NCBI RefSeq assembly: GCF_013373795.3
Contig: NZ_CP088022.1
Coordinates: forward strand, 3,968,001-4,032,000
Length of the DNA stretch: 64,000 bases
Direction of reading: 5' to 3'
DNA from: Bradyrhizobium quebecense
Lineage (GTDB): Bacteria > Pseudomonadota > Alphaproteobacteria > Rhizobiales > Xanthobacteraceae
Shown: positions 1 to 64,000 of the stretch, one piece after another
Layout of the letters: every line of letters begins with the position of its first letter
How positions within the stretch are numbered: position 1 is the stretch's first letter
The notes under the pieces: model-generated
The model's input: only the letters and a program-made list of their open reading frames with translations
Databases searched by the model: none
Told to the model about the DNA's origin: nothing
Translations under genes and position numbers: made by a program

Positions 1-556
1 TCCGCGCGACGTTGATCCACTCCTTGCGCACGCCTGCGACCCCAAACGCGGTGTTCAACAGCATCGGCCACACCGAGCAGATGAAAATGACAAAAATCGC
101 CGAGATCGAGGAATCCTTGATGGTGTAGAGCGCGAGCGGCATCCAGGCCAGCGGCGAGATCGGCTTCAGCAGCTGGATGAAGGGATCGAGCGCCTTGCTG
201 ATCAAAGGCGACATCCCGATCATGAAACCGAGCGGGATCGCGACGATGACCGCGATGAGATAGCCGAGCCCGACGCGCCCGATCGAATAGGCGAGCTGGA
301 TGCCGAGCCCCTTGTCGTTCGGCCCGTTGTCGTAGAACGGCCGCTTCAGGTGCTCCCACAGCTTGGCGCCGACATCGAGCGGCCCGGGCAACGCCGACTT
401 GCCCTGCGTCGCGGTCAGCCCCATCAGCCTGGCGTATTCGGGGCTCATGGCCGCCGTTGTGCCGCTGCTGCGGGTCGCGAGGTGCCAGGCGCCGAGAAAG
501 GCCGCGAGCAGCGCAAGCGAGACGATGGCGGCGCGGAGGCGGAGGGAGAGAGTCAT
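1..556 (-). CDS. NrtB/SsuC-type ABC transporter permease (3' end cut by window)
   Basis: Inner-membrane permease subunit of an ABC importer of the nitrate/sulfonate/taurine class. Reading back from the ATG at 556 gives an N-terminal hydrophobic helix (LSLRLRAAIVSLALLAAFLG), a periplasmic stretch rich in charged residues, then helices such as GYLIAVIVAIPLGFMIGMSP and the family signature region LKPISPLAWMPLALY, followed by a further helix. About 185 codons are visible before the window edge, so the cytoplasmic EAA-type loop and the C-terminus are missing. It follows the binding-protein gene on the same strand, as permeases of this class usually do. The substrate (nitrate, bicarbonate, an alkylsulfonate) cannot be read from the sequence. 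Family assignment is good. Confidence 0.85.
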   Translation of the reverse strand, partial: MTLSLRLRAAIVSLALLAAFLGAWHLATRSSGTTAAMSPEYARLMGLTATQGKSALPGPLDVGAKLWEHLKRPFYDNGPNDKGLGIQLAYSIGRVGLGYLIAVIVAIPLGFMIGMSPLISKALDPFIQLLKPISPLAWMPLALYTIKDSSISAIFVIFICSVWPMLLNTAFGVAGVRKEWINVAR

Positions 557-572
557 GCGCGTTCCCTCCCCG

Positions 573-692
573 CGTCGTCCCTGCGAAAGCAGGGACCCAT
601 AACCACCGGCCCCAATTGTTGCGCTGAGTGTCTCCCCGCGCGCCTAACCGAGACAACACGGCGTATGGGTCCCTGCTTTCGCAGGGACGACG
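573..692. repeat. Paired inverted REP palindromes (REPIN-like), family 1
   Basis: Two inverted copies of a short palindrome flank a variable core. The left copy contains GTCCCTGCGAAAGCAGGGAC and the right copy contains its complement, GTCCCTGCTTTCGCAGGGAC, each flanked by CGTCG and ACCCAT. The unit lies between the binding-protein and permease genes of one operon, so it is transcribed and can fold. A decayed relative lies at 13343-13462. I associate this arrangement with REP doublets mobilised by RAYT-type transposases in Bradyrhizobium; no RAYT gene is in the window. Confidence 0.8.
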
Positions 693-713
693 GCGTGGAT
701 AGAATTTCGCCCC

Positions 714-2105
714 TCACGACGACTTCCTGATCTTGAAGCTTGCGAGATAATCCTCGGGCTTGGCCGGATCGAAACTCTTGCCCATCACCGAGAACGACTT
801 GTACGAGCTTGTCGGCGGCGTGAGCCCCATCTCGGCCATCACCTTTTTCGTGTCGGTGGCGAGATAGACCTGCTCGGCGACCGCCTTGTAGTCGACATCG
901 CCCTTGATCTGGCCCCAGCGCTTCATCTGCGTCAGCATCCACACCGCAAAGGACTGCCAGGGGAACGGATCGAAGTCGACGCGCTTCGGATCGGTCTTCA
1001 CGCCGCCGAGGCCGTCGGCATAGGTGCCGGTCAGGACCTGCTCCAGCACCGTCACCGGCGCGTTGATGTAGTTGGCCGGCGCGATCGCCTCCGCGATCTG
1101 CTTGCGGTTCTCGGCCTTCGCAGCAAAGCCGGTGGCGTCCACGATCGCGCGGGTCAGCGCCGCGAAGGAGTTCGGCGCCGTCGTGATGAATTCGCGGCTC
1201 GCGGCAAAGCTGCAGCAGGGATGACCGTCCCAGATCTCCTTGGACAGGATGTGCAGGAAGCCGACACCGTCATAGATCGCGCGCTGGCAGATGTTGTCGG
1301 GCGCGAGGAAGCCGTCGATGTTGTCGGCGCGCAGATTGGCGACCATTTCCGGCGGCGGCACCGAGCGGAGCTGCACGTCGGTATCCGGATCGAGCCCGTG
1401 CTCGGCGAGATAATAGCGCAGCAGATAGTTGTGCATGGAGTAGTCGAACGGAATGGCGAACTTCATGCCTTTCCAATCCTTCGGATCGCGCTTGTCCTTG
1501 TGCTTGATGGCAAGCGTGATGCCCTGCCCGTTGATGTTCTCGATCGCGGGCACGGTGAAGGGTATAGCGTTCGCGCCAAGCCCGAGCGAAATCGCGATCG
1601 GCATCGGCGCTAGCATGTGAGCAGCGTCGTATTCCTTGTTGATGGTCTTGTCGCGAATGACAGCCCAGCCGGCGGTCTTCACCACCTCGACGTTGAGGCC
1701 CTGCTTGGCATAGAAGCCGAGCGGCGCCGCCATGATGATCGGAGTCGCGCAGGTGATCGGGATGAAGCCGACCTTGAGGTCCTTCTTCTCCGGCGGTCCG
1801 GCGTCGGCGAACGCCTCCGTCGCCCTCTTCAGCGGGAAGAACTCTGACAGCGCGGCGAGTGCGGTCGCGGCACCGACCGATTTCAGGAAGGCGCGGCGCG
1901 CGACATCCTGCGGAAACACCGCCCGCATCACCGCCGACGCGACGATGCCTTTGTAGCGCTTCTGCTCGCTGAGATCGGCGACCGGCTCGCAGCGCAGCGT
2001 GCGCGCGGCATGCTCGTGCTCGGCGGTTGAGCGATGCCGGCCACAGGCGCAGCCGGATCGCACGAGCGCGCGGTCGGCGTCGAAGGGATCATCTGACGTG
2101 GACAT
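714..2105 (-). CDS. NrtA/CmpA-like ABC transporter substrate-binding protein, Tat-exported
   Basis: Periplasmic binding protein of a nitrate/bicarbonate/sulfonate-type ABC importer, 463 residues from the ATG at 2105. A GTG-free ATG at 2117 is also possible but has no ribosome binding site. The twin-arginine signal (RRAFLKSVGAATALAAL) begins near residue 70, so about 68 residues precede it. This extension carries three cysteines (C-A-C at 19 and 21, C39) and several histidines, an unusual layout for a Tat precursor. The mature part has the NrtA-like opening KVGFIPITCATPIIMA and a C-terminal lobe containing PFPWQSFAVWMLTQM. The next gene on this strand is the permease. The ligand is unknown; the neighbouring rhodanese and OsmC genes suggest a sulfur compound, which is inference. 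Confidence 0.85.
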   Translation of the reverse strand: MSTSDDPFDADRALVRSGCACGRHRSTAEHEHAARTLRCEPVADLSEQKRYKGIVASAVMRAVFPQDVARRAFLKSVGAATALAALSEFFPLKRATEAFADAGPPEKKDLKVGFIPITCATPIIMAAPLGFYAKQGLNVEVVKTAGWAVIRDKTINKEYDAAHMLAPMPIAISLGLGANAIPFTVPAIENINGQGITLAIKHKDKRDPKDWKGMKFAIPFDYSMHNYLLRYYLAEHGLDPDTDVQLRSVPPPEMVANLRADNIDGFLAPDNICQRAIYDGVGFLHILSKEIWDGHPCCSFAASREFITTAPNSFAALTRAIVDATGFAAKAENRKQIAEAIAPANYINAPVTVLEQVLTGTYADGLGGVKTDPKRVDFDPFPWQSFAVWMLTQMKRWGQIKGDVDYKAVAEQVYLATDTKKVMAEMGLTPPTSSYKSFSVMGKSFDPAKPEDYLASFKIRKSS

Positions 2106-2211
2106 GCTGCGCCCCATTGTCGCACCGAACTACGGAGAGCTCCGCGATCCGGTGCATTGATCGGCGTCCGGCCGCGTTTTGCGCCGCCGGACGCCAACAA
2201 ACATGCAGGTT

Positions 2212-3090
2212 CTATGCCGCCTTGTCCGTGACGACGGCCGCGGTCGGCAGACCCTCGTCGATCGGCAGCGCCGGGTCGCGCGACCACTCGTTCCATGAAC
2301 CGAAGTACATCCGCACGTCCTTCACGCCGGCGTTCTTCAGCGCCAGGAAGGTGTTCGAGGCGCGCGCGCCCTTGAAGCAGTAGAGATAGACCGGCGTGGT
2401 TTGCGAGATACCGACGGTGGCGCATTCCGCCAGGATCTCGTCCTTCGACTTGAAGCGCTGACCTTCGCCGGTCGGCTTCATCATCCGGTACCATTCCAGC
2501 CAGACGGCGCCGGGGATGCGGCCCTTGCGCGGGCAGAAATCCTTGCCGTAGGGCGAGGAGCTCTCGCCGATCCACTCGTCGACGTCACGCACGTCGAGGA
2601 TCGCGACGCCGGGCTTGCCGACCGCGGCCAGCATCGCCTTCGCGTCGATCATGATGTCGCCGGCCTCCGGCACGATCGCAAAGGAGGCCTTCGGCGGCAC
2701 CGCAACGTCGGTGGTGACTGACAGATCGGCGGCTTTCCAGGCATCGAAGCCGCCATGCAGCACCTTCACCTTGGGATAGCCGAGCATCGTCAGCAGGTAG
2801 TAGCCGCGGCAGGACTGGCCGAAGCCGGAATTCATCGACTGCTCGTAGATCACGGCGGTCTCCTTGCCGGACAGACCGGCGGCGCCGAACGCGTCGGCGA
2901 ACTTGGTCTTCAGCTCGTGGATGCCTTCCGGCGTCGAGGTCGCAAGGAATGTGAAGATGTCATGCACATTGACGGCGCCCGGCAGATGGCCGGCCGCATA
3001 GGCATCCGGATTCCGCGTGTCGATGATGACACATGGTTCTTTCTTGACGAGCTCGGCAAGTTCGCCGGCGGTGATCAGAACGTCCGTCAT
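2212..3090 (-). CDS. Two-domain rhodanese (thiosulfate/3-mercaptopyruvate sulfurtransferase)
   Basis: Transfers a sulfane sulfur to a thiophilic acceptor through a cysteine persulfide, 292 residues. There are two rhodanese repeats. The N-terminal one (about 5-125) has VIIDTRNPDAYAAGHLPGA but no cysteine at the loop position, so it is structural. The C-terminal one (about 145-285) carries the catalytic Cys238 in YCFKGARAS. No signal peptide, so cytoplasmic. The loop differs from the CG[ST]G[VT] of mercaptopyruvate transferases, so the donor is uncertain. The start ATG at 3090 is preceded by GGAGAGA. It sits between the flavoprotein gene and the binding-protein gene on one strand, probably in one operon, which suggests a role in sulfur handling. 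Confidence 0.88.
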   Translation of the reverse strand: MTDVLITAGELAELVKKEPCVIIDTRNPDAYAAGHLPGAVNVHDIFTFLATSTPEGIHELKTKFADAFGAAGLSGKETAVIYEQSMNSGFGQSCRGYYLLTMLGYPKVKVLHGGFDAWKAADLSVTTDVAVPPKASFAIVPEAGDIMIDAKAMLAAVGKPGVAILDVRDVDEWIGESSSPYGKDFCPRKGRIPGAVWLEWYRMMKPTGEGQRFKSKDEILAECATVGISQTTPVYLYCFKGARASNTFLALKNAGVKDVRMYFGSWNEWSRDPALPIDEGLPTAAVVTDKAA

Positions 3091-3138
3091 GGCTCTCTCC
3101 TGTTTGTGGTTGCAGTTGTGGTGGTCCCGAACTCCTGG

Positions 3139-4266
3139 TCAGCCGTCCGCCAGCATCTTGCGCAGCTGCTTGGTGGCAGGCGTGACGATGGCGACGAAAT
3201 AGGCCTCGCGCAGCCTGCGCTGGGCGCGGTGACTCATCAGATAGCCGCGCGCGCCGCAATGGAGCATCGCCGCATGCGCGAACGCGACGCTGGCATCGCC
3301 GATCCGCAGGCGCAGCGCGACGACGCGGCGCCAATAGCTGTCATCGGTGTTGTAGGGATCGCTTGCCAGCGTCATCGCCTCCTTCTCGAACTCGGCATAG
3401 AGCTCGCGGAATTGCAGCGGCTGCTGCGGCAGATAGCGGTTGACGTGACCGAGCGGCGCATGGACTTCGTCCATGATGCTGATGCAATCCTTCATCAGGC
3501 CGAGGCCCATGCCGGCCTGCAGCAGGATGAAGCCGGCGCGGATCTTCTTGACGAACGGCGCAGCCGGCTCAGCGAGGATCAGCTCGTCCGGCACGAACAC
3601 GTCGCGGAACTGGACGCCGTAGGTGCCGGTGCCGTCCATCGCCAGGAACGGCTTGCACGGCGTCAGCGTGATCGCGGGATCGGAGCAATCGGCAAGAAAC
3701 ATCACGGTGCTGCCCGGCTCGCCCTTGCTGCCCTCGTCCTCGCGCTCGAAAATCGTGCCGAAGTAATGGTCGGGGCCGAGATTGGACACCCAGGGCAGCG
3801 CGCCGCGCACGATGTAGCCGCCATCGACCTTGCGGCCCTTCAGCTTCAGCCGCTCGATGCCGAAGAAGCTCTTCATCGGGTTGGAGAGCCCGGTGCCGCC
3901 GAGCGCGCGCCCGCTGGAGAAGCAATTGCCGAAGCGCGCGGCGAGCTTCATGTTGGTGGAGTTCGCGACGTACCAGACCAGCGTGTTCTGGCACCACGCC
4001 ATAAAAGCGGTGGCGCCGCAGACTTCGCCGAGCGCGGCCATCGACTGGATCGCCCAGCGCAGGTCGGCAGGCCCCTCCTGCGGCACGTGGCTGCTCCACG
4101 CGCCGACCTTGCCGAGCCGGCGCAGGAATTCGCCGGGATAGACCGAGCCGGCATCGATCGCGGATGCGAGCGGTGCCAGCTCCTGACGGGCGAGGCGCGC
4201 GACCTCGTCCGTGATGGTCGGTGCGGGATCTTGAGCTGCGACCCGCGATAATGCCAGTGAACCCAT
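3139..4266 (-). CDS. Acyl-CoA dehydrogenase family flavoprotein
   Basis: Predicted FAD/FMN enzyme of the acyl-CoA dehydrogenase fold, 375 residues from the ATG at 4266 (GGAG six bases upstream; a GTG 15 bases earlier is also open). The N-terminal helical domain, the central beta domain (about 135-245, with GGYIVRGALPWVSNLGPDHY) and the C-terminal helical bundle are all recognisable. The surroundings (OsmC, rhodanese, nitrate/sulfonate-type transporter) make a DszC/SfnB-like monooxygenase role in desulfurisation as plausible as a fatty acyl-CoA role. That is inference from context only. It is separated from osmC by about 36 bp and from the rhodanese by about 48 bp, consistent with cotranscription. 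Confidence 0.75.
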   Translation of the reverse strand: MGSLALSRVAAQDPAPTITDEVARLARQELAPLASAIDAGSVYPGEFLRRLGKVGAWSSHVPQEGPADLRWAIQSMAALGEVCGATAFMAWCQNTLVWYVANSTNMKLAARFGNCFSSGRALGGTGLSNPMKSFFGIERLKLKGRKVDGGYIVRGALPWVSNLGPDHYFGTIFEREDEGSKGEPGSTVMFLADCSDPAITLTPCKPFLAMDGTGTYGVQFRDVFVPDELILAEPAAPFVKKIRAGFILLQAGMGLGLMKDCISIMDEVHAPLGHVNRYLPQQPLQFRELYAEFEKEAMTLASDPYNTDDSYWRRVVALRLRIGDASVAFAHAAMLHCGARGYLMSHRAQRRLREAYFVAIVTPATKQLRKMLADG

Positions 4267-4302
4267 GGTTGGTCTCCGCACCTGGAATTGCCGATCGAGC
4301 GC

Positions 4303-4845
4303 CTAGGCGCTGACCTCGAGATTGACGGGGCGCGTGAAGGTGTTGGCGACCGGCGACCACTTCTTCACATGCGCCACCAGCGCGTCGATCTCGTCCTGCG
4401 CGACGCCCTCGCATTCCATGTCAACCTTGACGCGGACATCGGTGAAGCCGACCGGCTTCTCGCTGACGTCGCCGGTGCCCCACACCGCGGTGATGTTGAG
4501 ATCGCCCTCGAGCTCGAGCTCGAGCTTGTTGACGATCCAGCCGCGATGCACGGCGTTGGCGTGCAGGCCGACCGCAAGGCAGGAGCCGAGCGCGGCGAGC
4601 GAGGCCTCGGAGGGATTGGGCGCGGTGTCGTCGCCGAGCAGGCCCGGCGGTTCGTCGACGATGTAGGGCGCGAGGTTGCGGATGTAGTTGGCGTGACGGA
4701 ACTTGCCCTCGGCCACCGTCCTGCACTTCAAGGTCTTGATGACCTTCGGGTTGGCCTTGCCGTTGGCAATCAGCTGCTCGAGCCCGCCTCTGTCGATCGG
4801 CGCGAGGCAGCCGGTCAGTGCGGTTTTTTGAGCGACAGCGGTCAT
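4303..4845 (-). CDS. OsmC family protein with a single active-site cysteine
   Basis: OsmC/Ohr-fold protein of 180 residues, first gene of the minus-strand operon, with AGGGAG upstream of the ATG at 4845. The peroxidatic cysteine is present (C89 in GSCLAVG). At the position of the second family cysteine the sequence is WSPVANTF, with Ser164 in place of Cys. The protein therefore belongs to the one-cysteine OsmC-like subgroup and should not form the classical internal disulfide. Its substrate could be a hydroperoxide or an organic sulfur or thiol intermediate. Its role in the pathway is inferred from neighbours only. Confidence 0.85.
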   Translation of the reverse strand: MTAVAQKTALTGCLAPIDRGGLEQLIANGKANPKVIKTLKCRTVAEGKFRHANYIRNLAPYIVDEPPGLLGDDTAPNPSEASLAALGSCLAVGLHANAVHRGWIVNKLELELEGDLNITAVWGTGDVSEKPVGFTDVRVKVDMECEGVAQDEIDALVAHVKKWSPVANTFTRPVNLEVSA

Positions 4846-4880
4846 CAGTTTTCTCCCTGGGAGCGTTGGATTGGGTCAGG

Positions 4881-4894
4881 ATACCGAACGGTCT
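4881..4894. promoter_or_regulatory. Candidate TetR operator between osmC and its divergent regulator
   Basis: ATACCGAACGGTCT is an imperfect inverted repeat (ACCG-AA-CGGT core) placed about 35 bp upstream of the osmC start and overlapping a TATCCT on the minus strand. It is the clearest dyad in this divergent intergenic region (4846-5112). Binding by the adjacent TetR protein is inferred from position. Nothing else clear is seen in this interval. Confidence 0.45.
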
Positions 4895-5112
4895 GTTTCA
4901 TGCACGAAGCGTGCCAGTCCCGCCCCAAATCAAAAGGCGAAATCCCGCAAACGCTTAGCTGTGCCTGCCTGCGGATTGGTCAGGGCGCGGCTGCTCAAAC
5001 GCGGTGCATCTGCCGCGCCGCAGCGATTATTTTGAGCGCAGGACGGCGCACATGCCCGCCCCCGTGAAGATGCGGCTTGATGATTTCGCCGCGCTCCGAT
5101 TTACTGCCGCGC

Positions 5113-5772
5113 ATGGTCAAATCGCTTGCGAAGAAAAAACCTGCCGCGGCGTCCGCCGCCGGCGACGACGAATCCGCGCGCGGGCGCCTGCTCAACGCGG
5201 CCACGCATCTGTTCTGCAAGAACGGCATCAACGCCACCGGCATCGATGCGATCATCGATGAAGCCGGAACCGCCAAGACGACGCTCTACAAGCTGTTCGG
5301 CTCGAAGACCAACCTTGTGCATGCCGTGCTAGAAAGCGAAGGCAAGCAGTGGCGCGAATGGTTCATCGGCGCGATCGAGGCCGGCGGCGGCGATCCGCAG
5401 ACCAAGCTGGCACGGATCTTCCCCGCCCTGAAGTCCTGGTTCGCCGAGGAACGCTTCTACGGCTGCCCCTTCATCAACGCGGTCGCCGAGCACGACAAGG
5501 ACGCCAAGCAGTTCCGCAACATCGCGCTGAAGCACAAGAAGGTGGTGCTGGCGCATATCGAGAAGCTCGCCGGCGAGATGGGCGCGACCGAGCCGGCCGT
5601 GCTCGCGCATCAGCTCGCGCTGTTGATCGACGGCGCCATCGTCGCCGCCATGGTGTCCTGCGATCCCGGTGTCGCCGACACCGCCGGCCTCGCCGCCAGC
5701 AATCTGTTCGCGCCGGCGAAGCTGAAGAAGACGAAGCGCGCGGGACGCTCGGACGAGTTGCTCGCGGTCTAA
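5113..5772 (+). CDS. TetR/AcrR family transcriptional regulator
   Basis: One-component repressor, 219 residues from the ATG at 5113; an in-frame ATG at 5077 would add 12 residues, and neither has a strong ribosome binding site. The N-terminal helix-turn-helix (about 25-70) contains GINATGIDAIIDEAGTAKTT and LYKLFGSKTNLV. The C-terminal ligand domain contains YGCPFINA, typical of the TetR subgroup of this length. It is divergent from the osmC-rhodanese-transporter operon and is its likely regulator, using the dyad at 4881-4894. The effector is unknown. Confidence 0.85.
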   Translation: MVKSLAKKKPAAASAAGDDESARGRLLNAATHLFCKNGINATGIDAIIDEAGTAKTTLYKLFGSKTNLVHAVLESEGKQWREWFIGAIEAGGGDPQTKLARIFPALKSWFAEERFYGCPFINAVAEHDKDAKQFRNIALKHKKVVLAHIEKLAGEMGATEPAVLAHQLALLIDGAIVAAMVSCDPGVADTAGLAASNLFAPAKLKKTKRAGRSDELLAV

Positions 5773-5897
5773 CGCGGCGCATCACGGCGACCTCCCGCGG
5801 TCCATCTCTGATCCGACGATCAACTGCAGCACTGCCTGAGTCGGCGCTGCGCGCAGCCGATATCAATCCTGGCCTTCGTCGGATTTCCCGTGAGATC

Positions 5898-6626
5898 CTA
5901 CAGATCGAAGTTCGTCGGCAGCATCACGACGTCGCGGATGGTCATGCCGCGCGGCCGGGTCAGCATGAACATCACGACCTCGGCAACCTCGCTCGCCTCC
6001 AGCAGGCTGCCCGCTGCTTTGGCCTCCTCAAGCTTCTCCGCCGGCCAGTCCGCGAGCAGCGCGCTGATCACGGGCCCCGGCGAGATCGAGCCGACGCGGA
6101 TACCGTGCTTGAACACCTGGCGCCGCACCGTCTGCACGAAGCAGTTGATCGCCCATTTCGACGACGCATAGACCGGCTCCCACGGCGTCGGGAAATGCGC
6201 GGCGAGCGAGCTCGTCACGATGATGTCGCCGGTCCCGCGCGCGATCATGTGCGGCAGCACGTCGTGCACGTTCTTCATCACGACGTTGACGTTGAGGTTC
6301 AGCATCCGGTCGATCGCGCCGGTATCGGCATCGACGAGATCGCCGCCGACATAGATCCCCGCATTGGCGTGCAGGATGTCGAGCTGGCCGGCCCTCTCGA
6401 GGATCGCGGGCAACAGCGTCGCGCAGGCCTTCGGATCGAGCAGGTCGATGACCAGCGGGATCACCGCATCGCCGTGCCTGCCGGCGAGCGCTTGCAGCGC
6501 GGCCGCGTCACGGTCGACCATCACCACGCGCGCGCCCGCGGCCAGCATCGCCTCGCTGCTCGCAAGTCCAATGCCCGACGCCGCCCCGGTCACCGCCGCG
6601 ACCTTGCCTTCCAATTGCTTCGCCAT
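5898..6626 (-). CDS. Short-chain dehydrogenase/reductase, ribitol 2-dehydrogenase-like
   Basis: NAD(P)-dependent oxidoreductase of 242 residues. The Rossmann glycine motif TGAASGIGLA lies at about 14-23 and an acidic residue follows the second strand (MVDRDA), which favours NAD. The catalytic region has SSLAAH and the YASSK tetrad motif, and HANAG is present. The C-terminus IRDVVMLPTNFDL resembles ribitol dehydrogenases, so a polyol substrate is plausible but unproven. The start at 6626 was chosen because it gives the canonical beta1 strand after MAKQLEGK; the frame stays open far upstream but only as antisense to LysR. It follows the LysR gene on the same strand with a 101-bp gap. Confidence 0.85.
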   Translation of the reverse strand: MAKQLEGKVAAVTGAASGIGLASSEAMLAAGARVVMVDRDAAALQALAGRHGDAVIPLVIDLLDPKACATLLPAILERAGQLDILHANAGIYVGGDLVDADTGAIDRMLNLNVNVVMKNVHDVLPHMIARGTGDIIVTSSLAAHFPTPWEPVYASSKWAINCFVQTVRRQVFKHGIRVGSISPGPVISALLADWPAEKLEEAKAAGSLLEASEVAEVVMFMLTRPRGMTIRDVVMLPTNFDL

Positions 6627-6727
6627 CGTCTCCACCCGTCCGGTCAGTGCGGCGCGCATGGCAACACATCGCGGTCGCGATGTCAGCTCCCATGCGACAA
6701 ACGACGTTGCCTGACGCGCATGTCCCG

Positions 6728-7618
6728 TCACATGCGGAGCATCGGCGGCCGCGTGGCGAAACGGCGACGCAGCCATTTTGCCGCCGGCCCCGCAGGCCGC
6801 TGCTTGTGCCAGACCACTTCGAGCGCAACGGGATGCGCGCCCTCGTCGAATTCCAGTTCGGGAATTGCCAGTTCCTCGGCAACCTGCGAGCTCGCCATGA
6901 TGTGCGCCGGGATCAGCGCCCAGCCGACGCCCTGCTTGAGGATCTGCAGGATCACCCAATGGCTCTCCACCCACCATACCTCCGCGGCGACACGAAGCCG
7001 ATGCCGCTCGGTGCCCTCGTTGCGCACCGTGACCATGATCTGGCGATGCCGCTTCAGCTCCTCCCAGTCCACCCGGCCATGCGCCAGCGGATGGTTCTTG
7101 CCGCACACGAGCTGCAGCGGCACCCAGCCGATGGTCTTGAAGCCGAGCTCGGGCGGCAGATGCTCCTGCCGCCACATCACGCCGACATCGGCCTTACCGT
7201 CGAGCACGAGGCGGCTGACGTCCTCCATGATCGGAAACAGCAGCTCCACTTCGACATGAGGAAAGCGCTTGGCGAATTCCGCAAACAGCTCCCCGACCGC
7301 GCTCTCCGGATAGAGCTCGTCGATCGCCACCACCAACCGCTTCTCGACATGCGCCTCGAAACTGCTCGCGACGCCGATCAGATGCTCACGGCGATCGAGG
7401 ATCAATCTTGCTTCCGGCAACAGCCGCGCACCGGCTTCGGTCAGCACCGGGTTGCGACCGGCTCGGTCGAACAGCGCGATCCCGAGGTCTGTTTCCAAAT
7501 TGGCGACGTGCGTGCTGACCGCCGATTGCGCTTTCTTCAGAAGCCGTGCCGCACCGGAGAACGAGCCCTGCTCGGCCGCCGCCACGAAGGATTCGAGCTG
7601 GTCCATGGAAACGGCCAT
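6728..7618 (-). CDS. LysR family transcriptional regulator
   Basis: 296-residue LysR-type regulator. The winged helix-turn-helix is at residues 5-65 (LESFVAAAEQGSFSGAARLL, then KAQSAVSTHVANLE), followed by the linker helix and a two-lobed effector domain. It is divergent from the PACE efflux gene with an 85-bp shared promoter region. In the PACE family the founding pump gene aceI is controlled by a divergent LysR gene, aceR, so control of the pump is the simplest reading. The SDR gene downstream may be cotranscribed or a second target. Confidence 0.88.
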   Translation of the reverse strand: MAVSMDQLESFVAAAEQGSFSGAARLLKKAQSAVSTHVANLETDLGIALFDRAGRNPVLTEAGARLLPEARLILDRREHLIGVASSFEAHVEKRLVVAIDELYPESAVGELFAEFAKRFPHVEVELLFPIMEDVSRLVLDGKADVGVMWRQEHLPPELGFKTIGWVPLQLVCGKNHPLAHGRVDWEELKRHRQIMVTVRNEGTERHRLRVAAEVWWVESHWVILQILKQGVGWALIPAHIMASSQVAEELAIPELEFDEGAHPVALEVVWHKQRPAGPAAKWLRRRFATRPPMLRM

Positions 7619-7619
7619 C

Positions 7620-7636
7620 TATCTCTTTTCCAGATA
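7620..7636. promoter_or_regulatory. Candidate LysR binding dyad
   Basis: TATCT-N7-AGATA is a perfect 5-bp inverted repeat spanning 17 bp, directly upstream of the LysR start and within the divergent LysR/PACE promoter. A T-N11-A arrangement fits inside it, as expected for LysR-type boxes. A related half site (TCAGATAGA) lies about 30 bp further on. Position and symmetry are seen; function is inferred. Confidence 0.4.
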
Positions 7637-7703
7637 CTACCTAACTTTATAATCCCACAATATCAGATAGAAACCCGGTCACAACGACAGAAAGGGTTTC
7701 AAA

Positions 7704-8165
7704 ATGTCTATGCGTTCCTTCTCCGATCGGGTCAGGCACGCAGTCCTGTTCGAACTGATCGGTATCGCCATCTTCACGCCGGCAGCCGCGTGGCTGTTCA
7801 ATCAGCCGGTCGCCCATATGGGCGTCATCGGCGTCGTCTCGGCGACGGTGGCAACGATCTGGAACTTGCTGTTCAATCTCGGCTTCGACCACGCGCTGGT
7901 CCGCGTCACCGGCCGTGTCATCAAGACGATGCCGATCCGTGTCGCTCACGCGATGCTGTTCGAGGCCGGCTTGATCGTGCTGCTGATCCCGTTCGTCGCC
8001 TGGTATCTCGGCATCTCGCTGTGGGCCGCGCTGATGATGGATATCTCCATCGTCGCGTTCTATCTGGTCTACGCGTTCGTATTCAACATCGCTTACGATC
8101 GCGTCTTCCCGGTCCGCGAGCTCAGCGCGCACGGTCGCAGGGCAAGCCGGGCCCTGCCGGCTTGA
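7704..8165 (+). CDS. PACE family multidrug/biocide efflux transporter
   Basis: Small inner-membrane proton-coupled exporter of the proteobacterial antimicrobial compound efflux (BTP domain) family, 153 residues, the usual length. Four hydrophobic helices form two repeated hairpins: RVRHAVLFELIGIAIFTPAA and RVAHAMLFEAGLIVLLIPFV begin the two halves with the shared [RH]xxHAxLFE motif carrying the conserved membrane glutamate. TIWNLLFNLGFDHALVR and FVFNIAYDRVFP end the halves. AAAGGG precedes the ATG. It is divergent from the LysR regulator. The natural substrate is unknown; known relatives export chlorhexidine, acriflavine or short diamines. Confidence 0.9.
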   Translation: MSMRSFSDRVRHAVLFELIGIAIFTPAAAWLFNQPVAHMGVIGVVSATVATIWNLLFNLGFDHALVRVTGRVIKTMPIRVAHAMLFEAGLIVLLIPFVAWYLGISLWAALMMDISIVAFYLVYAFVFNIAYDRVFPVRELSAHGRRASRALPA

Positions 8166-8384
8166 TCGGCCCTCGGTACTCGGCGCCTCGGATCATGTGA
8201 TCTGCGGCGCCGCGCCGGACCCTGACACCGCAGCAATATTCCTGATGGTAGCGACTGCGCACAAGTTCCGCTGCGCAGCGCTCATAGACTGGTTTGATCC
8301 GGCTTGAGCGCTGTGGAATGCTTCAGGCCGACATGCCCGTCAGAGGCTGCCAAAACGGCCAACAAGAAGAAGCGGAGGACTACA

Positions 8385-9611
8385 ATGCCAGGGAACCGTT
8401 CACCCCACCTCACCCGCCGTCATCTCATCAAAGGCGCTGCCGCCACGTCGGCCACGCTGCTGCTCGGCAAGCCCGCCATTGCCAAGGGCAAGACCGAGAT
8501 CGTGATCGGCAACATCGACGCCTATTCGGGACCGGCTGCGGTCTATTCGTCGATCGGCCGCACGCCTGGCGGCTATTTCAAGATGATCAACGAGCAAGGC
8601 GGCATCAACGGCCGCATGATCAGGTACATCACCTATGACGACGCCTACAGCCCGGCCAAGACCGTCGAGCAGGCGCGCAAGCTGGTCGAAGGCGACGAGA
8701 TCGATGTGCTGTTTGCGCCGCTCGGTGCGCCGACCAACGCGGCGATCATGAAATACATGAACCAGAAGAAGGTCCCGCACCTCTTCATCGCCTCGGGCGC
8801 GACCAAGTTCGGCGACTACAAGAACTTCCCCTACACGATGGGTTTCCAGCCCTGCTACCAGATCGAGGGCCGGGCCTTCGCGCAACACGTCCTGTCGACA
8901 CAGAATGATCCCAAGATCGGCATCGTCTACCAGAACGACGATTTCGGACGCGACGTGCTGAAGGGCTTCAAGGACGGACTTGGCGCCAAGACCTCCGCAA
9001 TCGTCGCCGAGCTGTCCTATGAGACATCAGACCCGACCATCGACAGCCAGGTGGTCCGCTGCAAATCCGCGGGTGCCAACGTGTTCATGAGCATGACCAC
9101 GCCGAAATTCGCCGCGCAAGGCATCAAGAAGATCGCCGAGCTCGGCTGGCAGCCGGCGCATTACATCGGCAACAACGCCTCCTCCGCCGGCTCGACCCTG
9201 AAGGCCGCGGGCTTCGACGTGTCCAAGGGGATCATTTCGAGCGCCTATTTGAAAGATCCGGTCGACGCCGCCTGGGACAGCGATCCCGCCATTCAGAAAT
9301 GGCGCGCCTTCCTCGACAAATACGATCCGGCGGCGGCCAAGAACGACATCTACGCGGTCACCGGCTATCTCACCAGCCAGATCCTGGTTCAGGTGCTCAA
9401 GCAGTGCGGCGACGACGTCTCGCCCGAAAACATCATCAGGCAGGCGGCGAACCTCAGGGACGTCGAATCCGACATGCTGCTGCCGGGCATCAAGATCAAC
9501 ACCTCGCCGACCGACTACTATCCGCTCGAGCAACTGCAACTGACGCGCTTCAGCGGCGAACGCTACGAGCCGATGGGCCCCGTGATCGACGGCGGCATCT
9601 CGAAGGCGTGA
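8385..9611 (+). CDS. Branched-chain amino acid-type ABC substrate-binding protein, Tat-exported
   Basis: Periplasmic binding protein of the LivJ/type I fold, 408 residues from the ATG at 8385 (GCGGAGGA upstream; an upstream in-frame ATG at 8304 lacks a binding site). The twin-arginine signal TRRHLIKGAAATSATLLLG is at residues 10-28. The mature part starts KTEIVIGNIDAYSGPAAVY and has GIVYQNDDFGRDVLKGFKDG in the first lobe. No permease or ATPase gene is adjacent, so it is an orphan binding protein beside a decarboxylase and an SDR. The ligand may be an aromatic acid or keto acid that feeds them; this is inference. Confidence 0.88.
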   Translation: MPGNRSPHLTRRHLIKGAAATSATLLLGKPAIAKGKTEIVIGNIDAYSGPAAVYSSIGRTPGGYFKMINEQGGINGRMIRYITYDDAYSPAKTVEQARKLVEGDEIDVLFAPLGAPTNAAIMKYMNQKKVPHLFIASGATKFGDYKNFPYTMGFQPCYQIEGRAFAQHVLSTQNDPKIGIVYQNDDFGRDVLKGFKDGLGAKTSAIVAELSYETSDPTIDSQVVRCKSAGANVFMSMTTPKFAAQGIKKIAELGWQPAHYIGNNASSAGSTLKAAGFDVSKGIISSAYLKDPVDAAWDSDPAIQKWRAFLDKYDPAAAKNDIYAVTGYLTSQILVQVLKQCGDDVSPENIIRQAANLRDVESDMLLPGIKINTSPTDYYPLEQLQLTRFSGERYEPMGPVIDGGISKA

Positions 9612-9731
9612 TCGTCCACGGCGCTCCGCGAAAACCAGCGCGGCGCATGCGCGAGCCGTCTCGCAGTTGCCATCGGCTGCTCATCGGCCGATGATGCGCG
9701 AAACGGATCCGAACCAACCGGGAGGAAGTGA

Positions 9732-11396
9732 ATGCGTGGACGCCGTGTGCTGATGGAGTCGTTCGTGTCGCACGGCGTGCGTCATATCTTCGGCAATCCC
9801 GGCACGACGGAAACGCCGCTGCTCGACAGCCTGCCGGCATTTCCGCAACTCGAATATATCATGGCGCTGCATGAAGGCGTCGCAGTCAGCGCCGCCAGCT
9901 TCTATGCGCAGGCATCCGGACGCGTCACCGTTGCCAACCTGCATGTCGCTCCCGGCCTCGGCAACGGTATCGGTTCGCTCTATGGCGCGCTGAAAGCAAA
10001 TTCGCCCCTGGTCGTGACGGCGGGTCAGCAGGACACGCGAATGCGGCTCAACAATCCCCTCCTCGGCCACGACCTCGTTGCAATGGCGGCCCCGGTGACG
10101 AAGTGGAGCGTTCAGATCGAGCGCGCCGACGAGATCGCACCAATCATCCGCCGCGCGTTCAAGGTGGCGACCGATGCGCCACAAGGGCCGGTGTTCGTCT
10201 CGCTCCCGATCGACGTCCTGGAACAGGAGACCTCGGTCGATGCATCGACGCCGGACAATCTGTGGCGGTCGACACGCCCCGATCCGGCAGGGATCGAGGC
10301 GATGCTTGCGCTGCTTCTCAAGTCACACAATCCGGCAATCATCGCCGGCGACGACGTCGCGAGATCGGGCGGCGAGCAGGCGCTGGTCGCGCTTGCGGAA
10401 ACGATCGGCGCCACCGTGTGGTTCGAGGGGTTGCGGCATCACGCGTCCTTCCCGACCGGCCACCCGAGCTATCGTCAGTCGCTCCCCGGCGACGCCCGGC
10501 AGGTACGCAAGGTGCTCGGCGATACCGATCTTGTGCTGCTCATCGGCGGTCCGTTCTTCGAGGATATCTGGTTTGCGCCTGATAACCACATTCCCCACGG
10601 CGCACCCGTGCTCCAGATCGAGGCCTCGGCAGAGCGTCTCGCGCTCAACAACAGGCTCGACGCCGGCATTGTCGGCGACATCACCATCAGCCTCGGCGCA
10701 TTGACGGACGCGCTGCACGCAAAGGCGAGCGCGGACTTCAGGCAGGCTGCGCAAAACCGCAACGCTGCGCTGGCCGAACTGCAGGCGAAAGAGAAGGAAG
10801 CCTATCGCGCGCGCGTCGAGAAGAGCTGGAACCGTGAGCCGAGCTCCATGCCGCGCGTCACCGCGGAACTTCGTCGCGGCCTGCCTGATGATGTGGTCAT
10901 CGTCGATGAGAGCATCACGGCGAGCCTGGATCTCGCGCGCGCCTTCGACTATCGCGGCTTCGGCGATTATTTCGGCGGACGTGGCGGCGGCATCGGCCAG
11001 GGTCTTGCCGGCGCCATCGGCGTCAAGGTCGCCATGCCGGACCGTCCCGTTGTCGCGATCTCCGGCGACGGCTCGGCGATGTATGCGATCCAGGCGCTGT
11101 GGACTGCCGCGCACCACAAGCTTGCGATCGTGTTCGTGGTGCTCGCGAACCGCGAGTACCGCATTCTCAAGCACAATGTGGACGTCTGGCGACAGAACTT
11201 CGAAGCCGGCACCCAGCATCCCTATCAGAACATGGATATCACCGGTCCCGCGCTCGACTTCGTGCATCTCGCGGCCGGCATGGGCGTCGAGGCGGTCAGG
11301 GTTGAGAAGGCGGACGACATCGCTGGCGCAGTCGCAAAGGCTGCCGCGGCGCAGCGTCCGTACCTCGTCGAGATTGCGATCGAAGGCAAGCGCTAG
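9732..11396 (+). CDS. Thiamine diphosphate-dependent enzyme, benzoylformate decarboxylase-like
   Basis: ThDP enzyme of the 2-oxo acid decarboxylase/acetolactate synthase superfamily, 554 residues. The N-terminal pyrimidine-binding domain begins with VSHGVRHIFGNPGTTETPLL and has the activating glutamate E48 in ALHEGVAV. The central domain follows. The C-terminal diphosphate-binding domain has the metal motif GDGSAMYA near residue 445, with the Asn about 26 residues later (LANREY). FGNPGTTE is typical of MdlC-like enzymes, so decarboxylation of an aromatic 2-oxo acid to an aldehyde is the best guess. GGGAGGA precedes the ATG, and the SDR gene starts 11 bp downstream, so the two are coupled. Confidence 0.85.
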   Translation: MRGRRVLMESFVSHGVRHIFGNPGTTETPLLDSLPAFPQLEYIMALHEGVAVSAASFYAQASGRVTVANLHVAPGLGNGIGSLYGALKANSPLVVTAGQQDTRMRLNNPLLGHDLVAMAAPVTKWSVQIERADEIAPIIRRAFKVATDAPQGPVFVSLPIDVLEQETSVDASTPDNLWRSTRPDPAGIEAMLALLLKSHNPAIIAGDDVARSGGEQALVALAETIGATVWFEGLRHHASFPTGHPSYRQSLPGDARQVRKVLGDTDLVLLIGGPFFEDIWFAPDNHIPHGAPVLQIEASAERLALNNRLDAGIVGDITISLGALTDALHAKASADFRQAAQNRNAALAELQAKEKEAYRARVEKSWNREPSSMPRVTAELRRGLPDDVVIVDESITASLDLARAFDYRGFGDYFGGRGGGIGQGLAGAIGVKVAMPDRPVVAISGDGSAMYAIQALWTAAHHKLAIVFVVLANREYRILKHNVDVWRQNFEAGTQHPYQNMDITGPALDFVHLAAGMGVEAVRVEKADDIAGAVAKAAAAQRPYLVEIAIEGKR

Positions 11397-11407
11397 AGGA
11401 GCTTCTG

Positions 11408-12178
11408 ATGGCAGGCATTCTGGACGGCAAGGCTGCGTTGGTGACTGGCGGCGGCTCGGGCATCGGTCGGGCAACAGCGATTGCCATGGCGCGCGAAGGC
11501 GCGCGCGTCGCGGTGTCCGACCTGTCAAAGGACGGAATCGAACAGACAGTCGCGCTCATCAACGCCGCAGGCGGCCAGTCGATCGCGATCCAGGGCGACG
11601 TCACCGACGAGGCTGACATCGCCAACATGGTGGCACGCACGGTGTCGGCGTTTGGGCGCATCGATTGCGCGTTCAACAATGCCGGCGTGGCCGGGCGCTC
11701 CGTCGGCCCGCCCGGCCAACGCATCCATGAGCTCACGCAGCCCTCGGTGGCGAAGATGTTTTCGGTGAATCTGATGGGCGTGTTCCTGTGCCTGAAATAC
11801 GAGGTCGCGCAGATGCTGAGGCAGGGCGGCGGCGGCGCGATCGTCAACACCGCCTCGATCGCCGGGCTGGTCGGCCTTGCCACGTCGGGCCACTACGTCG
11901 CGGCCAAGCATGGTGTCGTCGGCCTGACCAAGTCTGCGGCGATCGAATACGCCCAGGACGGCATCCGAGTGAATTGCGTCAATCCCGGATACATCAAGAC
12001 GCCGATGACCAAGGAGACGATGGACGAACGTTACGACGAGATCATCGCCAAGGTGCCCGCACGTCGCCTGGGCGTGCCCGAGGAAATCGCGGAGGCCGTG
12101 GTCTGGATGTGCTCGGACAAGGCATCCTTCATGACAGGCGCATCGCAGGTGGTCGACGGCGGCTACAGCGCCGCCTGA
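11408..12178 (+). CDS. Short-chain dehydrogenase/reductase (SDR)
   Basis: Classical SDR of 256 residues: TGGGSGIGRATAIAM cofactor loop at about 14-28, NNAGVAG, catalytic Ser in NTASIAGLVG, YVAAKHGVVG tetrad motif and the C-terminal TGASQVVDGGYSA. AGGAG lies five bases before the ATG. It is 11 bp downstream of the ThDP enzyme and probably oxidises or reduces the aldehyde or hydroxy acid made or used there (inference). The aspartate after strand 2 (VSDLSKDG) suggests NAD. Automatic tools often name such proteins glucose 1-dehydrogenase or 3-oxoacyl-ACP reductase; neither is supported specifically. Confidence 0.87.
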   Translation: MAGILDGKAALVTGGGSGIGRATAIAMAREGARVAVSDLSKDGIEQTVALINAAGGQSIAIQGDVTDEADIANMVARTVSAFGRIDCAFNNAGVAGRSVGPPGQRIHELTQPSVAKMFSVNLMGVFLCLKYEVAQMLRQGGGGAIVNTASIAGLVGLATSGHYVAAKHGVVGLTKSAAIEYAQDGIRVNCVNPGYIKTPMTKETMDERYDEIIAKVPARRLGVPEEIAEAVVWMCSDKASFMTGASQVVDGGYSAA

Positions 12179-12213
12179 GGTGCGCTTCAGCGGGGCGCGT
12201 CGCGGCTTTCAGG

Positions 12214-13059
12214 CTATTCCTTTGGCGGCACCGTGCGCAGATAGGCGACGATGGCGTCGAGATCGGCAGCCGACACAGTGGCGTAGTAATGGAAGCCCAT
12301 CGGCGGATTGAGCTTGCTGCCGTCCTTGCTGACGCCCTGAGTGATCGCGCGTTTGATCTCGTCGTCAGTCCAACCGCCAATGCCTTTGGTCTTGCTGGAG
12401 CTGATGTTCCGCGAAACCGAGACGCCCCAGGGTCCCGTAAACTTGCCGCCGCCAGCGCCCATGCTGGTGGCAAATTCTCGCCCTTGCGGCCCCATCGGGG
12501 TATGGCACTCCATACAGTGTGCAATCGTGACGAGGTAGAATCCTTGCTGCACCTTGTCGCTCAACACCGCTTCGGTGTACGGGCTTTCACCGCCCGGGGG
12601 AACAGGATGTTCTTGTGCCATCTTGTAGACCGGCTCCGGCACCGCATTCCTGATCGGCTTGATCGTGCGCAGATAAGCGATCACCGCATCGAGATCGCGA
12701 TCGGTCATGATCTCGTAGAAGCCGCTCGGCATGATCATGGCGACCCGCGCGCCGTTGCGCTTGACGCCCTTGCGCAGCAGTTGCTTGAGTTCGGCGTCGG
12801 TGTAATTGCCGATGCCGGTTTCCTTGTCTTGCGTGATGTTCGAGGCCGTGACCTTGAACGGTGGCTGATCCCATGACGTGCCGCCCGAAAAAGCCTTGTC
12901 CCTGATCTCGCCTGACGGTCCCTTCGGGGTATGGCAATTGCCGCAGGTCAGGATGCCGTTGACCAGGTAATCACCGCGCTCGACCAATTCCGATTGTGCG
13001 CTGACCGGGCTGCTCAATACCGCACCGATAACGAGCGCGAGCGATCCGATACGGATCAT
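12214..13059 (-). CDS. Dihaem cytochrome c, exported
   Basis: Periplasmic electron-transfer protein of 281 residues from the ATG at 13059 (GGAGG upstream). A Sec signal peptide (MIRIGSLALVIGAVLSSPVSAQ) is followed by two class I cytochrome c domains with haem motifs CGNCH (about residue 43) and CMECH (about residue 175). Both halves carry a matching LxxIVAYLRT-type C-terminal helix, so the protein is an internal duplication. It is convergent with the upstream SDR, 35 bp away. It could accept electrons from a periplasmic dehydrogenase; the partner is unknown. The repeat structure resembles the cytochrome subunits of alcohol and aldehyde dehydrogenases. Confidence 0.88.
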   Translation of the reverse strand: MIRIGSLALVIGAVLSSPVSAQSELVERGDYLVNGILTCGNCHTPKGPSGEIRDKAFSGGTSWDQPPFKVTASNITQDKETGIGNYTDAELKQLLRKGVKRNGARVAMIMPSGFYEIMTDRDLDAVIAYLRTIKPIRNAVPEPVYKMAQEHPVPPGGESPYTEAVLSDKVQQGFYLVTIAHCMECHTPMGPQGREFATSMGAGGGKFTGPWGVSVSRNISSSKTKGIGGWTDDEIKRAITQGVSKDGSKLNPPMGFHYYATVSAADLDAIVAYLRTVPPKE

Positions 13060-13517
13060 GACGATGCCTCCAATCAATTGAGTATGGCGATAGAACTCTG
13101 ATCGATTTCCGGCTTCAAAGAAGTACGTCAGCGAAATATATGCGCACCGGTTTCAACGCCGCGAAGGCTGTGTGCAAGACTAAGAACTACACGGCTGGCG
13201 CGCGAGAAAAAGCCGCGCGCGGATCGATGGTATGATCGCCCCCAATTTTCGGCAGATCCAATTTCCGGAGGGCTGACCAGACAAAATCTAGCAGATTCCA
13301 CCCGCTTGAGAAGGCAGCCTGACCACGCAATTGCGCACGGGGGCCGGACCCATAACCGAAGGTGATTGTTGCGCGACGGCGGGGCCACAGCTCTCTTTAA
13401 CAACACACCCCCGTGGTTATGGGTCCACATTCAGTGTCGTACTGGTTTTCGCCAGGACGACGTGTGGAGAGGCCCGCGATCGATCTCGACGCCATCAGAC
13501 TCTCAGCCGGCGAAGAC
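13060..13517. other. Gene-free interval upstream of the cytochrome gene
   Basis: About 450 bp without a convincing gene between two minus-strand genes. It contains the decayed REP pair described separately (13343-13462). A 31-codon open frame at 13139 has no ribosome binding site and no recognisable features, so it is not called. The promoter of the cytochrome gene should lie near 13060-13150. Confidence 0.6.
13343..13462. repeat. Decayed paired REP palindromes, family 1
   Basis: Same layout as 573-692: GGACCCATAACC on the left, a core containing TTGTTGCGC, and GGTTATGGGTCC on the right, ending in GCCAGGACGACG. Several stem positions differ, so this copy looks older. It also has a 12-bp inverted repeat formed by GGACCCATAACC and its complement. 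Confidence 0.65.
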
Positions 13518-14717
13518 TTACCGCCCCTGCTGCAAACTCCCCTCCAGCCGCGCCAGCTCGCCGTCGAGGTCGCGCTCGACGTTGGCCACCTGCATGTCGA
13601 CCACCCGATAGTCGCGCGCTTCGAGCCAGGCGCGGCGATTGGCGCGGTCGGTGCCGATGGCCTCGCTCTCGTTCGGATTGACCAGTTCGATCGCGAGCCG
13701 GTGCACGAAGGAGACGAAGTCGGGGATGTGCCGGCCGACCGGGGTCTGGCGCTTGAACTGGCCGGCGAAGCGGCGATCCCGCGTCAGCGCCTGCCACAGG
13801 ATCCGCTCGGCGTCGGTCGGGTTGCGGCGGAGCAGCCGGGCGAGGCCGCGCACCGTGCTGGAGTTGTCGGCGGCGGCGCCGCCCTGTCCCTGCTCGGCGA
13901 GCAGCGCCCGCAGCCGGGTCGCCTGGGCGCCGTCGAGCACGCCGCCCTTGGCCGGGCCCTTGCGGCCCTCGGCGATCGCCATCACGACTCCATGGAGCGT
14001 GTGCATGTCCTGCTTGGTTGGATCCATCCGGGTGAAGATGTTGCGCAGGTTCACCAGCATGGTGTCGCGCTTCTCCGCCGGCCGCAGGAACTCGACCTTG
14101 TCGAGCTCGGCAACGAGGTTGTCGAAGAACGCCTGCATCTGGTGCTGGGAGGCCGGCTCGGACCGCTCCGGCATCGCGAACGGCAGCGCGCCGGCGGTCG
14201 AGAGCTTGAACCATTCGTACCCCATCAACAGCACTGCCTGCGCCAGGTTGAGCGAGGCGAAGCCCGGATTGACCGGGAAGGTGATGATGCGGTTGGCGAG
14301 CGCGACCTCCTCATTGGTCAGGCCGGAGCGCTCCCGCCCGAACAGGATGCCGGCCCCGCCACCGGAGGCGACGTGGCTGACGATCTCGCCCGCCGCGCCT
14401 TCCGGTCCGACCACTGGCTTGGCCTGGTCGTGGGCGCGCGCGGTGGTCGCGAACACCAGCGTGAGATCGGCGATCGCCTGCTCGACGGTGTCGAACAGCT
14501 CGACGGAACCGATGATGTGGTCGGCGCCGGCGGCGGCGCGCTGGGCGGCGACATTCGGCCAGCCGTCACGCGGATTGACGATGCGCATCCGGGTCAGCGC
14601 GAAGTTGCCCATCGCGCGCGCGGCCATGCCGATGTTCTCGCCAAGCTGCGGCTCGACCAGGATGACGACGGGACCGGCAAGGTCGTGCCCTGCCTTGGTC
14701 TTGTCGGTGCCGGACAT
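13518..14717 (-). CDS. trmJ: TrmJ-like tRNA (cytidine/uridine-2'-O)-methyltransferase fused to a C-terminal DUF559 domain
   Basis: 399 residues, about 150 longer than a usual TrmJ. Residues 15-250 form a SPOUT (trefoil-knot) methyltransferase: VILVEPQLGENIGMAARAMG at the start, GILFGRERSGLTNEE and ASLNLAQAVLLMGYEWF in the AdoMet knot. It should 2'-O-methylate position 32 of tRNAs. Residues 295-395 match the DUF559 (Vsr-like, PD-(D/E)XK-related) family: RNPTDAERILWQALTRDRRF, FKRQTPVGRHIPDF and AIELVNPNES. The aspartate of PDF and the glutamate of the second motif are kept, but the usual ELDGxQH is replaced, so nuclease activity is doubtful. The reading frame is continuous across the join. TrmJ assignment is strong and DUF559 is good. 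Confidence 0.85.
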   Translation of the reverse strand: MSGTDKTKAGHDLAGPVVILVEPQLGENIGMAARAMGNFALTRMRIVNPRDGWPNVAAQRAAAGADHIIGSVELFDTVEQAIADLTLVFATTARAHDQAKPVVGPEGAAGEIVSHVASGGGAGILFGRERSGLTNEEVALANRIITFPVNPGFASLNLAQAVLLMGYEWFKLSTAGALPFAMPERSEPASQHQMQAFFDNLVAELDKVEFLRPAEKRDTMLVNLRNIFTRMDPTKQDMHTLHGVVMAIAEGRKGPAKGGVLDGAQATRLRALLAEQGQGGAAADNSSTVRGLARLLRRNPTDAERILWQALTRDRRFAGQFKRQTPVGRHIPDFVSFVHRLAIELVNPNESEAIGTDRANRRAWLEARDYRVVDMQVANVERDLDGELARLEGSLQQGR

Positions 14718-15030
14718 CTAACTTCACTTTCTGATTCAACGTCTGAAGATTTTGAATCAGCTTCCGAAGCGGCTGATTCAAACTCTCATGCAGGGCGGCG
14801 CAACTAGCTTTGCACCGGTTTTGCGCGGGACCATTTTCTCCAAGGAGATAACAGGGTTAGCGGCGTTTGCGAATCCTCAATCGGAATCCCAATCGCACGG
14901 AGCGAAGACCGTCGCTTGCGCGCGCTTCGCCTTCGGATAGGCTATCAACCACAACCAAAGCGAAGCTGTAAAGGCACGCTTGAGACGCCGCTTGAACGGC
15001 GAGGGCACTTGGGTCGAAGCACTTGGGGCG
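14718..15030. other. Divergent intergenic region with a short inverted repeat
   Basis: 313 bp between trmJ and the hydrolase gene. Near 14731-14790 several copies of the heptamer GATTCAA and its complement TTGAATC surround a CTTCCGAAGCGG core, forming a small hairpin. No further gene is supported. Promoters for both flanking genes should lie here. Confidence 0.5.
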
Positions 15031-16761
15031 ATGATGCGGGGCAGACGGACGCTGGCGATTGTGGGCGTGGTCTTGATCGTGGCGGGGGGCCTGCTCGCCC
15101 ACCTCACACAGACCGCAGGCGGCATCCGGATCGCGGATGTCAGGTTCAAGGGCGCCAAGGGCAACACCATGAGCGCCCTGCTCTACATCCCGCCGAACGC
15201 GACGCCGCAGATCCCGGCGCCCGGCATCCTCGCCGTGCACGGCTACATCAATTCGCGCGAGACCCAGGACGGCTTCGGCATCGAGTTCGCCCGCCGCGGC
15301 TATGTGGTGCTGGCGCTCGATCAGACCGGCCATGGCTACAGCGACCCGCCCTCCTTCGCCAACGGCTTTGGCGGACCTGACGGCCTTGCCTATCTCCGCA
15401 GCCTGCCATTCGTCGACAAGGAGAACATCGGGCTGGAGGGCCATTCGATGGGCGGCTGGACCGTGCTGGCGGCCGCCACCGCGATGCCCAACGACTATAA
15501 ATCGATGGTGCTGGAGGGCTCGTCCACCGGCAAGCCGTTCGCCGCCGAGGGCACCGCGAGCTGGCCGCGAAACACCGCGCTGGTCTTTGCCCAGTACGAG
15601 GAGTTCTCCACCCTGATGTGGGGCGTCGACCTCGCCCGCGACGTCACCAAGAGCCCGAAACTCTGGGCGCTGTTCGGCACGCAAGGCACGGTCGAGCCGG
15701 GCAAGGTCTATGGCGATCCGGCCAACGGCACCGCCCGGGTGCTGTACACCCCCGCGATGACCCATCCAGCCGAGCACATCTCGCATGAGGCGATCGGCTA
15801 CAGCCTCGACTGGTTCGCCAAGACGTTGAAGGGCGGCACGCCTCGTCCGGTCGACGACCAGATCTGGTTCCGCAAGGAGATCGGTACCCTGATCGCGCTG
15901 ATCGGCTTCGTGGCGCTCATGATCGGGACGTTCGACGCGCTGCTGGAGGCGCCGATGTTCTCCCGCCTGCGGCTGCCGGCGGCTGGCGACGGCACCATGC
16001 CGGCGCATCAGGCCGCCGGCGGCCGGCGCTGGACCACGACGTTCATCCTGTCCGCCTTCATCCCCGCGCTGACCTACTACCCGGCCTTTGCACTGGGCGG
16101 CACATTCGTCACCCCAAGCGCGTTCCTGCCGCAGGGCATCACCAGCCAGATCCTGGTTTGGGCCATCATCAACGGCCTGATCACGCTGGCGCTGATGTGG
16201 TTCGTCCCGAAGCGCGCCAGCCGGGCCGGCCTCGTCGGTCAATCCGTCGTGATCGCGGTGGCCTCGGTTGCGGTGGGCTACGCTGCGCTCTGGCTCGCCG
16301 ACCTCGCCTTCAAGATCGACTTCAGATTCTGGATCGTCGCACTCAAATTGATGAGCGCGAAGCAATTCCTCATCTTCCTGATCTATCTGATTCCGTTCAC
16401 GGCGTTTTTCGTGGTGGCGCTACACGTGCTGCACCGGAATTTCTCGACCATGGGCGCCCCGCGCGGAGCGCTCTATCTGACCAACATCCTGGCGCTGACG
16501 CTCGGTTTCATCGTGGTGCTTGTGCTGCAATACGGCACGCTGTGGCTGACCGGAAAGCTGTTCAACCCGATCCCGGACCCCAGCTTCGTGCCGCTCTCGA
16601 CCATCGTCGCGATTCAGTTCGTGCCGCTCCTGGCAATCGTCGCCGTGATCGCGACCTTCACCTGGCGGCGAACCGGATCGAGCCTGCCGGGGGCCCTGAT
16701 CGCGGGCCTGTTCGTGACCTGGTACATCGTGGCCGGGACCGCCACGCAGGTCCCGCTTTAG
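15031..16761 (+). CDS. Alpha/beta hydrolase with C-terminal multi-pass membrane domain
   Basis: 576 residues from the ATG at 15031 (an ATG at 14980 is also in frame). A membrane anchor (TLAIVGVVLIVAGGLLA) is followed by an alpha/beta-hydrolase domain of about 280 residues: GILAVHGYINSRETQDGFG (oxyanion region), nucleophile Ser in GLEGHSMGGWTVLAA, and a His in MTHPAEHISHEA. The C-terminal half has about seven hydrophobic helices (for example LIALIGFVALMIGTFDALLE, LTNILALTLGFIVVLVLQYG). The catalytic domain should therefore face the periplasm. The substrate is unknown. It is a natural fusion of a soluble hydrolase to a permease-like membrane domain. Confidence 0.8.
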   Translation: MMRGRRTLAIVGVVLIVAGGLLAHLTQTAGGIRIADVRFKGAKGNTMSALLYIPPNATPQIPAPGILAVHGYINSRETQDGFGIEFARRGYVVLALDQTGHGYSDPPSFANGFGGPDGLAYLRSLPFVDKENIGLEGHSMGGWTVLAAATAMPNDYKSMVLEGSSTGKPFAAEGTASWPRNTALVFAQYEEFSTLMWGVDLARDVTKSPKLWALFGTQGTVEPGKVYGDPANGTARVLYTPAMTHPAEHISHEAIGYSLDWFAKTLKGGTPRPVDDQIWFRKEIGTLIALIGFVALMIGTFDALLEAPMFSRLRLPAAGDGTMPAHQAAGGRRWTTTFILSAFIPALTYYPAFALGGTFVTPSAFLPQGITSQILVWAIINGLITLALMWFVPKRASRAGLVGQSVVIAVASVAVGYAALWLADLAFKIDFRFWIVALKLMSAKQFLIFLIYLIPFTAFFVVALHVLHRNFSTMGAPRGALYLTNILALTLGFIVVLVLQYGTLWLTGKLFNPIPDPSFVPLSTIVAIQFVPLLAIVAVIATFTWRRTGSSLPGALIAGLFVTWYIVAGTATQVPL

Positions 16762-16798
16762 AGGGGTTCAGGTGAGGAAAACCCGTCCAGGACAAGGA

Positions 16799-16829
16799 GC
16801 GAGAGCCGCCGTCAGAATGGCGGTTCTCG
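16799..16829. repeat. Hairpin between the hydrolase and icd genes
   Basis: GAGAGCCGCC and GGCGGTTCTC pair over ten positions around an eight-base loop. No T-run follows, so it is only a possible terminator of the hydrolase gene. The flanks (16763-16800 and 16830-16865) resemble the dispersed intergenic repeat at 18707-18810. Confidence 0.45.
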
Positions 16830-16953
16830 GTGAAAAGATGGGCTGAAAGTGCATAACCGGTGCGCTTCCGCCCGTCCCCGGGCGGTGCTATAGCGCAGGC
16901 GTATTCCACCCCCGCCGTCAAAAGCGCGCCGTTCCCAAGAGGGCCTCCCCGTC

Positions 16954-18168
16954 ATGGCAAAAATCAAGGTATCCAACCCCGTCGTCGAGCTCGATGGCGA
17001 CGAGATGACCCGGATCATCTGGCAGTACATCAAGGACAAGCTGATCAACCCGTTCCTGGATGTCGAACTGCTCTATTTCGATCTGGGCATGGAATACCGC
17101 GATGAGACCAATGACCAGGTGACCATCGACGCCGCCGAAGCCATCAAGAAGGTCGGCGTCGGCGTCAAATGCGCCACCATCACCCCCGACGAGGCCCGGG
17201 TGAAGGAGTTCGGCCTGAAGCAGATGTGGAAGTCGCCGAACGGCACCATCCGCAACATCCTCGGCGGCGTGATCTTCCGCGAGCCGATCATCTGCAAGAA
17301 CGTGCCGCGCCTGGTTCCCGGCTGGACCAAGCCGATCATCATCGGCCGCCACGCCTATGGCGACCAGTACCGTGCCACCGACATCAAGTTCCCCGGCAAG
17401 GGCACGCTGTCGCTGAAGTTCGTCGGCGAGGACGGCACCGTGATCGAGCGGGAAGTGTTCAAGGCGCCGGGCGCCGGCGTCGCAATGGAGATGTACAATC
17501 TCGACGACTCCATCATCGATTTCGCCCGCGCCTCGCTGAACTACGGCCTGCTGCGCAACTACCCGGTCTACCTCTCGACCAAGAACACCATCCTCAAGGT
17601 CTATGACGGCCGCTTCAAGGACATCTTCCAGGACATCTACGACCGCGAGTTCAAGAAGGAATTCGAGGCCAAGGGCCTGACCTACGAGCACCGCCTGATC
17701 GACGACATGGTCGCCTCGGCGCTGAAATGGTCCGGCGGCTATGTCTGGGCCTGCAAGAACTATGACGGCGACGTGCAGTCCGACACCGTGGCCCAGGGCT
17801 ACGGCTCGCTCGGCCTGATGACCTCGGTGCTGCTCACCCCGGACGGCAAGACGGTGGAAGCCGAAGCCGCCCACGGCACCGTGACCCGCCACTACCGCGA
17901 GCACCAGAAGGGCAAGGAGACCTCGACCAACTCGATCGCGTCGATCTTTGCCTGGACCCGTGGCCTGGCCCACCGCGCCAAGCTCGACAACAACCCGGAA
18001 CTGGCGAAGTTCGCCACCACCCTGGAGAAGGTCTGCGTCGCGACCGTCGAAGAAGGCTACATGACCAAGGACCTCGCGCTCCTGGTCGGCGCCGACCAGC
18101 GCTGGCTCTCCACCACCGGCTTCCTCGACAAGGTCGCCGAGAATCTCGGAAAGGCGATGGCGGCCTAA
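16954..18168 (+). CDS. icd: NADP-dependent isocitrate dehydrogenase
   Basis: TCA-cycle enzyme that oxidatively decarboxylates isocitrate to 2-oxoglutarate, 404 residues. It is the homodimeric eukaryote-like type II form common in alphaproteobacteria, not the E. coli type. Visible features include [14 protein letters not shown] at the start, the isocitrate-binding KSPNGTIRN loop near residue 95, [12 protein letters not shown], and [20 protein letters not shown] with the metal-binding aspartates. The C-terminal [14 protein letters not shown] contains the adenine-site residues, with Arg-His favouring NADP. The upstream 190 bp contain repeat-derived hairpins; no promoter is obvious. Confidence 0.96.
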
Positions 18169-18208
18169 TAACGGCTGCCTGTTGCCGAACACAGCAGCGA
18201 GCGTGACC

Positions 18209-18709
18209 ATGACCTTTCCCGGCCGGGTGACGCTCGCATCCTTGCTGCTGACCGGCTCGGCGGCACTCGCTGCCGATCCGCTGCCCGCCCCCGTTGCGGC
18301 GCCCGACGAGACCGCGGTCCTCACCGTCCACGCCGAGGGCGTGCAGGTCTATGAGTGCAAGCCGGTCATCGACGGCAAGCTCGCCTGGTCGTTCCGCGAA
18401 CCGGTCGCCACCCTGATCGCCGATGGCCGCACCGTCGGCCGGCACTATGCCGGACCGAACTGGGAGCATGTCGACGGCAGCGCCGTGACCGCCCGCACCG
18501 CCGGCAGCGCGCCCGGCGCAACGCCAGCGGACATTCCCTGGCTGAAGCTCGAGGTGATCTCCCACCGCGGCAACGGCCTGCTCTCCAGCGTCGCCACGGT
18601 GCAGCGGATCAACACCTCGGGCGGCGAACTCAGCGGCGCCTGCGACAAATCAGGCGCACTGAAGAGCGCGGCGTATTCGGCGGATTACGTGTTTCTGCGG
18701 AGAGACTAG
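18209..18709 (+). CDS. DUF3455 domain-containing exported protein
   Basis: 166 residues from the ATG at 18209; an earlier in-frame start at 18182 has no binding site. A signal peptide (FPGRVTLASLLLTGSAALAA) precedes a domain with the DUF3455 pattern: GVQVYECKPVIDGKLAWSFR, GRHYAGPNWEHVDGSAV, and a C-terminal GGELSGACDKSGALKSAAYS followed by YVFLRR. It is expected in the periplasm or outside the cell. Function is unknown. It starts 40 bp after icd on the same strand and may be read through from it. Confidence 0.8.
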   Translation: MTFPGRVTLASLLLTGSAALAADPLPAPVAAPDETAVLTVHAEGVQVYECKPVIDGKLAWSFREPVATLIADGRTVGRHYAGPNWEHVDGSAVTARTAGSAPGATPADIPWLKLEVISHRGNGLLSSVATVQRINTSGGELSGACDKSGALKSAAYSADYVFLRRD

Positions 18710-18810
18710 AGCGTTTTCGAGCGAAGTGGATACCGGTTCGCGTGAAGAAAACGCGTCAGAACAAGAATCTAGAGCTTCGGTTCTGATTCAATCAGAACCG
18801 AAATGCTCTA
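18707..18810. repeat. Dispersed intergenic repeat plus perfect 12-bp hairpin
   Basis: The first part (18707-18774) is the same sequence family, in opposite orientation, as 61634-61686: CGAGCGAAGTGGA, CCGGTTCG and AAGAAAACGCGTCA are shared as complements. The second part (18776-18802) is a perfect stem TTCGGTTCTGAT / ATCAGAACCGAA with a three-base loop. It sits between two convergent genes and could act as a two-way terminator. Confidence 0.7.
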
Positions 18811-20058
18811 ATCGCGGATGCCGCCGTCGGTCTCGCGCGGCGGCGCTTGTGCGAGTTCGCCGGCGGCAAGGTCGCCACCGGCCGCAAGCGGGTCGGCAAG
18901 CCGCGCCTCCGCCGTCTCCCTGACATGGGCGCCGAGCGCCGGGATCCGCTCGGTCAGGGCATGGAAGTCCTGCGCATCGAGCAGCAGCAGCTTGGTCTTC
19001 CGCGTCGCCGTCACCGTGCCGGAGCGGCTGGTCCGCCTGAGCAGCGCGATCTCGCCGAAGAACGAGCCGTCGGCAAGCCGCACGCGTTGGCTCGGCAGGT
19101 CGATCTCGACCTCGCCGGCGGTGATGAAATACATCGACGACGCCGGATCGCCGCGCCGCACCAGCACCTCGCCGGCCTCGATGGTCTGCGACCGCAGCAG
19201 GCGCATGATGTCGGCGATCTCGGCAGCGCCGAGATGTGAGAACAGCGGCACCCGCGCCAGCATGCCCCAGGTCACGACGAAGTCGCGGCGCCGGACCTCG
19301 TCGGCGAACGCGGTCGAGACGATCGCGACCGGCAGCGCGATCATCGCAAAACCGACCACGATCGCAACCACCGTGACCATCCGGCCGAGCACCGTCACCG
19401 GGACGACGTCGCCGTAACCGACGGTCCCGAGCGTCACGATCGCCCACCACATCGCCTGCGGCATGGTGCCGAACTTGTCCGGCTGCACCTTGTGCTCGAT
19501 GGCATAGAGCAGCGAGGCGAAAAGCAGCACCGCGCCGGTCAGGATCACGACGCAGCCGAACAGCGTGCGCCGCTCGGCATGCAGCGCCGCCAGCAGCGAG
19601 CGCATCGCGGTCGAATAGCGCACCAGCTTGAGGAACGGCAGCATGCCGAACAGCACCAGCGCGGTCTTGTCGCCGATCGCGAGCGCGATGGTCGACGGCA
19701 GGAAAGCAAGCAGGTCGATCACGCCGAGCGCCGAGCAGGCGTATTCCAGCCGCGCCTGCAGCGGCGTCATGTCGCGCAGCGAGCGGCCGACCACGCTCCA
19801 GAGCCGCGCGGCATATTCCAGCGCGAAGGCAGTCACCGCGGCGATCTCGATCGCCGTGAACAGCCACCAGAATTGGGCATCGATCTCCGGCACCGACGCC
19901 AGGATCGCTGCCAGCACATCGACGGTGATGATCGCGACGACGAGCCGGACAAATCGCGCGCCGACCGAATATGGCAGGTGGTCCTGCTCGAGCAGCTCGT
20001 AGAGACGCTCCCGCAGTCCGGGATCGCTGATCGTTGGCTTACCCGGAGCCGTCGCCAC
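18808..20058 (-). CDS. Cyclic nucleotide-gated potassium channel (MlotiK1-like)
   Basis: Six-helix voltage-sensor-like channel with a cytoplasmic nucleotide-binding domain, 416 residues, GTG start with GGAG upstream. Helices span about 40-235. The pore has the potassium selectivity filter TVGYGD near residue 211. The C-terminal cNMP-binding domain (about 290-400) has the phosphate-binding cassette FGEIALLRRTSRSGT, close to the FGEMALxxxxPRSAT of MlotiK1 but with Gly for Ala. It should conduct K+ in response to cAMP. The stop is 14 bp from the end of alaS on the same strand, so the channel could be transcribed upstream-to-downstream with alaS. Confidence 0.88.
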   Translation of the reverse strand: MATAPGKPTISDPGLRERLYELLEQDHLPYSVGARFVRLVVAIITVDVLAAILASVPEIDAQFWWLFTAIEIAAVTAFALEYAARLWSVVGRSLRDMTPLQARLEYACSALGVIDLLAFLPSTIALAIGDKTALVLFGMLPFLKLVRYSTAMRSLLAALHAERRTLFGCVVILTGAVLLFASLLYAIEHKVQPDKFGTMPQAMWWAIVTLGTVGYGDVVPVTVLGRMVTVVAIVVGFAMIALPVAIVSTAFADEVRRRDFVVTWGMLARVPLFSHLGAAEIADIMRLLRSQTIEAGEVLVRRGDPASSMYFITAGEVEIDLPSQRVRLADGSFFGEIALLRRTSRSGTVTATRKTKLLLLDAQDFHALTERIPALGAHVRETAEARLADPLAAGGDLAAGELAQAPPRETDGGIRD

Positions 20059-20072
20059 GATCAGCCTCTCCG

Positions 20073-22760
20073 TCAGGCGCCAGCCGATGCCTGTTGAGTC
20101 ATGGCTTGCTCGATCGCCGACAGCGCGGCGTCGGCCTTGGCACCGTCGGGCCCGCCGGCCTGCGCCATGTCGGGCCGGCCACCGCCACCCTTGCCGCCGA
20201 GCACCTCGGAGCCCTTGCGCACCAGCTCGACCGCGTTGAAGCGCGAGGTCAGGTCGGCGGTGACGCCGACCACGATGCCGGCCTTGCCGTCCTCGGTGAC
20301 GCCGACGATCGCGACCACGCCGGAGCCGATCTGCTTCTTGCCGTCGTCGACGAGGCTCTTCAGGTCCTTGGTCTCGACGCCTTCGACCGCGCGCGCGAGC
20401 AGCTTGACGTTGCCGACCTCGCGCACGCCGGAGGCGGCACCATTCGACGACGCTCCGCCGCCCATCGCGAGCTTCTTGCGGGCATCCGACAGGTCGCGCT
20501 CGAGCTTCTTGCGCTCCTCCATCAGGGCCGCGATGCGCGCCGGCACATCCTCGATCGTGGTGCGCAACTCGGCCGCCGCGGTCTTCGCCAGCGTCATGGT
20601 GTCGTTGGCGTGCTTGCGCGCATGATGTCCGGTCAGCGCCTCGATGCGGCGGACGCCGGACGCGACCGCGCTCTCGCTGGTCACCGAAATCAGGCCGATG
20701 TCGCCGGTGCGACGAACATGGGTGCCGCCGCAGAGCTCGACCGACCAGCCAAGCGCGTTCTGGCCGTGCTCGCGGGCGCTCTTGCCCATCGAGACGACGC
20801 GAACCTCGTCGCCATACTTCTCGCCGAACAGTGCGCGCGCACCGGCCTCGCGGGCGTCGTCGACACCCATGACGCGGGTCGTCACCTCGTCATTCTCCAG
20901 CACGACATCGTTGGCGATGTCCTCGACCCGGGCGAGCTCTTCCGGCGTAATCGGCTTCGGATGCACGAAATCGAAGCGCAGGCGATCGGGCGCGACCAGC
21001 GAGCCGCGTTGCGCGATGTGATCGCCGAGCACCTGGCGCAGCGCCTCGTGCAGCAGATGCGTCGCCGAGTGGTTGGCGCGGATCGACGAACGCCTGGCGT
21101 GGTCGACCTCGAGCTGCAGGGCGGTGCCGACGTTCAGGGTGCCCTGCTCCACCGTGCCGACATGCACGAACAGGTCGCCGGCCTTCTTCTGCATATCGGT
21201 GATGCGGAATTTGACCCCCTCGCCGGTCAGGATGCCGACATCGCCGACCTGACCACCGGACTCGGCATAGAACGGCGTCTGGTTCAGCACGATCGCGCCG
21301 CTCTCGCCGGCCTTGAGGCCGTCGACCTCGGCGCCGTCCTTGACCAGTGCCGTCACCACGCCTTCCGCACTCTCGGTCTCATAGCCGAGGAATTCGGTTG
21401 CGCCGAGCTTCTCGCGCAGCGGGAACCAGATGGTCTCGGTAGCCGCCTCGCCGGAGCCTGCCCAGGAGGCGCGCGCCTTCTCGCGCTGGCGGTTCATCGC
21501 ATCGGTGAACGATGCCTGGTCGACGCTGATGCCGCGCGACTTCAGCGCGTCCTGCGTCAGGTCCAGCGGGAATCCGTAGGTGTCGTACAGCGTGAACGCG
21601 GTGTCGCCGTCGAACATGTCGCCCTTCTTGAGGCCGGCGCTTTTCTCATCGAGGATCGAGAGGCCGCGCACCAGCGTCTTGCGGAAGCGCGTCTCTTCCA
21701 GCTGCAGCGTCTCCTCGATCAGCTTCTCCGCGCGCACCAGGTCCGGATAGGCCTGGCCCATCTCGCGGACCAGCGCCCAGACCAGGCGATGCATCAGCGG
21801 CTCGCTCGCGCCGAGCAGCTGCGCGTGGCGCATTGCGCGGCGCATGATCCGGCGCAGCACATAGCCGCGGCCCTCGTTCGACGGCAGCACGCCGTCGGCA
21901 ATCAGGAACGCCGAGGAGCGCAGATGGTCAGCGATCACCCGGTACGACGCCACGTTCTGCGGGTTCGGCCCATGGCCGAGGGCCGATGCAGCCGCATCGA
22001 TCAGGTGGCGGAACAGATCGGTCTCGAACACGCTCTCGACGCCCTGCAGGATGCAGGCCATGCGCTCCAGCCCCATGCCGGTGTCGATCGAGGGACGCGG
22101 CAGCGCCACGCGCTCCTCCTTCGTCACCTGCTCGTATTGCATGAACACTAGGTTCCAGAATTCGAGGAAGCGATCACCGTCCTCTTCCGGGCTTCCCGGA
22201 GGTCCGCCCCAGATATGCTCGCCGCGATCGATGAAGATTTCGGAGCACGGACCGCACGGGCCGGTATCGCCCATCGCCCAGAAATTGTCCGAGGTCGCGA
22301 TGCGGATGATGCGATCGTCGGAGAAGCCCGCGATCTTCTTCCAGTAGCCGGCCGCCTCGTCGTCGGTGTGGTAGATGGTGACGAGCAGCTTGTCCTTTTT
22401 CAGCCCGAAATCCTTGGTGATCAGATTCCAGGCGAGCTCGATCGCGCGCTCCTTGAAGTAGTCGCCGAACGAGAAGTTGCCGAGCATCTCGAAGAAGGTG
22501 AGATGGCGCGCGGTGTAGCCGACATTGTCGAGGTCGTTATGCTTGCCGCCGGCGCGGACGCACTTCTGCGACGTCGTGGCACGCTGATAGCCGCGCTTCT
22601 CGACGCCGGTGAAGACGTTCTTGAACTGCACCATGCCGGCATTGGTGAACATCAGGGTCGGGTCGTTGCGCGGAACCAGCGGCGACGATGCCACGATCTC
22701 GTGGCCGTTCTCCTTGAAGAAGTTCAGAAATGTCGACCTGATGTCGTTGACGCTGCTCAT
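20073..22760 (-). CDS. alaS: Alanyl-tRNA synthetase
   Basis: Class II synthetase that charges tRNA-Ala, 895 residues from the ATG at 22760 ([12 protein letters not shown] is the usual start; upstream in-frame ATGs are unlikely). Aminoacylation domain: [32 protein letters not shown] and [16 protein letters not shown]. The editing domain has the zinc-type motifs [12 protein letters not shown] and CGGTHV. The C-Ala domain ends with [16 protein letters not shown]. It is followed on the same strand by the channel gene. Confidence 0.97.
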
Positions 22761-22921
22761 GTTCATCCAATCGGAAAAAGGGGCCGGCCAGCCGCAAAAA
22801 GGCGTCATTTTCCGGCCGAACGCTTTTAGACATTGCCAGCTGCGGTGTCCAGAAACTGTGCAGGCGGATCATGGGCTTGCCGCGGCAGCACAAAGCCCAT
22901 TGGATAGCCGCGAGAGCTGCG

Positions 22922-22950
22922 TTGACAGTCTTGGTGGCGCCGTGTTTTCT
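22922..22950 (+). promoter_or_regulatory. Possible promoter of the gcv operon
   Basis: TTGACA at 22922-22927 is a perfect -35 box; a weak -10 candidate (TTTTCT) follows after 17 bp. It lies 20-25 bp before the glycine riboswitch and would give a transcript that begins near its first aptamer. The -10 match is poor. Confidence 0.45.
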
Positions 22951-22971
22951 ACCTACCTGTTATTAGTCACG

Positions 22972-23131
22972 TCGGGAGAGACCGGCCTTACCGCCGGCGC
23001 CGAAGGAGCAACCGCCCCGGAAACTCTCAGGCAAAAGGACCGCGTGACGTCTAACATCTGGAAAGAGGCGCTGGGGTTCTCCCCGATGCGTCCGCCGACG
23101 GGATAATACTCTCAGGCACAGCGACAGATGG
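22972..23131 (+). ncRNA. Tandem glycine riboswitch upstream of gcvT
   Basis: Two consecutive glycine aptamers. The first begins GGGAGAGACC, contains GCCGAAGGAGCAA and ends ACTCTCAGGCAAAAGGAC. The second begins GGAAAGAGGC, contains GCCGACGGGA and ends ACTCTCAGGCACAGCGACAG. The repeated ACTCTCAGGCA core and the GCCGA(A/C)GG(A/G) element are diagnostic. In this family binding of glycine turns on the glycine cleavage system, here gcvT-gcvH-gcvP directly downstream. Whether the switch acts on translation or transcription is not clear; no obvious terminator lies between the second aptamer and the gcvT start. Confidence 0.95.
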
Positions 23132-23192
23132 GGCTTTCTGCAGGTTTCTCAAGGGGAAATAGGTCCCCGGCGGGAACCGCGAGGGCCCTGTG

Positions 23193-24338
23193 ATGCTTGC
23201 GCGCGAAACTTCCCCGCTGAAACAGACCCCGCTGCACGCGCTGCATCTGGCGCGCGGAGCCAAGATGGTGCCGTTCGCCGGCTACGACATGCCGGTGCAA
23301 TACACCGCCGGCGTGCTGAAAGAGCACCTGCACACCCGCAAGGAAGCCGGCCTGTTCGACGTGTCCCACATGGGCCAGCTCGTGCTGAGGGCGAAGTCGG
23401 GCAAGGTCGCGGACGCCGCGCTCGCGCTCGAAAAGCTGGTGCCGCAGGACATCGTCGGCATCGCGCCGGGACGGCAGCGCTACGCGCAATTCACCAACAA
23501 TGACGGCGGCCTGCTCGACGACCTGATGGTCGCGAATTTCGGCGATCACCTGTTCCTGGTGGTCAACGCCGCTTGCAAGGCCGAGGACGAGGCGCATCTG
23601 CGCGCGCATCTCTCCGAAGCTTGCGAAATCGTGTCGCTGGCCGACCGCGCGCTGATCGCGCTGCAGGGGCCGAAAGCAGAATCGGCGCTGGCGAAACTTT
23701 GTGCAGATGTCAGTTCGATGAAATTCATGGACGCCGGTCCGCGCCGCGTCGGCGATATCGACTGCTTCGTCTCGCGCTCCGGCTATACCGGCGAGGACGG
23801 TTTTGAGATTTCCGTGCCCGCAGACAAGGCGGAGGCCTTGGTCACCGCATTGCTGGACAATCCCGATGTACTTCCGATCGGGCTCGGCGCGCGCGACAGC
23901 CTGCGGCTCGAGGCCGGGCTCTGCCTCTATGGTCATGACATCGACACCACGACGACGCCGGTCGAAGGCGCGCTGGAGTGGTCGGTGCAGAAGGTCCGCC
24001 GCAGCGGCGGCGCCCGAGCCGGCGGTTTTCCGGGTGCCGACAAGATTCTCGCGCAATTCGCCGACGGCGCCGCTCGCCGCCGCGTCGGCCTGAAGCCCGA
24101 CGGCCGCGCACCGGTGCGCGAAGGCGCCGGCCTGTTCGCCGATCCGACCTCGACCGAGCCAATCGGCAAGGTGACCTCGGGCGGCTTCGGCCCGAGCCTC
24201 AATGCGCCGGTTGCGATGGGCTACCTGCCGACATCCCTTTCCGCGCTCGACACCACGGTTTTCGCCGAAGTGCGCGGCCAACGGCTGCCGCTCAAGGTCG
24301 CAGCCACGCCCTTCGTTCCCAATACCTACAAACGCTAA
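23193..24338 (+). CDS. gcvT: Glycine cleavage system T protein (aminomethyltransferase)
   Basis: Transfers the methylene group from the lipoyl-bound aminomethyl intermediate to tetrahydrofolate, releasing ammonia; 381 residues from the ATG at 23193 (a GTG directly before it is also possible). Key features: [16 protein letters not shown] at the N-terminus, [32 protein letters not shown] and [18 protein letters not shown], which carries the folate-binding Arg and Asp. First gene of the gcv operon, controlled by the riboswitch 60 bp upstream. Confidence 0.97.
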
Positions 24339-24358
24339 ACGCCAAAGGATCGATCACC

Positions 24359-24724
24359 ATGACGACGCTGTACACGTCCGACCACGAATGGCTCCGCATC
24401 GAGGGCGACGTCGCCACGATCGGGATCACCGACTACGCGCAGTCGCAGCTCGGCGACGTCGTATTCGTCGAACTGCCCAAGGTCGGCCGCAGCCTGAAGA
24501 AAGCCGAGGCCGCAGCGGTCGTCGAATCCGTCAAGGCCGCCTCCGACGTCTACGCGCCGATCACCGGCGAAGTGATCGAGGTCAACGAGGCGCTCGCGGC
24601 CGAGCCCGCCCTGGTCAATTCGGATGCCGGCGGCAAGGCCTGGTTCTTCAAGCTGAAGATTGCCGACAGGGGCGAACTCGGCGGCCTGATGGACGAGGCC
24701 GCCTACGCCGCACACACCGCCTGA
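24359..24724 (+). CDS. gcvH: Glycine cleavage system H protein (lipoyl carrier)
   Basis: Shuttles the aminomethyl group between P, T and L proteins on a lipoyl arm; 121 residues, of typical length. The lipoylated lysine is K59 in [10 protein letters not shown], and the [20 protein letters not shown] opening is canonical. It lies 20 bp after gcvT and 22 bp before gcvP. The lipoamide dehydrogenase L protein is not in the window. Confidence 0.97.
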
Positions 24725-24746
24725 GGATCAGTTTAAGGATCAAGCC

Positions 24747-27620
24747 ATGAACGCGCCCTTCAAGCCGATCAACGAAGCCGCCACCGATTTCGTCCGCCGC
24801 CACATCGGACCGTCACCGCGCGACATCAACGCGATGCTGGAAACGGTCGGCGCCGCGAGCCTGCAGGCGCTGATGAATGAGACGCTGCCGGCATCGATCC
24901 TTCAGAAGGCGCCGCTCGATCTGGGCCGGGCGCTGAGCGAGACCGAGGCGCTCGCGCATATGAGCGAGCTCGCCGCGCAGAACCAGACCTTCACCTCGCT
25001 GATCGGCCAGGGCTATTCCGGCACCATCCTGCCCGCGGTGATCCAGCGCAATATCCTGGAGAACCCGGCCTGGTACACCGCCTATACGCCGTATCAGCCG
25101 GAGATCAGCCAGGGGCGGCTCGAAGCCCTGTTCAATTTCCAGACCATGATCTGTGACCTCACCGGGCTCGACGTCGCCAACGCCTCGCTGCTCGACGAGG
25201 CGACCGCGGCCGCCGAAGCGATGGCGCTCGCCGAGCGCCACTCGCAGGTCAAGGCAAAGGTGTTCTTCGTCGACAAGGAGGTGCATCCGCAGACGCTGGC
25301 GGTGATGCGCACGCGCGCCGCGCCACTCGGCTGGGCGCTGGTGGTCGGCGATCCCCTGACCGAGCTCGACAAGGCCGACGTGCTCGGCGCGCTGCTGCAA
25401 TATCCCGGCACGACAGGCGCGGTGCGCGACCTCCGGCCGGCGATCGCATCGCTGCACGCCAAGGGTGCGCTTGCGATCGTGGCCGCGGACCTGCTGTCGC
25501 TGGCTTTGCTGACCTCGCCCGGTGAGCTCGGCGCCGACATTGCCATCGGTTCGGCGCAGCGGTTCGGCGTGCCGATGGGTTATGGCGGACCGCACGCCGC
25601 CTACATGGCCGTGCGTGACACGCTGAAGCGCTCGCTGCCCGGCCGCATCGTTGGCCTCTCGGTGGATTCGCGCGGTGCACCGGCCTATCGGCTGGCGCTG
25701 CAGACCCGCGAGCAGCATATCCGCCGAGAGAAGGCGACCTCCAACATCTGTACTGCGCAGGTGCTGCTCGCCGTGATCGCTTCGATGTATGCGGTGTATC
25801 ACGACCCGGAAGGCCTGACGCATATCGCGCGCAGCGTGCATCGCCGCGCCACCGTGCTCGCCGCAGGCCTGCGCAAGCTCGGCTTTGCGCCGACCAGCGA
25901 GGCATTCTTCGACACTGTGACGGTCGAGGTCGGCGCGAAGCAGATCGAGATCGTCTCCCGCGCGCTCGCGGAGCGGATCAATCTGCGTATCGGTGCGACC
26001 ACGCTCGGCATCGCGCTCGACGAGACCACGACGCCGGAGACCGTCGAGGCGGTGTGGCGCGTGTTCGGCGGCAAGCTCAGCTTCGCCGAGATCGAGGCGG
26101 CCGCGCGCGAGGCGCTGCCGAAGGAGCTGCGGCGCACCAGCGCCTTCCTCACCCACCCGGTGTTCAACACCCACCGCTCGGAGACCGAGCTGCTGCGCTA
26201 CATGCGCAAGCTCAGCGATCGCGACCTCGCGCTCGACCGTGCGATGATCCCGCTCGGCTCCTGCACGATGAAGCTCAACGCCACCACCGAGATGATCCCG
26301 CTGACCTGGCCGGCGTTCGGCAACCTGCATCCGTTCGCGCCTGCGGATCAGGCCAAGGGCTATCACGCGCTGTTCAAGCGGCTGGAGCAGTGGCTGTGCG
26401 ACATCACCGGCTATGACGCGATCTCGCTGCAGCCGAACTCCGGTGCGCAGGGCGAATATGCCGGGCTGCTGGCGATCCGTGGCTATCACCTCGCGCGCGG
26501 CGAGCCGCACCGCAAGGTGTGCCTGATCCCCTCCTCCGCGCACGGCACCAATCCGGCCTCGGCCGCGATGGTCGGCATGGACGTCGTGGTTGTCGCGTGC
26601 GATGCGCGCGGCGATGTCGACGTCAATGATCTCCGCGCCAAGGCGGAGAAGCATTCGGCCAATCTCGCCGCCGTCATGATCACCTATCCGTCGACCCACG
26701 GCGTGTTCGAGGAGCATATCAGCGATATCTGCGACATCGTGCATGCGCATGGCGGCCAGGTCTATCTCGACGGCGCCAACATGAACGCGCAGGTCGGGCT
26801 GTCGCGGCCCGGCGATTACGGTGCCGATGTCAGCCATCTCAATCTGCACAAGACCTTCTGCATCCCGCATGGTGGCGGCGGCCCCGGCATGGGCCCGATC
26901 GGCGTGAAGGCGCATCTTGCGGCCTATCTCCCGGGTCATCCCGCAACCGACGGTACGACGGCGCACGCGATCGGCCCGGTGTCGGCCGCGCCGTTCGGCT
27001 CGGCGTCGATCCTGACCATCTCCTACATCTACATCCTGATGATGGGCGGCGAAGGCCTCACGCGCGCGACCGAGGTTGCGATCCTCAACGCGAACTACAT
27101 CGCCGCACGGCTGCAGCCGCACTTCCCGGTGCTGTACCGCAACGAGCGCGGCCGCGTCGCGCATGAGTGCATCGTCGACCCGCGGGCGCTGAAGACGACC
27201 AGCGGCGTCACCGTGGACGACATCGCCAAGCGGCTGATCGACTACGGCTTCCACGCGCCGACCATGAGCTTCCCGGTGGCGGGCACGCTGATGATCGAGC
27301 CGACGGAATCGGAATCGAAGTTCGAGATCGACCGCTTCTGCGACGCGATGATCGCGATCCGGGGCGAGATCGCGGAAATCGAGAAGGGCCGCTGGAAGGT
27401 CGAGGCGTCGCCGCTGCGCCACGCACCGCACACCGTCCACGACATCGCCGACGACGCCTGGAACCGGGCCTACGCCCGCGCCGAGGGTTGCTTCCCGGCC
27501 GGCGTGTCGCGGTCCGACAAATACTGGAGCCCGGTCGGCCGCGTCGACAATGTCTACGGCGACCGCAATCTGGTGTGCTCGTGCCCGCCGATCGAGGACT
27601 ACGCGCAGGCGGCGGAGTAA
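24747..27620 (+). CDS. gcvP: Glycine dehydrogenase (decarboxylating), P protein
   Basis: PLP enzyme that decarboxylates glycine and loads the aminomethyl group onto GcvH; 957 residues, the full-length fused (P1+P2) form. The N-terminal half has [17 protein letters not shown] and [20 protein letters not shown]. The C-terminal half has the PLP lysine in [17 protein letters not shown], and [12 protein letters not shown]. Last gene of the operon. A long open frame on the opposite strand (24813-27440) is a GC-bias shadow. Confidence 0.97.
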
Positions 27621-27632
27621 CGGGCCATGTTG

Positions 27633-27665
27633 CAGGATGGGTAGAGCGCAGCGAAACCCATCCTA
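27633..27665. repeat. Short palindromic intergenic repeat, family 2
   Basis: AGGATGGGT and ACCCATCCT flank AGAGCGCAGCGA. This hairpin unit is of a type I recognise as common in Bradyrhizobium and Rhodopseudomonas intergenic regions. It lies 13 bp after gcvP and may protect or end the gcv transcript. Confidence 0.7.
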
Positions 27666-27737
27666 CGGTCCGGCAATCATAAGGCCCGACGAGACCGCGG
27701 GCGAACGACGGCGAGCAATACCGCCGCAGGAGGAAAC

Positions 27738-28169
27738 ATGCGCGAGGAATTCTGGTTTCATTTCCCGTTTCGCGTCCGCTATTCCGAAGTCGACGCGCAG
27801 GCCGTGGTGTTCAACGCGCACTACCTGACCTACTTCGACACCGCGATAACAGAATATTTTCGCGCGCTCGGCTACGACTATCTCGGCGAGGTCGCGCGGA
27901 CTGGCATCGATTTTCACACCGTGAAATCGGTGGTCGAGTACAAGGCGCCGATCCGGTTCGACGAGGACATCGATGTCTGCGTACGGGTCGCGAAGATCGG
28001 CCGTTCCTCGATCGTGCTTACGCTCGCGATCTTCGCCAAGGGCTCCGACGACCTGCGCGCCACCGGCGAGATCATCTGGGTCGCCACCGATCAGAAGTCC
28101 CACCAATCGGTCGCGGTGACGGAAGACCTGCGTGCGCTGATTGCGAGCCGGGAAACGGCGCTGGCGTAA
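27738..28169 (+). CDS. Hotdog-fold acyl-CoA thioesterase (4-hydroxybenzoyl-CoA thioesterase/YbgC type)
   Basis: Hydrolyses an acyl-CoA thioester, 143 residues. The opening VRYSEVDAQAVVFNAHYLTY has the Asp of the 4HBT family (YxxxDxxxxVxxxxY), the catalytic acid. GGAGG precedes the ATG. No neighbour hints at the substrate, and no signal peptide or membrane helix is seen. It is separated from gcvP by a repeat and is probably an independent unit. Confidence 0.85.
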   Translation: MREEFWFHFPFRVRYSEVDAQAVVFNAHYLTYFDTAITEYFRALGYDYLGEVARTGIDFHTVKSVVEYKAPIRFDEDIDVCVRVAKIGRSSIVLTLAIFAKGSDDLRATGEIIWVATDQKSHQSVAVTEDLRALIASRETALA

Positions 28170-28202
28170 CACGCCGCCTGCCGGCGTCAGGCGGATCAAG
28201 CC

Positions 28203-29201
28203 TTACGGCGCGACCAAGGTGCGGCCCTCGGCGTCCCAGCACCATAAGCGCTCAGTGGTCAATTCGGTGCCGCCCCACCAGCGATGGATTGGATTGTACT
28301 GGCTGAAGTCGCCAGCGCCCGCGACGATTGCCCTGCCGAGGCCGGTCAGCGCGAGCCGGCTCCGCTTGTAGCGTTGGTGACGTTCCGGGTCCTCGTGCAT
28401 GTCGAGATCGAACGGCCCATCGTCGAAGCCGGAGATGGCAGGCACCGGACAGTGAGCCAGCCCATCCAGTAAGGCCCCCGTTTCCCAATAACCGAACGTC
28501 CGCCGGGGGCTGAGTTTCTCGTGCCCGGGAAACAAATCGTACGGATGGACATGTCCTGCCGAGAGCAACTCCAACATCCGCATTTCCGTTGCGCCAAGCC
28601 CGGAGCCACGCGAGGGAAGCTCTTCCAGGAGCGCTACGACTGAGCTGCGCAATTGCGGAAGTGCTCCTGGATCCCGAGTCAACAGATTGAACCAGGCTTC
28701 CGGCGTTGATGCGCCCCAAGCCGCCCACGCAGCGCCGGCGACTTCGAGATGATGCCCGCGGACGGGAGCGAGGCGCAGCTGCCAAGCGGCCAATTCGGCT
28801 GGCTGTTGCTCGCCGATGATGTGATCGGTCTGCAGCATCGCAAGCCTGGACGTGACGCTCGCATGCGGGCGCAGGTAATCCAGCAGCCAGATCAATTGCA
28901 GTTGTGAGTTCGGATCGGGATCGACCCAAAGATCGACGGCATCGAAGAGCTCGCAAAATTCGATCAATCCGAGACCCTGACGATGCGCATCCTCAAGCAA
29001 TCTGCCGGTGAGATTGTCCAGCCAATGAGCCCCGGCGCGATGCGAAGCGGCGCGCGGCGAGAACAAGGCATCCAGCTCGCTTGATGGCGGCAATTTTCCG
29101 CAAACGAACCGCTGCTCGACGCCAACAACGCAATCGGCGAGCCGCGCGGCCTTCAGGCCACCAGCGCCGCTATCGGTGAATGTGAGGATGAGTCGGCTCA
29201 T
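28203..29201 (-). CDS. DUF1835-like protein, paralogue 1 of 3
   Basis: 332 residues, last of three tandem paralogues. The N-terminal part (about 1-150) resembles DUF1835: a short beta start (RLILTFTDSGAGGLKAAR) and the acidic strand DLWVDPDPNSQLQLIWLLD near residue 95. The middle has AWAAWGASTPEAWFNLL and LLEELPSRGSGLGATEMRML; the C-terminus ends with HRWWGGTELTTERLWCWD. In other bacteria proteins with this layout are annotated as DUF1835, function unknown. No catalytic motif, signal or membrane segment is seen. Its 3' end is roughly 80 percent identical at DNA level to that of paralogue 2, indicating fairly recent duplication. Confidence 0.7.
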   Translation of the reverse strand: MSRLILTFTDSGAGGLKAARLADCVVGVEQRFVCGKLPPSSELDALFSPRAASHRAGAHWLDNLTGRLLEDAHRQGLGLIEFCELFDAVDLWVDPDPNSQLQLIWLLDYLRPHASVTSRLAMLQTDHIIGEQQPAELAAWQLRLAPVRGHHLEVAGAAWAAWGASTPEAWFNLLTRDPGALPQLRSSVVALLEELPSRGSGLGATEMRMLELLSAGHVHPYDLFPGHEKLSPRRTFGYWETGALLDGLAHCPVPAISGFDDGPFDLDMHEDPERHQRYKRSRLALTGLGRAIVAGAGDFSQYNPIHRWWGGTELTTERLWCWDAEGRTLVAP

Positions 29202-29288
29202 AACAGGTCATTCGCGGTCACAGGATTCATCGGTCCAACTTGCTGAACGACACTTTGCGAGCCTCCGGCTTCGATCCAATGCGTGGAC

Positions 29289-30275
29289 CTATGGAGCGAC
29301 CAAAGTGCGGCTCTCGGCGTCCCAGCGCCACAGCCGCTCGTTGGTCAACTCCGTGCCGCCCCACCAACGATGGATCGGGTTGTGCTGGCTGAAGTCGAGC
29401 TCGCGATCCGACACTTCCTGGCCGAAATCGGTGAGCGACAGCCGACTGTCCCGGTGTCGGCTGTCCCGGGCTTGCAGATCGTCAGGCGCTTCGATCTCCG
29501 CGGAGAATCCGGCCAGAACCGGCGATCGACAATAGACGAGTCCATCCAGGATCAACGAGGTCTCCTGAAAATCGAACACGCCACGCTCCCTGTTCAACTC
29601 GCTTGAAAGGACCCTCGGCCTTGTCACGCCGTCGGCGATGAGATCCAGCGTCCGCAATTCGGTCGCGCCGAGGCCGGTGTCTCGCCCGGGAAGCTCCTCG
29701 AGCAGCGCGATCAGCGCCGCCCTGAGCTGCGGGATGGCCGACCGATCCTGCATGAGAAGGTCGAAACAGGGCTCGGGAGTCGGAGCGCGATAGGCATTCC
29801 AGGCCCAGCTCGCCAATTCCAATCGCTCATCGGTCACCGCAAGTGCAGGCAGTTGCCATTTCGCCGAGCTCTCGCCTCGGTATATGCCGATCTCGACATC
29901 GGTCTGGACCAGACTGAGCTTCGCCACGACATGCCGGTGCGGACGGAGCACGTCGAGCAACCAGACCAGCACCAGCTGGTCATTCGGCCGGGGATCAGCC
30001 CATAACTCGACGCTGTCGCAACGCTCGCAGAGCTCGACAAGACCGACGTCCCGACCGATCGAGCCAGTCCATCTCGAACTGGCGAAGTCGAGCCAGTGCG
30101 TGTCGAAATCGACATGCACTGCGGAACGCGGTTCCAGGAGGGTCGCGAGGTCAGCTGGCGAGGGCATTTTCCTCCAAACGAAGCGTGGCCTCAACCCGAC
30201 GACGATATCCGCCCTTCGCGCCTGCCTCAGGCGAAAGCTCGCGAGATCGCTTGTCGCAAGGATCAGACTTGTCAC
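29289..30275 (-). CDS. DUF1835-like protein, paralogue 2 of 3
   Basis: About 328 residues. The start is uncertain: a GTG at 30293 overlaps the stop of paralogue 3 (TAGTG), but the GTG at 30275 aligns with the starts of both paralogues (xxxLILA) and has GGAG upstream, so it is preferred. Shared blocks are ELWADPRPNDQLVLVWLLD, LLEELPGRDTGLGATELRTL and HRWWGGTELTNERLWRWD. Tight spacing to paralogue 3 suggests cotranscription from 31273 downward. Function unknown; probably cytoplasmic. Confidence 0.68.
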   Translation of the reverse strand: MTSLILATSDLASFRLRQARRADIVVGLRPRFVWRKMPSPADLATLLEPRSAVHVDFDTHWLDFASSRWTGSIGRDVGLVELCERCDSVELWADPRPNDQLVLVWLLDVLRPHRHVVAKLSLVQTDVEIGIYRGESSAKWQLPALAVTDERLELASWAWNAYRAPTPEPCFDLLMQDRSAIPQLRAALIALLEELPGRDTGLGATELRTLDLIADGVTRPRVLSSELNRERGVFDFQETSLILDGLVYCRSPVLAGFSAEIEAPDDLQARDSRHRDSRLSLTDFGQEVSDRELDFSQHNPIHRWWGGTELTNERLWRWDAESRTLVAP

Positions 30276-30292
30276 GATGCGCGCGGCTCCCA

Positions 30293-31273
30293 CTACGTGC
30301 TATGGCCAGTCACCGCCGGATTCCAGCGCCAAAGGCTGTCGTTGGTGAGGTGGGTGCCGCCCCACCAGCGATTGATCGGATTGTGATCGGTGAAGTCCGC
30401 CTTGTGGGCGAGCACCGCCTTGCCAAACTCTGTCACGGACAAGCGGCTTCGCTGGAAGGCCTCCAGGCGACCTCTCGCATTGTCCGGGTCGATAGAGCGC
30501 AAGCCATCGTCAAGCCCGGCGATCGCCGGCTGGGGTCCATGCACAAGCCCCTCGAGCAGCCTGCCGATTTCCATGTCGTTGAAGACGCCGCGCTGGCGAA
30601 AGCCGCGGAGGTAGAATAGCGCGTTGGTCCTCATGAATCCCGCCGCGATCAGCTCGAGCAACCGCATCTCGGTCGCGCCAAGTCCCGATCCGCTCCATGG
30701 CAGCTCACGAAGCAGATCCAGCAGAGCCGGCCTCAGCAAGGGAAACGCACTCAGGTCGCGGTGCACCATATCGAAACACGTCTGCGGAGTTGTCGCCCGA
30801 TACGCCTGCCAGCACATGCTTGCGGTCTCGATATCCACAGGTCGGATGTTAGCCAGCGGGACCTCGTTCCAACCGCGCCATGCCGGGTCCATCGTTAGCA
30901 GGCTGAAGCCGACGAGACGCAATTTCAGCTTCGCTAACATGTCCGGCTGAGCATGAAACTGGTCGAGCACCCAGATCAACTGCAGCTGATCGTTTGGGTC
31001 AGGGTCAAACCACAATTCGATGATGTCGAACGACTGGCAATAATCGTTGAACGCGAGGTCCTTCCAAGTCGCGCGCTTCGCGGACGGGGAAATCCAATCC
31101 GACCAATGATTCCCCGGCTTCTGGCCCGCTCGCACGCTGAAATAGGCCGCCAGCTCTTGTGGCGAAGGCAGCACGCCCCAGGCGAAGCGAAATGAAAGCG
31201 GAAGCACCGCGTCGCCCAGACCTGCGCGTTTCAGGTCGAGCCCAGATGGATTACCCAAGATCAGGCGCTTCAC
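30293..31273 (-). CDS. DUF1835-like protein, paralogue 3 of 3
   Basis: 326 residues, the promoter-proximal and most divergent member of the triplet. It shares ELWFDPDPNDQLQLIWVLD, LLRELPWSGSGLGATEMRLL and NRWWGGTHLTNDSLWRWN with the other two. The N-terminal strand-turn MKRLILGNPSGLDLKRAGLG matches the opening of the others. It begins 108 bp beyond the recA stop, past a recA terminator-like hairpin, so the cluster may have its own promoter or be read through from SOS-induced recA. Role unknown. Confidence 0.7.
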   Translation of the reverse strand: MKRLILGNPSGLDLKRAGLGDAVLPLSFRFAWGVLPSPQELAAYFSVRAGQKPGNHWSDWISPSAKRATWKDLAFNDYCQSFDIIELWFDPDPNDQLQLIWVLDQFHAQPDMLAKLKLRLVGFSLLTMDPAWRGWNEVPLANIRPVDIETASMCWQAYRATTPQTCFDMVHRDLSAFPLLRPALLDLLRELPWSGSGLGATEMRLLELIAAGFMRTNALFYLRGFRQRGVFNDMEIGRLLEGLVHGPQPAIAGLDDGLRSIDPDNARGRLEAFQRSRLSVTEFGKAVLAHKADFTDHNPINRWWGGTHLTNDSLWRWNPAVTGHST

Positions 31274-31309
31274 CGCTTCAACTCACTGAACACCGGCTAC
31301 AGAACCAAA

Positions 31310-31351
31310 CGGGCGCCGAAGACGTCGGCAACTCAACGTCCTCAGCGCCCG
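31310..31351 (-). terminator. Terminator-like hairpin after recA
   Basis: On the minus strand CGGGCGCTGAGGACGT pairs with ACGTCTTCGGCGCCCG around a short loop and is followed by TTTGGTTC. The stem has about 14 pairs with small mismatches. It lies 30-70 bp after the recA stop and just before the DUF1835 cluster. The T-tract is short, so termination may be partial. Confidence 0.6.
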
Positions 31352-31381
31352 CTTGCAGCGAAATCGTGCCAGCCTTGAAGC

Positions 31382-32476
<1,095 letters not shown>

Positions 32477-32576
32477 TTGGGATGTGCTCCTTATGGCGGG
32501 GATTCGCTAGCGGGAAAGATGGGCGATGCGATCAGGCGGAATTGTTGATAGAAACCCCGTACCACGTTTGTTCTAT

Positions 32577-32591
32577 GTTCGCAATATGTTC
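32577..32591 (-). promoter_or_regulatory. LexA/SOS box of recA
   Basis: GTTC-GCAATAT-GTTC matches the alphaproteobacterial LexA site GTTC-N7-GTTC exactly (GAAC-N7-GAAC on the recA strand). It lies 101 bp upstream of the recA start codon. A further GTTC seven bases before it gives a second overlapping half site. Confidence 0.85.
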
Positions 32592-32592
32592 T

Positions 32593-32860
32593 TTCTGGCG
32601 TGTCGGTGCTGTCCGTATTTAAGCCCCCGTGTCCTAAGTTGATTTCTGGAGTGTCCCAACTCCGATTAAGCTAACGATAACCATGACTTAGCCGTTGTTC
32701 TCGGTAGGACTACTGAGTCGCGCGGTGGATGTTCTGCCCATAGCAACACTTATGGTCCGCCAAGTGTTCTCCATCCACAGGGGAGAAGTGTTACCGAGGT
32801 TCTCCGTGGGTGAACGGAGTTCCGAATTAACTAGGAACCCTATGGCTATGGGCCTATTGC
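32593..32860 (+). repeat. Leader-like repeat, copy A
   Basis: Begins GGCGTGTCGG and contains AACCATG, CCGTTGTTCTC, GACTACTGAG, CCACAGGGGAGAAG, TTACCG and the hairpin CTCCGT-GGGTGA-ACGGAG. These landmarks recur in the same order in copy B (34058-34290) upstream of a paralogous small gene, and the first part recurs in copy C (41576-41720). It lies 90 bp upstream of the small gene at 32951. It may be a conserved promoter/leader or an unrecognised structured RNA. Nothing else is supported in 32477-32950 apart from the SOS box. Confidence 0.55.
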
Positions 32861-32950
32861 TTATTCGCCACTGCGCGGCACGCGGTATCTGTCGGTGATG
32901 AGAACGCCCGGTTAGCGCTCCTGCCTTCCTCTAACGGAACGGAGCGCGCC

Positions 32951-33199
32951 ATGGTCATAAAGCGATCGCGTCTCATGCACACAGAATCACTTGAAGAGCG
33001 TCTCAACATCAAGGCACAGCGGCTCCTGAAGGAGGCTTGGGGGCACTCCACCGGCGTCGAGCGCTCCCGCCTTATCCGCAAGGCGCGCCTTGCCGAAACC
33101 GCCTCACAGTTGAGCGACTGGCTGCGGTCGCCGGGTTTACGAGCGCTGACGTTAGGGGTCGATACCATTTCCATGCGCAAAGCGGCGCAAGCAGGATAG
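32951..33199 (+). CDS. Small conserved protein of the LEERL/SPGL family, copy 1
   Basis: 82 residues, basic at the start, with a predicted amphipathic helix (SLEERLNIKAQRLLKEA) and a second helix ending in ETASQLSDWLRSPGL. GGAG lies seven bases before the ATG. It is clearly related to the interrupted gene at 36988/40708: LEERL, LIRKAR/LLRKAR, ET and SPG all align. I recall many short Bradyrhizobium proteins with this pattern but cannot check. It has about 15 extra C-terminal residues compared with the paralogue. Function unknown. Confidence 0.6.
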   Translation: MVIKRSRLMHTESLEERLNIKAQRLLKEAWGHSTGVERSRLIRKARLAETASQLSDWLRSPGLRALTLGVDTISMRKAAQAG

Positions 33200-33348
33200 T
33201 CAATTTTCGTAGGCGCTGGGCAAGCAAGAGCGATACGGCAATCAAGGCGGTCCTGAATTACTTCTGGAGCAGGCTCCGCAAGTAAAAGGTCATCGCACTC
33301 GAAAGTGCAATTTCCGGGATTTTGTTCCTACCCTCTCGGACTGGAAGG

Positions 33349-33385
33349 CTACGCCGCCTGTAAGAGTTTCAAACGGGCGGCGTAG
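33349..33385. repeat. Perfect 10-bp stem-loop CTACGCCGCC / GGCGGCGTAG
   Basis: Strong hairpin between the end of the small gene region and the CxxCxGxG gene. Its flanks (GGATTTTG, CCT, GGGCGGCGTAG) resemble the hairpin pair at 41319 and 41818. It could terminate the minus-strand zinc-ribbon gene, but no T-run follows on that strand. Confidence 0.5.
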
Positions 33386-33399
33386 CTTTGTCTGGGCCC

Positions 33400-33543
33400 T
33401 TAGTCCCTGATCTTGCCCTTGCCTTCGCAGGCCGTGCATTTGACCGGATAGATTCTGTGACCCGGCTGCACCGCCTGCGCAATTGGCTGGACGCCCATTC
33501 CATTGCAGTTTGGGCAGATACGCTCTTTGATCTTCGGCTGCAT
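33400..33543 (-). CDS. Small DnaJ-like zinc-ribbon protein (two CxxCxGxG-type motifs)
   Basis: 47 residues, too short for usual gene callers. Two half motifs are present: CPNCNGMG at residues 10-17 and CTACEGKG at about 36-43, the pattern of DnaJ zinc-finger repeats, which should bind one zinc with four cysteines. AAAGG lies about eight bases before the ATG. No J-domain is present. Related stand-alone mini zinc ribbons are often unannotated. A role in RNA or protein binding is possible but unproven. Confidence 0.65.
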   Translation of the reverse strand: MQPKIKERICPNCNGMGVQPIAQAVQPGHRIYPVKCTACEGKGKIRD

Positions 33544-33799
33544 GTTTGAGCCTTTCTGGCCGCCTCATTTGGGCGAATCGAAAGGGGCCGCTCCACGCGC
33601 GGCCCCTTGCCGGTTTAGTTTCGAAAATCTGTTCGGGATGAAAATCTAGCCCCGGCAAGTCTTACGTTAGAGTTTTCAACAGACCTTTAGGATTCCGATA
33701 AACTACGGTGTTTCGCTATCGGAACCAGGAACCTGACATTAGACGCTCGCGTTAACTGACCGCTTGCCTCTCAACGAAAGGGACAAAGAGGAGGTTGGC

Positions 33800-33913
33800 A
33801 TGATGGAGCATCCCAATCTCGATTCGTATGTAGTTCGAGCGCGCATCTGTCTTGGTATTGCGATCATTGGCGCGGTGCTGTTCGCCACGGTGATGCTCAC
33901 TGGCATACGATAA
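33800..33913 (+). CDS. 37-residue single-pass membrane protein
   Basis: A micro-gene with a strong ribosome binding site (AGAGGAGG) and a good downstream terminator. The protein has an acidic N-terminus (MMEHPNLDSYVVRAR) and one hydrophobic helix (ICLGIAIIGAVLFATVMLTG), ending with IR. It is probably an inner-membrane miniprotein. A similar-sized one-helix gene lies at 40834-40944, but no clear sequence match is seen between them. Function unknown. Confidence 0.6.
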   Translation: MMEHPNLDSYVVRARICLGIAIIGAVLFATVMLTGIR

Positions 33914-33948
33914 GGCCGCCTCAGTTGGCGGCGGCCTCTTTCTTTTTT
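33913..33948 (+). terminator. Rho-independent terminator of the miniprotein gene
   Basis: Stem AGGCCGCC / GGCGGCCT with a nine-base loop, followed by CTCTTTCTTTTTT. It overlaps the stop codon of the 37-residue gene, supporting that gene as real. A degraded relative (GGCCGCCTCGGTTGG) is seen near 41091. Confidence 0.8.
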
Positions 33949-34013
33949 GATCTCGATCTCAGCTTCGTTTCCGTATGTCCTCGGTTAGGACTTCCAGATC
34001 GTCGCTGCTGCGC

Positions 34014-34290
34014 GTCCTAATTCCAGGTTGCGAGTGCCCAAATTAGGACAGCACCGGCGTGTCGGTACCCGCCTGTTTCCATTCCCAGTGGTCTACTTTG
34101 AAATTTCGAGTGGCCTAGTTTGGGTTTAACCGCGTCGCAACCATGCGTTGCCCGTTGTTCTCAACACGACTACCGAGCAGTCCTATTCACCTTTCTAGGC
34201 ATATAGATTTCGATTGGACACCATCCGTTCCAGGTCCACAGAACAGAGGGATTACCGGGATCTCTCCGTGGGTGAACCGAGTTCGTAAAT
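34014..34290 (+). repeat. Leader-like repeat, copy B
   Basis: Starts with the stem GTCCTAATT / AATTAGGAC (34014-34049), then GGCGTGTCGG, CCTGTTTCCAT, GTGGCCTAGTTTG, GTCGCAACCATG, CCGTTGTTCTC, GACTACCGAG, a purine-rich ATTACCGGGATC and TCTCCGTGGGTGAACCGAG. The order matches copy A at 32593 and, in its first part, copy C at 41576. It ends about 110 bp before the start of the interrupted paralogous small gene. The rest of the 33949-34404 interval shows no gene. Confidence 0.55.
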
Positions 34291-34396
34291 CGCGATCTTT
34301 GCAATGTTCACTTTGGAACTGAGCACCGGCCATTTGCATATTAGGATTCGTGGAACTCAAACCCAACGGTTAGGACCCGAAGGCGAGGTAGAGGTG

Positions 34397-34404
34397 TCAT
34401 GAAG
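34397..34404. repeat. IS66 target site duplication, left copy
   Basis: TCATGAAG directly precedes the IS66 left end; the identical octamer follows the right end at 36986-36993. Eight base pairs is the standard duplication for IS66. The octamer contains the start codon of the interrupted small gene. Confidence 0.92.
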
Positions 34405-34474
34405 GTAAGCGCGATTTTCTTCGCACGCCGGCGGTTTTGATGGATTGCCCTGGTATCGGGCGATACCGAGCCGT

Positions 34475-36046
34475 TCAGGCAGTGGCGGCTTTGTGGAAGT
34501 TGAAGGGCAGCAGGTCTGTAATATCGGCGTCGCCGGCGCGCTGAGGCAATTCGGTGAGGACGTGGCGCAACCACGCTAACGGCTCGACACGTGAGGCGCG
34601 GCAGGTCAGCATCAGGCTATAGACGACGGCACTGGCCTTGGCTCCGTCCACGGTATCGCTGAACAACCAACTCTTCCTGCCAGTTGCAAAAACCCTGATG
34701 TCGCGCTCCAGAAGATTGTTGTCAATCGGCATGCTGCCGTCCCCGGTGTAGCGCGTCAGATATTCCCATTGGTTTCGGGTGTAGGATACGGCGTCGCCGA
34801 GCTTGCTGTCAGGCAAGACCTTCGGGGCCATGTCATCGAGCCATACTTTGAGAGCATTGAGGATGGGGACACTATGTTGCTGGCGGAAGCGGCGAATGCA
34901 GTAGGCCTGTGTTTCACCCTTCTCCGGTATTCCGTCCCACGCCCGCCTTTCAACCCGGTAGAGCTGTTCAAAGAACCGCAGCGCTTGCTCGGGCGGACCG
35001 CCGCCCTTCTTCCTGGCTTTGAGGGCATCGACAAAGCGCCGCCGGGAGTGGGCCATGCATCCAATGTGGGTGGCCCCTTCCAGCGTGCGCCATGCGGTAT
35101 AGCCGTCACTCATTACAATGCCACGGTAATCGCCGAGGAAGGCTTGCGGGTGGATTTGGCCGCGGCCCGGCTGATAATCCAGAAGAACGATCGGCTCGTG
35201 GCTGCCCTTGCCGCTGCGATAAGCCCACATGTACGATGTGCTGGTGGCCCGTTTGTCCTTCTCCTTGAGGACCTGAACCGTTGTCTCGTCGCCATGGATG
35301 AGAGGTTGTGATCTGAGCCGCAGCTTCAGGGCGTCGTAGATGCGATGCAGATGCTTCTCGCTCGAGCCAATCACCCAGTGGCCCAAAGCGCCGCGGCTGA
35401 CAGGAACACCTGCACGTTCGAAGGCCTGCGCCAGGCGGTAGAGCGGCGTGCCATCGACATATTTGTGAACCAGCGCGAACGCCAGCGTCGAGGGCGTGGC
35501 AACGCTGCCCGGCAATGGTTGCGGCGGCATCGGCGCGGTCACGACAGGGGCGTGGATCCCGGTGCGATCGCAATGGCGGCACGCATATTTGAAGCGCACA
35601 TTCTGTAAAACCTTCGCCTTCACCTCGATATGAAGTTGCTCGGTGACAGCCTCGCCCATGCGATGCATCTGGCCACGGCAGCAAGGACACGCCTTCTGAT
35701 CGTCGGACAGGTCATACTCGACGCGCTCACGAGGTAGGTTCCCCGGCAGCGGCTTGCGGCCGCGCTTCTTTCCCATTGTGTTTTCGACGGGTGGCAAGCC
35801 CGTGTCCGGAAGTTCGGCGATATTGTTCGTTTCACTGCCGGCGTCCTCCTCATCGGAGGCCTGCTCGGCTTCATTGAAGAGACGATCAACATGCTTTTCG
35901 CTGCGCGGCGCAAAACGATGCAGGCGTGCCAGCGCCAGTTCTTCCTCGAGCTTGGCGACGCGGTCGGCGAGTTGATGGTTCTCCGCCTGCAGCGCAGCAA
36001 TGCGTGCCAACAGCACTTCAACACTCGGATCGCCGGTTCGATTCAT
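34475..36046 (-). CDS. tnpC: IS66 transposase TnpC (DDE)
   Basis: 523 residues, full length. N-terminal leucine-zipper-like coiled coil (RIAALQAENHQLADRVAKLE), a zinc-binding region (CPCCRGQMHRMGE), then the DDE transposase domain with HGDETTVQVL and GCMAHSRRRFVDA, and an IS66 C-terminal domain with WLFSDTVDGAKASAVVYSLM. It catalyses transposition together with TnpA and TnpB. Confidence 0.95.
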   Translation of the reverse strand: MNRTGDPSVEVLLARIAALQAENHQLADRVAKLEEELALARLHRFAPRSEKHVDRLFNEAEQASDEEDAGSETNNIAELPDTGLPPVENTMGKKRGRKPLPGNLPRERVEYDLSDDQKACPCCRGQMHRMGEAVTEQLHIEVKAKVLQNVRFKYACRHCDRTGIHAPVVTAPMPPQPLPGSVATPSTLAFALVHKYVDGTPLYRLAQAFERAGVPVSRGALGHWVIGSSEKHLHRIYDALKLRLRSQPLIHGDETTVQVLKEKDKRATSTSYMWAYRSGKGSHEPIVLLDYQPGRGQIHPQAFLGDYRGIVMSDGYTAWRTLEGATHIGCMAHSRRRFVDALKARKKGGGPPEQALRFFEQLYRVERRAWDGIPEKGETQAYCIRRFRQQHSVPILNALKVWLDDMAPKVLPDSKLGDAVSYTRNQWEYLTRYTGDGSMPIDNNLLERDIRVFATGRKSWLFSDTVDGAKASAVVYSLMLTCRASRVEPLAWLRHVLTELPQRAGDADITDLLPFNFHKAATA

Positions 36047-36098
36047 CGAATTCTTGAATCTGAACCGTACCGACGCGTCAACCGCTCAACTCGAGAGC

Positions 36099-36452
36099 TC
36101 AGCCGGCAACCTGATATTGCCGCACCGGATGGCGGACCATCGCATCGATATCGATGCCGTCAAGGATCCAGTGCAATTGCTCCGTCGTCAGCGTGACGAT
36201 CGCCTCCTGGCGGCGCGGCCATCGGAACCTGTCTTCGGTCAGCCGCTTCAGGACCAGTACAAAGCCGGACCGATCGAAGAACAGAAGCTTCATCCGGTCG
36301 CAACGGCGATTGCAGAACGCAAAAACCGCCGGAGTGAATGGATCGAGCGCCATCGTCTCCTGGACCAGGACCGCAAGGCTGTTGATGCCAGCCCGGAAGT
36401 CGATCGGCTCACGGTGCAGATAGACCTGCAGGTCATCGCCCAGTCTAAACAT
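36099..36452 (-). CDS. tnpB: IS66 accessory protein TnpB
   Basis: 117 residues, the normal length. Contains VYLHREPIDFRAGINSLAVL and FAFCNRRCDRMKLLFFDRSG, the hallmark of IS66 Orf2 family proteins. It overlaps the end of tnpA by eight bases, so translation is coupled. Confidence 0.94.
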   Translation of the reverse strand: MFRLGDDLQVYLHREPIDFRAGINSLAVLVQETMALDPFTPAVFAFCNRRCDRMKLLFFDRSGFVLVLKRLTEDRFRWPRRQEAIVTLTTEQLHWILDGIDIDAMVRHPVRQYQVAG

Positions 36453-36903
36453 CGCCCAGCGCTCCGATGATCGCCGTCAATGCATCCACATCGCCGCATT
36501 CCAGCGCGAGCTTCACGCCATTCGGCAGCGACACGCTCACTTTGGCCGGAGAACAAAAAGCTGGAGTCCCTTTGGGTTCCGAACCACGCACTTCATCGTA
36601 AGCCGGCAAATCAACCGTCGCCACGCTGTCTTTTCGCGACAGGTCCCGCTCGGACTTCCCCTCAAGCTGAACCGGGATGAACGCCGGGCGTGAGGACGGC
36701 GGCAGCGACCTGGTCGCGCTGTGCTTCTTGATCCACTTCCGAAGGAGGTTCGCGTTGACCCCATGTTCGAGTGCAAGCCTCGATACCGAAACCCCAGGCT
36801 CAAGGCAGGCCGCGACAAGACGCTCTTTCGATGCCGCCTCGTAGCGCCGGCGACCGTTCCGGCCGACAAGCCTGACCCGCAGTTTCTGATCATCGTCGCT
36901 CAT
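36445..36903 (-). CDS. tnpA: IS66 accessory protein TnpA
   Basis: 152 residues from the ATG at 36903; the frame is open upstream into the terminal repeat. Helix-turn-helix of the IS3/IS66 type near the N-terminus (LVAACLEPGVSVSRLALEHG, then VNANLLRKWIKKH). The C-terminus VSLPNGVKLALECGDVDALT is typical of IS66 TnpA. Confidence 0.92.
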   Translation of the reverse strand: MSDDDQKLRVRLVGRNGRRRYEAASKERLVAACLEPGVSVSRLALEHGVNANLLRKWIKKHSATRSLPPSSRPAFIPVQLEGKSERDLSRKDSVATVDLPAYDEVRGSEPKGTPAFCSPAKVSVSLPNGVKLALECGDVDALTAIIGALGDV

Positions 36904-36985
36904 CACAAGGTGTCCACCTATTTTGGTGGACACCTCATGCATCAGGACTCTCAAAAGCAAAAGGTGCGGAGAAATTCGCGCTTAC

Positions 36986-36993
36986 TCATGAAG
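36986..36993. repeat. IS66 target site duplication, right copy
   Basis: TCATGAAG, identical to 34397-34404. Removing one copy plus the element rejoins a ribosome binding site (GAGGTAGAGG) to the ATG of the small gene. Confidence 0.92.
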
Positions 36994-37075
36994 CGACGAC
37001 GACGCCGGGTTGTTCAGATTATCCCCCTTGAAGAACGTCTCACCCAGCAAGCCAGAGAGCTGCGCCAACGAGCTA
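36988..37075 (+). pseudogene. Small LEERL/SPGL family gene copy 2, 5' part (split by transposons)
   Basis: From the ATG regenerated by the IS66 duplication to the TA where IS630 inserted: codes for MKRRRRRVVQIIPLEERL followed by TQQARELRQRAR. The frame then runs into the IS630 end and stops. The missing 3' part is at 40708-40823. Without the insertions the gene reads through in frame as a 67-residue protein related to the one at 32951. Confidence 0.85.
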
Positions 37076-37088
37076 GAGCAGATTCTGA

Positions 37089-37655
37089 TCAGACACGGTC
37101 ATAACCGGCTGCGGCGAAGAAGTTCAGGCACTCTTGGGCGGTGAAGGCGGTCAGGGCGGTGGCAATAGCGTTGTCCAAAGCCTCGATTGATCTGGCGGCG
37201 GCCTTTCGAAGTGCGGCTTTGAGCTTGGCGAAGGCCATTTCGATCGGATTGAGGTCGGGCGAATAAGGCGGCAAATAGAGGAGCTGGGCGCCCACGGCAT
37301 CGATTGCGATGCCGACCTCGGCGCGCTTGTGTGCTGCGAGATTGTCCATCACCACGATGTCGCCGGGCCTGAGTGTCGGCACGAGGACTTGCGTCACGTA
37401 AGCCTCGAACGCCAGACCATCCATGGGACCGTCAAGGACCATCGGCGCAGTCATGCCGGTCGCTCTGAGCGCGCCGACGAAGGTCGTCGTCTTCCAATGA
37501 CCATGCGGGAGCGCTGCGACACAGCGCTGGCCGTACGGCGAGCGGCCATAGCGCCGCGCCATCTTGGTCGAGGCTCCCGTCTCGTCGATAAACACCAACC
37601 GATGGATGCCGATCTCAGGCTGAGATGCCTTCCACGCCGCGCGTTCAGCGGCCAC
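37089..37655 (-). CDS. IS630 transposase, second frame (DDE catalytic part)
   Basis: 188 residues counted from an internal ATG; carries the DDE_3 catalytic region: [20 protein letters not shown] with the first Asp, [14 protein letters not shown] with the second, and [20 protein letters not shown] with the final Glu. The open frame continues upstream to the A8 tract, where it joins the first frame. It is normally made as a frameshift fusion. Confidence 0.9.
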
Positions 37656-38040
37656 GTCCGGCCGATCCTGCTCGCTGGCGTGCGATGTTTTTTTTGAACG
37701 TGATGTTGCGGCGATCGAAGAATCGCCAGACCACGCTCGGCACGAAACGCTCGCCGTGGACTTTGAGGAGATGGTCAGCGATCTCGGCCAGCGTCATGTC
37801 AGGCGTAGCCTTGACCAGGGAGAGGATCTCCGCAGCATGACCCTCGATCCGAGCTGAACGTCTGTCTCCGCCCTGCGCTCCCGCCTCACAAGCGCCGGTG
37901 CTGCGCCATTCGTTGACCAGTTCGATCGCTGTCGATGGCGCTACGCCGAACCGGCCGGCGGCGCCCCGACAGCTCATGCCTTCCTCTTCCACAGCCCGAA
38001 TAATGCGAAGGCGAAGGTCCGGCGAGAGCGGCTTAGCCAT
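37645..38040 (-). CDS. IS630 transposase, first frame (helix-turn-helix part)
   Basis: 131 residues with the winged helix-turn-helix DNA-binding region ([36 protein letters not shown]). Near its end is a run of eight A on the coding strand (TTCAAAAAAAACATC). Skipping one A moves into the frame of the catalytic half and gives [14 protein letters not shown], which reads as normal IS630 sequence. Programmed slippage or frameshifting is likely; a disabling mutation is the alternative. Confidence 0.88.
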
Positions 38041-38458
38041 GGGGGCTGGCCTCCATCACCAGCCCTCAGGGTGAATCACGATTTGCCTCACAAGGGAATC
38101 TGGAGGGTTCTGTGAGGTCGCGCTCACGCGAGGGCGCGGCAGGCGCTTATGACGCGACCTCATTGAAGCCGGATTGAACGAAGGCGCGGGAGGCTATTCG
38201 CGGTTTTGCAGCTATGGGGATTGTTCGAGATCGCCATGCCCGATCTGCTGGCTCGGCGCGTGAGGCAGAGACACAGGAGTGCGCATCCTGGAAGAGTTGA
38301 GATCAGACGCGCTTCGCCTGAGATCGCGATAGGCCTTTTGCTGCATCGGACGGTTGTTGTCGCGCAGTGTGACAGCACGGATTCGACATCGTCCGCGATG
38401 ATCGAGACGCTGGGAGCGAAATGACGAATGATGATCGTCGTGCACGACATGACTTGGC

Positions 38459-39709
38459 TCACGATGTGTCGCATCGGAACGGTGATGTTCGAGGGCTGGG
38501 GCGTCTGAAGCTATGTCGAAAGCGCTCAATGATGCGCATGACGCCACCACAATCGGGACAGGCAGGAACCTCGGCCCGGGTTTGAGCCTCCGAATCCACA
38601 GGCGACGGCTGGCCATCGTTTGGGGCTGTTCGCTCATGATCGAGAAGTTCGCGGCAAAGGGCGAGCTTGGCAGCGCGATGGCGGTTGGCCATGAAGCCGA
38701 AGTGGCGGATGCGGTGGAAGCCGTCAGGCAGCGTATGAAGCAGGAAACGGCGAATGAACTCATCGGGCTTGAGATTCATGATCTTTGTCGCGCTGTTTTG
38801 GCGATAGTCCTTCCATGAGAAGGCGACATGATCGTCGTCGAGTGCGACGAGCCGGCTGTTGGCGATCGCGACGCGATGGGTGTAGCGGCCGAGATAGGCC
38901 AGGACCTGTGCGGGTCCGCCGAAGGGCCGCTTGGCGTAAACAACCCAGTTGATGCGTCGCATGGCGTCGAGGTGGGCCGCAAAGGCAGCCGGCTCGGCCA
39001 GAGCTCCGAGATCGCCGAAGAAACGCAAGGCACCGGAGTTGAAGGCTGCCGACAGACGTTTGAGAAAAAGTGTGCGAAATAGTCTGGACAACGGTTTGAC
39101 GGCCAGGAAGAAGTTCGGTCGGCAAGCGGTCCAGCGCGCGCCATCGGGCGAGAGGCCGCCACCCGGAACGACGCAATGGACGTGGGGATGATGCATCAGC
39201 GTCTGTCCCCAGGTGTGGAGGACGGCGACGCCGCCGATCGCACCGCCGAGCCGGCGTGGATTGGCGGCGAGCGTCGTCATCGCCTCGGCGGCAGCCTTGA
39301 ACAGGATGGCATAGACGACGGCCTTGTTCTGGAAAGCGATCGCGGCGATCGGTGCGGGAAGTGTAAAGACGACGTGGAAATAGGGAACCGGAAGCAGGTC
39401 GGCTTGACGCGCGGCGAGCCACGCGGCTCGGGCTCTCCCCTGACACTTCGGACAGTGCCGATTGCGGCAGGAATTATAGGCAACGCGTGTCGTGCCGCAG
39501 TCGTCGCAAGCCTGCATGTGGCCGCCGAGCGCCTCGGTCCGGCACGCAACGATCGCGCTCATCACGCGCCGCTCGACCCGCCCCAGATGACCGGCATGTA
39601 CACGGCGATAGGCGTCGCCATGCCGGCACAGAATATCGGCAATCTCGATGGCGGGCCTGTTGGAGCGGATGTCGGAGCGGGTCATGACCCGCATCCCGCT
39701 GCGGGTCAT
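38459..39709 (-). CDS. IS91 family transposase (Y2/HUH type)
   Basis: Rolling-circle transposase, 416 residues. N-terminal zinc-binding region with CDDCGTTRVAYNSCRNRHCP and CQGRAR; HUH metal motif in HHPHVHCVVPGG; catalytic tyrosine region YLGRYTHRVAIANSR; C-terminal CPDCGGVMR zinc knuckle. It starts with ATGA overlapping the recombinase stop codon. It appears complete. Confidence 0.93.
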   Translation of the reverse strand: MTRSGMRVMTRSDIRSNRPAIEIADILCRHGDAYRRVHAGHLGRVERRVMSAIVACRTEALGGHMQACDDCGTTRVAYNSCRNRHCPKCQGRARAAWLAARQADLLPVPYFHVVFTLPAPIAAIAFQNKAVVYAILFKAAAEAMTTLAANPRRLGGAIGGVAVLHTWGQTLMHHPHVHCVVPGGGLSPDGARWTACRPNFFLAVKPLSRLFRTLFLKRLSAAFNSGALRFFGDLGALAEPAAFAAHLDAMRRINWVVYAKRPFGGPAQVLAYLGRYTHRVAIANSRLVALDDDHVAFSWKDYRQNSATKIMNLKPDEFIRRFLLHTLPDGFHRIRHFGFMANRHRAAKLALCRELLDHERTAPNDGQPSPVDSEAQTRAEVPACPDCGGVMRIIERFRHSFRRPSPRTSPFRCDTS

Positions 39710-40566
39710 CCAGGTGGCGTCACCTCCAGCGACAGGCGATCGAGCGGGCTCTGCGTCGCTCGGATCGTATCGGTGGCGACCTGCGTGTAGCGCGCTGTCG
39801 ACGACAAATTATTGTGCCCGAGCAAGACCTGGATGATCCGGATATCGGTTCCGTTCTCGAGAAGATGTGTCGCGAAGCTGTGGCGCAGCGTGTGCAGCGT
39901 GACGCGCTTGGTCAGGCCCGCAGCCTTCACCGCCGACCGGCAGGCGGCATGCAGCACGGTCTGATCGATCGGATGATCTTCGTCACGACCAGGGAACAGA
40001 TAAAGCCGCGGCCGGGCGAGCCGCCAGTAGGTGCGCAGGATGCCCAGCAGCTGGGGCGACAGCATCACGTTGCGATCCTTCGCGCCCTTGCCGTGGCGCA
40101 CCTGGATGACGCCGCGGGCGCTGTCGATGTCTTCGATCCGCAGTCCCGCAACCTCCGAGGCCCTGAGCCCGGCCGCATAGGCGGTGGTGAGCGCGGCGCG
40201 GCTCTTCAGGCTCGATACCGCTTCAAGAAACTGAACCACTTCGTCGGCGCTGAGAACGACCGGCAGCTTGCGCGGTTCTCGCGCATAGGGAATGCGCTCT
40301 GGGATGAGCGCCTCGCCGAGCGTGACGCCGTAGAAAAACCGTAGCGCACAGACGATCTGGTTCAGCGCCGGCCATGAGATGCCGGTCGAGACCAAATGCA
40401 CCTGGAAGGCGCGGACGTCTTCCAGCTCTAACCGGTCAGGCGATCGGCCAAAATAGCGGCTGAACTTCGAAACCGCGCTGATGTAGGATCTTTGCGTCGC
40501 CGGCGACAGATTGCGGACGGTCATGTCTTCGATCATGCGGCGGCGAAGAGGGCTCAAATCGGCCAT
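39706..40566 (-). CDS. Tyrosine-type site-specific recombinase carried by the IS91-like element
   Basis: 286 residues from the ATG at 40566 (AGGAG upstream). N-terminal SAM-like core-binding domain (LSPATQRSYISAVSKFSRYF), then the catalytic domain with Arg in YAAGLRASEVAGLR, HTLRHSFATHLL (His-x-x-Arg), GHNNLSSTARYTQV with the nucleophile Tyr. IS91 relatives with an upstream integrase-like gene are known; its exact role in transposition is unclear. Confidence 0.9.
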   Translation of the reverse strand: MADLSPLRRRMIEDMTVRNLSPATQRSYISAVSKFSRYFGRSPDRLELEDVRAFQVHLVSTGISWPALNQIVCALRFFYGVTLGEALIPERIPYAREPRKLPVVLSADEVVQFLEAVSSLKSRAALTTAYAAGLRASEVAGLRIEDIDSARGVIQVRHGKGAKDRNVMLSPQLLGILRTYWRLARPRLYLFPGRDEDHPIDQTVLHAACRSAVKAAGLTKRVTLHTLRHSFATHLLENGTDIRIIQVLLGHNNLSSTARYTQVATDTIRATQSPLDRLSLEVTPPG

Positions 40567-40707
40567 CTCGATACTCCTGTCTGAGGGGGTGGGCTCCAAC
40601 ACCCACATCCTCTCAGCCAGGAGGCGATCTATGCCACCTTGCCCCCTACGCCGCGGCAGCGGCTTAGTTCAATCCCTTCCGATTCCGCCAGGTCAGAAAA
40701 TGCTCTA

Positions 40708-40823
40708 GAAGACTTGCCCCGTGTCGAGAGCGGGAAGCATTGCTGAGAAAGGCGCGTCACAATGAGACCACCGCTCATTTGACCGAGTGGCTGATGTCTC
40801 CCGGGCCACGCGCTCCAATTTAG
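40708..40823 (+). pseudogene. Small LEERL/SPGL family gene copy 2, 3' part
   Basis: Continues in frame from the 5' part once the IS630 and one TA are removed: RLAPCREREALLRKARHNE, then TTAHLTEWLMSPGPRAPI and a TAG stop. The motif order (LLRKAR, ET, WL, SPG) matches the intact paralogue at 32951. GGAG overlaps its stop and serves the next micro-gene. Confidence 0.85.
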
Positions 40824-40833
40824 GAGCACGACG

Positions 40834-40944
40834 GTGTCAGCGAACCGGAATCAATTCGATGGCGTTGAGACCGCCTTTGTCTGCGCAGTGGCGGTGTCTT
40901 TTGTGGCGCTGATTGCCAGCGTGGCTTGGCTCTTTCTCGGATGA
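40834..40944 (+). CDS. 36-residue single-pass membrane protein
   Basis: GTG start with GGAGC seven bases upstream, just after the stop of the split small gene, so originally a two-gene unit. N-terminal polar part MSANRNQFDGVETA, then one helix (FVCAVAVSFVALIASVAWLF) ending LG. Function unknown. Because transposons separate it from its former promoter, its expression is doubtful. Confidence 0.5.
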   Translation: MSANRNQFDGVETAFVCAVAVSFVALIASVAWLFLG

Positions 40945-41318
40945 AGCCCACTGGAGGGCCGGGCAATTGGGGAGCATTGTACGTGCAGTAAATTCGCCAC
41001 TGGCTCGGCGCATCGGGCCGGTAGATGGCCCCAGCAACTAGCCTTCCTTCACACAGGCCCCCAATGGTTGCCGGGGTCGCTCATTTCAGAGGCCGCCTCG
41101 GTTGGTGTGGGGCCATGACCCCCATAATCGGCTGGAGTTCAGTTCGCGCGATAGCGCTCATATGCGGCCCGCTACACCCGCCAAGCACGCTACCAAGCGT
41201 GGCCGCTCTAAACCGGCATGGTTGATCTGGGCGGCGCGCGCCGCACCCGTTGCCTGCCCGCAACTAACCCTTCAGAGGTATTAAACTTTTTAATGCGCCA
41301 TGCAGACATACCCTTGCC

Positions 41319-41388
41319 AGGATTTTGCAAATCCTTCCTGGGGCTAGAGCCGACGCCGTCCGCATGCATTTTAAGCGGGCGGCGTTCG
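41319..41388. repeat. Hairpin repeat D, copy 1
   Basis: AGGATTTTGCA, CCTTCCTGGGGCTAG, then the stem CGACGCCGTCCGC / GCGGGCGGCGTTCG around ATGCATTTTA. Copy 2 at 41818-41884 is about 80 percent identical over 65 bp. Unknown role; possibly a transcript end of decayed small genes. Confidence 0.65.
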
Positions 41389-41575
41389 TACATTTGAGCG
41401 TATGTCGTAAACAGCAAGAAGCCCCGACGGGGGCTAGCGCGTCAGGGCCTCTTTCCGGATGCGATCCTCCCCGGAGCGCAAACTCAGCGCGCGGTCCAGC
41501 TGAGAGCGCCGTGAAGTGTACCGGGGAACGTCGGCAATATAGAACGCTCTCCCGGACTACCTCGACTTGACAAGT

Positions 41576-41720
41576 GTCCTAACTCCCATCTGACCGTGTC
41601 CGAATTAGGACAGTAACGGCGTGTGGCCTGTTTCCATCCCTGTGGCTTGCTCTGATTTTCTGCGTGGCCTAGTTTGCCATTTACCCGTCGCAATCGTCCG
41701 CGTGACGTCGTCTGCCCCAT
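41576..41720 (+). repeat. Leader-like repeat, copy C (partial)
   Basis: Starts with the GTCCTAA / TTAGGAC stem (41576-41611), then AACGGCGTGTGG, CCTGTTTCCATCC, GTGGCCTAGTTTGCC and GTCGCAATCGTC. It aligns with copy B from 34014 and, more weakly, copy A. The downstream part with the CTCCGT hairpin is not recognisable, and no small gene of the family follows. Confidence 0.55.
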
Positions 41721-41817
41721 CGGTGAAGCACCGAGGCCGAGCCGTCCCGACCGATCGCTCGTGATAGCCAATTTGGGACGTGTGCTGTGGCACAAATTGT
41801 ATAGGCTCCCAGCTATC

Positions 41818-41884
41818 AGGATTTTGCATACCTTCCTGGGGCTAGGGCCAGCGCCGTTCGCAAGCATTTCAGCGGGCGGCGTTG
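41818..41884. repeat. Hairpin repeat D, copy 2
   Basis: AGGATTTTGCA, CCTTCCTGGGGCTAG, then CAGCGCCGTTCGC and GCGGGCGGCGTTG around AAGCATTTCA. Second copy of the element at 41319, in the same orientation, 430 bp downstream of it. Confidence 0.65.
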
Positions 41885-42382
41885 TGCTGTCAGACATCAG
41901 CCGGAATGAAACCGGGCGGATCCGAGCACGCCGACGGGAGCCGTTGTCGAAGCGTTTGGGCTGCGGCGCGGCGCGATCCGTAGTTCTCCGGGGCAGAACA
42001 AAGTTCCGCGAGCAGGCGGCTCGGCCCTCGTCCCGACTGCATCGGATAATCAATGAGTTACCGACGGATTTGGCGACGCCGGATCACGGCTGGCACAATC
42101 TGCATACTACCTTGGTACCCTCTTGATGCCCAAAAAAACTGCGTAGCGTTGGAGGGAAGACTCGGGTTCCGGCAGTGTTCCTAACATTGGCTTGTCCGGC
42201 CGACGCACCGATTGCGCGTCGCAAGGCAAGGCGACGCCGTCGGCGAACGGATCCACACCGGGATCCGCAACGACGCCCAAACGGGCGCGACGCTTCACTC
42301 AATCGTTTGACGGGTGTTAGTTATTGCTACAACCTTTGATTTAAAAATCGACGACCGCCATTCATTCGCGGAACCGTTCCAG

Positions 42383-42589
42383 ATGATTCACAAGAGCGTC
42401 GAATTCAGCATCACGCAGCTCATGCCCGGCGTCTGGAAATGGCGTTTCCAGATCGGCGATCGGGTCTTCACGGGCAAGACCGAAGCAAAGCTCGACTTAT
42501 TGGCGATCCGCCGCGTGCAGCTGCGGATCGACCGCGAGCTGAACAATCTCGGGCTCGGACGGACCCGCGGACACCGCGATCAGGACTGA
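42383..42589 (+). CDS. Small hypothetical protein
   Basis: 68 residues from the ATG at 42383; an in-frame start at 42314 is possible. Predicted beta-rich first half (VEFSITQLMPGVWKWRFQIG, DRVFTGKTEA) and one helix (LLAIRRVQLRIDRELNNLG). Codon use is typical of the chromosome. It marks the return to normal coding density after the accessory interval. Family not recognised. Confidence 0.55.
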   Translation: MIHKSVEFSITQLMPGVWKWRFQIGDRVFTGKTEAKLDLLAIRRVQLRIDRELNNLGLGRTRGHRDQD

Positions 42590-42611
42590 GACGCAGTCCG
42601 TCCGGCAAGCT

Positions 42612-42842
42612 TCAGTCCGCGCTTGCCAGCCGCCGCATCGTGAACTCGATGTCGCCGCCGGGCAGTTCGCGCCAGCTCTCGACCGCGCTCATATAGGCGG
42701 CCTTCGGATAGCGCTTGAGAAAGTCGCGCGCCCGCAGGCGGGCCTGATCGCGCGGCAGGCTGAAGGTCTCGCGCAGATAGCCGTCATCCGGCTTGCGCCG
42801 CGCGGCCATCCGGCTGGCAAGATCGCGCGGACGAAACACCAT
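42612..42842 (-). CDS. Small hypothetical protein
   Basis: 76 residues, no signal or membrane segment. It has a basic N-terminus (VFRPRDLASRMAARRKPDDG), a helical middle (LPRDQARLRARDFLKRYPKA) and an acidic end. It is convergent with the gene at 42383, 22 bp away. Family not recognised, and the ribosome binding site is weak. Confidence 0.55.
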   Translation of the reverse strand: MVFRPRDLASRMAARRKPDDGYLRETFSLPRDQARLRARDFLKRYPKAAYMSAVESWRELPGGDIEFTMRRLASAD

Positions 42843-42941
42843 TGCCGCAACTCCGAACCAACTGACGACGCCCCCAATATAGGGGCGGCGCCGGCAAAAT
42901 CCGAGTCTGCGGGAAGCGGAGGAAGCCGCCCCGAGCGGGCG

Positions 42942-43244
42942 TTACTGGCTGCGCTGCGCGGAGCCTCCGGGCTGCGCGGAGCTCCCGGTCTTGGTCTTCG
43001 GCTTGGCCGGATGGGCCGCCGCCTTCGGCGCATCGCTGCGCACCGCGCCCCAGGGATCGGCCGATCCCTTGGCATCCGGAATCTTGCTCAACGAGTCCTT
43101 GTAGGCCTTGTCGTTGATCGCGTCGCGATCCTTCTCCTCCTGGGTCTTGGTCTTGACCTCAGGCATCAGATTGACGTTCGGCATTTGCGCATAGGCCGGC
43201 GCCGACAGCAGCACCGCAGCCGCAACTGCGCTCAAAACTCTCAT
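42942..43244 (-). CDS. Small secreted protein with KAYKxxLxxIPxxK...DPWG motif
   Basis: 100 residues: signal peptide (RVLSAVAAAVLLSAPAYAQ), then a helical acidic/basic stretch (KTKTQEEKDRDAINDKAYKD) followed by SLSKIPDAKGSADPWGAVR and a Pro/Lys-rich tail. The block KAYK...IPxxK...DPWG recurs in the otherwise different protein at 49359-49586, so they are paralogues. Expected in the periplasm. Function unknown. Confidence 0.75.
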   Translation of the reverse strand: MRVLSAVAAAVLLSAPAYAQMPNVNLMPEVKTKTQEEKDRDAINDKAYKDSLSKIPDAKGSADPWGAVRSDAPKAAAHPAKPKTKTGSSAQPGGSAQRSQ

Positions 43245-43318
43245 AAGAACGCTCCTTGCATTTTCGTCAGCGGTATATCACCCCAAGAAAGCTGCCGCCA
43301 AGCGCGCCCGTCCCTGCC

Positions 43319-43450
43319 CTAGAGGTGGTCTGACTTGCAGGATTTCGGCGACTGCATCCAGTCGTCCCAGATCGGACCGCATCGCGTGCAGCCGACAAGC
43401 GCAAGCCCGATCGCGATCACGCCGCCCAGCAATACCAACCTGCGGAACAT
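43319..43450 (-). CDS. 43-residue putative lipoprotein
   Basis: A micro-gene with a clear type II signal: RRLVLLGGVIAIGLALVGC with the lipobox LVGC, leaving a mature peptide of about 23 residues with three further Cys or aromatic residues (TRCGPIWDDWMQSPKSCKSD). Likely lipid-anchored; two cysteines could form a disulfide. It is divergent from the amidase gene. Function unknown. Confidence 0.6.
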   Translation of the reverse strand: MFRRLVLLGGVIAIGLALVGCTRCGPIWDDWMQSPKSCKSDHL

Positions 43451-43628
43451 GGACGCCCCCACCACTGACAAGGGGCAATTGGGCGCCAAAACTGGGGCAT
43501 TTTCAAGCCGGGCACGGTGCTTGCAGCGCCGCGCCCGAGCACAGCGCCGGCGCTGCGTCCGCGCGATGGTTTGACCGGACGGCCCCCCAAACTACACTGC
43601 GCAACAAAGCAGAAAAGGAATCGACGAC

Positions 43629-45131
43629 ATGACTTTGGCGATGAGCTGGGACGAATGGACGCGGCATGACGGGACGGCGCTCGCCGAGCGCGTCCGGAAC
43701 GGCGAGCTGACGCCACGGGAGCTGGCGGCGCAGGCTGCCGCCGCCACAGCCAAGGTCGATCCCGCGCTCTCCGGCGTGGTCGAACTGTTCGACGACGTGA
43801 TCGCCGATCCCGCGCGCGACGGCGCCGATCTCAACGGCCCGTTCGCCGGCCTGCCCTTCCTGATGAAGGACCTCGGTCCCACGCTGAAGGGCCGGCTGCA
43901 GGAAATGGGTTCGCTGATGATGCGCGGCAACCGCGCCGCGGCCGACAGCTTCCTGACCACGAAGCTGCGCAAGGCCGGTCTCAATTTGATCGGCCGCACC
44001 ACCACGCCGGAGTTCGGGGTCTGCAGCTCGGCCGAGAACCCGGCGGTCTATGTCACGCGCAATCCCTGGAACACCGACTACACCACCTGCGGCTCGTCGG
44101 CCGGCAGCGCGGCGATGGTTGCCGCCGGCGCTGTCCCGATCGCGCATGCGACCGACGGCGGCGGCTCGATCCGGATTCCCGCCGGCGTCAACGGCAATAT
44201 CGGGCTGAAAGTGTCGCGCGGCGTGTTCTCGCTCGCACCGCATCTGTCCGATCTCACAGGCCTCGTCTCGATCCAGGGCTGCCAGTCGCGCTCGGTGCGC
44301 GACACCGCAGCCTTCGTCGATAGCTGCCGCGGCCCGGCGCCCGGCGAGTTCATGCCGTTCTGGACACCGCCGGAACCCTATACAGCGATGATCGCGCGCG
44401 ACCCCGGCCGGCTCAAGATCGCGCTGTCGCACACCTGGGGCGACTATCGCGCGACGCCGCACATCGCAGCCGAGCTCGAGCGGGTCGGACGTTTCCTCGA
44501 GGGCCTCGGCCATCAGGTCGATCACGCCCTGCCACCGATCGACTATCGCGAAGCCTTCGCGGCACAGACCACCTGCTACATCAGCAATTTCGCCGTCGTG
44601 ATCGGCAACATGCTCGCGGCGCGCGGACTCGAGCGGCCGCCTGCGGACCTGATCGAGCCGATCAACATCCGCATTTGGGAGCATGGCCGCGACTTTAGCT
44701 TCGCCGACCGCGCCCGCATGCAGGCAGTGTTCAATACGACGGCGCGCGGCTTCGGCGCCTTCTTCGAGGATTGGGACATCATCCTGACGCCGATCACGGC
44801 GCTGCCGACGCCGAAGATCGGCACCACGGAAAATCTCACCATCAGCGACAACCCGTCGGTGCTGGACTGGTTCGGCAATCTCTGGCGCAACTTCGCCTTC
44901 ACGCCGCTCGCCAATCTCTGCGGCATCCCGGCGATCTCGTTGCCGCTCGCGACCAACGAGCACGGCCTGCCGCTCGGCATCCAGGCGATCGGCAAGCAGG
45001 CCGATGACGGCCTCTTGCTGCAGCTCGCCGCCCAGATCGAACGGGCGATCGACGGCAAGTGGAATGACGGCAAGCGGCCTGGCGTGCATGTCACGCGCAA
45101 CCAGGCAATAAACAGCAAGCAAGAACATTAG
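43629..45131 (+). CDS. Amidase signature family hydrolase
   Basis: 500 residues. The Ser-cisSer-Lys machinery is visible: Lys in GLPFLMKDLGP (near 83), the glycine/serine loop CGSSAGSAAMVAAG (about 157-170) and GGSIRIPAG with the nucleophilic Ser. AAAAGGA lies before the ATG at 43629. The substrate is unknown; relatives hydrolyse amides, carbamates and indoleacetamide. The next gene, a thioesterase, starts 18 bp later, so the two are an operon. Confidence 0.9.
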   Translation: MTLAMSWDEWTRHDGTALAERVRNGELTPRELAAQAAAATAKVDPALSGVVELFDDVIADPARDGADLNGPFAGLPFLMKDLGPTLKGRLQEMGSLMMRGNRAAADSFLTTKLRKAGLNLIGRTTTPEFGVCSSAENPAVYVTRNPWNTDYTTCGSSAGSAAMVAAGAVPIAHATDGGGSIRIPAGVNGNIGLKVSRGVFSLAPHLSDLTGLVSIQGCQSRSVRDTAAFVDSCRGPAPGEFMPFWTPPEPYTAMIARDPGRLKIALSHTWGDYRATPHIAAELERVGRFLEGLGHQVDHALPPIDYREAFAAQTTCYISNFAVVIGNMLAARGLERPPADLIEPINIRIWEHGRDFSFADRARMQAVFNTTARGFGAFFEDWDIILTPITALPTPKIGTTENLTISDNPSVLDWFGNLWRNFAFTPLANLCGIPAISLPLATNEHGLPLGIQAIGKQADDGLLLQLAAQIERAIDGKWNDGKRPGVHVTRNQAINSKQEH

Positions 45132-45149
45132 CGGAGGGAACGGAACGTC

Positions 45150-45611
45150 ATGCAGCAGGCCGGTGAATTCGGGATCGACGACGCCAAGCTGATGCTCGGC
45201 GATGTCTTTGCGCCCTGGGTCCAGGACCTCAACCTGTCGGTCGAGCGGTTCGACTTTGCGCCTCCGCCGGACGGCGCCGCTGACTGGCAGCCCGGAGCAA
45301 TCCTGCGTATGCCGTTTTCCGAACGGCTCTGCCGTACCGGCGGCATCGTCTGCGGCCAGGCGCTGATGGCGTTCGCCGACACCGCAATGGTGCTGGCCAA
45401 TCTCGCGGCCAACAAGGGCTATCGCCCGATGACGACGGTCGACCAGACCACACATTTCATGCGCGCGGTGACCGCGTCCGATGTGCTGGCCGACGCCCGC
45501 GTGGTCCGGCTCGGCCGCACCATGAGCTTCGGCCGCGTCACGCTGCTGTCCGCCACCGACAACAAGCCGGTGGCGATGGTATCGAGCGCGTTCGCGATGC
45601 TGCCGGGATAG
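45150..45611 (+). CDS. PaaI-type hotdog thioesterase
   Basis: 153 residues with a strong GGAGGGA site. The domain has the PaaI pattern: LCRTGGIVCGQALMAFADTA (helix with Gly and Asp of the active site) and TTVDQTTHFMRAV. It probably hydrolyses a small acyl-CoA. It is coupled to the amidase gene, suggesting one degradation or detoxification step; the substrate is not evident. Confidence 0.85.
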   Translation: MQQAGEFGIDDAKLMLGDVFAPWVQDLNLSVERFDFAPPPDGAADWQPGAILRMPFSERLCRTGGIVCGQALMAFADTAMVLANLAANKGYRPMTTVDQTTHFMRAVTASDVLADARVVRLGRTMSFGRVTLLSATDNKPVAMVSSAFAMLPG

Positions 45612-45659
45612 AGCATGATCCGGAAAAGTGTGAAGCGGTTTTCCGGTGAAATCATGCTC
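45611..45659. repeat. Inverted repeat after the thioesterase gene
   Basis: GAGCATGAT-CCGGAAAA ... TTTTCCGG-tgaa-ATCATGCTC: a two-part perfect inverted repeat. A common dispersed rhizobial intergenic element. It lies between convergent genes and could serve as a terminator for both. Confidence 0.7.
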
Positions 45660-45701
45660 AAACTAAAGGTTACTTGCAGCGGCGCGGCGCGCGCCGCCGA
45701 A

Positions 45702-47726
45702 CTACGCCGCCTTGACGCGACGCCTCCTGCGCCAACGCCAGAGCAGTGCGACGAGCACCGTCAGCGCCACACCGGCTGCGAGTGCCTTGACAGCAAACCG
45801 TCCGCCGGGACGATCGATCAGGCGCGTGAGAAGCGACACGGCCTCGCCCTGGCGCGGCAGGCGAAATGCCACCACGCTGTCGCCGATCGATGTGCCGCCC
45901 TCGGAATGGCCGCCGGCGCCGATGACGACATACTGCTCGCCCTTCCAGAGATAGGTCATCGGATTGGCGACGCCGGGCACCGGAAGCCGGCCGAGCCACA
46001 ACTGCCGGCCCGACTTGACGTCGAACGCGCGCAGATAGGCATCCATCGCGCCGGTGAACACCACTCCGCCCGCGGTGATCGCGACGCCGCTGAGCAACGG
46101 CGTGCCGGTATTGAGCGCGATGCCGAGCGGCGCGAGATCCTCGCTGGTGCCGACCGTCGCATGCCAGAGGATCTTGCCGGCCTTGAGATCGACCGCCACC
46201 GTCTCGCCCCATGGCGGCTTGTTGCACGGCGACCCAACCTCCGTACTCGCCAGCGCCCGCGACATCGCAAACGGCGCACCCTGCTGCTGGCCGAAATCGT
46301 GGCCGGGTGGCGGATTGAAGCCCTTGGCCTGGTCGCGTGGAATCAGCGTGATGACATGCGCCGCATGGCTGACATTGGCGAACAGGATCTGGTTGACCGG
46401 ATCAAACGCCGCACTGCCCCAGTTCACACCGCCGCCGGTCATCGGATAGACGATCGTGCCCTGCGTCGACGGCGGCGTGTAAAGCCCCTCATTGCGGGAT
46501 TGCGCGAGCAGCTTCTCGCAGGCCACGCTCCCGACGCCCGGCAGCAGGCCGCCGACATCATCGGCCGTCATCCGCTGCGTCAACAGCGGCGGCACATGGG
46601 TCGGAAACGGCTGCGTCGGCGACAGCTTCTCGCCCTCGGCGCCGTTCTGCGGCACCGCGCGCTCCTCGACCGGCCACACCGGCTTGCCGGTGTCGCGATC
46701 GAGCACGAACACAAAGCCCTGCTTGGTCGGCTGGATCACGACGTCGCGCATGCCCGATCCGGTGTCGATCCGCGTCAGCGTCGGCTGTGCCGGCAAATCA
46801 TAGTCCCAGACGTCGTGATGCACGGTCTGGAATGCCCATGCGAGCTCCCCGCTCTCGATGCGCAGCGCGACGACGGAATTGGCGTGCTCGTCATTGCCCG
46901 GGCGCTTGCCGCCCCAGAAATCGGGGCTGGGCGATGTCGTCGGCAGGAACACCAGGCCCCGCTCCTCGTCCACCGACATCGGCGCCCAGACGTTGCTGTG
47001 GCCGGCCTCGACGCTGTCATGCACGAGCGGATCGAAGATCCAGCGCGGCTGGCCGGTCCGTGCATCGAAGGCGCGCACCACGCCGACCGGCGCATCGACC
47101 CGCCGGTTGTCACCGATCGCGGATCCGACCACGACCACACCGCGTCCCGTCACCGGCGCCGACGTGATCTGAAACTCGCCCGGCCACTCCAGCTTCATTC
47201 CGGCGTCGATCTTGATCTCGCCATTGTTGCCAAAATCAGCGCAGGGCTTGCCGGTCCTGGCATCGAGCGCGATCAGGCGCGTGTCATTGGTGCCGGTGAA
47301 GATGCGTGACTTGCAGGCCGCACCATCAGCGGCACGATCATCGGTCCAGTGCGCGACGCCGCGGCAGACAAAGCGGTTGGCCGGCCGCTGCGCCATGCTG
47401 ATCTTCGGATCGAACCGCCATTTCTGCGCACCGGTGCCGGGATCGATCGCGATCACCTCGTTGAACGGCGTGCAGAAGATCACGCTGTCCTCGACGAACA
47501 GCGGCGTCACCTCGAACTTGGTGCGCTTCATGACCTCGGGCGGACGCGCGTCGAGATCGCCGGTGCGGAATTGCCAGCCGCGCACCAGGGTGCCGACATT
47601 GTCCGATGTGATCTGCGTGAGCGGCGAGAAGCGCTGTCCCCCGCGGTCGCCGCCCCAATACTCCCAGGCGAGCGCCGGCTGTACGCACAGCGCCAGCGCG
47701 ACAAGCAGGCGAAACAGCGACCGCAT
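45702..47726 (-). CDS. PQQ-dependent quinoprotein dehydrogenase (glucose/quinate dehydrogenase type)
   Basis: 674 residues. Signal peptide (LFRLLVALALCVQPALA), then an eight-bladed propeller: WEYWGGDRGGQRFSPLTQIT at the first blade, PTLTRIDTGSGMRDVVIQPT in the middle and GGVVFTGAMDAYLRAFDVKS near the end. The C-terminus has one hydrophobic helix (FAVKALAAGVALTVLVALLW) and a basic tail, an odd topology, since the usual membrane-bound glucose dehydrogenase has five N-terminal helices. It oxidises a sugar or polyol in the periplasm and passes electrons to ubiquinone; substrate not determined. Confidence 0.87.
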   Translation of the reverse strand: MRSLFRLLVALALCVQPALAWEYWGGDRGGQRFSPLTQITSDNVGTLVRGWQFRTGDLDARPPEVMKRTKFEVTPLFVEDSVIFCTPFNEVIAIDPGTGAQKWRFDPKISMAQRPANRFVCRGVAHWTDDRAADGAACKSRIFTGTNDTRLIALDARTGKPCADFGNNGEIKIDAGMKLEWPGEFQITSAPVTGRGVVVVGSAIGDNRRVDAPVGVVRAFDARTGQPRWIFDPLVHDSVEAGHSNVWAPMSVDEERGLVFLPTTSPSPDFWGGKRPGNDEHANSVVALRIESGELAWAFQTVHHDVWDYDLPAQPTLTRIDTGSGMRDVVIQPTKQGFVFVLDRDTGKPVWPVEERAVPQNGAEGEKLSPTQPFPTHVPPLLTQRMTADDVGGLLPGVGSVACEKLLAQSRNEGLYTPPSTQGTIVYPMTGGGVNWGSAAFDPVNQILFANVSHAAHVITLIPRDQAKGFNPPPGHDFGQQQGAPFAMSRALASTEVGSPCNKPPWGETVAVDLKAGKILWHATVGTSEDLAPLGIALNTGTPLLSGVAITAGGVVFTGAMDAYLRAFDVKSGRQLWLGRLPVPGVANPMTYLWKGEQYVVIGAGGHSEGGTSIGDSVVAFRLPRQGEAVSLLTRLIDRPGGRFAVKALAAGVALTVLVALLWRWRRRRRVKAA

Positions 47727-47798
47727 TGCGTCCTCCCGCGAAATGCGATCATCAAACGCCGCATCTCATGCGGGGAGAGCCTTTACGCGATTGGCGCG

Positions 47799-49229
47799 TC
47801 AGTATCCACCCCTGCGAAAGCCGCCGCCATAACCGCCGCGATAGCCACCGCCGCCGATGCCAATCCCGATTCCGATCGGCGGCCCGACCGGCTCGTAGAC
47901 CACGGCCGGAGGCGGCCGCCGCACGACCACGACGTCGTCCTCGACCACGACGCGCGGCGGGCGCTTGCCTGCGCGCCGCGGCGGATCGGGATCGGCACGT
48001 TTCTTCACGGGCGCTGCGGCTCTCTGCTGCTCCTGCGGCGGCGCGGCGTTGCAGGGACAGGTCGGAGCCGCCAGCGCGACGTTGGTCGCGGGCACACTGA
48101 GCGCTAAGGCCGGCGTCAGATCGGGACGGTAGCGCAAGCGTTCGATCATCTTGCGCGCGGTCGCTGTCAGATCGCTGTCGGGGTACAGCACGAGGAAGCT
48201 GCGATAGGCCGCCGCCGTGTTGGCGAGAATGGCGTTGCTCCAAGCCACCATGCGGCGATGCCGGTCGAGCCAGTCGCGCGCCTGCAGGCCGCGTGGCGTG
48301 CCGGCGAAGATCGCGGCGAAGGCTTCATAGGCTTCATCGGTGCCGTCGACCACCATCAGTTCGTTTGCAACCTCGATCGGCTTGCCCTGCAATTCGCGCT
48401 TCCATTCGTCGACGGTGCGCTTGGCCGCGGCCGGCTCCGGCGTGGCCGCGGGCGACGCTGACATACCTGCCATGAATCGGAAATCGTCGGTGAGCGACGA
48501 GGAGTCCCACGGCGTCTGACGGCCGTCGGTCGCCTTGTTCACCGCGAGGCGGACGCGCTTGAAGGTGTCCTCGATCGGAATTCCCGGCTCCTTCGCCGAG
48601 GCCAGCAACGCGGTGGTGTAGGGGCTGTTGGCGCCGCTGCCATCCTCGGCTTCGGCGCCCGGTGACGTCGAGAACGAGACAAAGGTGCCGGGCGCGCCGA
48701 TCTTGGCATCGACGATGGCCAGCCCATGCCCGGCGGTCTTGCTGAGTTCCGGGAAGGGATTATTGCGGCAGGCATCGAGCAGCACGATGCGCATCCGGCT
48801 CGGCACCGAGGTCAGCGTGTTCAGGATGTCGTTGAGGCGAACCGCCTGGATCGGGATGTCGGCCTCGCGCTTCGGATCGACATCGACCGGTACCAGATAG
48901 TTCTCGCCATCGATCTGCAGGCCATGCCCGGCATAGAACACCAGCGCCACGGTGTCGGCGCCCTTCGCAGCGACCTGGCCGGCGAAGTCGCTGATCCTTG
49001 CGCGCATCTCGTCCTGCGACAGATCCGATGCCGTGGTCACGGCAAAGCCGGCATCGGTCAGCATCTGTGACATGGCCCTGGCGTCGTTGGCCGGATTGGG
49101 CAGCGCGGGCACCGACTTGTAGGCGGACTGCCCGATCACCAGCGCCAGACGGCTTTCCGCCAATGCCGGCACGGCACCGAACAGGATCGCTGCCGGAACG
49201 ATCAGGCTGAGGAGGGAACGGCGAAGCAT
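47799..49229 (-). CDS. Caspase-like (peptidase C14) exported protein with Gly-rich tail
   Basis: 476 residues from the ATG at 49229, chosen because GGAGG lies just upstream and a signal peptide follows (LRRSLLSLIVPAAILFGAVPALA). The caspase/metacaspase p20 domain has RLALVIGQSAYKSVPALPN, the catalytic His in VFYAGHGLQ (about residue 100) and Cys in LLDACRNNPF (about 152). A middle helical region (tetratrico-like) follows, then a basic and proline-rich stretch and a glycine-rich end (GIGIGIGGGGYRGGYGGG). Should cleave after basic or acidic residues outside the cytoplasm; targets unknown. Confidence 0.88.
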   Translation of the reverse strand: MLRRSLLSLIVPAAILFGAVPALAESRLALVIGQSAYKSVPALPNPANDARAMSQMLTDAGFAVTTASDLSQDEMRARISDFAGQVAAKGADTVALVFYAGHGLQIDGENYLVPVDVDPKREADIPIQAVRLNDILNTLTSVPSRMRIVLLDACRNNPFPELSKTAGHGLAIVDAKIGAPGTFVSFSTSPGAEAEDGSGANSPYTTALLASAKEPGIPIEDTFKRVRLAVNKATDGRQTPWDSSSLTDDFRFMAGMSASPAATPEPAAAKRTVDEWKRELQGKPIEVANELMVVDGTDEAYEAFAAIFAGTPRGLQARDWLDRHRRMVAWSNAILANTAAAYRSFLVLYPDSDLTATARKMIERLRYRPDLTPALALSVPATNVALAAPTCPCNAAPPQEQQRAAAPVKKRADPDPPRRAGKRPPRVVVEDDVVVVRRPPPAVVYEPVGPPIGIGIGIGGGGYRGGYGGGFRRGGY

Positions 49230-49358
49230 GGCGGCCTCCGACAATGACATCGGAGATGGGTCGATAGCCGTCAGGTGAAGGTTCATGCCGTGCGACAATC
49301 TGCTGCCGCCGACACCGGTTCTCACGCCGTAATTGTCGCAGGGATCGGATGGGCCCGG

Positions 49359-49586
49359 CTATTTCGGCTTCTTGGCTGGATCGGCGGCCGGCTTGGTGAC
49401 GCCCCAGGGATCGTATTTCTCCTTGGGCTCGGGAATACGATCGAGTGCGGCCTTGTAGGCCTTCTCGTCGATCTGGGGTTTCTTCTCCGTCTTCTTGTCG
49501 TCGCCCCCGCCGCCTCGCCGGCCCTGGGCCAGGGTCGGTGTCGCAATCAGCGCCAGAATGACGGCAGCAACCGTGAAGCTTTTCAT
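49359..49586 (-). CDS. Small secreted protein, paralogue of 42942-43244
   Basis: 75 residues from the ATG at 49586. Signal peptide (SFTVAAVILALIATPTLAQG), a Gly-rich linker with lysines, then IDEKAYKAALDRIPEPKEKY and DPWGVTKP, matching the other copy in KAYK, IP, K and DPWG. Ends with a Lys/Pro tail. Probably periplasmic; function unknown. Confidence 0.75.
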   Translation of the reverse strand: MKSFTVAAVILALIATPTLAQGRRGGGGDDKKTEKKPQIDEKAYKAALDRIPEPKEKYDPWGVTKPAADPAKKPK

Positions 49587-49746
49587 GTCAGTCTCTCTCC
49601 CCCCGCAGCCGTAGAAACATCCGGCAACACCTCTACCCCAAACGTAGCTTGTCGCTCGACATTTGTTGATCGACAAAGCGCCGCGCGATGCGAATTCAGC
49701 CCCACCAGGGGGCGCAATGTTGGCGGCGGCACATTAAATTAACTCG

Positions 49747-50196
49747 ATGGGACAGGGACAAGTGCAAGTGGCGGCGCTGCTGGCCGGCGCCGCCTTGATG
49801 TTGAGCGGCTGCGGGCTGGCGGACAGCCACGCTGTATGGCCCGACATGTTGAAGGTCAAGGCCACCGAGCCGGCGCCGCTCGAAACGCCTCCGGACGTCA
49901 AGCGGCTGGTGGCCGGCAAGCTGGATTCGGTGTTCACCGCCGGCTCGCAGCCGACCCTTGTGCGGGTCTCCGCTCCGCTGCACGACCCCCGCGGCACCGG
50001 CTGGACCGCCTGCGTGCGCGCCGAACTGACTTCGGTGATCGGCAAGCCGCTCGGGACGCAGACCTATCGCGTCTTCATCAATGAAGGCGCGATCTTCGAT
50101 CGCCGGCAGGTGGAGGCTGACGACAACTGCGTGACCGAGACTTACGAACCGGTCGAAAGCTCGGTTCAGGAAGCGCAGCGAAGTCCCAAGCCGTAG
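49747..50196 (+). CDS. Putative lipoprotein of unknown function
   Basis: 149 residues. The N-terminus VAALLAGAALMLSGCGLADS has a lipobox (LSGC). The mature part contains TACVRAELTSVIGKPLGTQT and FINEGAIFDRRQVEADDNC. No family recognised. It is probably an outer-membrane lipoprotein. The gene 150 bp downstream on the same strand may be independent. Confidence 0.7.
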   Translation: MGQGQVQVAALLAGAALMLSGCGLADSHAVWPDMLKVKATEPAPLETPPDVKRLVAGKLDSVFTAGSQPTLVRVSAPLHDPRGTGWTACVRAELTSVIGKPLGTQTYRVFINEGAIFDRRQVEADDNCVTETYEPVESSVQEAQRSPKP

Positions 50197-50345
50197 CATT
50201 TGACGCATTGCCCCGGCATGAGCCCGCACAGCGCGAGCGCCGCGTTCGCGACGGCGGTATGCTGAATGCCCCGTTAACATGACCGCTCAAATTGCCGGAT
50301 GGCCTCAACGGCATTTTCCATTTCTTTCCGCTAGCGTTGCCCGTG

Positions 50346-51575
50346 ATGAACGTAAGGCTAATCAGCCTTGCCGACCGGGGAACATGGGACGTGGCCGATA
50401 TTGCTGACCAGGCAATGATCCGCCGTGCATCGCGCAAGGATGCCACGGATGATCGCGCGTTGCCGCCGCTGTCGGCTGCGTCGGCCGGCGCATGGCGGGC
50501 GCTTGCCGAGCGCGCGATCGAGGCCAATGGCTACTACCAGCCCGACTGGGAATTGGCGGTCGATGCCTCCGCGCGCGGCCGCACCGGCGCGTCGCTGCTC
50601 AGCGCTACCGCCGATGCCGGGCAATTGATCGGGCTGCTGCCGGTCGTGCCATTGCGGCGAATCTACCGGATCCCTCTGCCCGCGCTGGTCGGCGCCGAAC
50701 CCTACGGCACGCTGTGCACACCGCTGCTCGACCGCAATGCCGCCGAGCAGGCCGCCGGCAAGATCCTGCAGCAGGCACGCAATGCGGGCGCGCACGCGCT
50801 GATCCTGCGCACCATGTCGCTCGAGGGCCCGGTCATGGCGGCGATCCGCGCGGTGCTCGCGCGCGACGGCTTGCAGCCGCGCGTGCTGAGCGCCTATCAG
50901 CGCGCCCAGCTCGATGCGACGCGCGATGCCGATGAATTGCTGCGCGACGCGCTCGGGCCCAAGAAGCTGAAGGAGTTGCGCCGGCAGCGCCATCGCCTGT
51001 CCGACCACGGCGCGGTGCGCTTCGACGTCGCGTGCACGCCGCGCGACGTTGCGGCGGCGCTCGAGACTTTCCTTGCGCTCGAAGCCGGCGGCTGGAAGGG
51101 CCAGCGCGGCACCGCGCTCAGCCAGCATGCCGGCGACGCAACCTTCATCCGCCGCGCGACCTCGGCGCTGGCCGAGACCGGCCGCTGCGAGATCGTCACG
51201 CTGCATGCGGGCGGCACGGCGGTCGCCGGCGGCATCGTGGTGCGCCATCAGGACCGCGCCTTCTTCTTCAAGATCGGCATCGACGAACGCTTTGCGAAGC
51301 ATTCGCCGGGCGCACAATTGACGCTGGAGCTGACGCGCCATCTCTGCGCCGATCCCGCGATCAATTCGGCCGATTCCACCGCGGCGCCCGGCCATCCCAT
51401 GATCGACCCGATCTGGCGCGGGCGCTTCGCGATCGGCGACGTGCTGCTGCCGCTGCGGCGGCGCGATCCGCTGGTCGCCGCCGTTCATGCCGCGCTGACC
51501 CTGAACAATCTCGGCTACGAAGCCGCGCGCAGCGCCGTCCACTTCATCCGCAGCCGGCGCGGCAAGCCCGGATAA
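50346..51575 (+). CDS. GNAT/FemAB-like acyltransferase (CelD/BioF2 type)
   Basis: 409 residues from the ATG at 50346; an in-frame ATG at 50292 is unlikely. The family pattern is present: DALGPKKLKELRRQRHRLSD (basic helix after the first half), LALEAGGWKGQRGTALSQH with the conserved ExxxWKG motif, and AFFFKIGIDERFAKHSPGAQ with a KIGxDExxxxxSPG motif, which is diagnostic. Such proteins act in cell-envelope or exopolysaccharide assembly; a specific role is not visible. Confidence 0.82.
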   Translation: MNVRLISLADRGTWDVADIADQAMIRRASRKDATDDRALPPLSAASAGAWRALAERAIEANGYYQPDWELAVDASARGRTGASLLSATADAGQLIGLLPVVPLRRIYRIPLPALVGAEPYGTLCTPLLDRNAAEQAAGKILQQARNAGAHALILRTMSLEGPVMAAIRAVLARDGLQPRVLSAYQRAQLDATRDADELLRDALGPKKLKELRRQRHRLSDHGAVRFDVACTPRDVAAALETFLALEAGGWKGQRGTALSQHAGDATFIRRATSALAETGRCEIVTLHAGGTAVAGGIVVRHQDRAFFFKIGIDERFAKHSPGAQLTLELTRHLCADPAINSADSTAAPGHPMIDPIWRGRFAIGDVLLPLRRRDPLVAAVHAALTLNNLGYEAARSAVHFIRSRRGKPG

Positions 51576-51835
51576 CACGGTCCCCCCATTACGCGAGCCC
51601 GCGCGGATCGAGGCGGCCTCCTTCACCGCGACCAATGGTTTACCTTTTCGTAGCCATGCAGATACATCAAGAAACAATAAGTTCCCGCCGTCAGGTTGGT
51701 GTCAGCTGGCCCTTCTAGCGTTGCGGTGCGCTGTTTCTCAGGCAGCGCATGCCCTTGCCTGGAAAGCTTCATCTGATGGAAACATCGGGTGAGGCTTTCT
51801 GCCGGCTTTACGCCCCGGCCCGAGCATCCTCTGTG

Positions 51836-52474
51836 TCACTGCAGCGGCGAATGCGGGGCCGGCAGCATGATGGTCGAGTGCATCTCTTCGAGCAGCTGCG
51901 TCCCTTTGCCCAGGAATTCCAACCAGGCCGGATCCTTCATCGCCCCGCCGCGCGCCGCGGCGCGGGCGTTGAGATCGGGATAGGCCCAGATGTGGCAGAC
52001 CTCGTTGGGCTGCCCGGAATCGGTGTGCCAGAGGCCGACGATCTTGGAATATTTCTCGCGCTCCGGCAGCACGCCGGTGATCAGATCGAGCCATTGCTTG
52101 ACGCCGCCGAGCGGCTTGGCGCGATAGTTGCGGAATTCGTAGATGTTACCCTTGGTGGCAGGCGCCACCGGCGGAATGATCGCATTCAGCAGCCGGACCT
52201 CCTGGCGCACCAAGAGCGGACGGATCGCCGGAATGTACTCGCCAGTCCAGCGCGGATTCTTCGCAAGCTCGGCACGCAGCCGGGCCCGCTCGTTGAGATC
52301 GGCGTAGCTCCACATGTGCATGACCTGATTGAGCGGCCCGATCTCGGTGATCCAGTAGCCTTCGAGCTTGCCGAAATTGTCGGCGCGGATGTCGCGCGAG
52401 ATCGTGCTCGCCGCCTTCACCATCTCGCCGACGGCTCCCGGACGTACCGTGTAGGTGCGCAGCTCATAGATCAT
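51836..52474 (-). CDS. NIPSNAP family protein (two repeats)
   Basis: 212 residues: two ferredoxin-like NIPSNAP repeats, the first starting MIYELRTYTVRPGAVGEMVK and the second GNIYEFRNYRAKPLGGVKQW. Each contains a helix ending in Trp (HMWSYADLNERARLR and HIWAYPDLNARAAAR). It is 85 bp downstream of the DsbA-like gene but separated by a strong terminator. Function poorly defined. Confidence 0.85.
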   Translation of the reverse strand: MIYELRTYTVRPGAVGEMVKAASTISRDIRADNFGKLEGYWITEIGPLNQVMHMWSYADLNERARLRAELAKNPRWTGEYIPAIRPLLVRQEVRLLNAIIPPVAPATKGNIYEFRNYRAKPLGGVKQWLDLITGVLPEREKYSKIVGLWHTDSGQPNEVCHIWAYPDLNARAAARGGAMKDPAWLEFLGKGTQLLEEMHSTIMLPAPHSPLQ

Positions 52475-52519
52475 GATGGTCTCCCTGGTTGTTTCCGATG
52501 GATCGTGTGGGCAAACGAA

Positions 52520-52543
52520 AAAGCCCGGCACGAGCCGGGCTTT
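52520..52543 (-). terminator. Rho-independent terminator of the DsbA-family gene
   Basis: Perfect ten-base stem AAAGCCCGGC / GCCGGGCTTT around ACGA; on the minus strand it is followed by TTTCG. It lies 17 bp past the stop of the DsbA-family gene and before the NIPSNAP start. Confidence 0.9.
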
Positions 52544-52559
52544 CGTGAACGACTGCGGA

Positions 52560-53225
52560 CTACTCGGCCGCCTGCGCGTTGATCTCGGCCGAGACCTCGC
52601 GGATGGCGCGGGCGAGTTGCTCGGCCGGCTGGGCGCCGGACACCGCGTATTTCTGCGCGAATACGAAGGTCGGCACGCCCGAAATTCCCTTCTCGGAGGC
52701 TTCCTGCGCTTGCGCGGACACCAGTGCCACATCCTCGTCGGTGGCAAGGCGCTTGCGCACGTCGTCGGCATCGAGCCCAACATCGGCTGCCGCCTGCACC
52801 AGCACATTGGTATCGGTGAGATCGCCGCCGTCGCGGAAATACAGCTCCATCAGCCGCTGCTTCATTTCGGCCGCCTTGCCCCTGGCCTCGGCCCAGTGGA
52901 TCAGGCGATGGGAGTCGATCGTGTTGGGCTGCCGCTTGACGAGCTCGGGATGGTAGGTCAGCCCCTCCTCATTGGCGGCGGCGACCACGCGGCCGGCAAT
53001 GCGCTTGTAGGCATCGACCGAGCCGAACTTGGCGGTGAGATATTCCTCGCGGCTGATGCCCTCGCGCGGCACCCAATTGTTGAGGAAGAACGGCCGCCAG
53101 TGCACTTCGACCGGCACGTCGGGCACCAGCTTGAGCGCATCCTCGATGCGATGCTTGCCGATGTAGCACCAGGGGCAAACGACGTCGGAGACGATATCGA
53201 GGCGAAGCGGTTTCGGATCGCTCAT
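52560..53225 (-). CDS. DsbA family (FrnE-type) oxidoreductase
   Basis: 221 residues with no signal peptide, so cytoplasmic. Thioredoxin-like fold with the active site C17-P-W-C20 in DVVCPWCYIGKHR. The inserted helical domain and the C-terminal GVPTFVFAQKYAVSGAQP (cis-Pro loop) are typical of FrnE/YwbO. Relatives act as protein disulfide isomerases or in polyketide tailoring. Monocistronic, ending at the strong hairpin. Confidence 0.88.
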   Translation of the reverse strand: MSDPKPLRLDIVSDVVCPWCYIGKHRIEDALKLVPDVPVEVHWRPFFLNNWVPREGISREEYLTAKFGSVDAYKRIAGRVVAAANEEGLTYHPELVKRQPNTIDSHRLIHWAEARGKAAEMKQRLMELYFRDGGDLTDTNVLVQAAADVGLDADDVRKRLATDEDVALVSAQAQEASEKGISGVPTFVFAQKYAVSGAQPAEQLARAIREVSAEINAQAAE

Positions 53226-53287
53226 GGCAGGGTTCCCGGCGGAATTGGAACCCCAAAAGTAGGCCGAAAGCGCCCCGAGACAAGCCG

Positions 53288-54112
53288 CTATTTCATACTG
53301 GCTGCCATCTGCCGCATCCGCTCGGCGGTCAGCTCGTCGGCCGGGAAGAAGGTCTCCAGCGCCAGTTCCTGCAGCGTGATGTCGACCGGGGTGCCGAATA
53401 CCATGGTGGTCGAGATGAAGCTCAGGATCTCGCCATTGAGGCGGAGCTTGAACGGGAGCGCGACGTTGTTGTCGGGCGTGATCGGGGCGGCCCGCGCCGG
53501 GATCGGATAGGACTTCAGGTCCTCATAGAGCTTGAGCAGCTCCGGATCTGCCGTTGCCTCGCACTGCCGATGCAGCCGCTCCAGCAGATGCGCTGCCCAT
53601 TCCGCCAGGTTCACGGTGCGCGGCGCCAGGCCCTCCGGGTGGAACGCCAGCCGCAGGATGTTGAAGGGCTGGCCGAGCAGCCGCTGCGGCACGCCCTCTA
53701 GCAGCGGCGCCACCATCCGGTTGGCGGAGACCAGATTCCAGTGCCGGTCATAGGCCAGCGCCGGATTGGGCTCATGCGCCTTCAGCACAAGGTTGATCGC
53801 CTCGCGGGCCGATTTCAGCGCGGGATCCTCCAGCGAGCGTTGCGGGAATGCGGGAGCGAACCCCGCGGCGACCAGCAGCACGTTGCGTTCGCGTAGGGGC
53901 ACGTCGAGGCGCTCCGCCAGTTTGAGGACCATGTCTCGCGACGGCGCCGAACGGCCGGTTTCGACGAAGCTCAAATGCCGCGCCGAGATCTCGGCATCGA
54001 CGGCAAGGTCGAGCTGGCTGAGATGGCGGCGCTGCCGCCACTCGCGCAGGTGCTCGCCGATCAGGACGGGTTTTGCGGGCTCGGCCCGCGCCATGGATGC
54101 ATGTGCGTTCAT
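53288..54112 (-). CDS. MmyB-type XRE family transcriptional regulator
   Basis: 274 residues. N-terminal XRE helix-turn-helix (about 18-75) with LREWRQRRHLSQLDLAVDAE and SARHLSFVETGRSAPSRDMV. The C-terminal PAS-like MmyB domain has YDRHWNLVSANRMVAPLLEG and NILRLAFHPEGLAPRTVNL. It is divergent from the two small membrane genes and probably controls them through the dyad at 54148-54164. The ligand is not evident. Confidence 0.85.
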   Translation of the reverse strand: MNAHASMARAEPAKPVLIGEHLREWRQRRHLSQLDLAVDAEISARHLSFVETGRSAPSRDMVLKLAERLDVPLRERNVLLVAAGFAPAFPQRSLEDPALKSAREAINLVLKAHEPNPALAYDRHWNLVSANRMVAPLLEGVPQRLLGQPFNILRLAFHPEGLAPRTVNLAEWAAHLLERLHRQCEATADPELLKLYEDLKSYPIPARAAPITPDNNVALPFKLRLNGEILSFISTTMVFGTPVDITLQELALETFFPADELTAERMRQMAASMK

Positions 54113-54147
54113 GGTGCAAAACCTACCATGCGAAATTCGCCCGTTCC

Positions 54148-54164
54148 ATTACGCCCGAGGTAAT
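54148..54164. promoter_or_regulatory. Candidate operator dyad for the MmyB-type regulator
   Basis: ATTAC-N7-GTAAT is a perfect 5-bp inverted repeat, 36 bp from the regulator start and 49 bp from the divergent gene. It is the main symmetric sequence in this 100-bp interval. Function inferred from position. Confidence 0.4.
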
Positions 54165-54212
54165 CGAATTGGCGCGCGGGCCGGCTCATCTTCCACGGCA
54201 CAGGAGATGACC

Positions 54213-54431
54213 ATGCTGATGCTGTCCCTTATCCGCGCCTTCGCCGTCCTGATCCCGTGGCTGGTCCATCTCGCCACCTGGCTGGTCGCGCGCTCGCTCA
54301 ACATGCCCCAGCCGATCGTGCACGACACCGGCATGTTCGTGTTCGCGCAGGTCTATGCGGTGGAGATGAGGGTCGGCAAGGCGCTCTGCCCGTTCCGCCT
54401 GTGGCGTCAGCTGCAGTCCCTGATGCGCTGA
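54213..54431 (+). CDS. Small membrane protein
   Basis: 72 residues from the second ATG (54213), which has CAGGAG at a proper distance; the ATG at 54207 is too close to that site. A long hydrophobic stretch (LMLSLIRAFAVLIPWLVHLA) plus an amphipathic second segment around HDTGMFVFAQVYAV suggest one or two helices, with a basic end. First gene after the MmyB operator. Function unknown. Confidence 0.6.
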   Translation: MLMLSLIRAFAVLIPWLVHLATWLVARSLNMPQPIVHDTGMFVFAQVYAVEMRVGKALCPFRLWRQLQSLMR

Positions 54432-54461
54432 AAACCCATCCCAACCCGAGGAGACACTGCC

Positions 54462-54860
54462 ATGATCCATTCGTCCCAGCTGCTGCGCCGCGCCCTGCTT
54501 GCCGATGCCGTGTTCAGCGGCGTATCCGCCATCGCAATGGTGCTCGACACCGGCGCGCTGGCCTCGCTGCTCGGCCTGCCGGAAGCGCTGCTGCGCGAGA
54601 CCGGGCTGTTCCTGATCGCCTATACCGCGCTGGTCGGCTGGCTCGGCGCGCGAACCTCGCTGCCGAAGGGACCCGTGATCCTCGTGGTCGCCGGCAACGC
54701 GGCCTGGACGCTTGCCAGCATCGCGCTGCTGCTCTCGGGCGCGGTGTCGCCGAACCTCGTCGGGACCATCGTGATCCTCGCCCAGGCGATCGCCACCGGC
54801 GTGTTCGCCGAGCTGCAATACATGGGCTTGCGGAAGAGCGAGGGTGTGGTGACGGCGTAA
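54462..54860 (+). CDS. Four-helix membrane protein of unknown function
   Basis: 132 residues with four hydrophobic segments (ALLADAVFSGVSAIAMVLDT, TGLFLIAYTALVGWLGARTS, VILVVAGNAAWTLASIALLL and LVGTIVILAQAIATGVFAEL). GAGGAGA lies upstream. It is 30 bp after the 72-residue gene, so probably the same operon. Topology is like other short DoxX-like integral proteins, but no family is certain. Confidence 0.7.
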   Translation: MIHSSQLLRRALLADAVFSGVSAIAMVLDTGALASLLGLPEALLRETGLFLIAYTALVGWLGARTSLPKGPVILVVAGNAAWTLASIALLLSGAVSPNLVGTIVILAQAIATGVFAELQYMGLRKSEGVVTA

Positions 54861-54877
54861 CGGCCGCCGCCTGCTGT

Positions 54878-54962
54878 GATTGCGGGCGAAGCGAAGCGAT
54901 CCATCGAGCCGCATGTGCGGAAGCATGGATTGCTTCGTCGCTTCGCTCCTCGCAATGACGGG
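54878..54962. repeat. Paired REP palindromes, family 3
   Basis: Left arm ATTGCGGGCGAAGCGAAGCG and right arm CGCTTCGCTCCTCGCAATGA are complementary around a core containing ATCCATCGAGCCGCATG. It is a type frequent in Bradyrhizobium. It lies after the four-helix gene and before the end of the haemoglobin gene, which points toward it. Confidence 0.75.
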
Positions 54963-54976
54963 GTCGGAGTGCGACC

Positions 54977-55438
54977 TTACTGCACCGCCTCAGCCTCGCT
55001 TCGCCGAAATCTCTCGCCAACCCCGAGCATCACGCCCCGCCCGCTGGCGACACCCATCTCGAGGCTCGAAGCGATGCGCCGCGCGCGCTCGATGAAATGA
55101 AGCGCTGCGACCGGCGGGCACAGTTCATGTGCCGTCGCCTCGAACAGTTCGAGCCAGCGGTCGAAATGCGCGGCATCGACCGGCAGCGGCATGTGCTTGA
55201 CCATCGGCGTGCCGTGGTAGCGCCCGGTCATCAGCGCAACCGACGACCAGAACGCGCACATCTGGGCCAGATGCGGCTCCCAATTCGTAATCCTGGCCTC
55301 GAACACCGGCCCGATCATCGGGTCCTTGCGGACCTTGGCGTAGAAGGCGTGCACCAAGCGCTCGATCATGGCCTCGGTGATCCCGGTCCGCGCGACGATC
55401 TCGGCGGTGATCTGCTCGCGGCGCTCTGCTCCTGTCAT
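54977..55438 (-). CDS. Group III truncated haemoglobin
   Basis: 153 residues, one three-on-three-derived globin domain of class III. The haem pocket has FYAKVRKDPMIGPVFEARIT, WEPHLAQMCAFWSSVAL with the proximal-helix pattern, and RYHGTPMVKHMPL with the likely proximal His in KHxPL. Such globins bind O2 or NO and often take part in NO detoxification. It is divergent from an NsrR/Rrf2-type repressor across a near-perfect 29-bp palindrome, suggesting NO control. Confidence 0.88.
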   Translation of the reverse strand: MTGAERREQITAEIVARTGITEAMIERLVHAFYAKVRKDPMIGPVFEARITNWEPHLAQMCAFWSSVALMTGRYHGTPMVKHMPLPVDAAHFDRWLELFEATAHELCPPVAALHFIERARRIASSLEMGVASGRGVMLGVGERFRRSEAEAVQ

Positions 55439-55449
55439 TCACTCACATC

Positions 55450-55478
55450 CTAAATAGGTATTTTAAATACCTATTTAG
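55450..55478. promoter_or_regulatory. Near-perfect 29-bp palindrome between haemoglobin and the Rrf2/NsrR gene
   Basis: Left arm CTAAATAGGTATTT is the exact complement of the right arm AAATACCTATTTAG, with one central T: 14-bp arms. It begins 12 bp upstream of the haemoglobin ATG and 45 bp upstream of the regulator gene. AT-rich and symmetrical, it is a strong candidate for the Rrf2/NsrR operator, which would control both genes. Confidence 0.8.
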
Positions 55479-55522
55479 ACTGCTATAGCGAATCCGCCAA
55501 GGGCTGATTTCGAAGGGCTTCC

Positions 55523-55957
55523 ATGCGCCTGACATCATTCACGGATTTTGCGCTGCGCGCGCTGATGCGGCTGGCCGGCGAGCCGGACCGCACATTCGCG
55601 ACCAGCGAGATCGCGGCCGAGTTTGGCATTTCCCGCAATCACCTCGCCAAGGTGGTGCGCGACCTCGCCGAGGCCGGCTTCATCGCGACCCAGCGCGGCG
55701 CCGGCGGCGGATTTTCGCTGGCGCGCGCCCCGCAGGCGATCACGCTCGGCGAGGTGGTGCGCGCGCTCGAAGGCGGCAGCGCGCTGGTGGAATGTTTCAG
55801 GGATGATGGCGGCGATTGCGTGCTGCTGCCACGCTGCCGCCTGAAGGCGAGGCTCGCGGCGGCCCGCGAGGCCTTCATGCGCGAACTCGACGGAACCACG
55901 CTCGCCGAATGCGCCTATGCGCCGCGTCCCGCGCGCCATCAGGCACGCGCATCATGA
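55523..55957 (+). CDS. nsrR: NsrR-type Rrf2 family transcriptional regulator
   Basis: 144 residues. Winged-helix domain opening MRLTSFTDFALRALMRLAGE with TSEIAAEFGISRNHLAKVVR as recognition element. Three cysteines C91, C99 and C105 sit in ECFRDDGGDCVLLPRC, the [Fe-S] cluster positions of NsrR (C91/C96/C102 in E. coli). It is therefore probably an NO-sensing repressor. It controls the divergent haemoglobin, and probably itself, through the 29-bp palindrome. The symbol is inferred from the cysteine pattern. Confidence 0.8.
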   Translation: MRLTSFTDFALRALMRLAGEPDRTFATSEIAAEFGISRNHLAKVVRDLAEAGFIATQRGAGGGFSLARAPQAITLGEVVRALEGGSALVECFRDDGGDCVLLPRCRLKARLAAAREAFMRELDGTTLAECAYAPRPARHQARAS

Positions 55958-55986
55958 CGATCGTCGGACCGGATCGGTCTCGGAAC

Positions 55987-56754
55987 TCAGGCCTGCAGCA
56001 CCCGCGCGGCGCCGCGCGTTGAAGGGGCCGCTCGCTTGCCGGCAGCGGCCGTCAGGCTGTGGCCGTTGAGGTGCTTGCCGTTCAAGGCCTTGCCATTCAG
56101 AGCCTTGCCATTCAGAGCCTTGCCATTCAGAGCCTTGCCGTTCGGGGCCTTGCTATTCAGCGCCGAGCCATTCAGCATCTTGCCGTTGCCGAGCTTGCCG
56201 TTGGCTTTGGCAGCTTTCTTCGCGCTGGACTTCCTCTGCCTGGCCCGCATTTCAGCGAGCTTCTCGGCCTCGCGCTTGGCTTTCCGCTCGGCCCTTTCCT
56301 TCAGCCGCAGCCGCTCCGCCCTCGCCTCGGCGCGCTTCTTCTTGCGCTTCTTCTCGCAGGCATCGCACTTGCAGCCGATCGGCTTCAGATAGGCTTTGAA
56401 ATAGTCGGTTCCGTAATCGTAGTTGATCTCGTCGCCCGGCTCGATGTCCTTGATGGCGCGGATGAACACCTTGCGCTTGCGTGGCTTGACGTCGGATTCC
56501 GCGTTCGGCCGGCAGGCGTGGTTGATGTAGCGGGCGACGTTCTGGCGGATCGAGCCGTCGATGGTCCATCGATTGGTGAGCTCGAACAGATATTTGTTCT
56601 CGATCGCGTCCTCATCCTTCTTCTTCGAGTCGAGCAACGGCCCGAAATAACGGATGATCTTGGTGCCTTTCTTGATCGGCTTGGTGGCGAAAAGGCCAAG
56701 GCCAGTACGGGAACGGCCGACGCGATAGGGCTTTTGCGATGATGATGCGGGCAT
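55987..56754 (-). CDS. SET-domain protein-lysine methyltransferase with repetitive basic tail
   Basis: 255 residues from the ATG at 56754. SET domain (about 12-125): GRSRTGLGLFATKPIKKGTK at the start, RYINHACRPNAE (AdoMet-binding NHxCxPN) and EINYDYGTDYF (catalytic Tyr), then a post-SET CKCDACEKKRKKK with cysteines that bind zinc. The C-terminal half is lysine- and alanine-rich with a repeated pentapeptide (x)LNGK, ending AARVLQA. It should methylate lysines with AdoMet. The substrate is unknown; bacterial relatives can modify ribosomal or host proteins. Convergent with the nsrR-like gene. Confidence 0.85.
   Translation of the reverse strand: MPASSSQKPYRVGRSRTGLGLFATKPIKKGTKIIRYFGPLLDSKKKDEDAIENKYLFELTNRWTIDGSIRQNVARYINHACRPNAESDVKPRKRKVFIRAIKDIEPGDEINYDYGTDYFKAYLKPIGCKCDACEKKRKKKRAEARAERLRLKERAERKAKREAEKLAEMRARQRKSSAKKAAKANGKLGNGKMLNGSALNSKAPNGKALNGKALNGKALNGKALNGKHLNGHSLTAAAGKRAAPSTRGAARVLQA
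56083..56152 (-). repeat. 15-bp tandem repeat in the SET gene tail
   Basis: Four to five near-identical copies of CCTTGCCATTCAGAG, in phase with the codons, encode the LNGKA/ALNGK pentapeptide. Neighbouring diverged units extend it (GKMLNGS, NSKAPNGK). Tandem repeat number could vary among strains. Confidence 0.85.
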
Positions 56755-56919
56755 GACGATCGAAGCTAAGGCACGCAAGGTGCACGCGACAGAAGTTGCG
56801 AAGCCGCCCTTCTAGGACGATTCCGCGCGCCTGTCAGGTGTTTCCCGCGTGTCTGTTGAACCTTCCCCAGATTGCATAAGTCAGACACAAAGTAACGTCC
56901 GGATCGCAGGTTTCCCCCG

Positions 56920-57522
56920 ATGAAATACCTTGCTTTTGCAACAGCTGTGATGGCGCTCGCCAGTGCAAATCCTGGTCAGGCCGGCGCCCAAACGATCAGC
57001 AGCAGCTATACGTCGACCGCGCCGAAGGCCTGCCGGATGATCGGCAAGCCCAACGAGGAGGACGGCAGCACCACGCGGGTTTGCCCGGGAAAATCCGGCC
57101 TTGTGGTGCTGATCAACGAGGGCGATCTGCGCGAAGTGGTGTCGGTCGGCCGCAACCGCACGGCGGCAGCCAGGGAACCGGCGGCGCAGGCCTGGTTCGG
57201 CCCGTTCAGCTCGACCGGCGATACGGTCGAATGGCGTACCGCCGGCAGCAAGCCCTTCGCGATCATCCAGCGCTGGCAGATCGCCGACAGCAGCGCGCAG
57301 GACAAGCGCGGCGGCCCGGTCTCACGGGCAATGCTCGTCGTGACGCGGCTACCGCCAGGCGAGGTCTGTCACGTCGCCTATGTCGACGTTGCCGCCAATC
57401 CCAATGCCAATGAGCTGGCGCGGCAGGCCGCCGACGATTTCGCCCGCGATTTCAAATGCGGCGCGGACACGGTGAAGACGATCGGACAGGCCGGCCGCTC
57501 GACGTTGCTTGTGCAGCGCTAG
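56920..57522 (+). CDS. Exported protein of unknown function
   Basis: 200 residues with a signal peptide (YLAFATAVMALASANPGQAGAQ). The mature part contains TRVCPGKSGLVVLINEGDLR and EVCHVAYVDVAANPNANELA with four cysteines that could form disulfides. No catalytic motif recognised. It ends four bases from the stop of the convergent TetR gene. Confidence 0.75.
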   Translation: MKYLAFATAVMALASANPGQAGAQTISSSYTSTAPKACRMIGKPNEEDGSTTRVCPGKSGLVVLINEGDLREVVSVGRNRTAAAREPAAQAWFGPFSSTGDTVEWRTAGSKPFAIIQRWQIADSSAQDKRGGPVSRAMLVVTRLPPGEVCHVAYVDVAANPNANELARQAADDFARDFKCGADTVKTIGQAGRSTLLVQR

Positions 57523-57526
57523 CCAT

Positions 57527-58243
57527 TCAACACTGCTTCGCATTGCCTTTCAGCATCGCCTCGAACAGCATGTCGAGCGTGCTGCCCTGTGGCATCCGGT
57601 TGAGCACGTCGGTCAGGCGTCCATCCAGCAGCAGCATCGTGAAGCCATGGACCAGCGACCACGCGCGCACGATCGCCGCGGCCTGATCGAGCGACAGCGC
57701 TCTCTCCTGGATCTGCTCGTGACGGCTCTCGCCGATCGAACCGGCGAGCCCGGCGAACGAAATATTGGCCGCCTCATGCAGCGAAGGCCTCGACATATCG
57801 AGCCGCTCGGTGCGGAACATCAGCCCGTACATGCCGGGATGCGCCTGCGCATAGGCGACATAGGCCTTGGCGCGCGCCAGCCCCTTCTCGATCGCGGTGG
57901 CGCCGCTGGCGCCGGCCGCGACCATCGCCGCGTTGAACTGGCGAAAGCCGATCGCGGCAAGTTCGCTGACGAGGCCGGTGAGATCGCCGAAATGATGCGT
58001 GGGCGCGGCGTGCGACACGCCGGCCTCGCGCGCCACCGCTCGCAGTGTCAGCCCCGCCAGTCCATCACGCTCGAGCACGCGCTCGGCGGCCTTGAGCAGC
58101 GCCTCGTGCAGATCGCCATGATGATACGGCGTGTCATTGGCCCGGCCCCGCGGTGCCGGACGATCGGCGGCGGCACGCGCAATCCGCCGCCTCGGAGCCC
58201 GTGCCGGGCGAGCCGCCTTGTTTTCTTTGGATAATCTTGCCAT
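57527..58243 (-). CDS. TetR/AcrR family regulator of the carotenoid oxygenase regulon
   Basis: 238 residues, ATG at 58243. A basic N-terminus of about 35 residues precedes the helix-turn-helix (YHHGDLHEALLKAAERVLER, then LTLRAVAREAGVSHAAPTHH), followed by a ligand domain of TetR_C type containing HPGMYGLMFRTE. It is divergent from the carotenoid oxygenase gene. Palindromes of the form (C)TTTAC-N3-GTAAA(G) at 58266 and 58319 are likely its operators, and an identical pair lies before the gene at 60060. The inducer is unknown, perhaps an apocarotenoid or aromatic. Confidence 0.85.
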   Translation of the reverse strand: MARLSKENKAARPARAPRRRIARAAADRPAPRGRANDTPYHHGDLHEALLKAAERVLERDGLAGLTLRAVAREAGVSHAAPTHHFGDLTGLVSELAAIGFRQFNAAMVAAGASGATAIEKGLARAKAYVAYAQAHPGMYGLMFRTERLDMSRPSLHEAANISFAGLAGSIGESRHEQIQERALSLDQAAAIVRAWSLVHGFTMLLLDGRLTDVLNRMPQGSTLDMLFEAMLKGNAKQC

Positions 58244-58265
58244 GCGGCCCTTATATGTCGCAATT

Positions 58266-58333
58266 TTTACACTGTAAAGATTTTGCTTGACGATCGATGG
58301 CCTCATCCCTACTGATATCTTTACGATGTAAAG
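58266..58333 (+). promoter_or_regulatory. Carotenoid oxygenase promoter with two TetR operators
   Basis: Operator 1: TTTAC-ACT-GTAAA (58266-58278). Then -35 TTGACG (58287-58292), 17-bp spacer, -10 TACTGA (58310-58315), then operator 2: CTTTAC-GAT-GTAAAG (58319-58333). The dyads flank the promoter and are about 54 bp apart, ideal for repression by one regulator. The order and spacing repeat at 59973-60039. Base composition and symmetry are seen; binding is inferred. Confidence 0.75.
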
Positions 58334-58356
58334 ATGATAATGCAGGGAGATGCGGA

Positions 58357-59760
58357 ATGCTCGACCAGGTCACCTCCAACACGGCGCGGACCAATCTGGC
58401 GCCGATCCCGTTTGAAGCCGATGCGCCTTTCCTCAAGATCACTGGCGAATTGCCGCGCGAGCTGAACGGCACGCTCTACCGCAATGGTCCGAACCCGCAG
58501 TTCGAGGCGCCGGGCGCGCACTGGTTCGTCGGCGACGGCATGCTGCACGCCTTCCATCTCGAGAACGGCCGCGCCAGCTACCGCAACCGCTGGGTCCGCA
58601 CCCCGAAATGGCAGGCCGAGCACGACGCCGGCCGCGCGCTGTTCGGCGGCTTCGGCCGCAAGCTGCCGGACGCCCCTGCCGACATCACGACCGACGGCGG
58701 CGTCGCCAACACCAACATCATCTTCCATGGCGGCCGCCTGCTCGCGCTCGAGGAAGGCCATCTGCCGACCGAGATCGAGCCTGGCACGCTCAATCGCCTT
58801 GGCTATTGCGACTACAAGGGGGCGATCTCCGGGCCCTTCTCGGCGCACCCCAAGATCGATCCGGTCACCGGCGAGATGGTGTTCTTCGGCTACAACGCCG
58901 CGGGTCCGCTGACGCCGGCGCTGTCGTACGGCGCGGTGAGCCCATCCGGTGTGGTGACGCGGTTCGAGCGGTTCGAGGCGCCCTATGCCAGCATGGTGCA
59001 TGACTTCATCGTCACCGAGAACCACGTGCTGTTTCCTATCCTGCCGATCACGGGCAGCATGCAGCGCGCGATGCGCGGCCAGGCGCCCTATGCCTGGGAG
59101 CCGGAGAAAGGCGCCTATGTCGGCGTGATGAAGCGCAGCGGTGCGACAAAGGACATCGTCTGGTTCCGCGCCGAGACCTGCTACGTTTTCCATGTCATGA
59201 ACGCGTGGGAGGATGGCAACCGCATCATCGCCGACGTGATGCAGTTCGAGGAAGCGCCGCTGTTCAACCATCCTGACGGCTCGCAGACCAACCCGAAAAA
59301 GAATCGCGCGCGCTATTGCCGCTGGACGTTCGACCTTTCCGGCAATACCGACCGCTTCACGCAGACCTATCTCGACGACCTCACCGGCGAATTCCCCCGC
59401 GTCGACGATCGCCGCGCAGGATTTGCGAGCAATCACGGCTGGTACGCCTGCGCCAACCCCGATCTGCCGATGTTCGGTGCGCTGTCGGGCATCGTGCATG
59501 TCGACGGCCGCGGCAAGCGGCTCGGCCACTACCTCCTGCCCGCCGGCGACACCATCTCCGAGCCTGTGTTCGTCGAGCGTGGCGCCGATGCCGCAGAAGG
59601 CGACGGCTGGCTGCTTGCCGTGGTCTGGCGCGCCCGCGAAAACCGCAGCGACCTCGCCGTCTTCAACGCCACCGACGTCGAGGCTGGCCCGACCGCGCTG
59701 GTTCATCTCGGCCACCGCGTGCCCGATGGCTTCCACGGCAATTGGGTGGGGGCGGATTAG
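58357..59760 (+). CDS. Carotenoid oxygenase family (RPE65/lignostilbene dioxygenase type)
   Basis: 467 residues from the ATG at 58357. Non-haem iron enzyme that cleaves carotenoids, apocarotenoids or stilbenes. Family features: LNGTLYRNGPNPQF near 40, WFVGDGMLHAFHLENGRASY, MVHDFIVTENHVLF (Fe-binding His), CYVFHVMNAWEDGNR (the HxxNAxE block) and the final VPDGFHGNW with the last Fe-binding His. Seven-bladed propeller expected. The likely regulator is the TetR gene next door. Substrate unknown. Confidence 0.9.
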   Translation: MLDQVTSNTARTNLAPIPFEADAPFLKITGELPRELNGTLYRNGPNPQFEAPGAHWFVGDGMLHAFHLENGRASYRNRWVRTPKWQAEHDAGRALFGGFGRKLPDAPADITTDGGVANTNIIFHGGRLLALEEGHLPTEIEPGTLNRLGYCDYKGAISGPFSAHPKIDPVTGEMVFFGYNAAGPLTPALSYGAVSPSGVVTRFERFEAPYASMVHDFIVTENHVLFPILPITGSMQRAMRGQAPYAWEPEKGAYVGVMKRSGATKDIVWFRAETCYVFHVMNAWEDGNRIIADVMQFEEAPLFNHPDGSQTNPKKNRARYCRWTFDLSGNTDRFTQTYLDDLTGEFPRVDDRRAGFASNHGWYACANPDLPMFGALSGIVHVDGRGKRLGHYLLPAGDTISEPVFVERGADAAEGDGWLLAVVWRARENRSDLAVFNATDVEAGPTALVHLGHRVPDGFHGNWVGAD

Positions 59761-59802
59761 CGGCGCGTCACTTCAGGCGTGTGAATACCCAGTCTCTCCA
59801 CT

Positions 59803-59892
59803 CGTCATGCCCGGGCTTGTCCCGGGCATCCACGTCCCGGTCACCATTCGCGCAAGAGACGTGGATGGCCGGGACAAGCCCGGGCATGACGA
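59803..59892. repeat. Paired REP palindromes, family 4
   Basis: CGTCATGCCCGGGCTTGTCC on the left and GGACAAGCCCGGGCATGACG on the right are exact complements, with an inner pair GGGCATCCACGTC / GACGTGGATGGCC. Lies between the carotenoid oxygenase gene and the next operator region. Confidence 0.85.
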
Positions 59893-59972
59893 CTGCGAGA
59901 ACCCCAGCGAGCCATCACCACCGACGCAACAGATAGAAATGACTAGTTTTTTTTGAGACAATGATCTCTATT

Positions 59973-60039
59973 TTGACAGTGTAAAGATTTCGCTTGACGT
60001 CCCCTCTGCCTGCCTCTAGGTTATCTTTACGATGTAAAG
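59973..60039 (+). promoter_or_regulatory. Second TetR-controlled promoter (for 60060-61244)
   Basis: Operator 1: TTGAC-AGT-GTAAA (59973-59985), -35 TTGACG (59994-59999), 17-bp spacer, -10 TAGGTT (60017-60022), operator 2: CTTTAC-GAT-GTAAAG (60025-60039). Almost identical architecture and dyad spacing (53 bp) to 58266-58333. The sequence around the -35 box is alike too, so the promoter was probably duplicated. Confidence 0.75.
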
Positions 60040-60059
60040 ATCAGCCTTCGAGGCTCCCA

Positions 60060-60635
60060 ATGACGATCTTCCTGATCCTCGCTCCTTACGGCGCCTTCGC
60101 CACGCTGATGCTGGTGACCTCAGCCACGGTGAGCCTGCTCTGCGCCGCGCTGATCTGCCTTGCCGTCATCGCGTTCGATATTGCGCGCGGCCGCAGTATC
60201 AAGATCCTCGGCGTCGGTTCGGTGATCGTGTTCACCGCAGTCGGCAGCTACCTCACCTTCGTCGATGCGACGCCAAGCACCATCGCGGTGAAGATCGCCG
60301 TCGATGTCGGCATTCTGCTGGTGTCGTTCGCATCGATCCTGATCGGCCATCCGTTCACGCGGCAATATGCGCTCGAACAGGTCGATGCCGAGACCGCGAA
60401 GCAGCCGGGCTTCATCACAGCCAACTACCTGATCACCGGAGCATGGACCGCTGCGACGCTGTTGATGTTGATCGGCAACATCGCGGTGCTCTATGTGCCG
60501 GCCCTGCCGCTGTGGACCGGCCTCTTGATCGCCTTCGCTGCGCGCAACGCCGCGGTGTGCTTCACGCGCTGGTATCCGCAATATCGCGCGGCCAAGGATG
60601 GGGTGCCGCCGGCTGGCGCGCTGCCGTCACGCTGA
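60060..60635 (+). CDS. Multi-pass membrane protein of the TetR regulon
   Basis: 191 residues, ATG at 60060 about 20 bases after the second operator; the frame stays open upstream. Five to six hydrophobic helices (FLILAPYGAFATLMLVTSAT, LLCAALICLAVIAFDIARGR, IKILGVGSVIVFTAVGSYLT, IAVDVGILLVSFASILIGHP, WTAATLLMLIGNIAVLYVPA). No catalytic motif seen. First gene of an operon with the IspZ/YciB-like gene. Function unknown. Confidence 0.7.
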   Translation: MTIFLILAPYGAFATLMLVTSATVSLLCAALICLAVIAFDIARGRSIKILGVGSVIVFTAVGSYLTFVDATPSTIAVKIAVDVGILLVSFASILIGHPFTRQYALEQVDAETAKQPGFITANYLITGAWTAATLLMLIGNIAVLYVPALPLWTGLLIAFAARNAAVCFTRWYPQYRAAKDGVPPAGALPSR

Positions 60636-60683
60636 ACACCCACATATCAAGATCACAACGATCATCTCGAGGAAACGGAAAGC

Positions 60684-61244
60684 ATGACGATGAAGAGCGT
60701 ATTTGCCAGGCTCGCGAGCGACTTCCTGTCCACCATCGTATTCCTCGTGGTCTATCTCGCCACCGACAATGTCCTGATTGCTACCGCTGTTGCGATCGTG
60801 GGTGCGATTGCGCAAGTGGTCTATGCGCGCGTCAAGGGACAGGCGCTCGGCTACATGACCTGGGCGAGCCTTGGGCTGGTGATCGTGCTCGGCGGCGCGA
60901 CGCTGCTCACCAACGATCCGCGCTTCGTGCTGGCGAAGCCTGCGATCGGCCACATCGCGATCGGCGCGATCATGCTCAAGCGCGGCTGGATGCTGCGCTA
61001 TCTGCCGCCGATCGTGACCGAGACCATTCCGGAATACGCCACCCTCGCCGGCTACGCGTGGGCCGTGCTGATGTTCATCCTCGCCGCCGGCACCATCGCA
61101 ATCGCAGCGACCGGCGACATGAAGCTGTGGGCGTTCTACGTGTCGGTGGTGCTGGTCGGCGCCAAGATCGCGGCCTTCGCGATCCAGTACGTCGCTTTCC
61201 GCTTCCTGGTCGGCAACCGGCTGCGCGCCGCCGCCCGCGCCTGA
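60684..61244 (+). CDS. IspZ/YciB-like inner-membrane protein
   Basis: 186 residues, at least five helices. The pattern FLSTIVFLVVYLATDNVLIA, LVIVLGGATLLTNDPRFVLA, KPAIGHIAIGAIMLKRGWML and WAFYVSVVLVGAKIAAFAI matches the septation protein IspZ (YciB) family: a short N-terminal helix, a TNDPRFxxxKP loop and an I-(M)LKRG turn. YciB affects envelope integrity and cell division. It lies 48 bp after the previous gene, probably cotranscribed under TetR control, a link to carotenoid oxygenase. Confidence 0.75.
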   Translation: MTMKSVFARLASDFLSTIVFLVVYLATDNVLIATAVAIVGAIAQVVYARVKGQALGYMTWASLGLVIVLGGATLLTNDPRFVLAKPAIGHIAIGAIMLKRGWMLRYLPPIVTETIPEYATLAGYAWAVLMFILAAGTIAIAATGDMKLWAFYVSVVLVGAKIAAFAIQYVAFRFLVGNRLRAAARA

Positions 61245-61323
61245 TCGCCGCAGCCGCGAACTAGGCGCGCGCGGCAAGATAGGCTATACCCGCGCACGCT
61301 TTTTAACCGGAGGGGAGACATCA

Positions 61324-61620
61324 ATGGCGGTGGACGGAAACTGGAATTTGACCATGACGACGCCGATGGGCGAGCGCAAGGCGACGCTGTCGCTGGCGAG
61401 CTCGGGCGGCACGCTCACCGGTACGCAAGGTGCCGAGGGCAACTCCACCGAAATCTTCGACGGCACCGTGAACGGCGACAGCGTCGCCTGGAAGGTCTCC
61501 ATCACCAATCCGATGCCGCTGACGCTCGAATTCTCCGGCACGGTCTCCGGCGATGGCATCTCCGGCGAGATGGGCATCGGCCCGATGGGCAGCTTCCCTT
61601 TCACCGGCACGCGGGCGTAA
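61324..61620 (+). CDS. Small beta-rich conserved protein
   Basis: 98 residues, excellent ribosome binding site (GGAGGGGAGA). No signal peptide. The sequence is mostly alternating beta strands (WNLTMTTPMGERKATLSLAS, EIFDGTVNGDSVAWKVSITN, LTLEFSGTVSGDGISGEMGI) rich in Gly/Thr/Ser, suggesting a small beta-barrel with several repeats of G-x-V-x-G-D. Family not recognised. Confidence 0.7.
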   Translation: MAVDGNWNLTMTTPMGERKATLSLASSGGTLTGTQGAEGNSTEIFDGTVNGDSVAWKVSITNPMPLTLEFSGTVSGDGISGEMGIGPMGSFPFTGTRA

Positions 61621-61633
61621 CCGCTCTGGCTTT

Positions 61634-61686
61634 TTGTCTTGACGCGTTTTCTTCAAACGAACCAGTGTCCACTTCGCTCGAACACG
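61634..61686. repeat. Dispersed intergenic repeat, second copy
   Basis: TTGACGCGTTTTCTTCAAACG, CCGG-like core and TCCACTTCGCTCGAA are the complement of parts of 18718-18768, with a few differences. It lies in the 68 bp between convergent genes and overlaps no coding sequence. Confidence 0.65.
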
Positions 61687-61688
61687 CC

Positions 61689-62363
61689 TTAGAACCAGAT
61701 CTGCATCGGCAGATCATGTCCATCCAGCGGCTGCGGTCCCTCGGGAACGCAGCCGCTGGGTTGATGAGCGGCCAAAGCCACCGCGCAGGCATCCAGCACG
61801 TCGTCACGTTTCGCGCCGGTACCGATCCGCACCTCGGTAAGCCAGCGGTCGATCTCGCGAAAGCCTGATCGCTTCAGCAGCCTGCGGCGGAGCGCATCGC
61901 CCTCCTCCGACTTCTTGCGCGGCAATCGCGTGCCACCGTTCAGCCGCAGGAACACCAGTTCGGGATGCACCTCGCGGATGTCGCGTGCGGGGTTCGCGCG
62001 CACGAACGCGTCGACCTCCATGATCTTGTTACCGAGATGCCAGAGTTGGCGCGAGACGCGGGTCTGGCCGCGGCGCAGCGCTTCACGGTTCGCCGCGTCG
62101 GGATCGCGAAACTCCTGCCACAGCCAGCGCCGTGCCCCGGTGAAGACGCGCGAGGTGTGCGGGCGCAGCCGCTCGCGCGCGACACGATCGCAATCGCGCT
62201 CGCCGTCCTCGGTCATGCCGATCGGGATATCGATTCCGGCACGATCGAACGGACGCGCCAGCGCATCCGCGATATCGCCGTGAAAGGAAATCGTGCGCTG
62301 GTCGCCGTCGATGGTGACGGCGACCCAGCCTCTGGAAAATCCGTCGAGGCCGATTGCCCTCAA
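61689..62363 (-). CDS. DUF429 domain-containing protein
   Basis: 224 residues, TTG start overlapping the fumarase stop (TTGA). RNase H-like fold family DUF429: [20 protein letters not shown] at the start, [27 protein letters not shown] and [16 protein letters not shown]. Conserved acidic positions suggest a nuclease-like active site, but no activity is established. Coupled translation with fumarase is likely. Confidence 0.85.
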
Positions 62364-64000
62364 CCCAGATTCAATTCCTTGAAAAAGTCATTGCCCTTGT
62401 CATCGATGATGATGAAGGCCGGGAAGTCGACCACCTCGATGCGCCAGATCGCTTCCATGCCGAGCTCGGGATACTCGACCACCTCGACCTTCTTGATGCA
62501 GTGCTCGGCGAGATTCGCTGCCGCGCCGCCGATCGAGCCGAGATAGAAGCCGCCGTGCTTCTTGCAGGCCTCGCGCACCGCGACCGCGCGGTTGCCTTTG
62601 GCGACCATCACCATCGATCCGCCCGCGGCCTGGAACTGGTCGACGAAGGAATCCATGCGGCCGGCGGTGGTCGGGCCGAACGCGCCGGAGGCGTAGCCAT
62701 CGGGCGTCTTGGCGGGGCCGGCATAATACACCGGGTGGTTCTTGAAATAGTCCGGCAGCGGCTCGCCCTTCTCCAGCCGCTCGCGCAGCTTGGCGTGGGC
62801 GGAGTCGCGCGCCACGATCATGGTGCCGGTCATCGAGACGCGGGTCTTGATCGGATATTGCGACAGCGTCGCCAAGATCTCCTTCATCGGCTTGTTGAGG
62901 TCGATCTTGACGACCTCGCCGCCGAGCGACTGCTCGACCGCGGGCAGATACTGCGCCGGATTGTGCTCGAGCTCCTCGAGATAGACGCCATCCCTGGTGA
63001 TCTTGCCGAGCACCTGGCGGTCCGCCGAGCAGGAGACGCCGAGCCCGATCGGCAGCGAGGCGCCGTGGCGCGGCATCCGGATCACGCGCACGTCGTGACA
63101 GAAATACTTGCCGCCGAACTGCGCGCCGACGCCGAGCGACTGCGTCATCTTGAGGATTTCCTGCTCCATCTCGAGGTCGCGGAATGCGTTGCCGTCGGCC
63201 GAGCCGTGGGCCGGCAGCGCGTCGAGATAGCGCGCCGAGGCGAGCTTCACGGTCTTCATGCAGAGCTCAGCCGAGGTGCCGCCGATCACGATCGCCAGGT
63301 GATAGGGCGGACAGGCCGCGGTGCCGAGCGTCAGCACCTTCTCCTTCAGGAAGGCGAGCAGCCGGTCCCTGGTCAGCACCGAGGGCGTCGCCTGGAACAG
63401 GAAGCTCTTGTTGGCGGAGCCGCCGCCCTTGGCCATGAACATGAACTTGTAGGCATCATCACCCTCGGCGTAGATCTCGCACTGCGCCGGCATGTTGTTG
63501 GCGGTGTTCTTCTCCTCGTACATCGACAGCGGCGCGACCTGCGAGTAGCGCAGATTGCGACGCAGATAGGCGTCGCGCGCGCCTTCGGAGAGCGCGGCCT
63601 CGTCGTCACCGTCGGTGATGACGTTGCAGCCCTTCTTGCCCATGATGATCGCGGTGCCGGTGTCCTGGCACATCGGCAGCACGCCGCCGGCCGCGATATT
63701 GGCGTTCTTCAGGAAATCAAATGCGACGAACTTGTCGTTGTCGCTGGCTTCCTTGTCCTCGAGGATCGAACGCAGCTGCTTCAAATGGCCCGGCCGCAGA
63801 TAGTGGTTGATATCGCCGAAGGCGGCCTCGGAGAGCGCCCGCAGCGCCTCCCGCGACACCACCAGCATGTCCTTGCCCAACACCTTCTCGACCCGGACGC
63901 CCTCGCTCGTCACCTTCTTGTAGGGTGTCGTGTCGGCACCCAGCGGGAACAGCGGGGTGTGCTTGTAGGGCGGAACGGGCTTCTGCTGGTCGGGGAAGGC
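62360..64000 (-). CDS. Class I fumarate hydratase (iron-sulfur), 5' end cut by window
   Basis: TCA-cycle enzyme converting fumarate and malate, with an oxygen-sensitive [4Fe-4S] cluster. At least 546 residues are visible; the N-terminus lies beyond the edge ([20 protein letters not shown] is in frame at the boundary). Cluster cysteines are in [26 protein letters not shown] and [11 protein letters not shown], and the C-terminal beta domain has [20 protein letters not shown]. It is the single-chain E. coli FumA-like type. The stop overlaps the start of the DUF429 gene. Confidence 0.95.

What the first reader, a model, noticed from the sequence alone, without database searches (positions are those of the whole stretch)
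34397..40823. Three nested transposons split one 67-codon gene, and the ancestral gene can be rebuilt exactly
An IS66 (34405-36985) has an exact 8-bp duplication TCATGAAG covering the start codon of a small gene. An IS630 (37076-40705) is inserted at a TA inside the same gene, and an IS91-like element (about 38095-40670) is inserted inside the IS630. Removing the elements and one copy of each duplication rejoins a ribosome binding site, the ATG, MKRRRRRVVQIIPLEERL... and ...LLRKARHNETTAHLTEWL... in one frame with a stop at 40823. This is seen directly. It shows serial insertion at a short non-essential target within about 100 bp.
Basis: seen in the sequence. Interest (0 to 1): 0.7.

Follow-up and report, generated by a model that had tools for sequence, protein, structure and literature searches.

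The report
Transposon that hunts other transposons' promoters
In a Bradyrhizobium chromosome a small gene was broken by two jumping genes, one of which carries a third that inserts mostly in front of the transposase genes of other jumping genes, at a shared two-box motif that may be their switch.

Summary
An IS66 with an exact 8-bp duplication and an IS630 at a TA split one 67-codon gene; an IS91-like element with a tyrosine recombinase sits inside the IS630. The rebuilt protein exists letter for letter in a database (P0002), and other Bradyrhizobium carry the uninterrupted gene. Corrections: IS66 lies beside the IS630, not nested; and the IS630::IS91-like composite occurs in 14 full copies with one identical junction, so the nesting need not have happened here. 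The unexpected part: all 30 (near-)full IS91-like copies in this genome (12 distinct targets) abut GATTC[C/T]-N17-GATTCA, usually 26-32 bases before a transposase start, in IS630, IS5 and a DDE_5 element. Outside this genome 16 of 22 distinct targets have both boxes. The motif has 60 sites in 34 genomes of the order, about 0.4 per genome in other classes. In IS5 elements chosen without the motif, GANTC (the CcrM site) is about fivefold enriched before the transposase in alphaproteobacteria, not in gammaproteobacteria. I read the motif as a promoter with a leader hairpin, a safe harbour for a transposon-hunting transposon. Targeting is well supported; promoter function, methylation control and movement of the composite are inference.

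The parts
34397..34404 (.). left copy of the 8-bp IS66 target duplication TCATGAAG (contains the ATG at 34399-34401)
34405..36985 (-). IS66-family element (three genes: 36445-36960 HTH_Tnp_1, 36099-36452 TnpB, 34475-36046 DDE transposase)
36986..36993 (.). right copy of the IS66 target duplication
36988..37075 (+). 5' part of the broken 67-codon gene (start codon in the right-hand duplication copy; ends with the TA target of IS630)
37076..38100 (-). left part of the IS630-family element: end, transposase in two overlapping frames (37089-37655, 37645-38040), leader
38041..38071 (-). leader of the IS630 transposase: predicted hairpin with GGAGG, between the GATTCA box and the ATG at 38038-38040
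   Evidence: -17.2 kcal/mol, z -2.4 against mononucleotide shuffles
38072..38100 (-). target motif TGAATC-N17-GGAATC (read towards the transposase: GATTCC-N17-GATTCA)
38101..40674 (-). IS91-like element inserted in IS630: Y2 (HUH) transposase 38459-39709 and tyrosine recombinase 39706-40608; the end downstream of the transposase abuts the motif
40675..40705 (-). right end of IS630 (31 bp, ending TCAGAAAATGCTC)
40706..40823 (+). 3' part of the broken gene (begins with the second TA) with stop TAG at 40821-40823
32951..33199 (+). 82-codon paralogue of the broken gene (44% identity over 62 residues)

Best explanation
Two independent insertions destroyed a small Bradyrhizobium gene: IS66 across its start codon and an IS630 at a TA in its middle (shown). 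The IS630 carries an IS91-like element with its own tyrosine recombinase. That element does not insert at random: the end downstream of its transposase lies against GATTC[C/T]-N17-GATTCA, a motif placed just upstream of the transposase start in several unrelated IS families (shown). I infer that the two boxes, 17 bp apart and followed by a hairpin holding the ribosome-binding site, are the transposase promoter and leader, that each box contains a GANTC site which CcrM could methylate, and that insertion at the outer edge of the first box leaves the promoter, and in clean insertions the IS ends, in place. The IS91-like element thus lives in a safe harbour, and its host IS may still move and carry it (inferred).
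For: Target: 30 of 30 full or near-full copies in this genome abut GATTC(C or T)-N17-GATTCA, in 12 distinct 29-mers (19 of the 49-row places are one IS630 type, so copies are not independent). Outside this genome 16 of 22 distinct targets have GATTC-N18-GATTC (8 of 12 from Bradyrhizobium genomes, 8 of 10 plasmid records; L153 also has both but was left out for short flank). The motif occurs 48 times at spacing 17 and 5 times at the other 22 spacings from 8 to 30 together. Neighbours: of the 30 copies, 28 are followed within 55-82 nt of the motif's first base by an ORF of 60 or more codons starting like the IS transposases identified by Pfam; at 29 of the 30 motif sites fetched (of 48) the same holds. 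Other genomes: 60 sites in the 34 same-order genomes outside the family (1.8 per genome) against about 104 in 263 genomes of other classes (0.4 per genome), counted by eye; of 29 alphaproteobacterial loci fetched, 18 had a testable ORF and 14 of these had transposase-type domains (L204 only a helix-turn-helix match), families IS630, IS5 (DUF4096), DDE_5 and DUF772; 0 of 20 fetched sites from other classes. Sample not chosen by the motif: IS5 (PF13340) loci of the order, 26 of 30 usable, 39 GANTC in the 140 nt before the match (10.9 per kb, 33 of them GATTC) against 1.7-2.3 per kb around; gammaproteobacteria, 21 of 30 usable, 3 (1.0 per kb). Hairpin: 40 distinct leaders mean z -2.5, gamma IS5 leaders -0.2 (n 12), p 6e-5. 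14 full composites with TA on both sides.
Against: 6 of 34 distinct targets do not show both boxes: L150 sits at a single GATTCA box before an IS630-like start, L151, L171/L172 and L175 lack the second box, L170 and L181 have an altered first box. The reversed-pattern control (1 in the order) is too lenient: it also runs low in other classes (15 against about 104), so the honest excess is about fourfold per genome. IS5 elements without the two-box pair also have leader hairpins (18 loci, mean z -1.7), so the hairpin is not tied to the pair; the pair itself was found in only 6 of 30 unselected alphaproteobacterial IS5 loci. Several IS91-like copies have left and right flanks from different IS types (for example L043, L045, L046, L050), so recombination between copies has happened and not every host IS is whole. 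L044 is followed only by a leader fragment and L045 by a 32-codon frame. If CcrM alone mattered any GANTC would serve, yet 33 of 39 are GATTC. No promoter activity, methylation or transposition was measured. The full composite was seen in no other genome (256 searched, own included; two candidates scored per genome, list cut) and in 0 of 80 matching plasmid records at 80% cover, so its movement as a unit is not shown.
Confidence: 0.75

Rival explanations
1. The IS91-like element entered this IS630 once and all composites are copies made by IS630 transposition of the whole 3.6-kb unit.
For: Identical internal junction in all 14 full composites; the window copy, L030 and L032 show no mismatch to each other's IS630 and IS91-like parts; motif sites of this IS630 are occupied more often (17 of 22) than the other motif sites (12 of 26), Fisher p 0.04 (occupancy; test).
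Against: The four composites with IS630 variant T58 carry four different IS91-like haplotypes, and three of the variants (830T, 926G, 1806 insertion) recur in C58 composites, which needs several entries or gene conversion; the same element sits at the same motif in IS5 and DDE_5 elements.
Confidence: 0.2
2. One reading: the IS91-like element jumped into the IS630 after it had landed in this gene.
For: Five IS630 copies in this genome are still empty, so later entry into a resident copy is possible.
Against: Composites exist at 13 other sites; nothing at this locus tells the order.
Confidence: 0.3
3. The IS91-like element only needs GATTC (a short IS91-type target); the second box is a by-product because what it prefers is IS leaders for another reason, such as the hairpin or methylated DNA.
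For: L150 lies at a single GATTCA box, L151, L171 and L175 lack the second box; IS91 relatives are recalled to use only a 4-bp target.
Against: 12 of 12 distinct targets in this genome have both boxes at exact spacing although the second lies 23 bp away, and 16 of 22 elsewhere.
Confidence: 0.2
4. The two boxes are transposase-binding subterminal repeats of the IS ends, not a promoter.
For: They lie about 17-31 bp inside the IS end, and IS630 ends contain further GAATC sites.
Against: Unrelated transposase families share them; the distance to the start codon is nearly fixed (26-32 nt in most) while the distance to the IS end varies; unselected IS5 show a single TGATTCAA-type box at this distance.
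Confidence: 0.25

Closest known systems
IS4321/IS5075 (IS110 family) and other transposon-targeting elements
   Same: An IS whose usual target is a conserved sequence of other transposons, described as a safe harbour (PMC8269217, passages read); the small repeat RUP is reported to sit in several IS families (PMC2229807, passages read).
   Different: [quoted passage not shown] here the target is a motif before the transposase start, found with four kinds of transposase domain, and the hunter is an IS91-type element with a tyrosine recombinase.
IS91 family (NCBIfam NF033538)
   Same: Y2_Tnp and zinc-binding domains; one end constant next to a defined target.
   Different: Target is a 29-bp two-box motif instead of the recalled 4-bp GAAC/CAAG; carries a tyrosine recombinase gene.
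Tn10/Tn5 control by Dam methylation and leader hairpins
   Same: A methylation site (GATC) overlaps the -10 element of the transposase promoter (PMC5390034, passages read); RBS-masking hairpins are recalled.
   Different: Here the site would be GANTC of alphaproteobacteria, in up to two boxes 17 bp apart, and its role is only inferred.
CIR intergenic repeats of Caulobacter and relatives
   Same: Repeats of alphaproteobacteria with conserved GANTC (PMC2229807, passages read).
   Different: CIR are small intergenic repeats; here GANTC lies before transposase genes of full IS.

Membership tests
IS66 | three genes (HTH_Tnp_1, TnpB_IS66, DDE_Tnp_IS66) | tested here: met
   (NF033517 423 bits, cut-off 180)
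IS66 | 8-bp target duplication and inverted ends | tested here: met
   exact duplication in 8 of 8 full copies fetched
IS630 | DDE_3 transposase of IS630 type | tested here: met
   (NF033545 138 bits, cut-off 100)
IS630 | insertion at TA, duplicated | tested here: met
   TA on both sides in 14 of 14 full composites
IS91 | Y2_Tnp transposase with zinc-binding domain | tested here: met
   (NF033538 435 bits, cut-off 125)
IS91 | 4-bp target GAAC/CAAG at the oriIS side (recalled) | tested here: not met
   GATTCC or GATTCT at 30 of 30 copies; filed by its protein as IS91-like, not as a typical IS91
IS91 | no target duplication | tested here: inconclusive
   GATT/AATC at both junctions, either a 4-bp duplication or an element end equal to the target
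Transposon-targeting IS (IS5075-like behaviour) | target is a conserved sequence of other mobile elements | tested here: met
Transposon-targeting IS (IS5075-like behaviour) | host element stays mobile after insertion | not testable with these tools
   ends and leader are in place in 14 composites, but movement as a unit is not shown

The most novel reading that the evidence does not exclude
Several unrelated IS families of alphaproteobacteria share one control module in front of the transposase: a promoter whose -10-like (TGATTCAA) and often -35-like (GATTCC) boxes are GANTC sites, plus an RBS-masking hairpin, so that transposition would be tied to CcrM methylation and replication; IS91-like elements with a tyrosine recombinase have become hunters of this module and ride on the IS that carry it.
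Probability: 0.45. Interest if true: 0.82.

Novelty: new variant of a known kind. Interest (0 to 1): 0.6.

Why it matters
The broken gene itself is ordinary. What it led to is a rule for where an abundant rhizobial mobile element inserts, with a motif that marks transposase leaders of several IS families. If the boxes are promoters read through GANTC methylation, it would extend to alphaproteobacteria the Dam control known for Tn10 and Tn5, and make it testable with existing methylome and start-site methods. It would also explain how IS91-like copies can pile up while mostly sparing host genes.

Tried and rejected
Composite on plasmids: none (0 of 80 matching records cover 80%; 25 listed). Composite in other Bradyrhizobium genomes: none seen at full length (256 genomes with own; only two candidate places per genome were scored and the match list was cut); relatives of this IS630 there are matched over 1-1025 only. 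A single-origin composite was rejected as the whole story because of mixed haplotypes, but gene conversion among copies is not excluded, and flanks of different IS types around some copies (L043, L045, L046, L050) show that recombination occurs. A CcrM-only reading (any GANTC) was weakened by the preference for GATTC. The reversed-pattern control was found too lenient (it is low in every class), so the comparison between classes is used instead. NCBIfam gives the 67-aa protein no name. Papers: ten searches were looked at by listing only, except PMC8269217, PMC2229807, PMC3925955 and PMC5390034, of which passages were read; none of these passages describes this target motif or GANTC boxes in transposase promoters. 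Subscription papers and preprints are not held. ISfinder was not available, so the elements have no ISfinder names.

Rows dropped before counts: 4 of 30 alphaproteobacterial IS5 loci (L236, L247, L259, L262; 0 GANTC) and 9 of 30 gammaproteobacterial ones (L270, L272, L277, L278, L285, L286, L289, L292, L293; 3 GANTC, in L286 and L293) were left out because the match was misplaced, partial or near a contig end; with them the gamma count would be 6. The 30 alpha loci come from 30 genomes, the 30 gamma loci from 15, several from one genome. In one search the hairpin controls used 18 and 12 loci with a usable ATG. In one search, 16 of 19 loci given were printed (the stretch examined was too short for three). 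In one search, 30 of 48 motif sites had been fetched; occupancy of the other 18 was read from the coordinates. Of 29 alphaproteobacterial loci had no testable ORF, several because the contig ends there; among the 18 with one, L185 (GMP synthase), L188, L195 and L209 gave no transposase domain. Among the 40 leaders, L185 is not an IS. An earlier count said 7 IS5 loci with the two-box pair; the recount gives 6.
Full report
WHAT IS THERE. The window lies at 3,968,001-4,032,000 of the largest of four contigs of a 9.17-Mb genome, by its relatives a Bradyrhizobium. IS66 (34405-36985) has an exact 8-bp duplication TCATGAAG; IS630 (37076-40705) has TA on both sides; an IS91-like element (38101-40674) lies in the IS630 between its right end and its transposase. 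Families were confirmed by Pfam and NCBIfam. Joining the flanks gives one 67-codon ORF with a stop at 40823.

THE GENE WAS REAL. A database protein, P0002 (6 member sequences, longest contig 8,549,412 bases), is identical to the rebuilt protein; the tool hides its source, and the contig length differs from this chromosome (8,740,742), so I infer a sister strain. Bradyrhizobium sp. C9 has the intact gene, 88% identical, in a 658-bp alignment at 84% identity without a gap at either insertion point. In 265 genomes (own included) four others match at least 359 of the 371 joined bases in one piece at 81-91% identity, and more over about 90% of it at lower identity. Against L084, L085, L086 and L088 dN/dS is 0.18-0.44, from 7-13 synonymous and 8-9 other changes (L084 and L086 gave the same numbers). 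In its own genome the gene has 15 further matches at E up to 0.01, among them the window ORF 32951-33199. NCBIfam has no name for it. The database search returned 24 proteins (P0001-P0024), P0002 included; those with a source name are called hypothetical or uncharacterized, and the organism names shown are Bradyrhizobium.

CORRECTIONS. IS66 is not nested; it lies 90 bp from the IS630. The IS630::IS91-like composite exists in 14 full copies of 3,630-3,631 bp, each between TA pairs at its own site, and five IS630 copies are empty. Two insertions suffice to explain the gene; whether the IS91-like element joined the IS630 here or before cannot be told. Mixed haplotypes (four T58 composites with four IS91-like haplotypes; variants shared with C58 composites and with copies outside this IS630) point to several entries or to gene conversion.

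THE TARGET RULE. Read towards the transposase, all 30 full or near-full IS91-like copies of this genome abut GATTC(C/T)-N17-GATTCA, in 12 distinct 29-mers; shorter fragments of the element were not counted. After 28 of the 30 an ORF of 60 or more codons starts 55-82 nt from the first base of the motif; L044 is followed only by a leader fragment and L045 by a 32-codon frame with an IS5-like start. The hosts outside this IS630 are other IS630, IS5 (DUF4096) and a DDE_5 element (IS701-like, name recalled). Some copies have flanks of two different IS types (L043, L045, L046, L050), a sign of recombination. Elsewhere, 16 of 22 distinct targets have both boxes: 8 of 12 from other Bradyrhizobium genomes and 8 of 10 plasmid records of Bradyrhizobium, Mesorhizobium, Microvirga, Rhizobium, Ensifer and Sinorhizobium. 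The six exceptions are named under evidence against. In one search, 459 of 72,556 plasmid records match the element and 54 cover 80% of it; I read 10 of them.

THE MOTIF MARKS TRANSPOSASE LEADERS. In this genome the motif occurs 48 times at spacing 17 and 5 times at the 22 other spacings between 8 and 30. Of the 30 sites fetched, 29 have a transposase-type ORF starting 55-82 nt after the motif's first base. In 398 genomes of the phylum 126 have it. Counted by eye from that answer: 60 sites in the 34 genomes of the same order outside the family (reversed pattern 1), about 104 in 263 genomes of other classes (reversed pattern 15), none of these with more than 4. The reversed pattern is thus too lenient a control, and the excess in the order is about fourfold per genome, concentrated in some genomes (G448 15, G314 11; 18 of the 34 have none). 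What separates the classes is the neighbour: of 29 alphaproteobacterial loci fetched, 18 had a testable ORF, 14 with transposase-type domains (one of them, L204, only a helix-turn-helix match); of 20 loci fetched from other classes, 6 had an ORF and none had a transposase domain.

A SAMPLE NOT CHOSEN BY THE MOTIF. IS5 transposases (PF13340) of the order, 26 usable of 30 loci: 39 GANTC in 3,592 bases upstream (10.9 per kb; seven other gapped palindromes 5-16 in number), against 1.7-2.3 per kb further out and in the genes; gammaproteobacteria, 21 usable of 30: 3 (1.0 per kb). In 18 of the 26 a GATTC lies 42-50 nt before the match (in L254 and L255 this one belongs to the hairpin), with the surrounding consensus T-N-T-GATTC-A-A in the 16 printed. 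The two-box pair was seen in 6 of the 30 alphaproteobacterial loci and in none of the 30 gammaproteobacterial ones. Leaders after the motif fold into a hairpin that usually holds the GGAGG: mean z -2.5 for 40 leaders (31 below -1), -1.7 for 18 alphaproteobacterial IS5 without the pair, -0.2 for 12 gammaproteobacterial IS5.

HOW IT PROBABLY WORKS. Shown: target choice and position before transposase starts; host IS ends in place in the 14 full composites. Inferred: the boxes are -35 and -10-like elements; transcripts begun inside the hairpin would free the ribosome-binding site while read-through transcripts would hide it, as recalled for IS10 and IS50; both boxes are GANTC sites open to CcrM (CcrM in alphaproteobacteria: PMC3925955 and PMC2229807, passages; not checked in this genome). 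A GATC over the -10 element of the Tn10/Tn5 transposase promoter is the known parallel (PMC5390034, passage). IS5075 in Tn21-type ends is the known parallel for a transposon hunter in a safe harbour (PMC8269217, passages). Which enzyme of the IS91-like element chooses the target, the Y2 transposase or the tyrosine recombinase, is open.

VERDICT. The finding as given is correct in its sequence facts and ordinary in kind; the two-box target of the IS91-like element and the shared leader module are the part worth following.

Noticed in passing
L005/L034 (C1:4695136-4697716 and from C1:4697750): A second IS66 copy lies 33 bp from another IS630::IS91-like composite; two of 8 full IS66 copies within 100 bp of one of about 22 copies of this IS630 looks like far more than random spacing would give (not tested against IS clustering).
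   Followed up: no
L047, L048 and L054: The same 29-bp target lies beside the IS91-like element in two IS630 and in one IS5 whose other copies have a different N17; the IS91-like element may have carried 29 bp of its old target along to a cut at the second box, or conversion occurred.
   Followed up: partly
32951-33199 and one search matches: The broken gene belongs to a small-protein family with 15 further matches in this genome, one of them in the window upstream; function unknown.
   Followed up: partly
37645-37697: The IS630 transposase is split in two overlapping frames at a run of eight T (37688-37695, plus strand), which looks like programmed frameshifting.
   Followed up: no
L061 (C1:5645889-5652166): Two full IS91-like copies face away from each other around one IS630 copy plus a 67-bp repeat of its leader; the second ends against a different IS end.
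   Followed up: no
L182 (Rhizobium ruizarguesonis NZLR24 plasmid p4): An IS630 with a related IS91-like element lies about 0.3 kb upstream of nifH; possible effect on nif expression not examined.
   Followed up: no
L234-L256 (IS5 loci): A single TGATTCAA-type box 42-50 nt before the DUF4096 match recurs in IS5 elements of many genomes of the order even without the upstream GATTCC box.
   Followed up: partly
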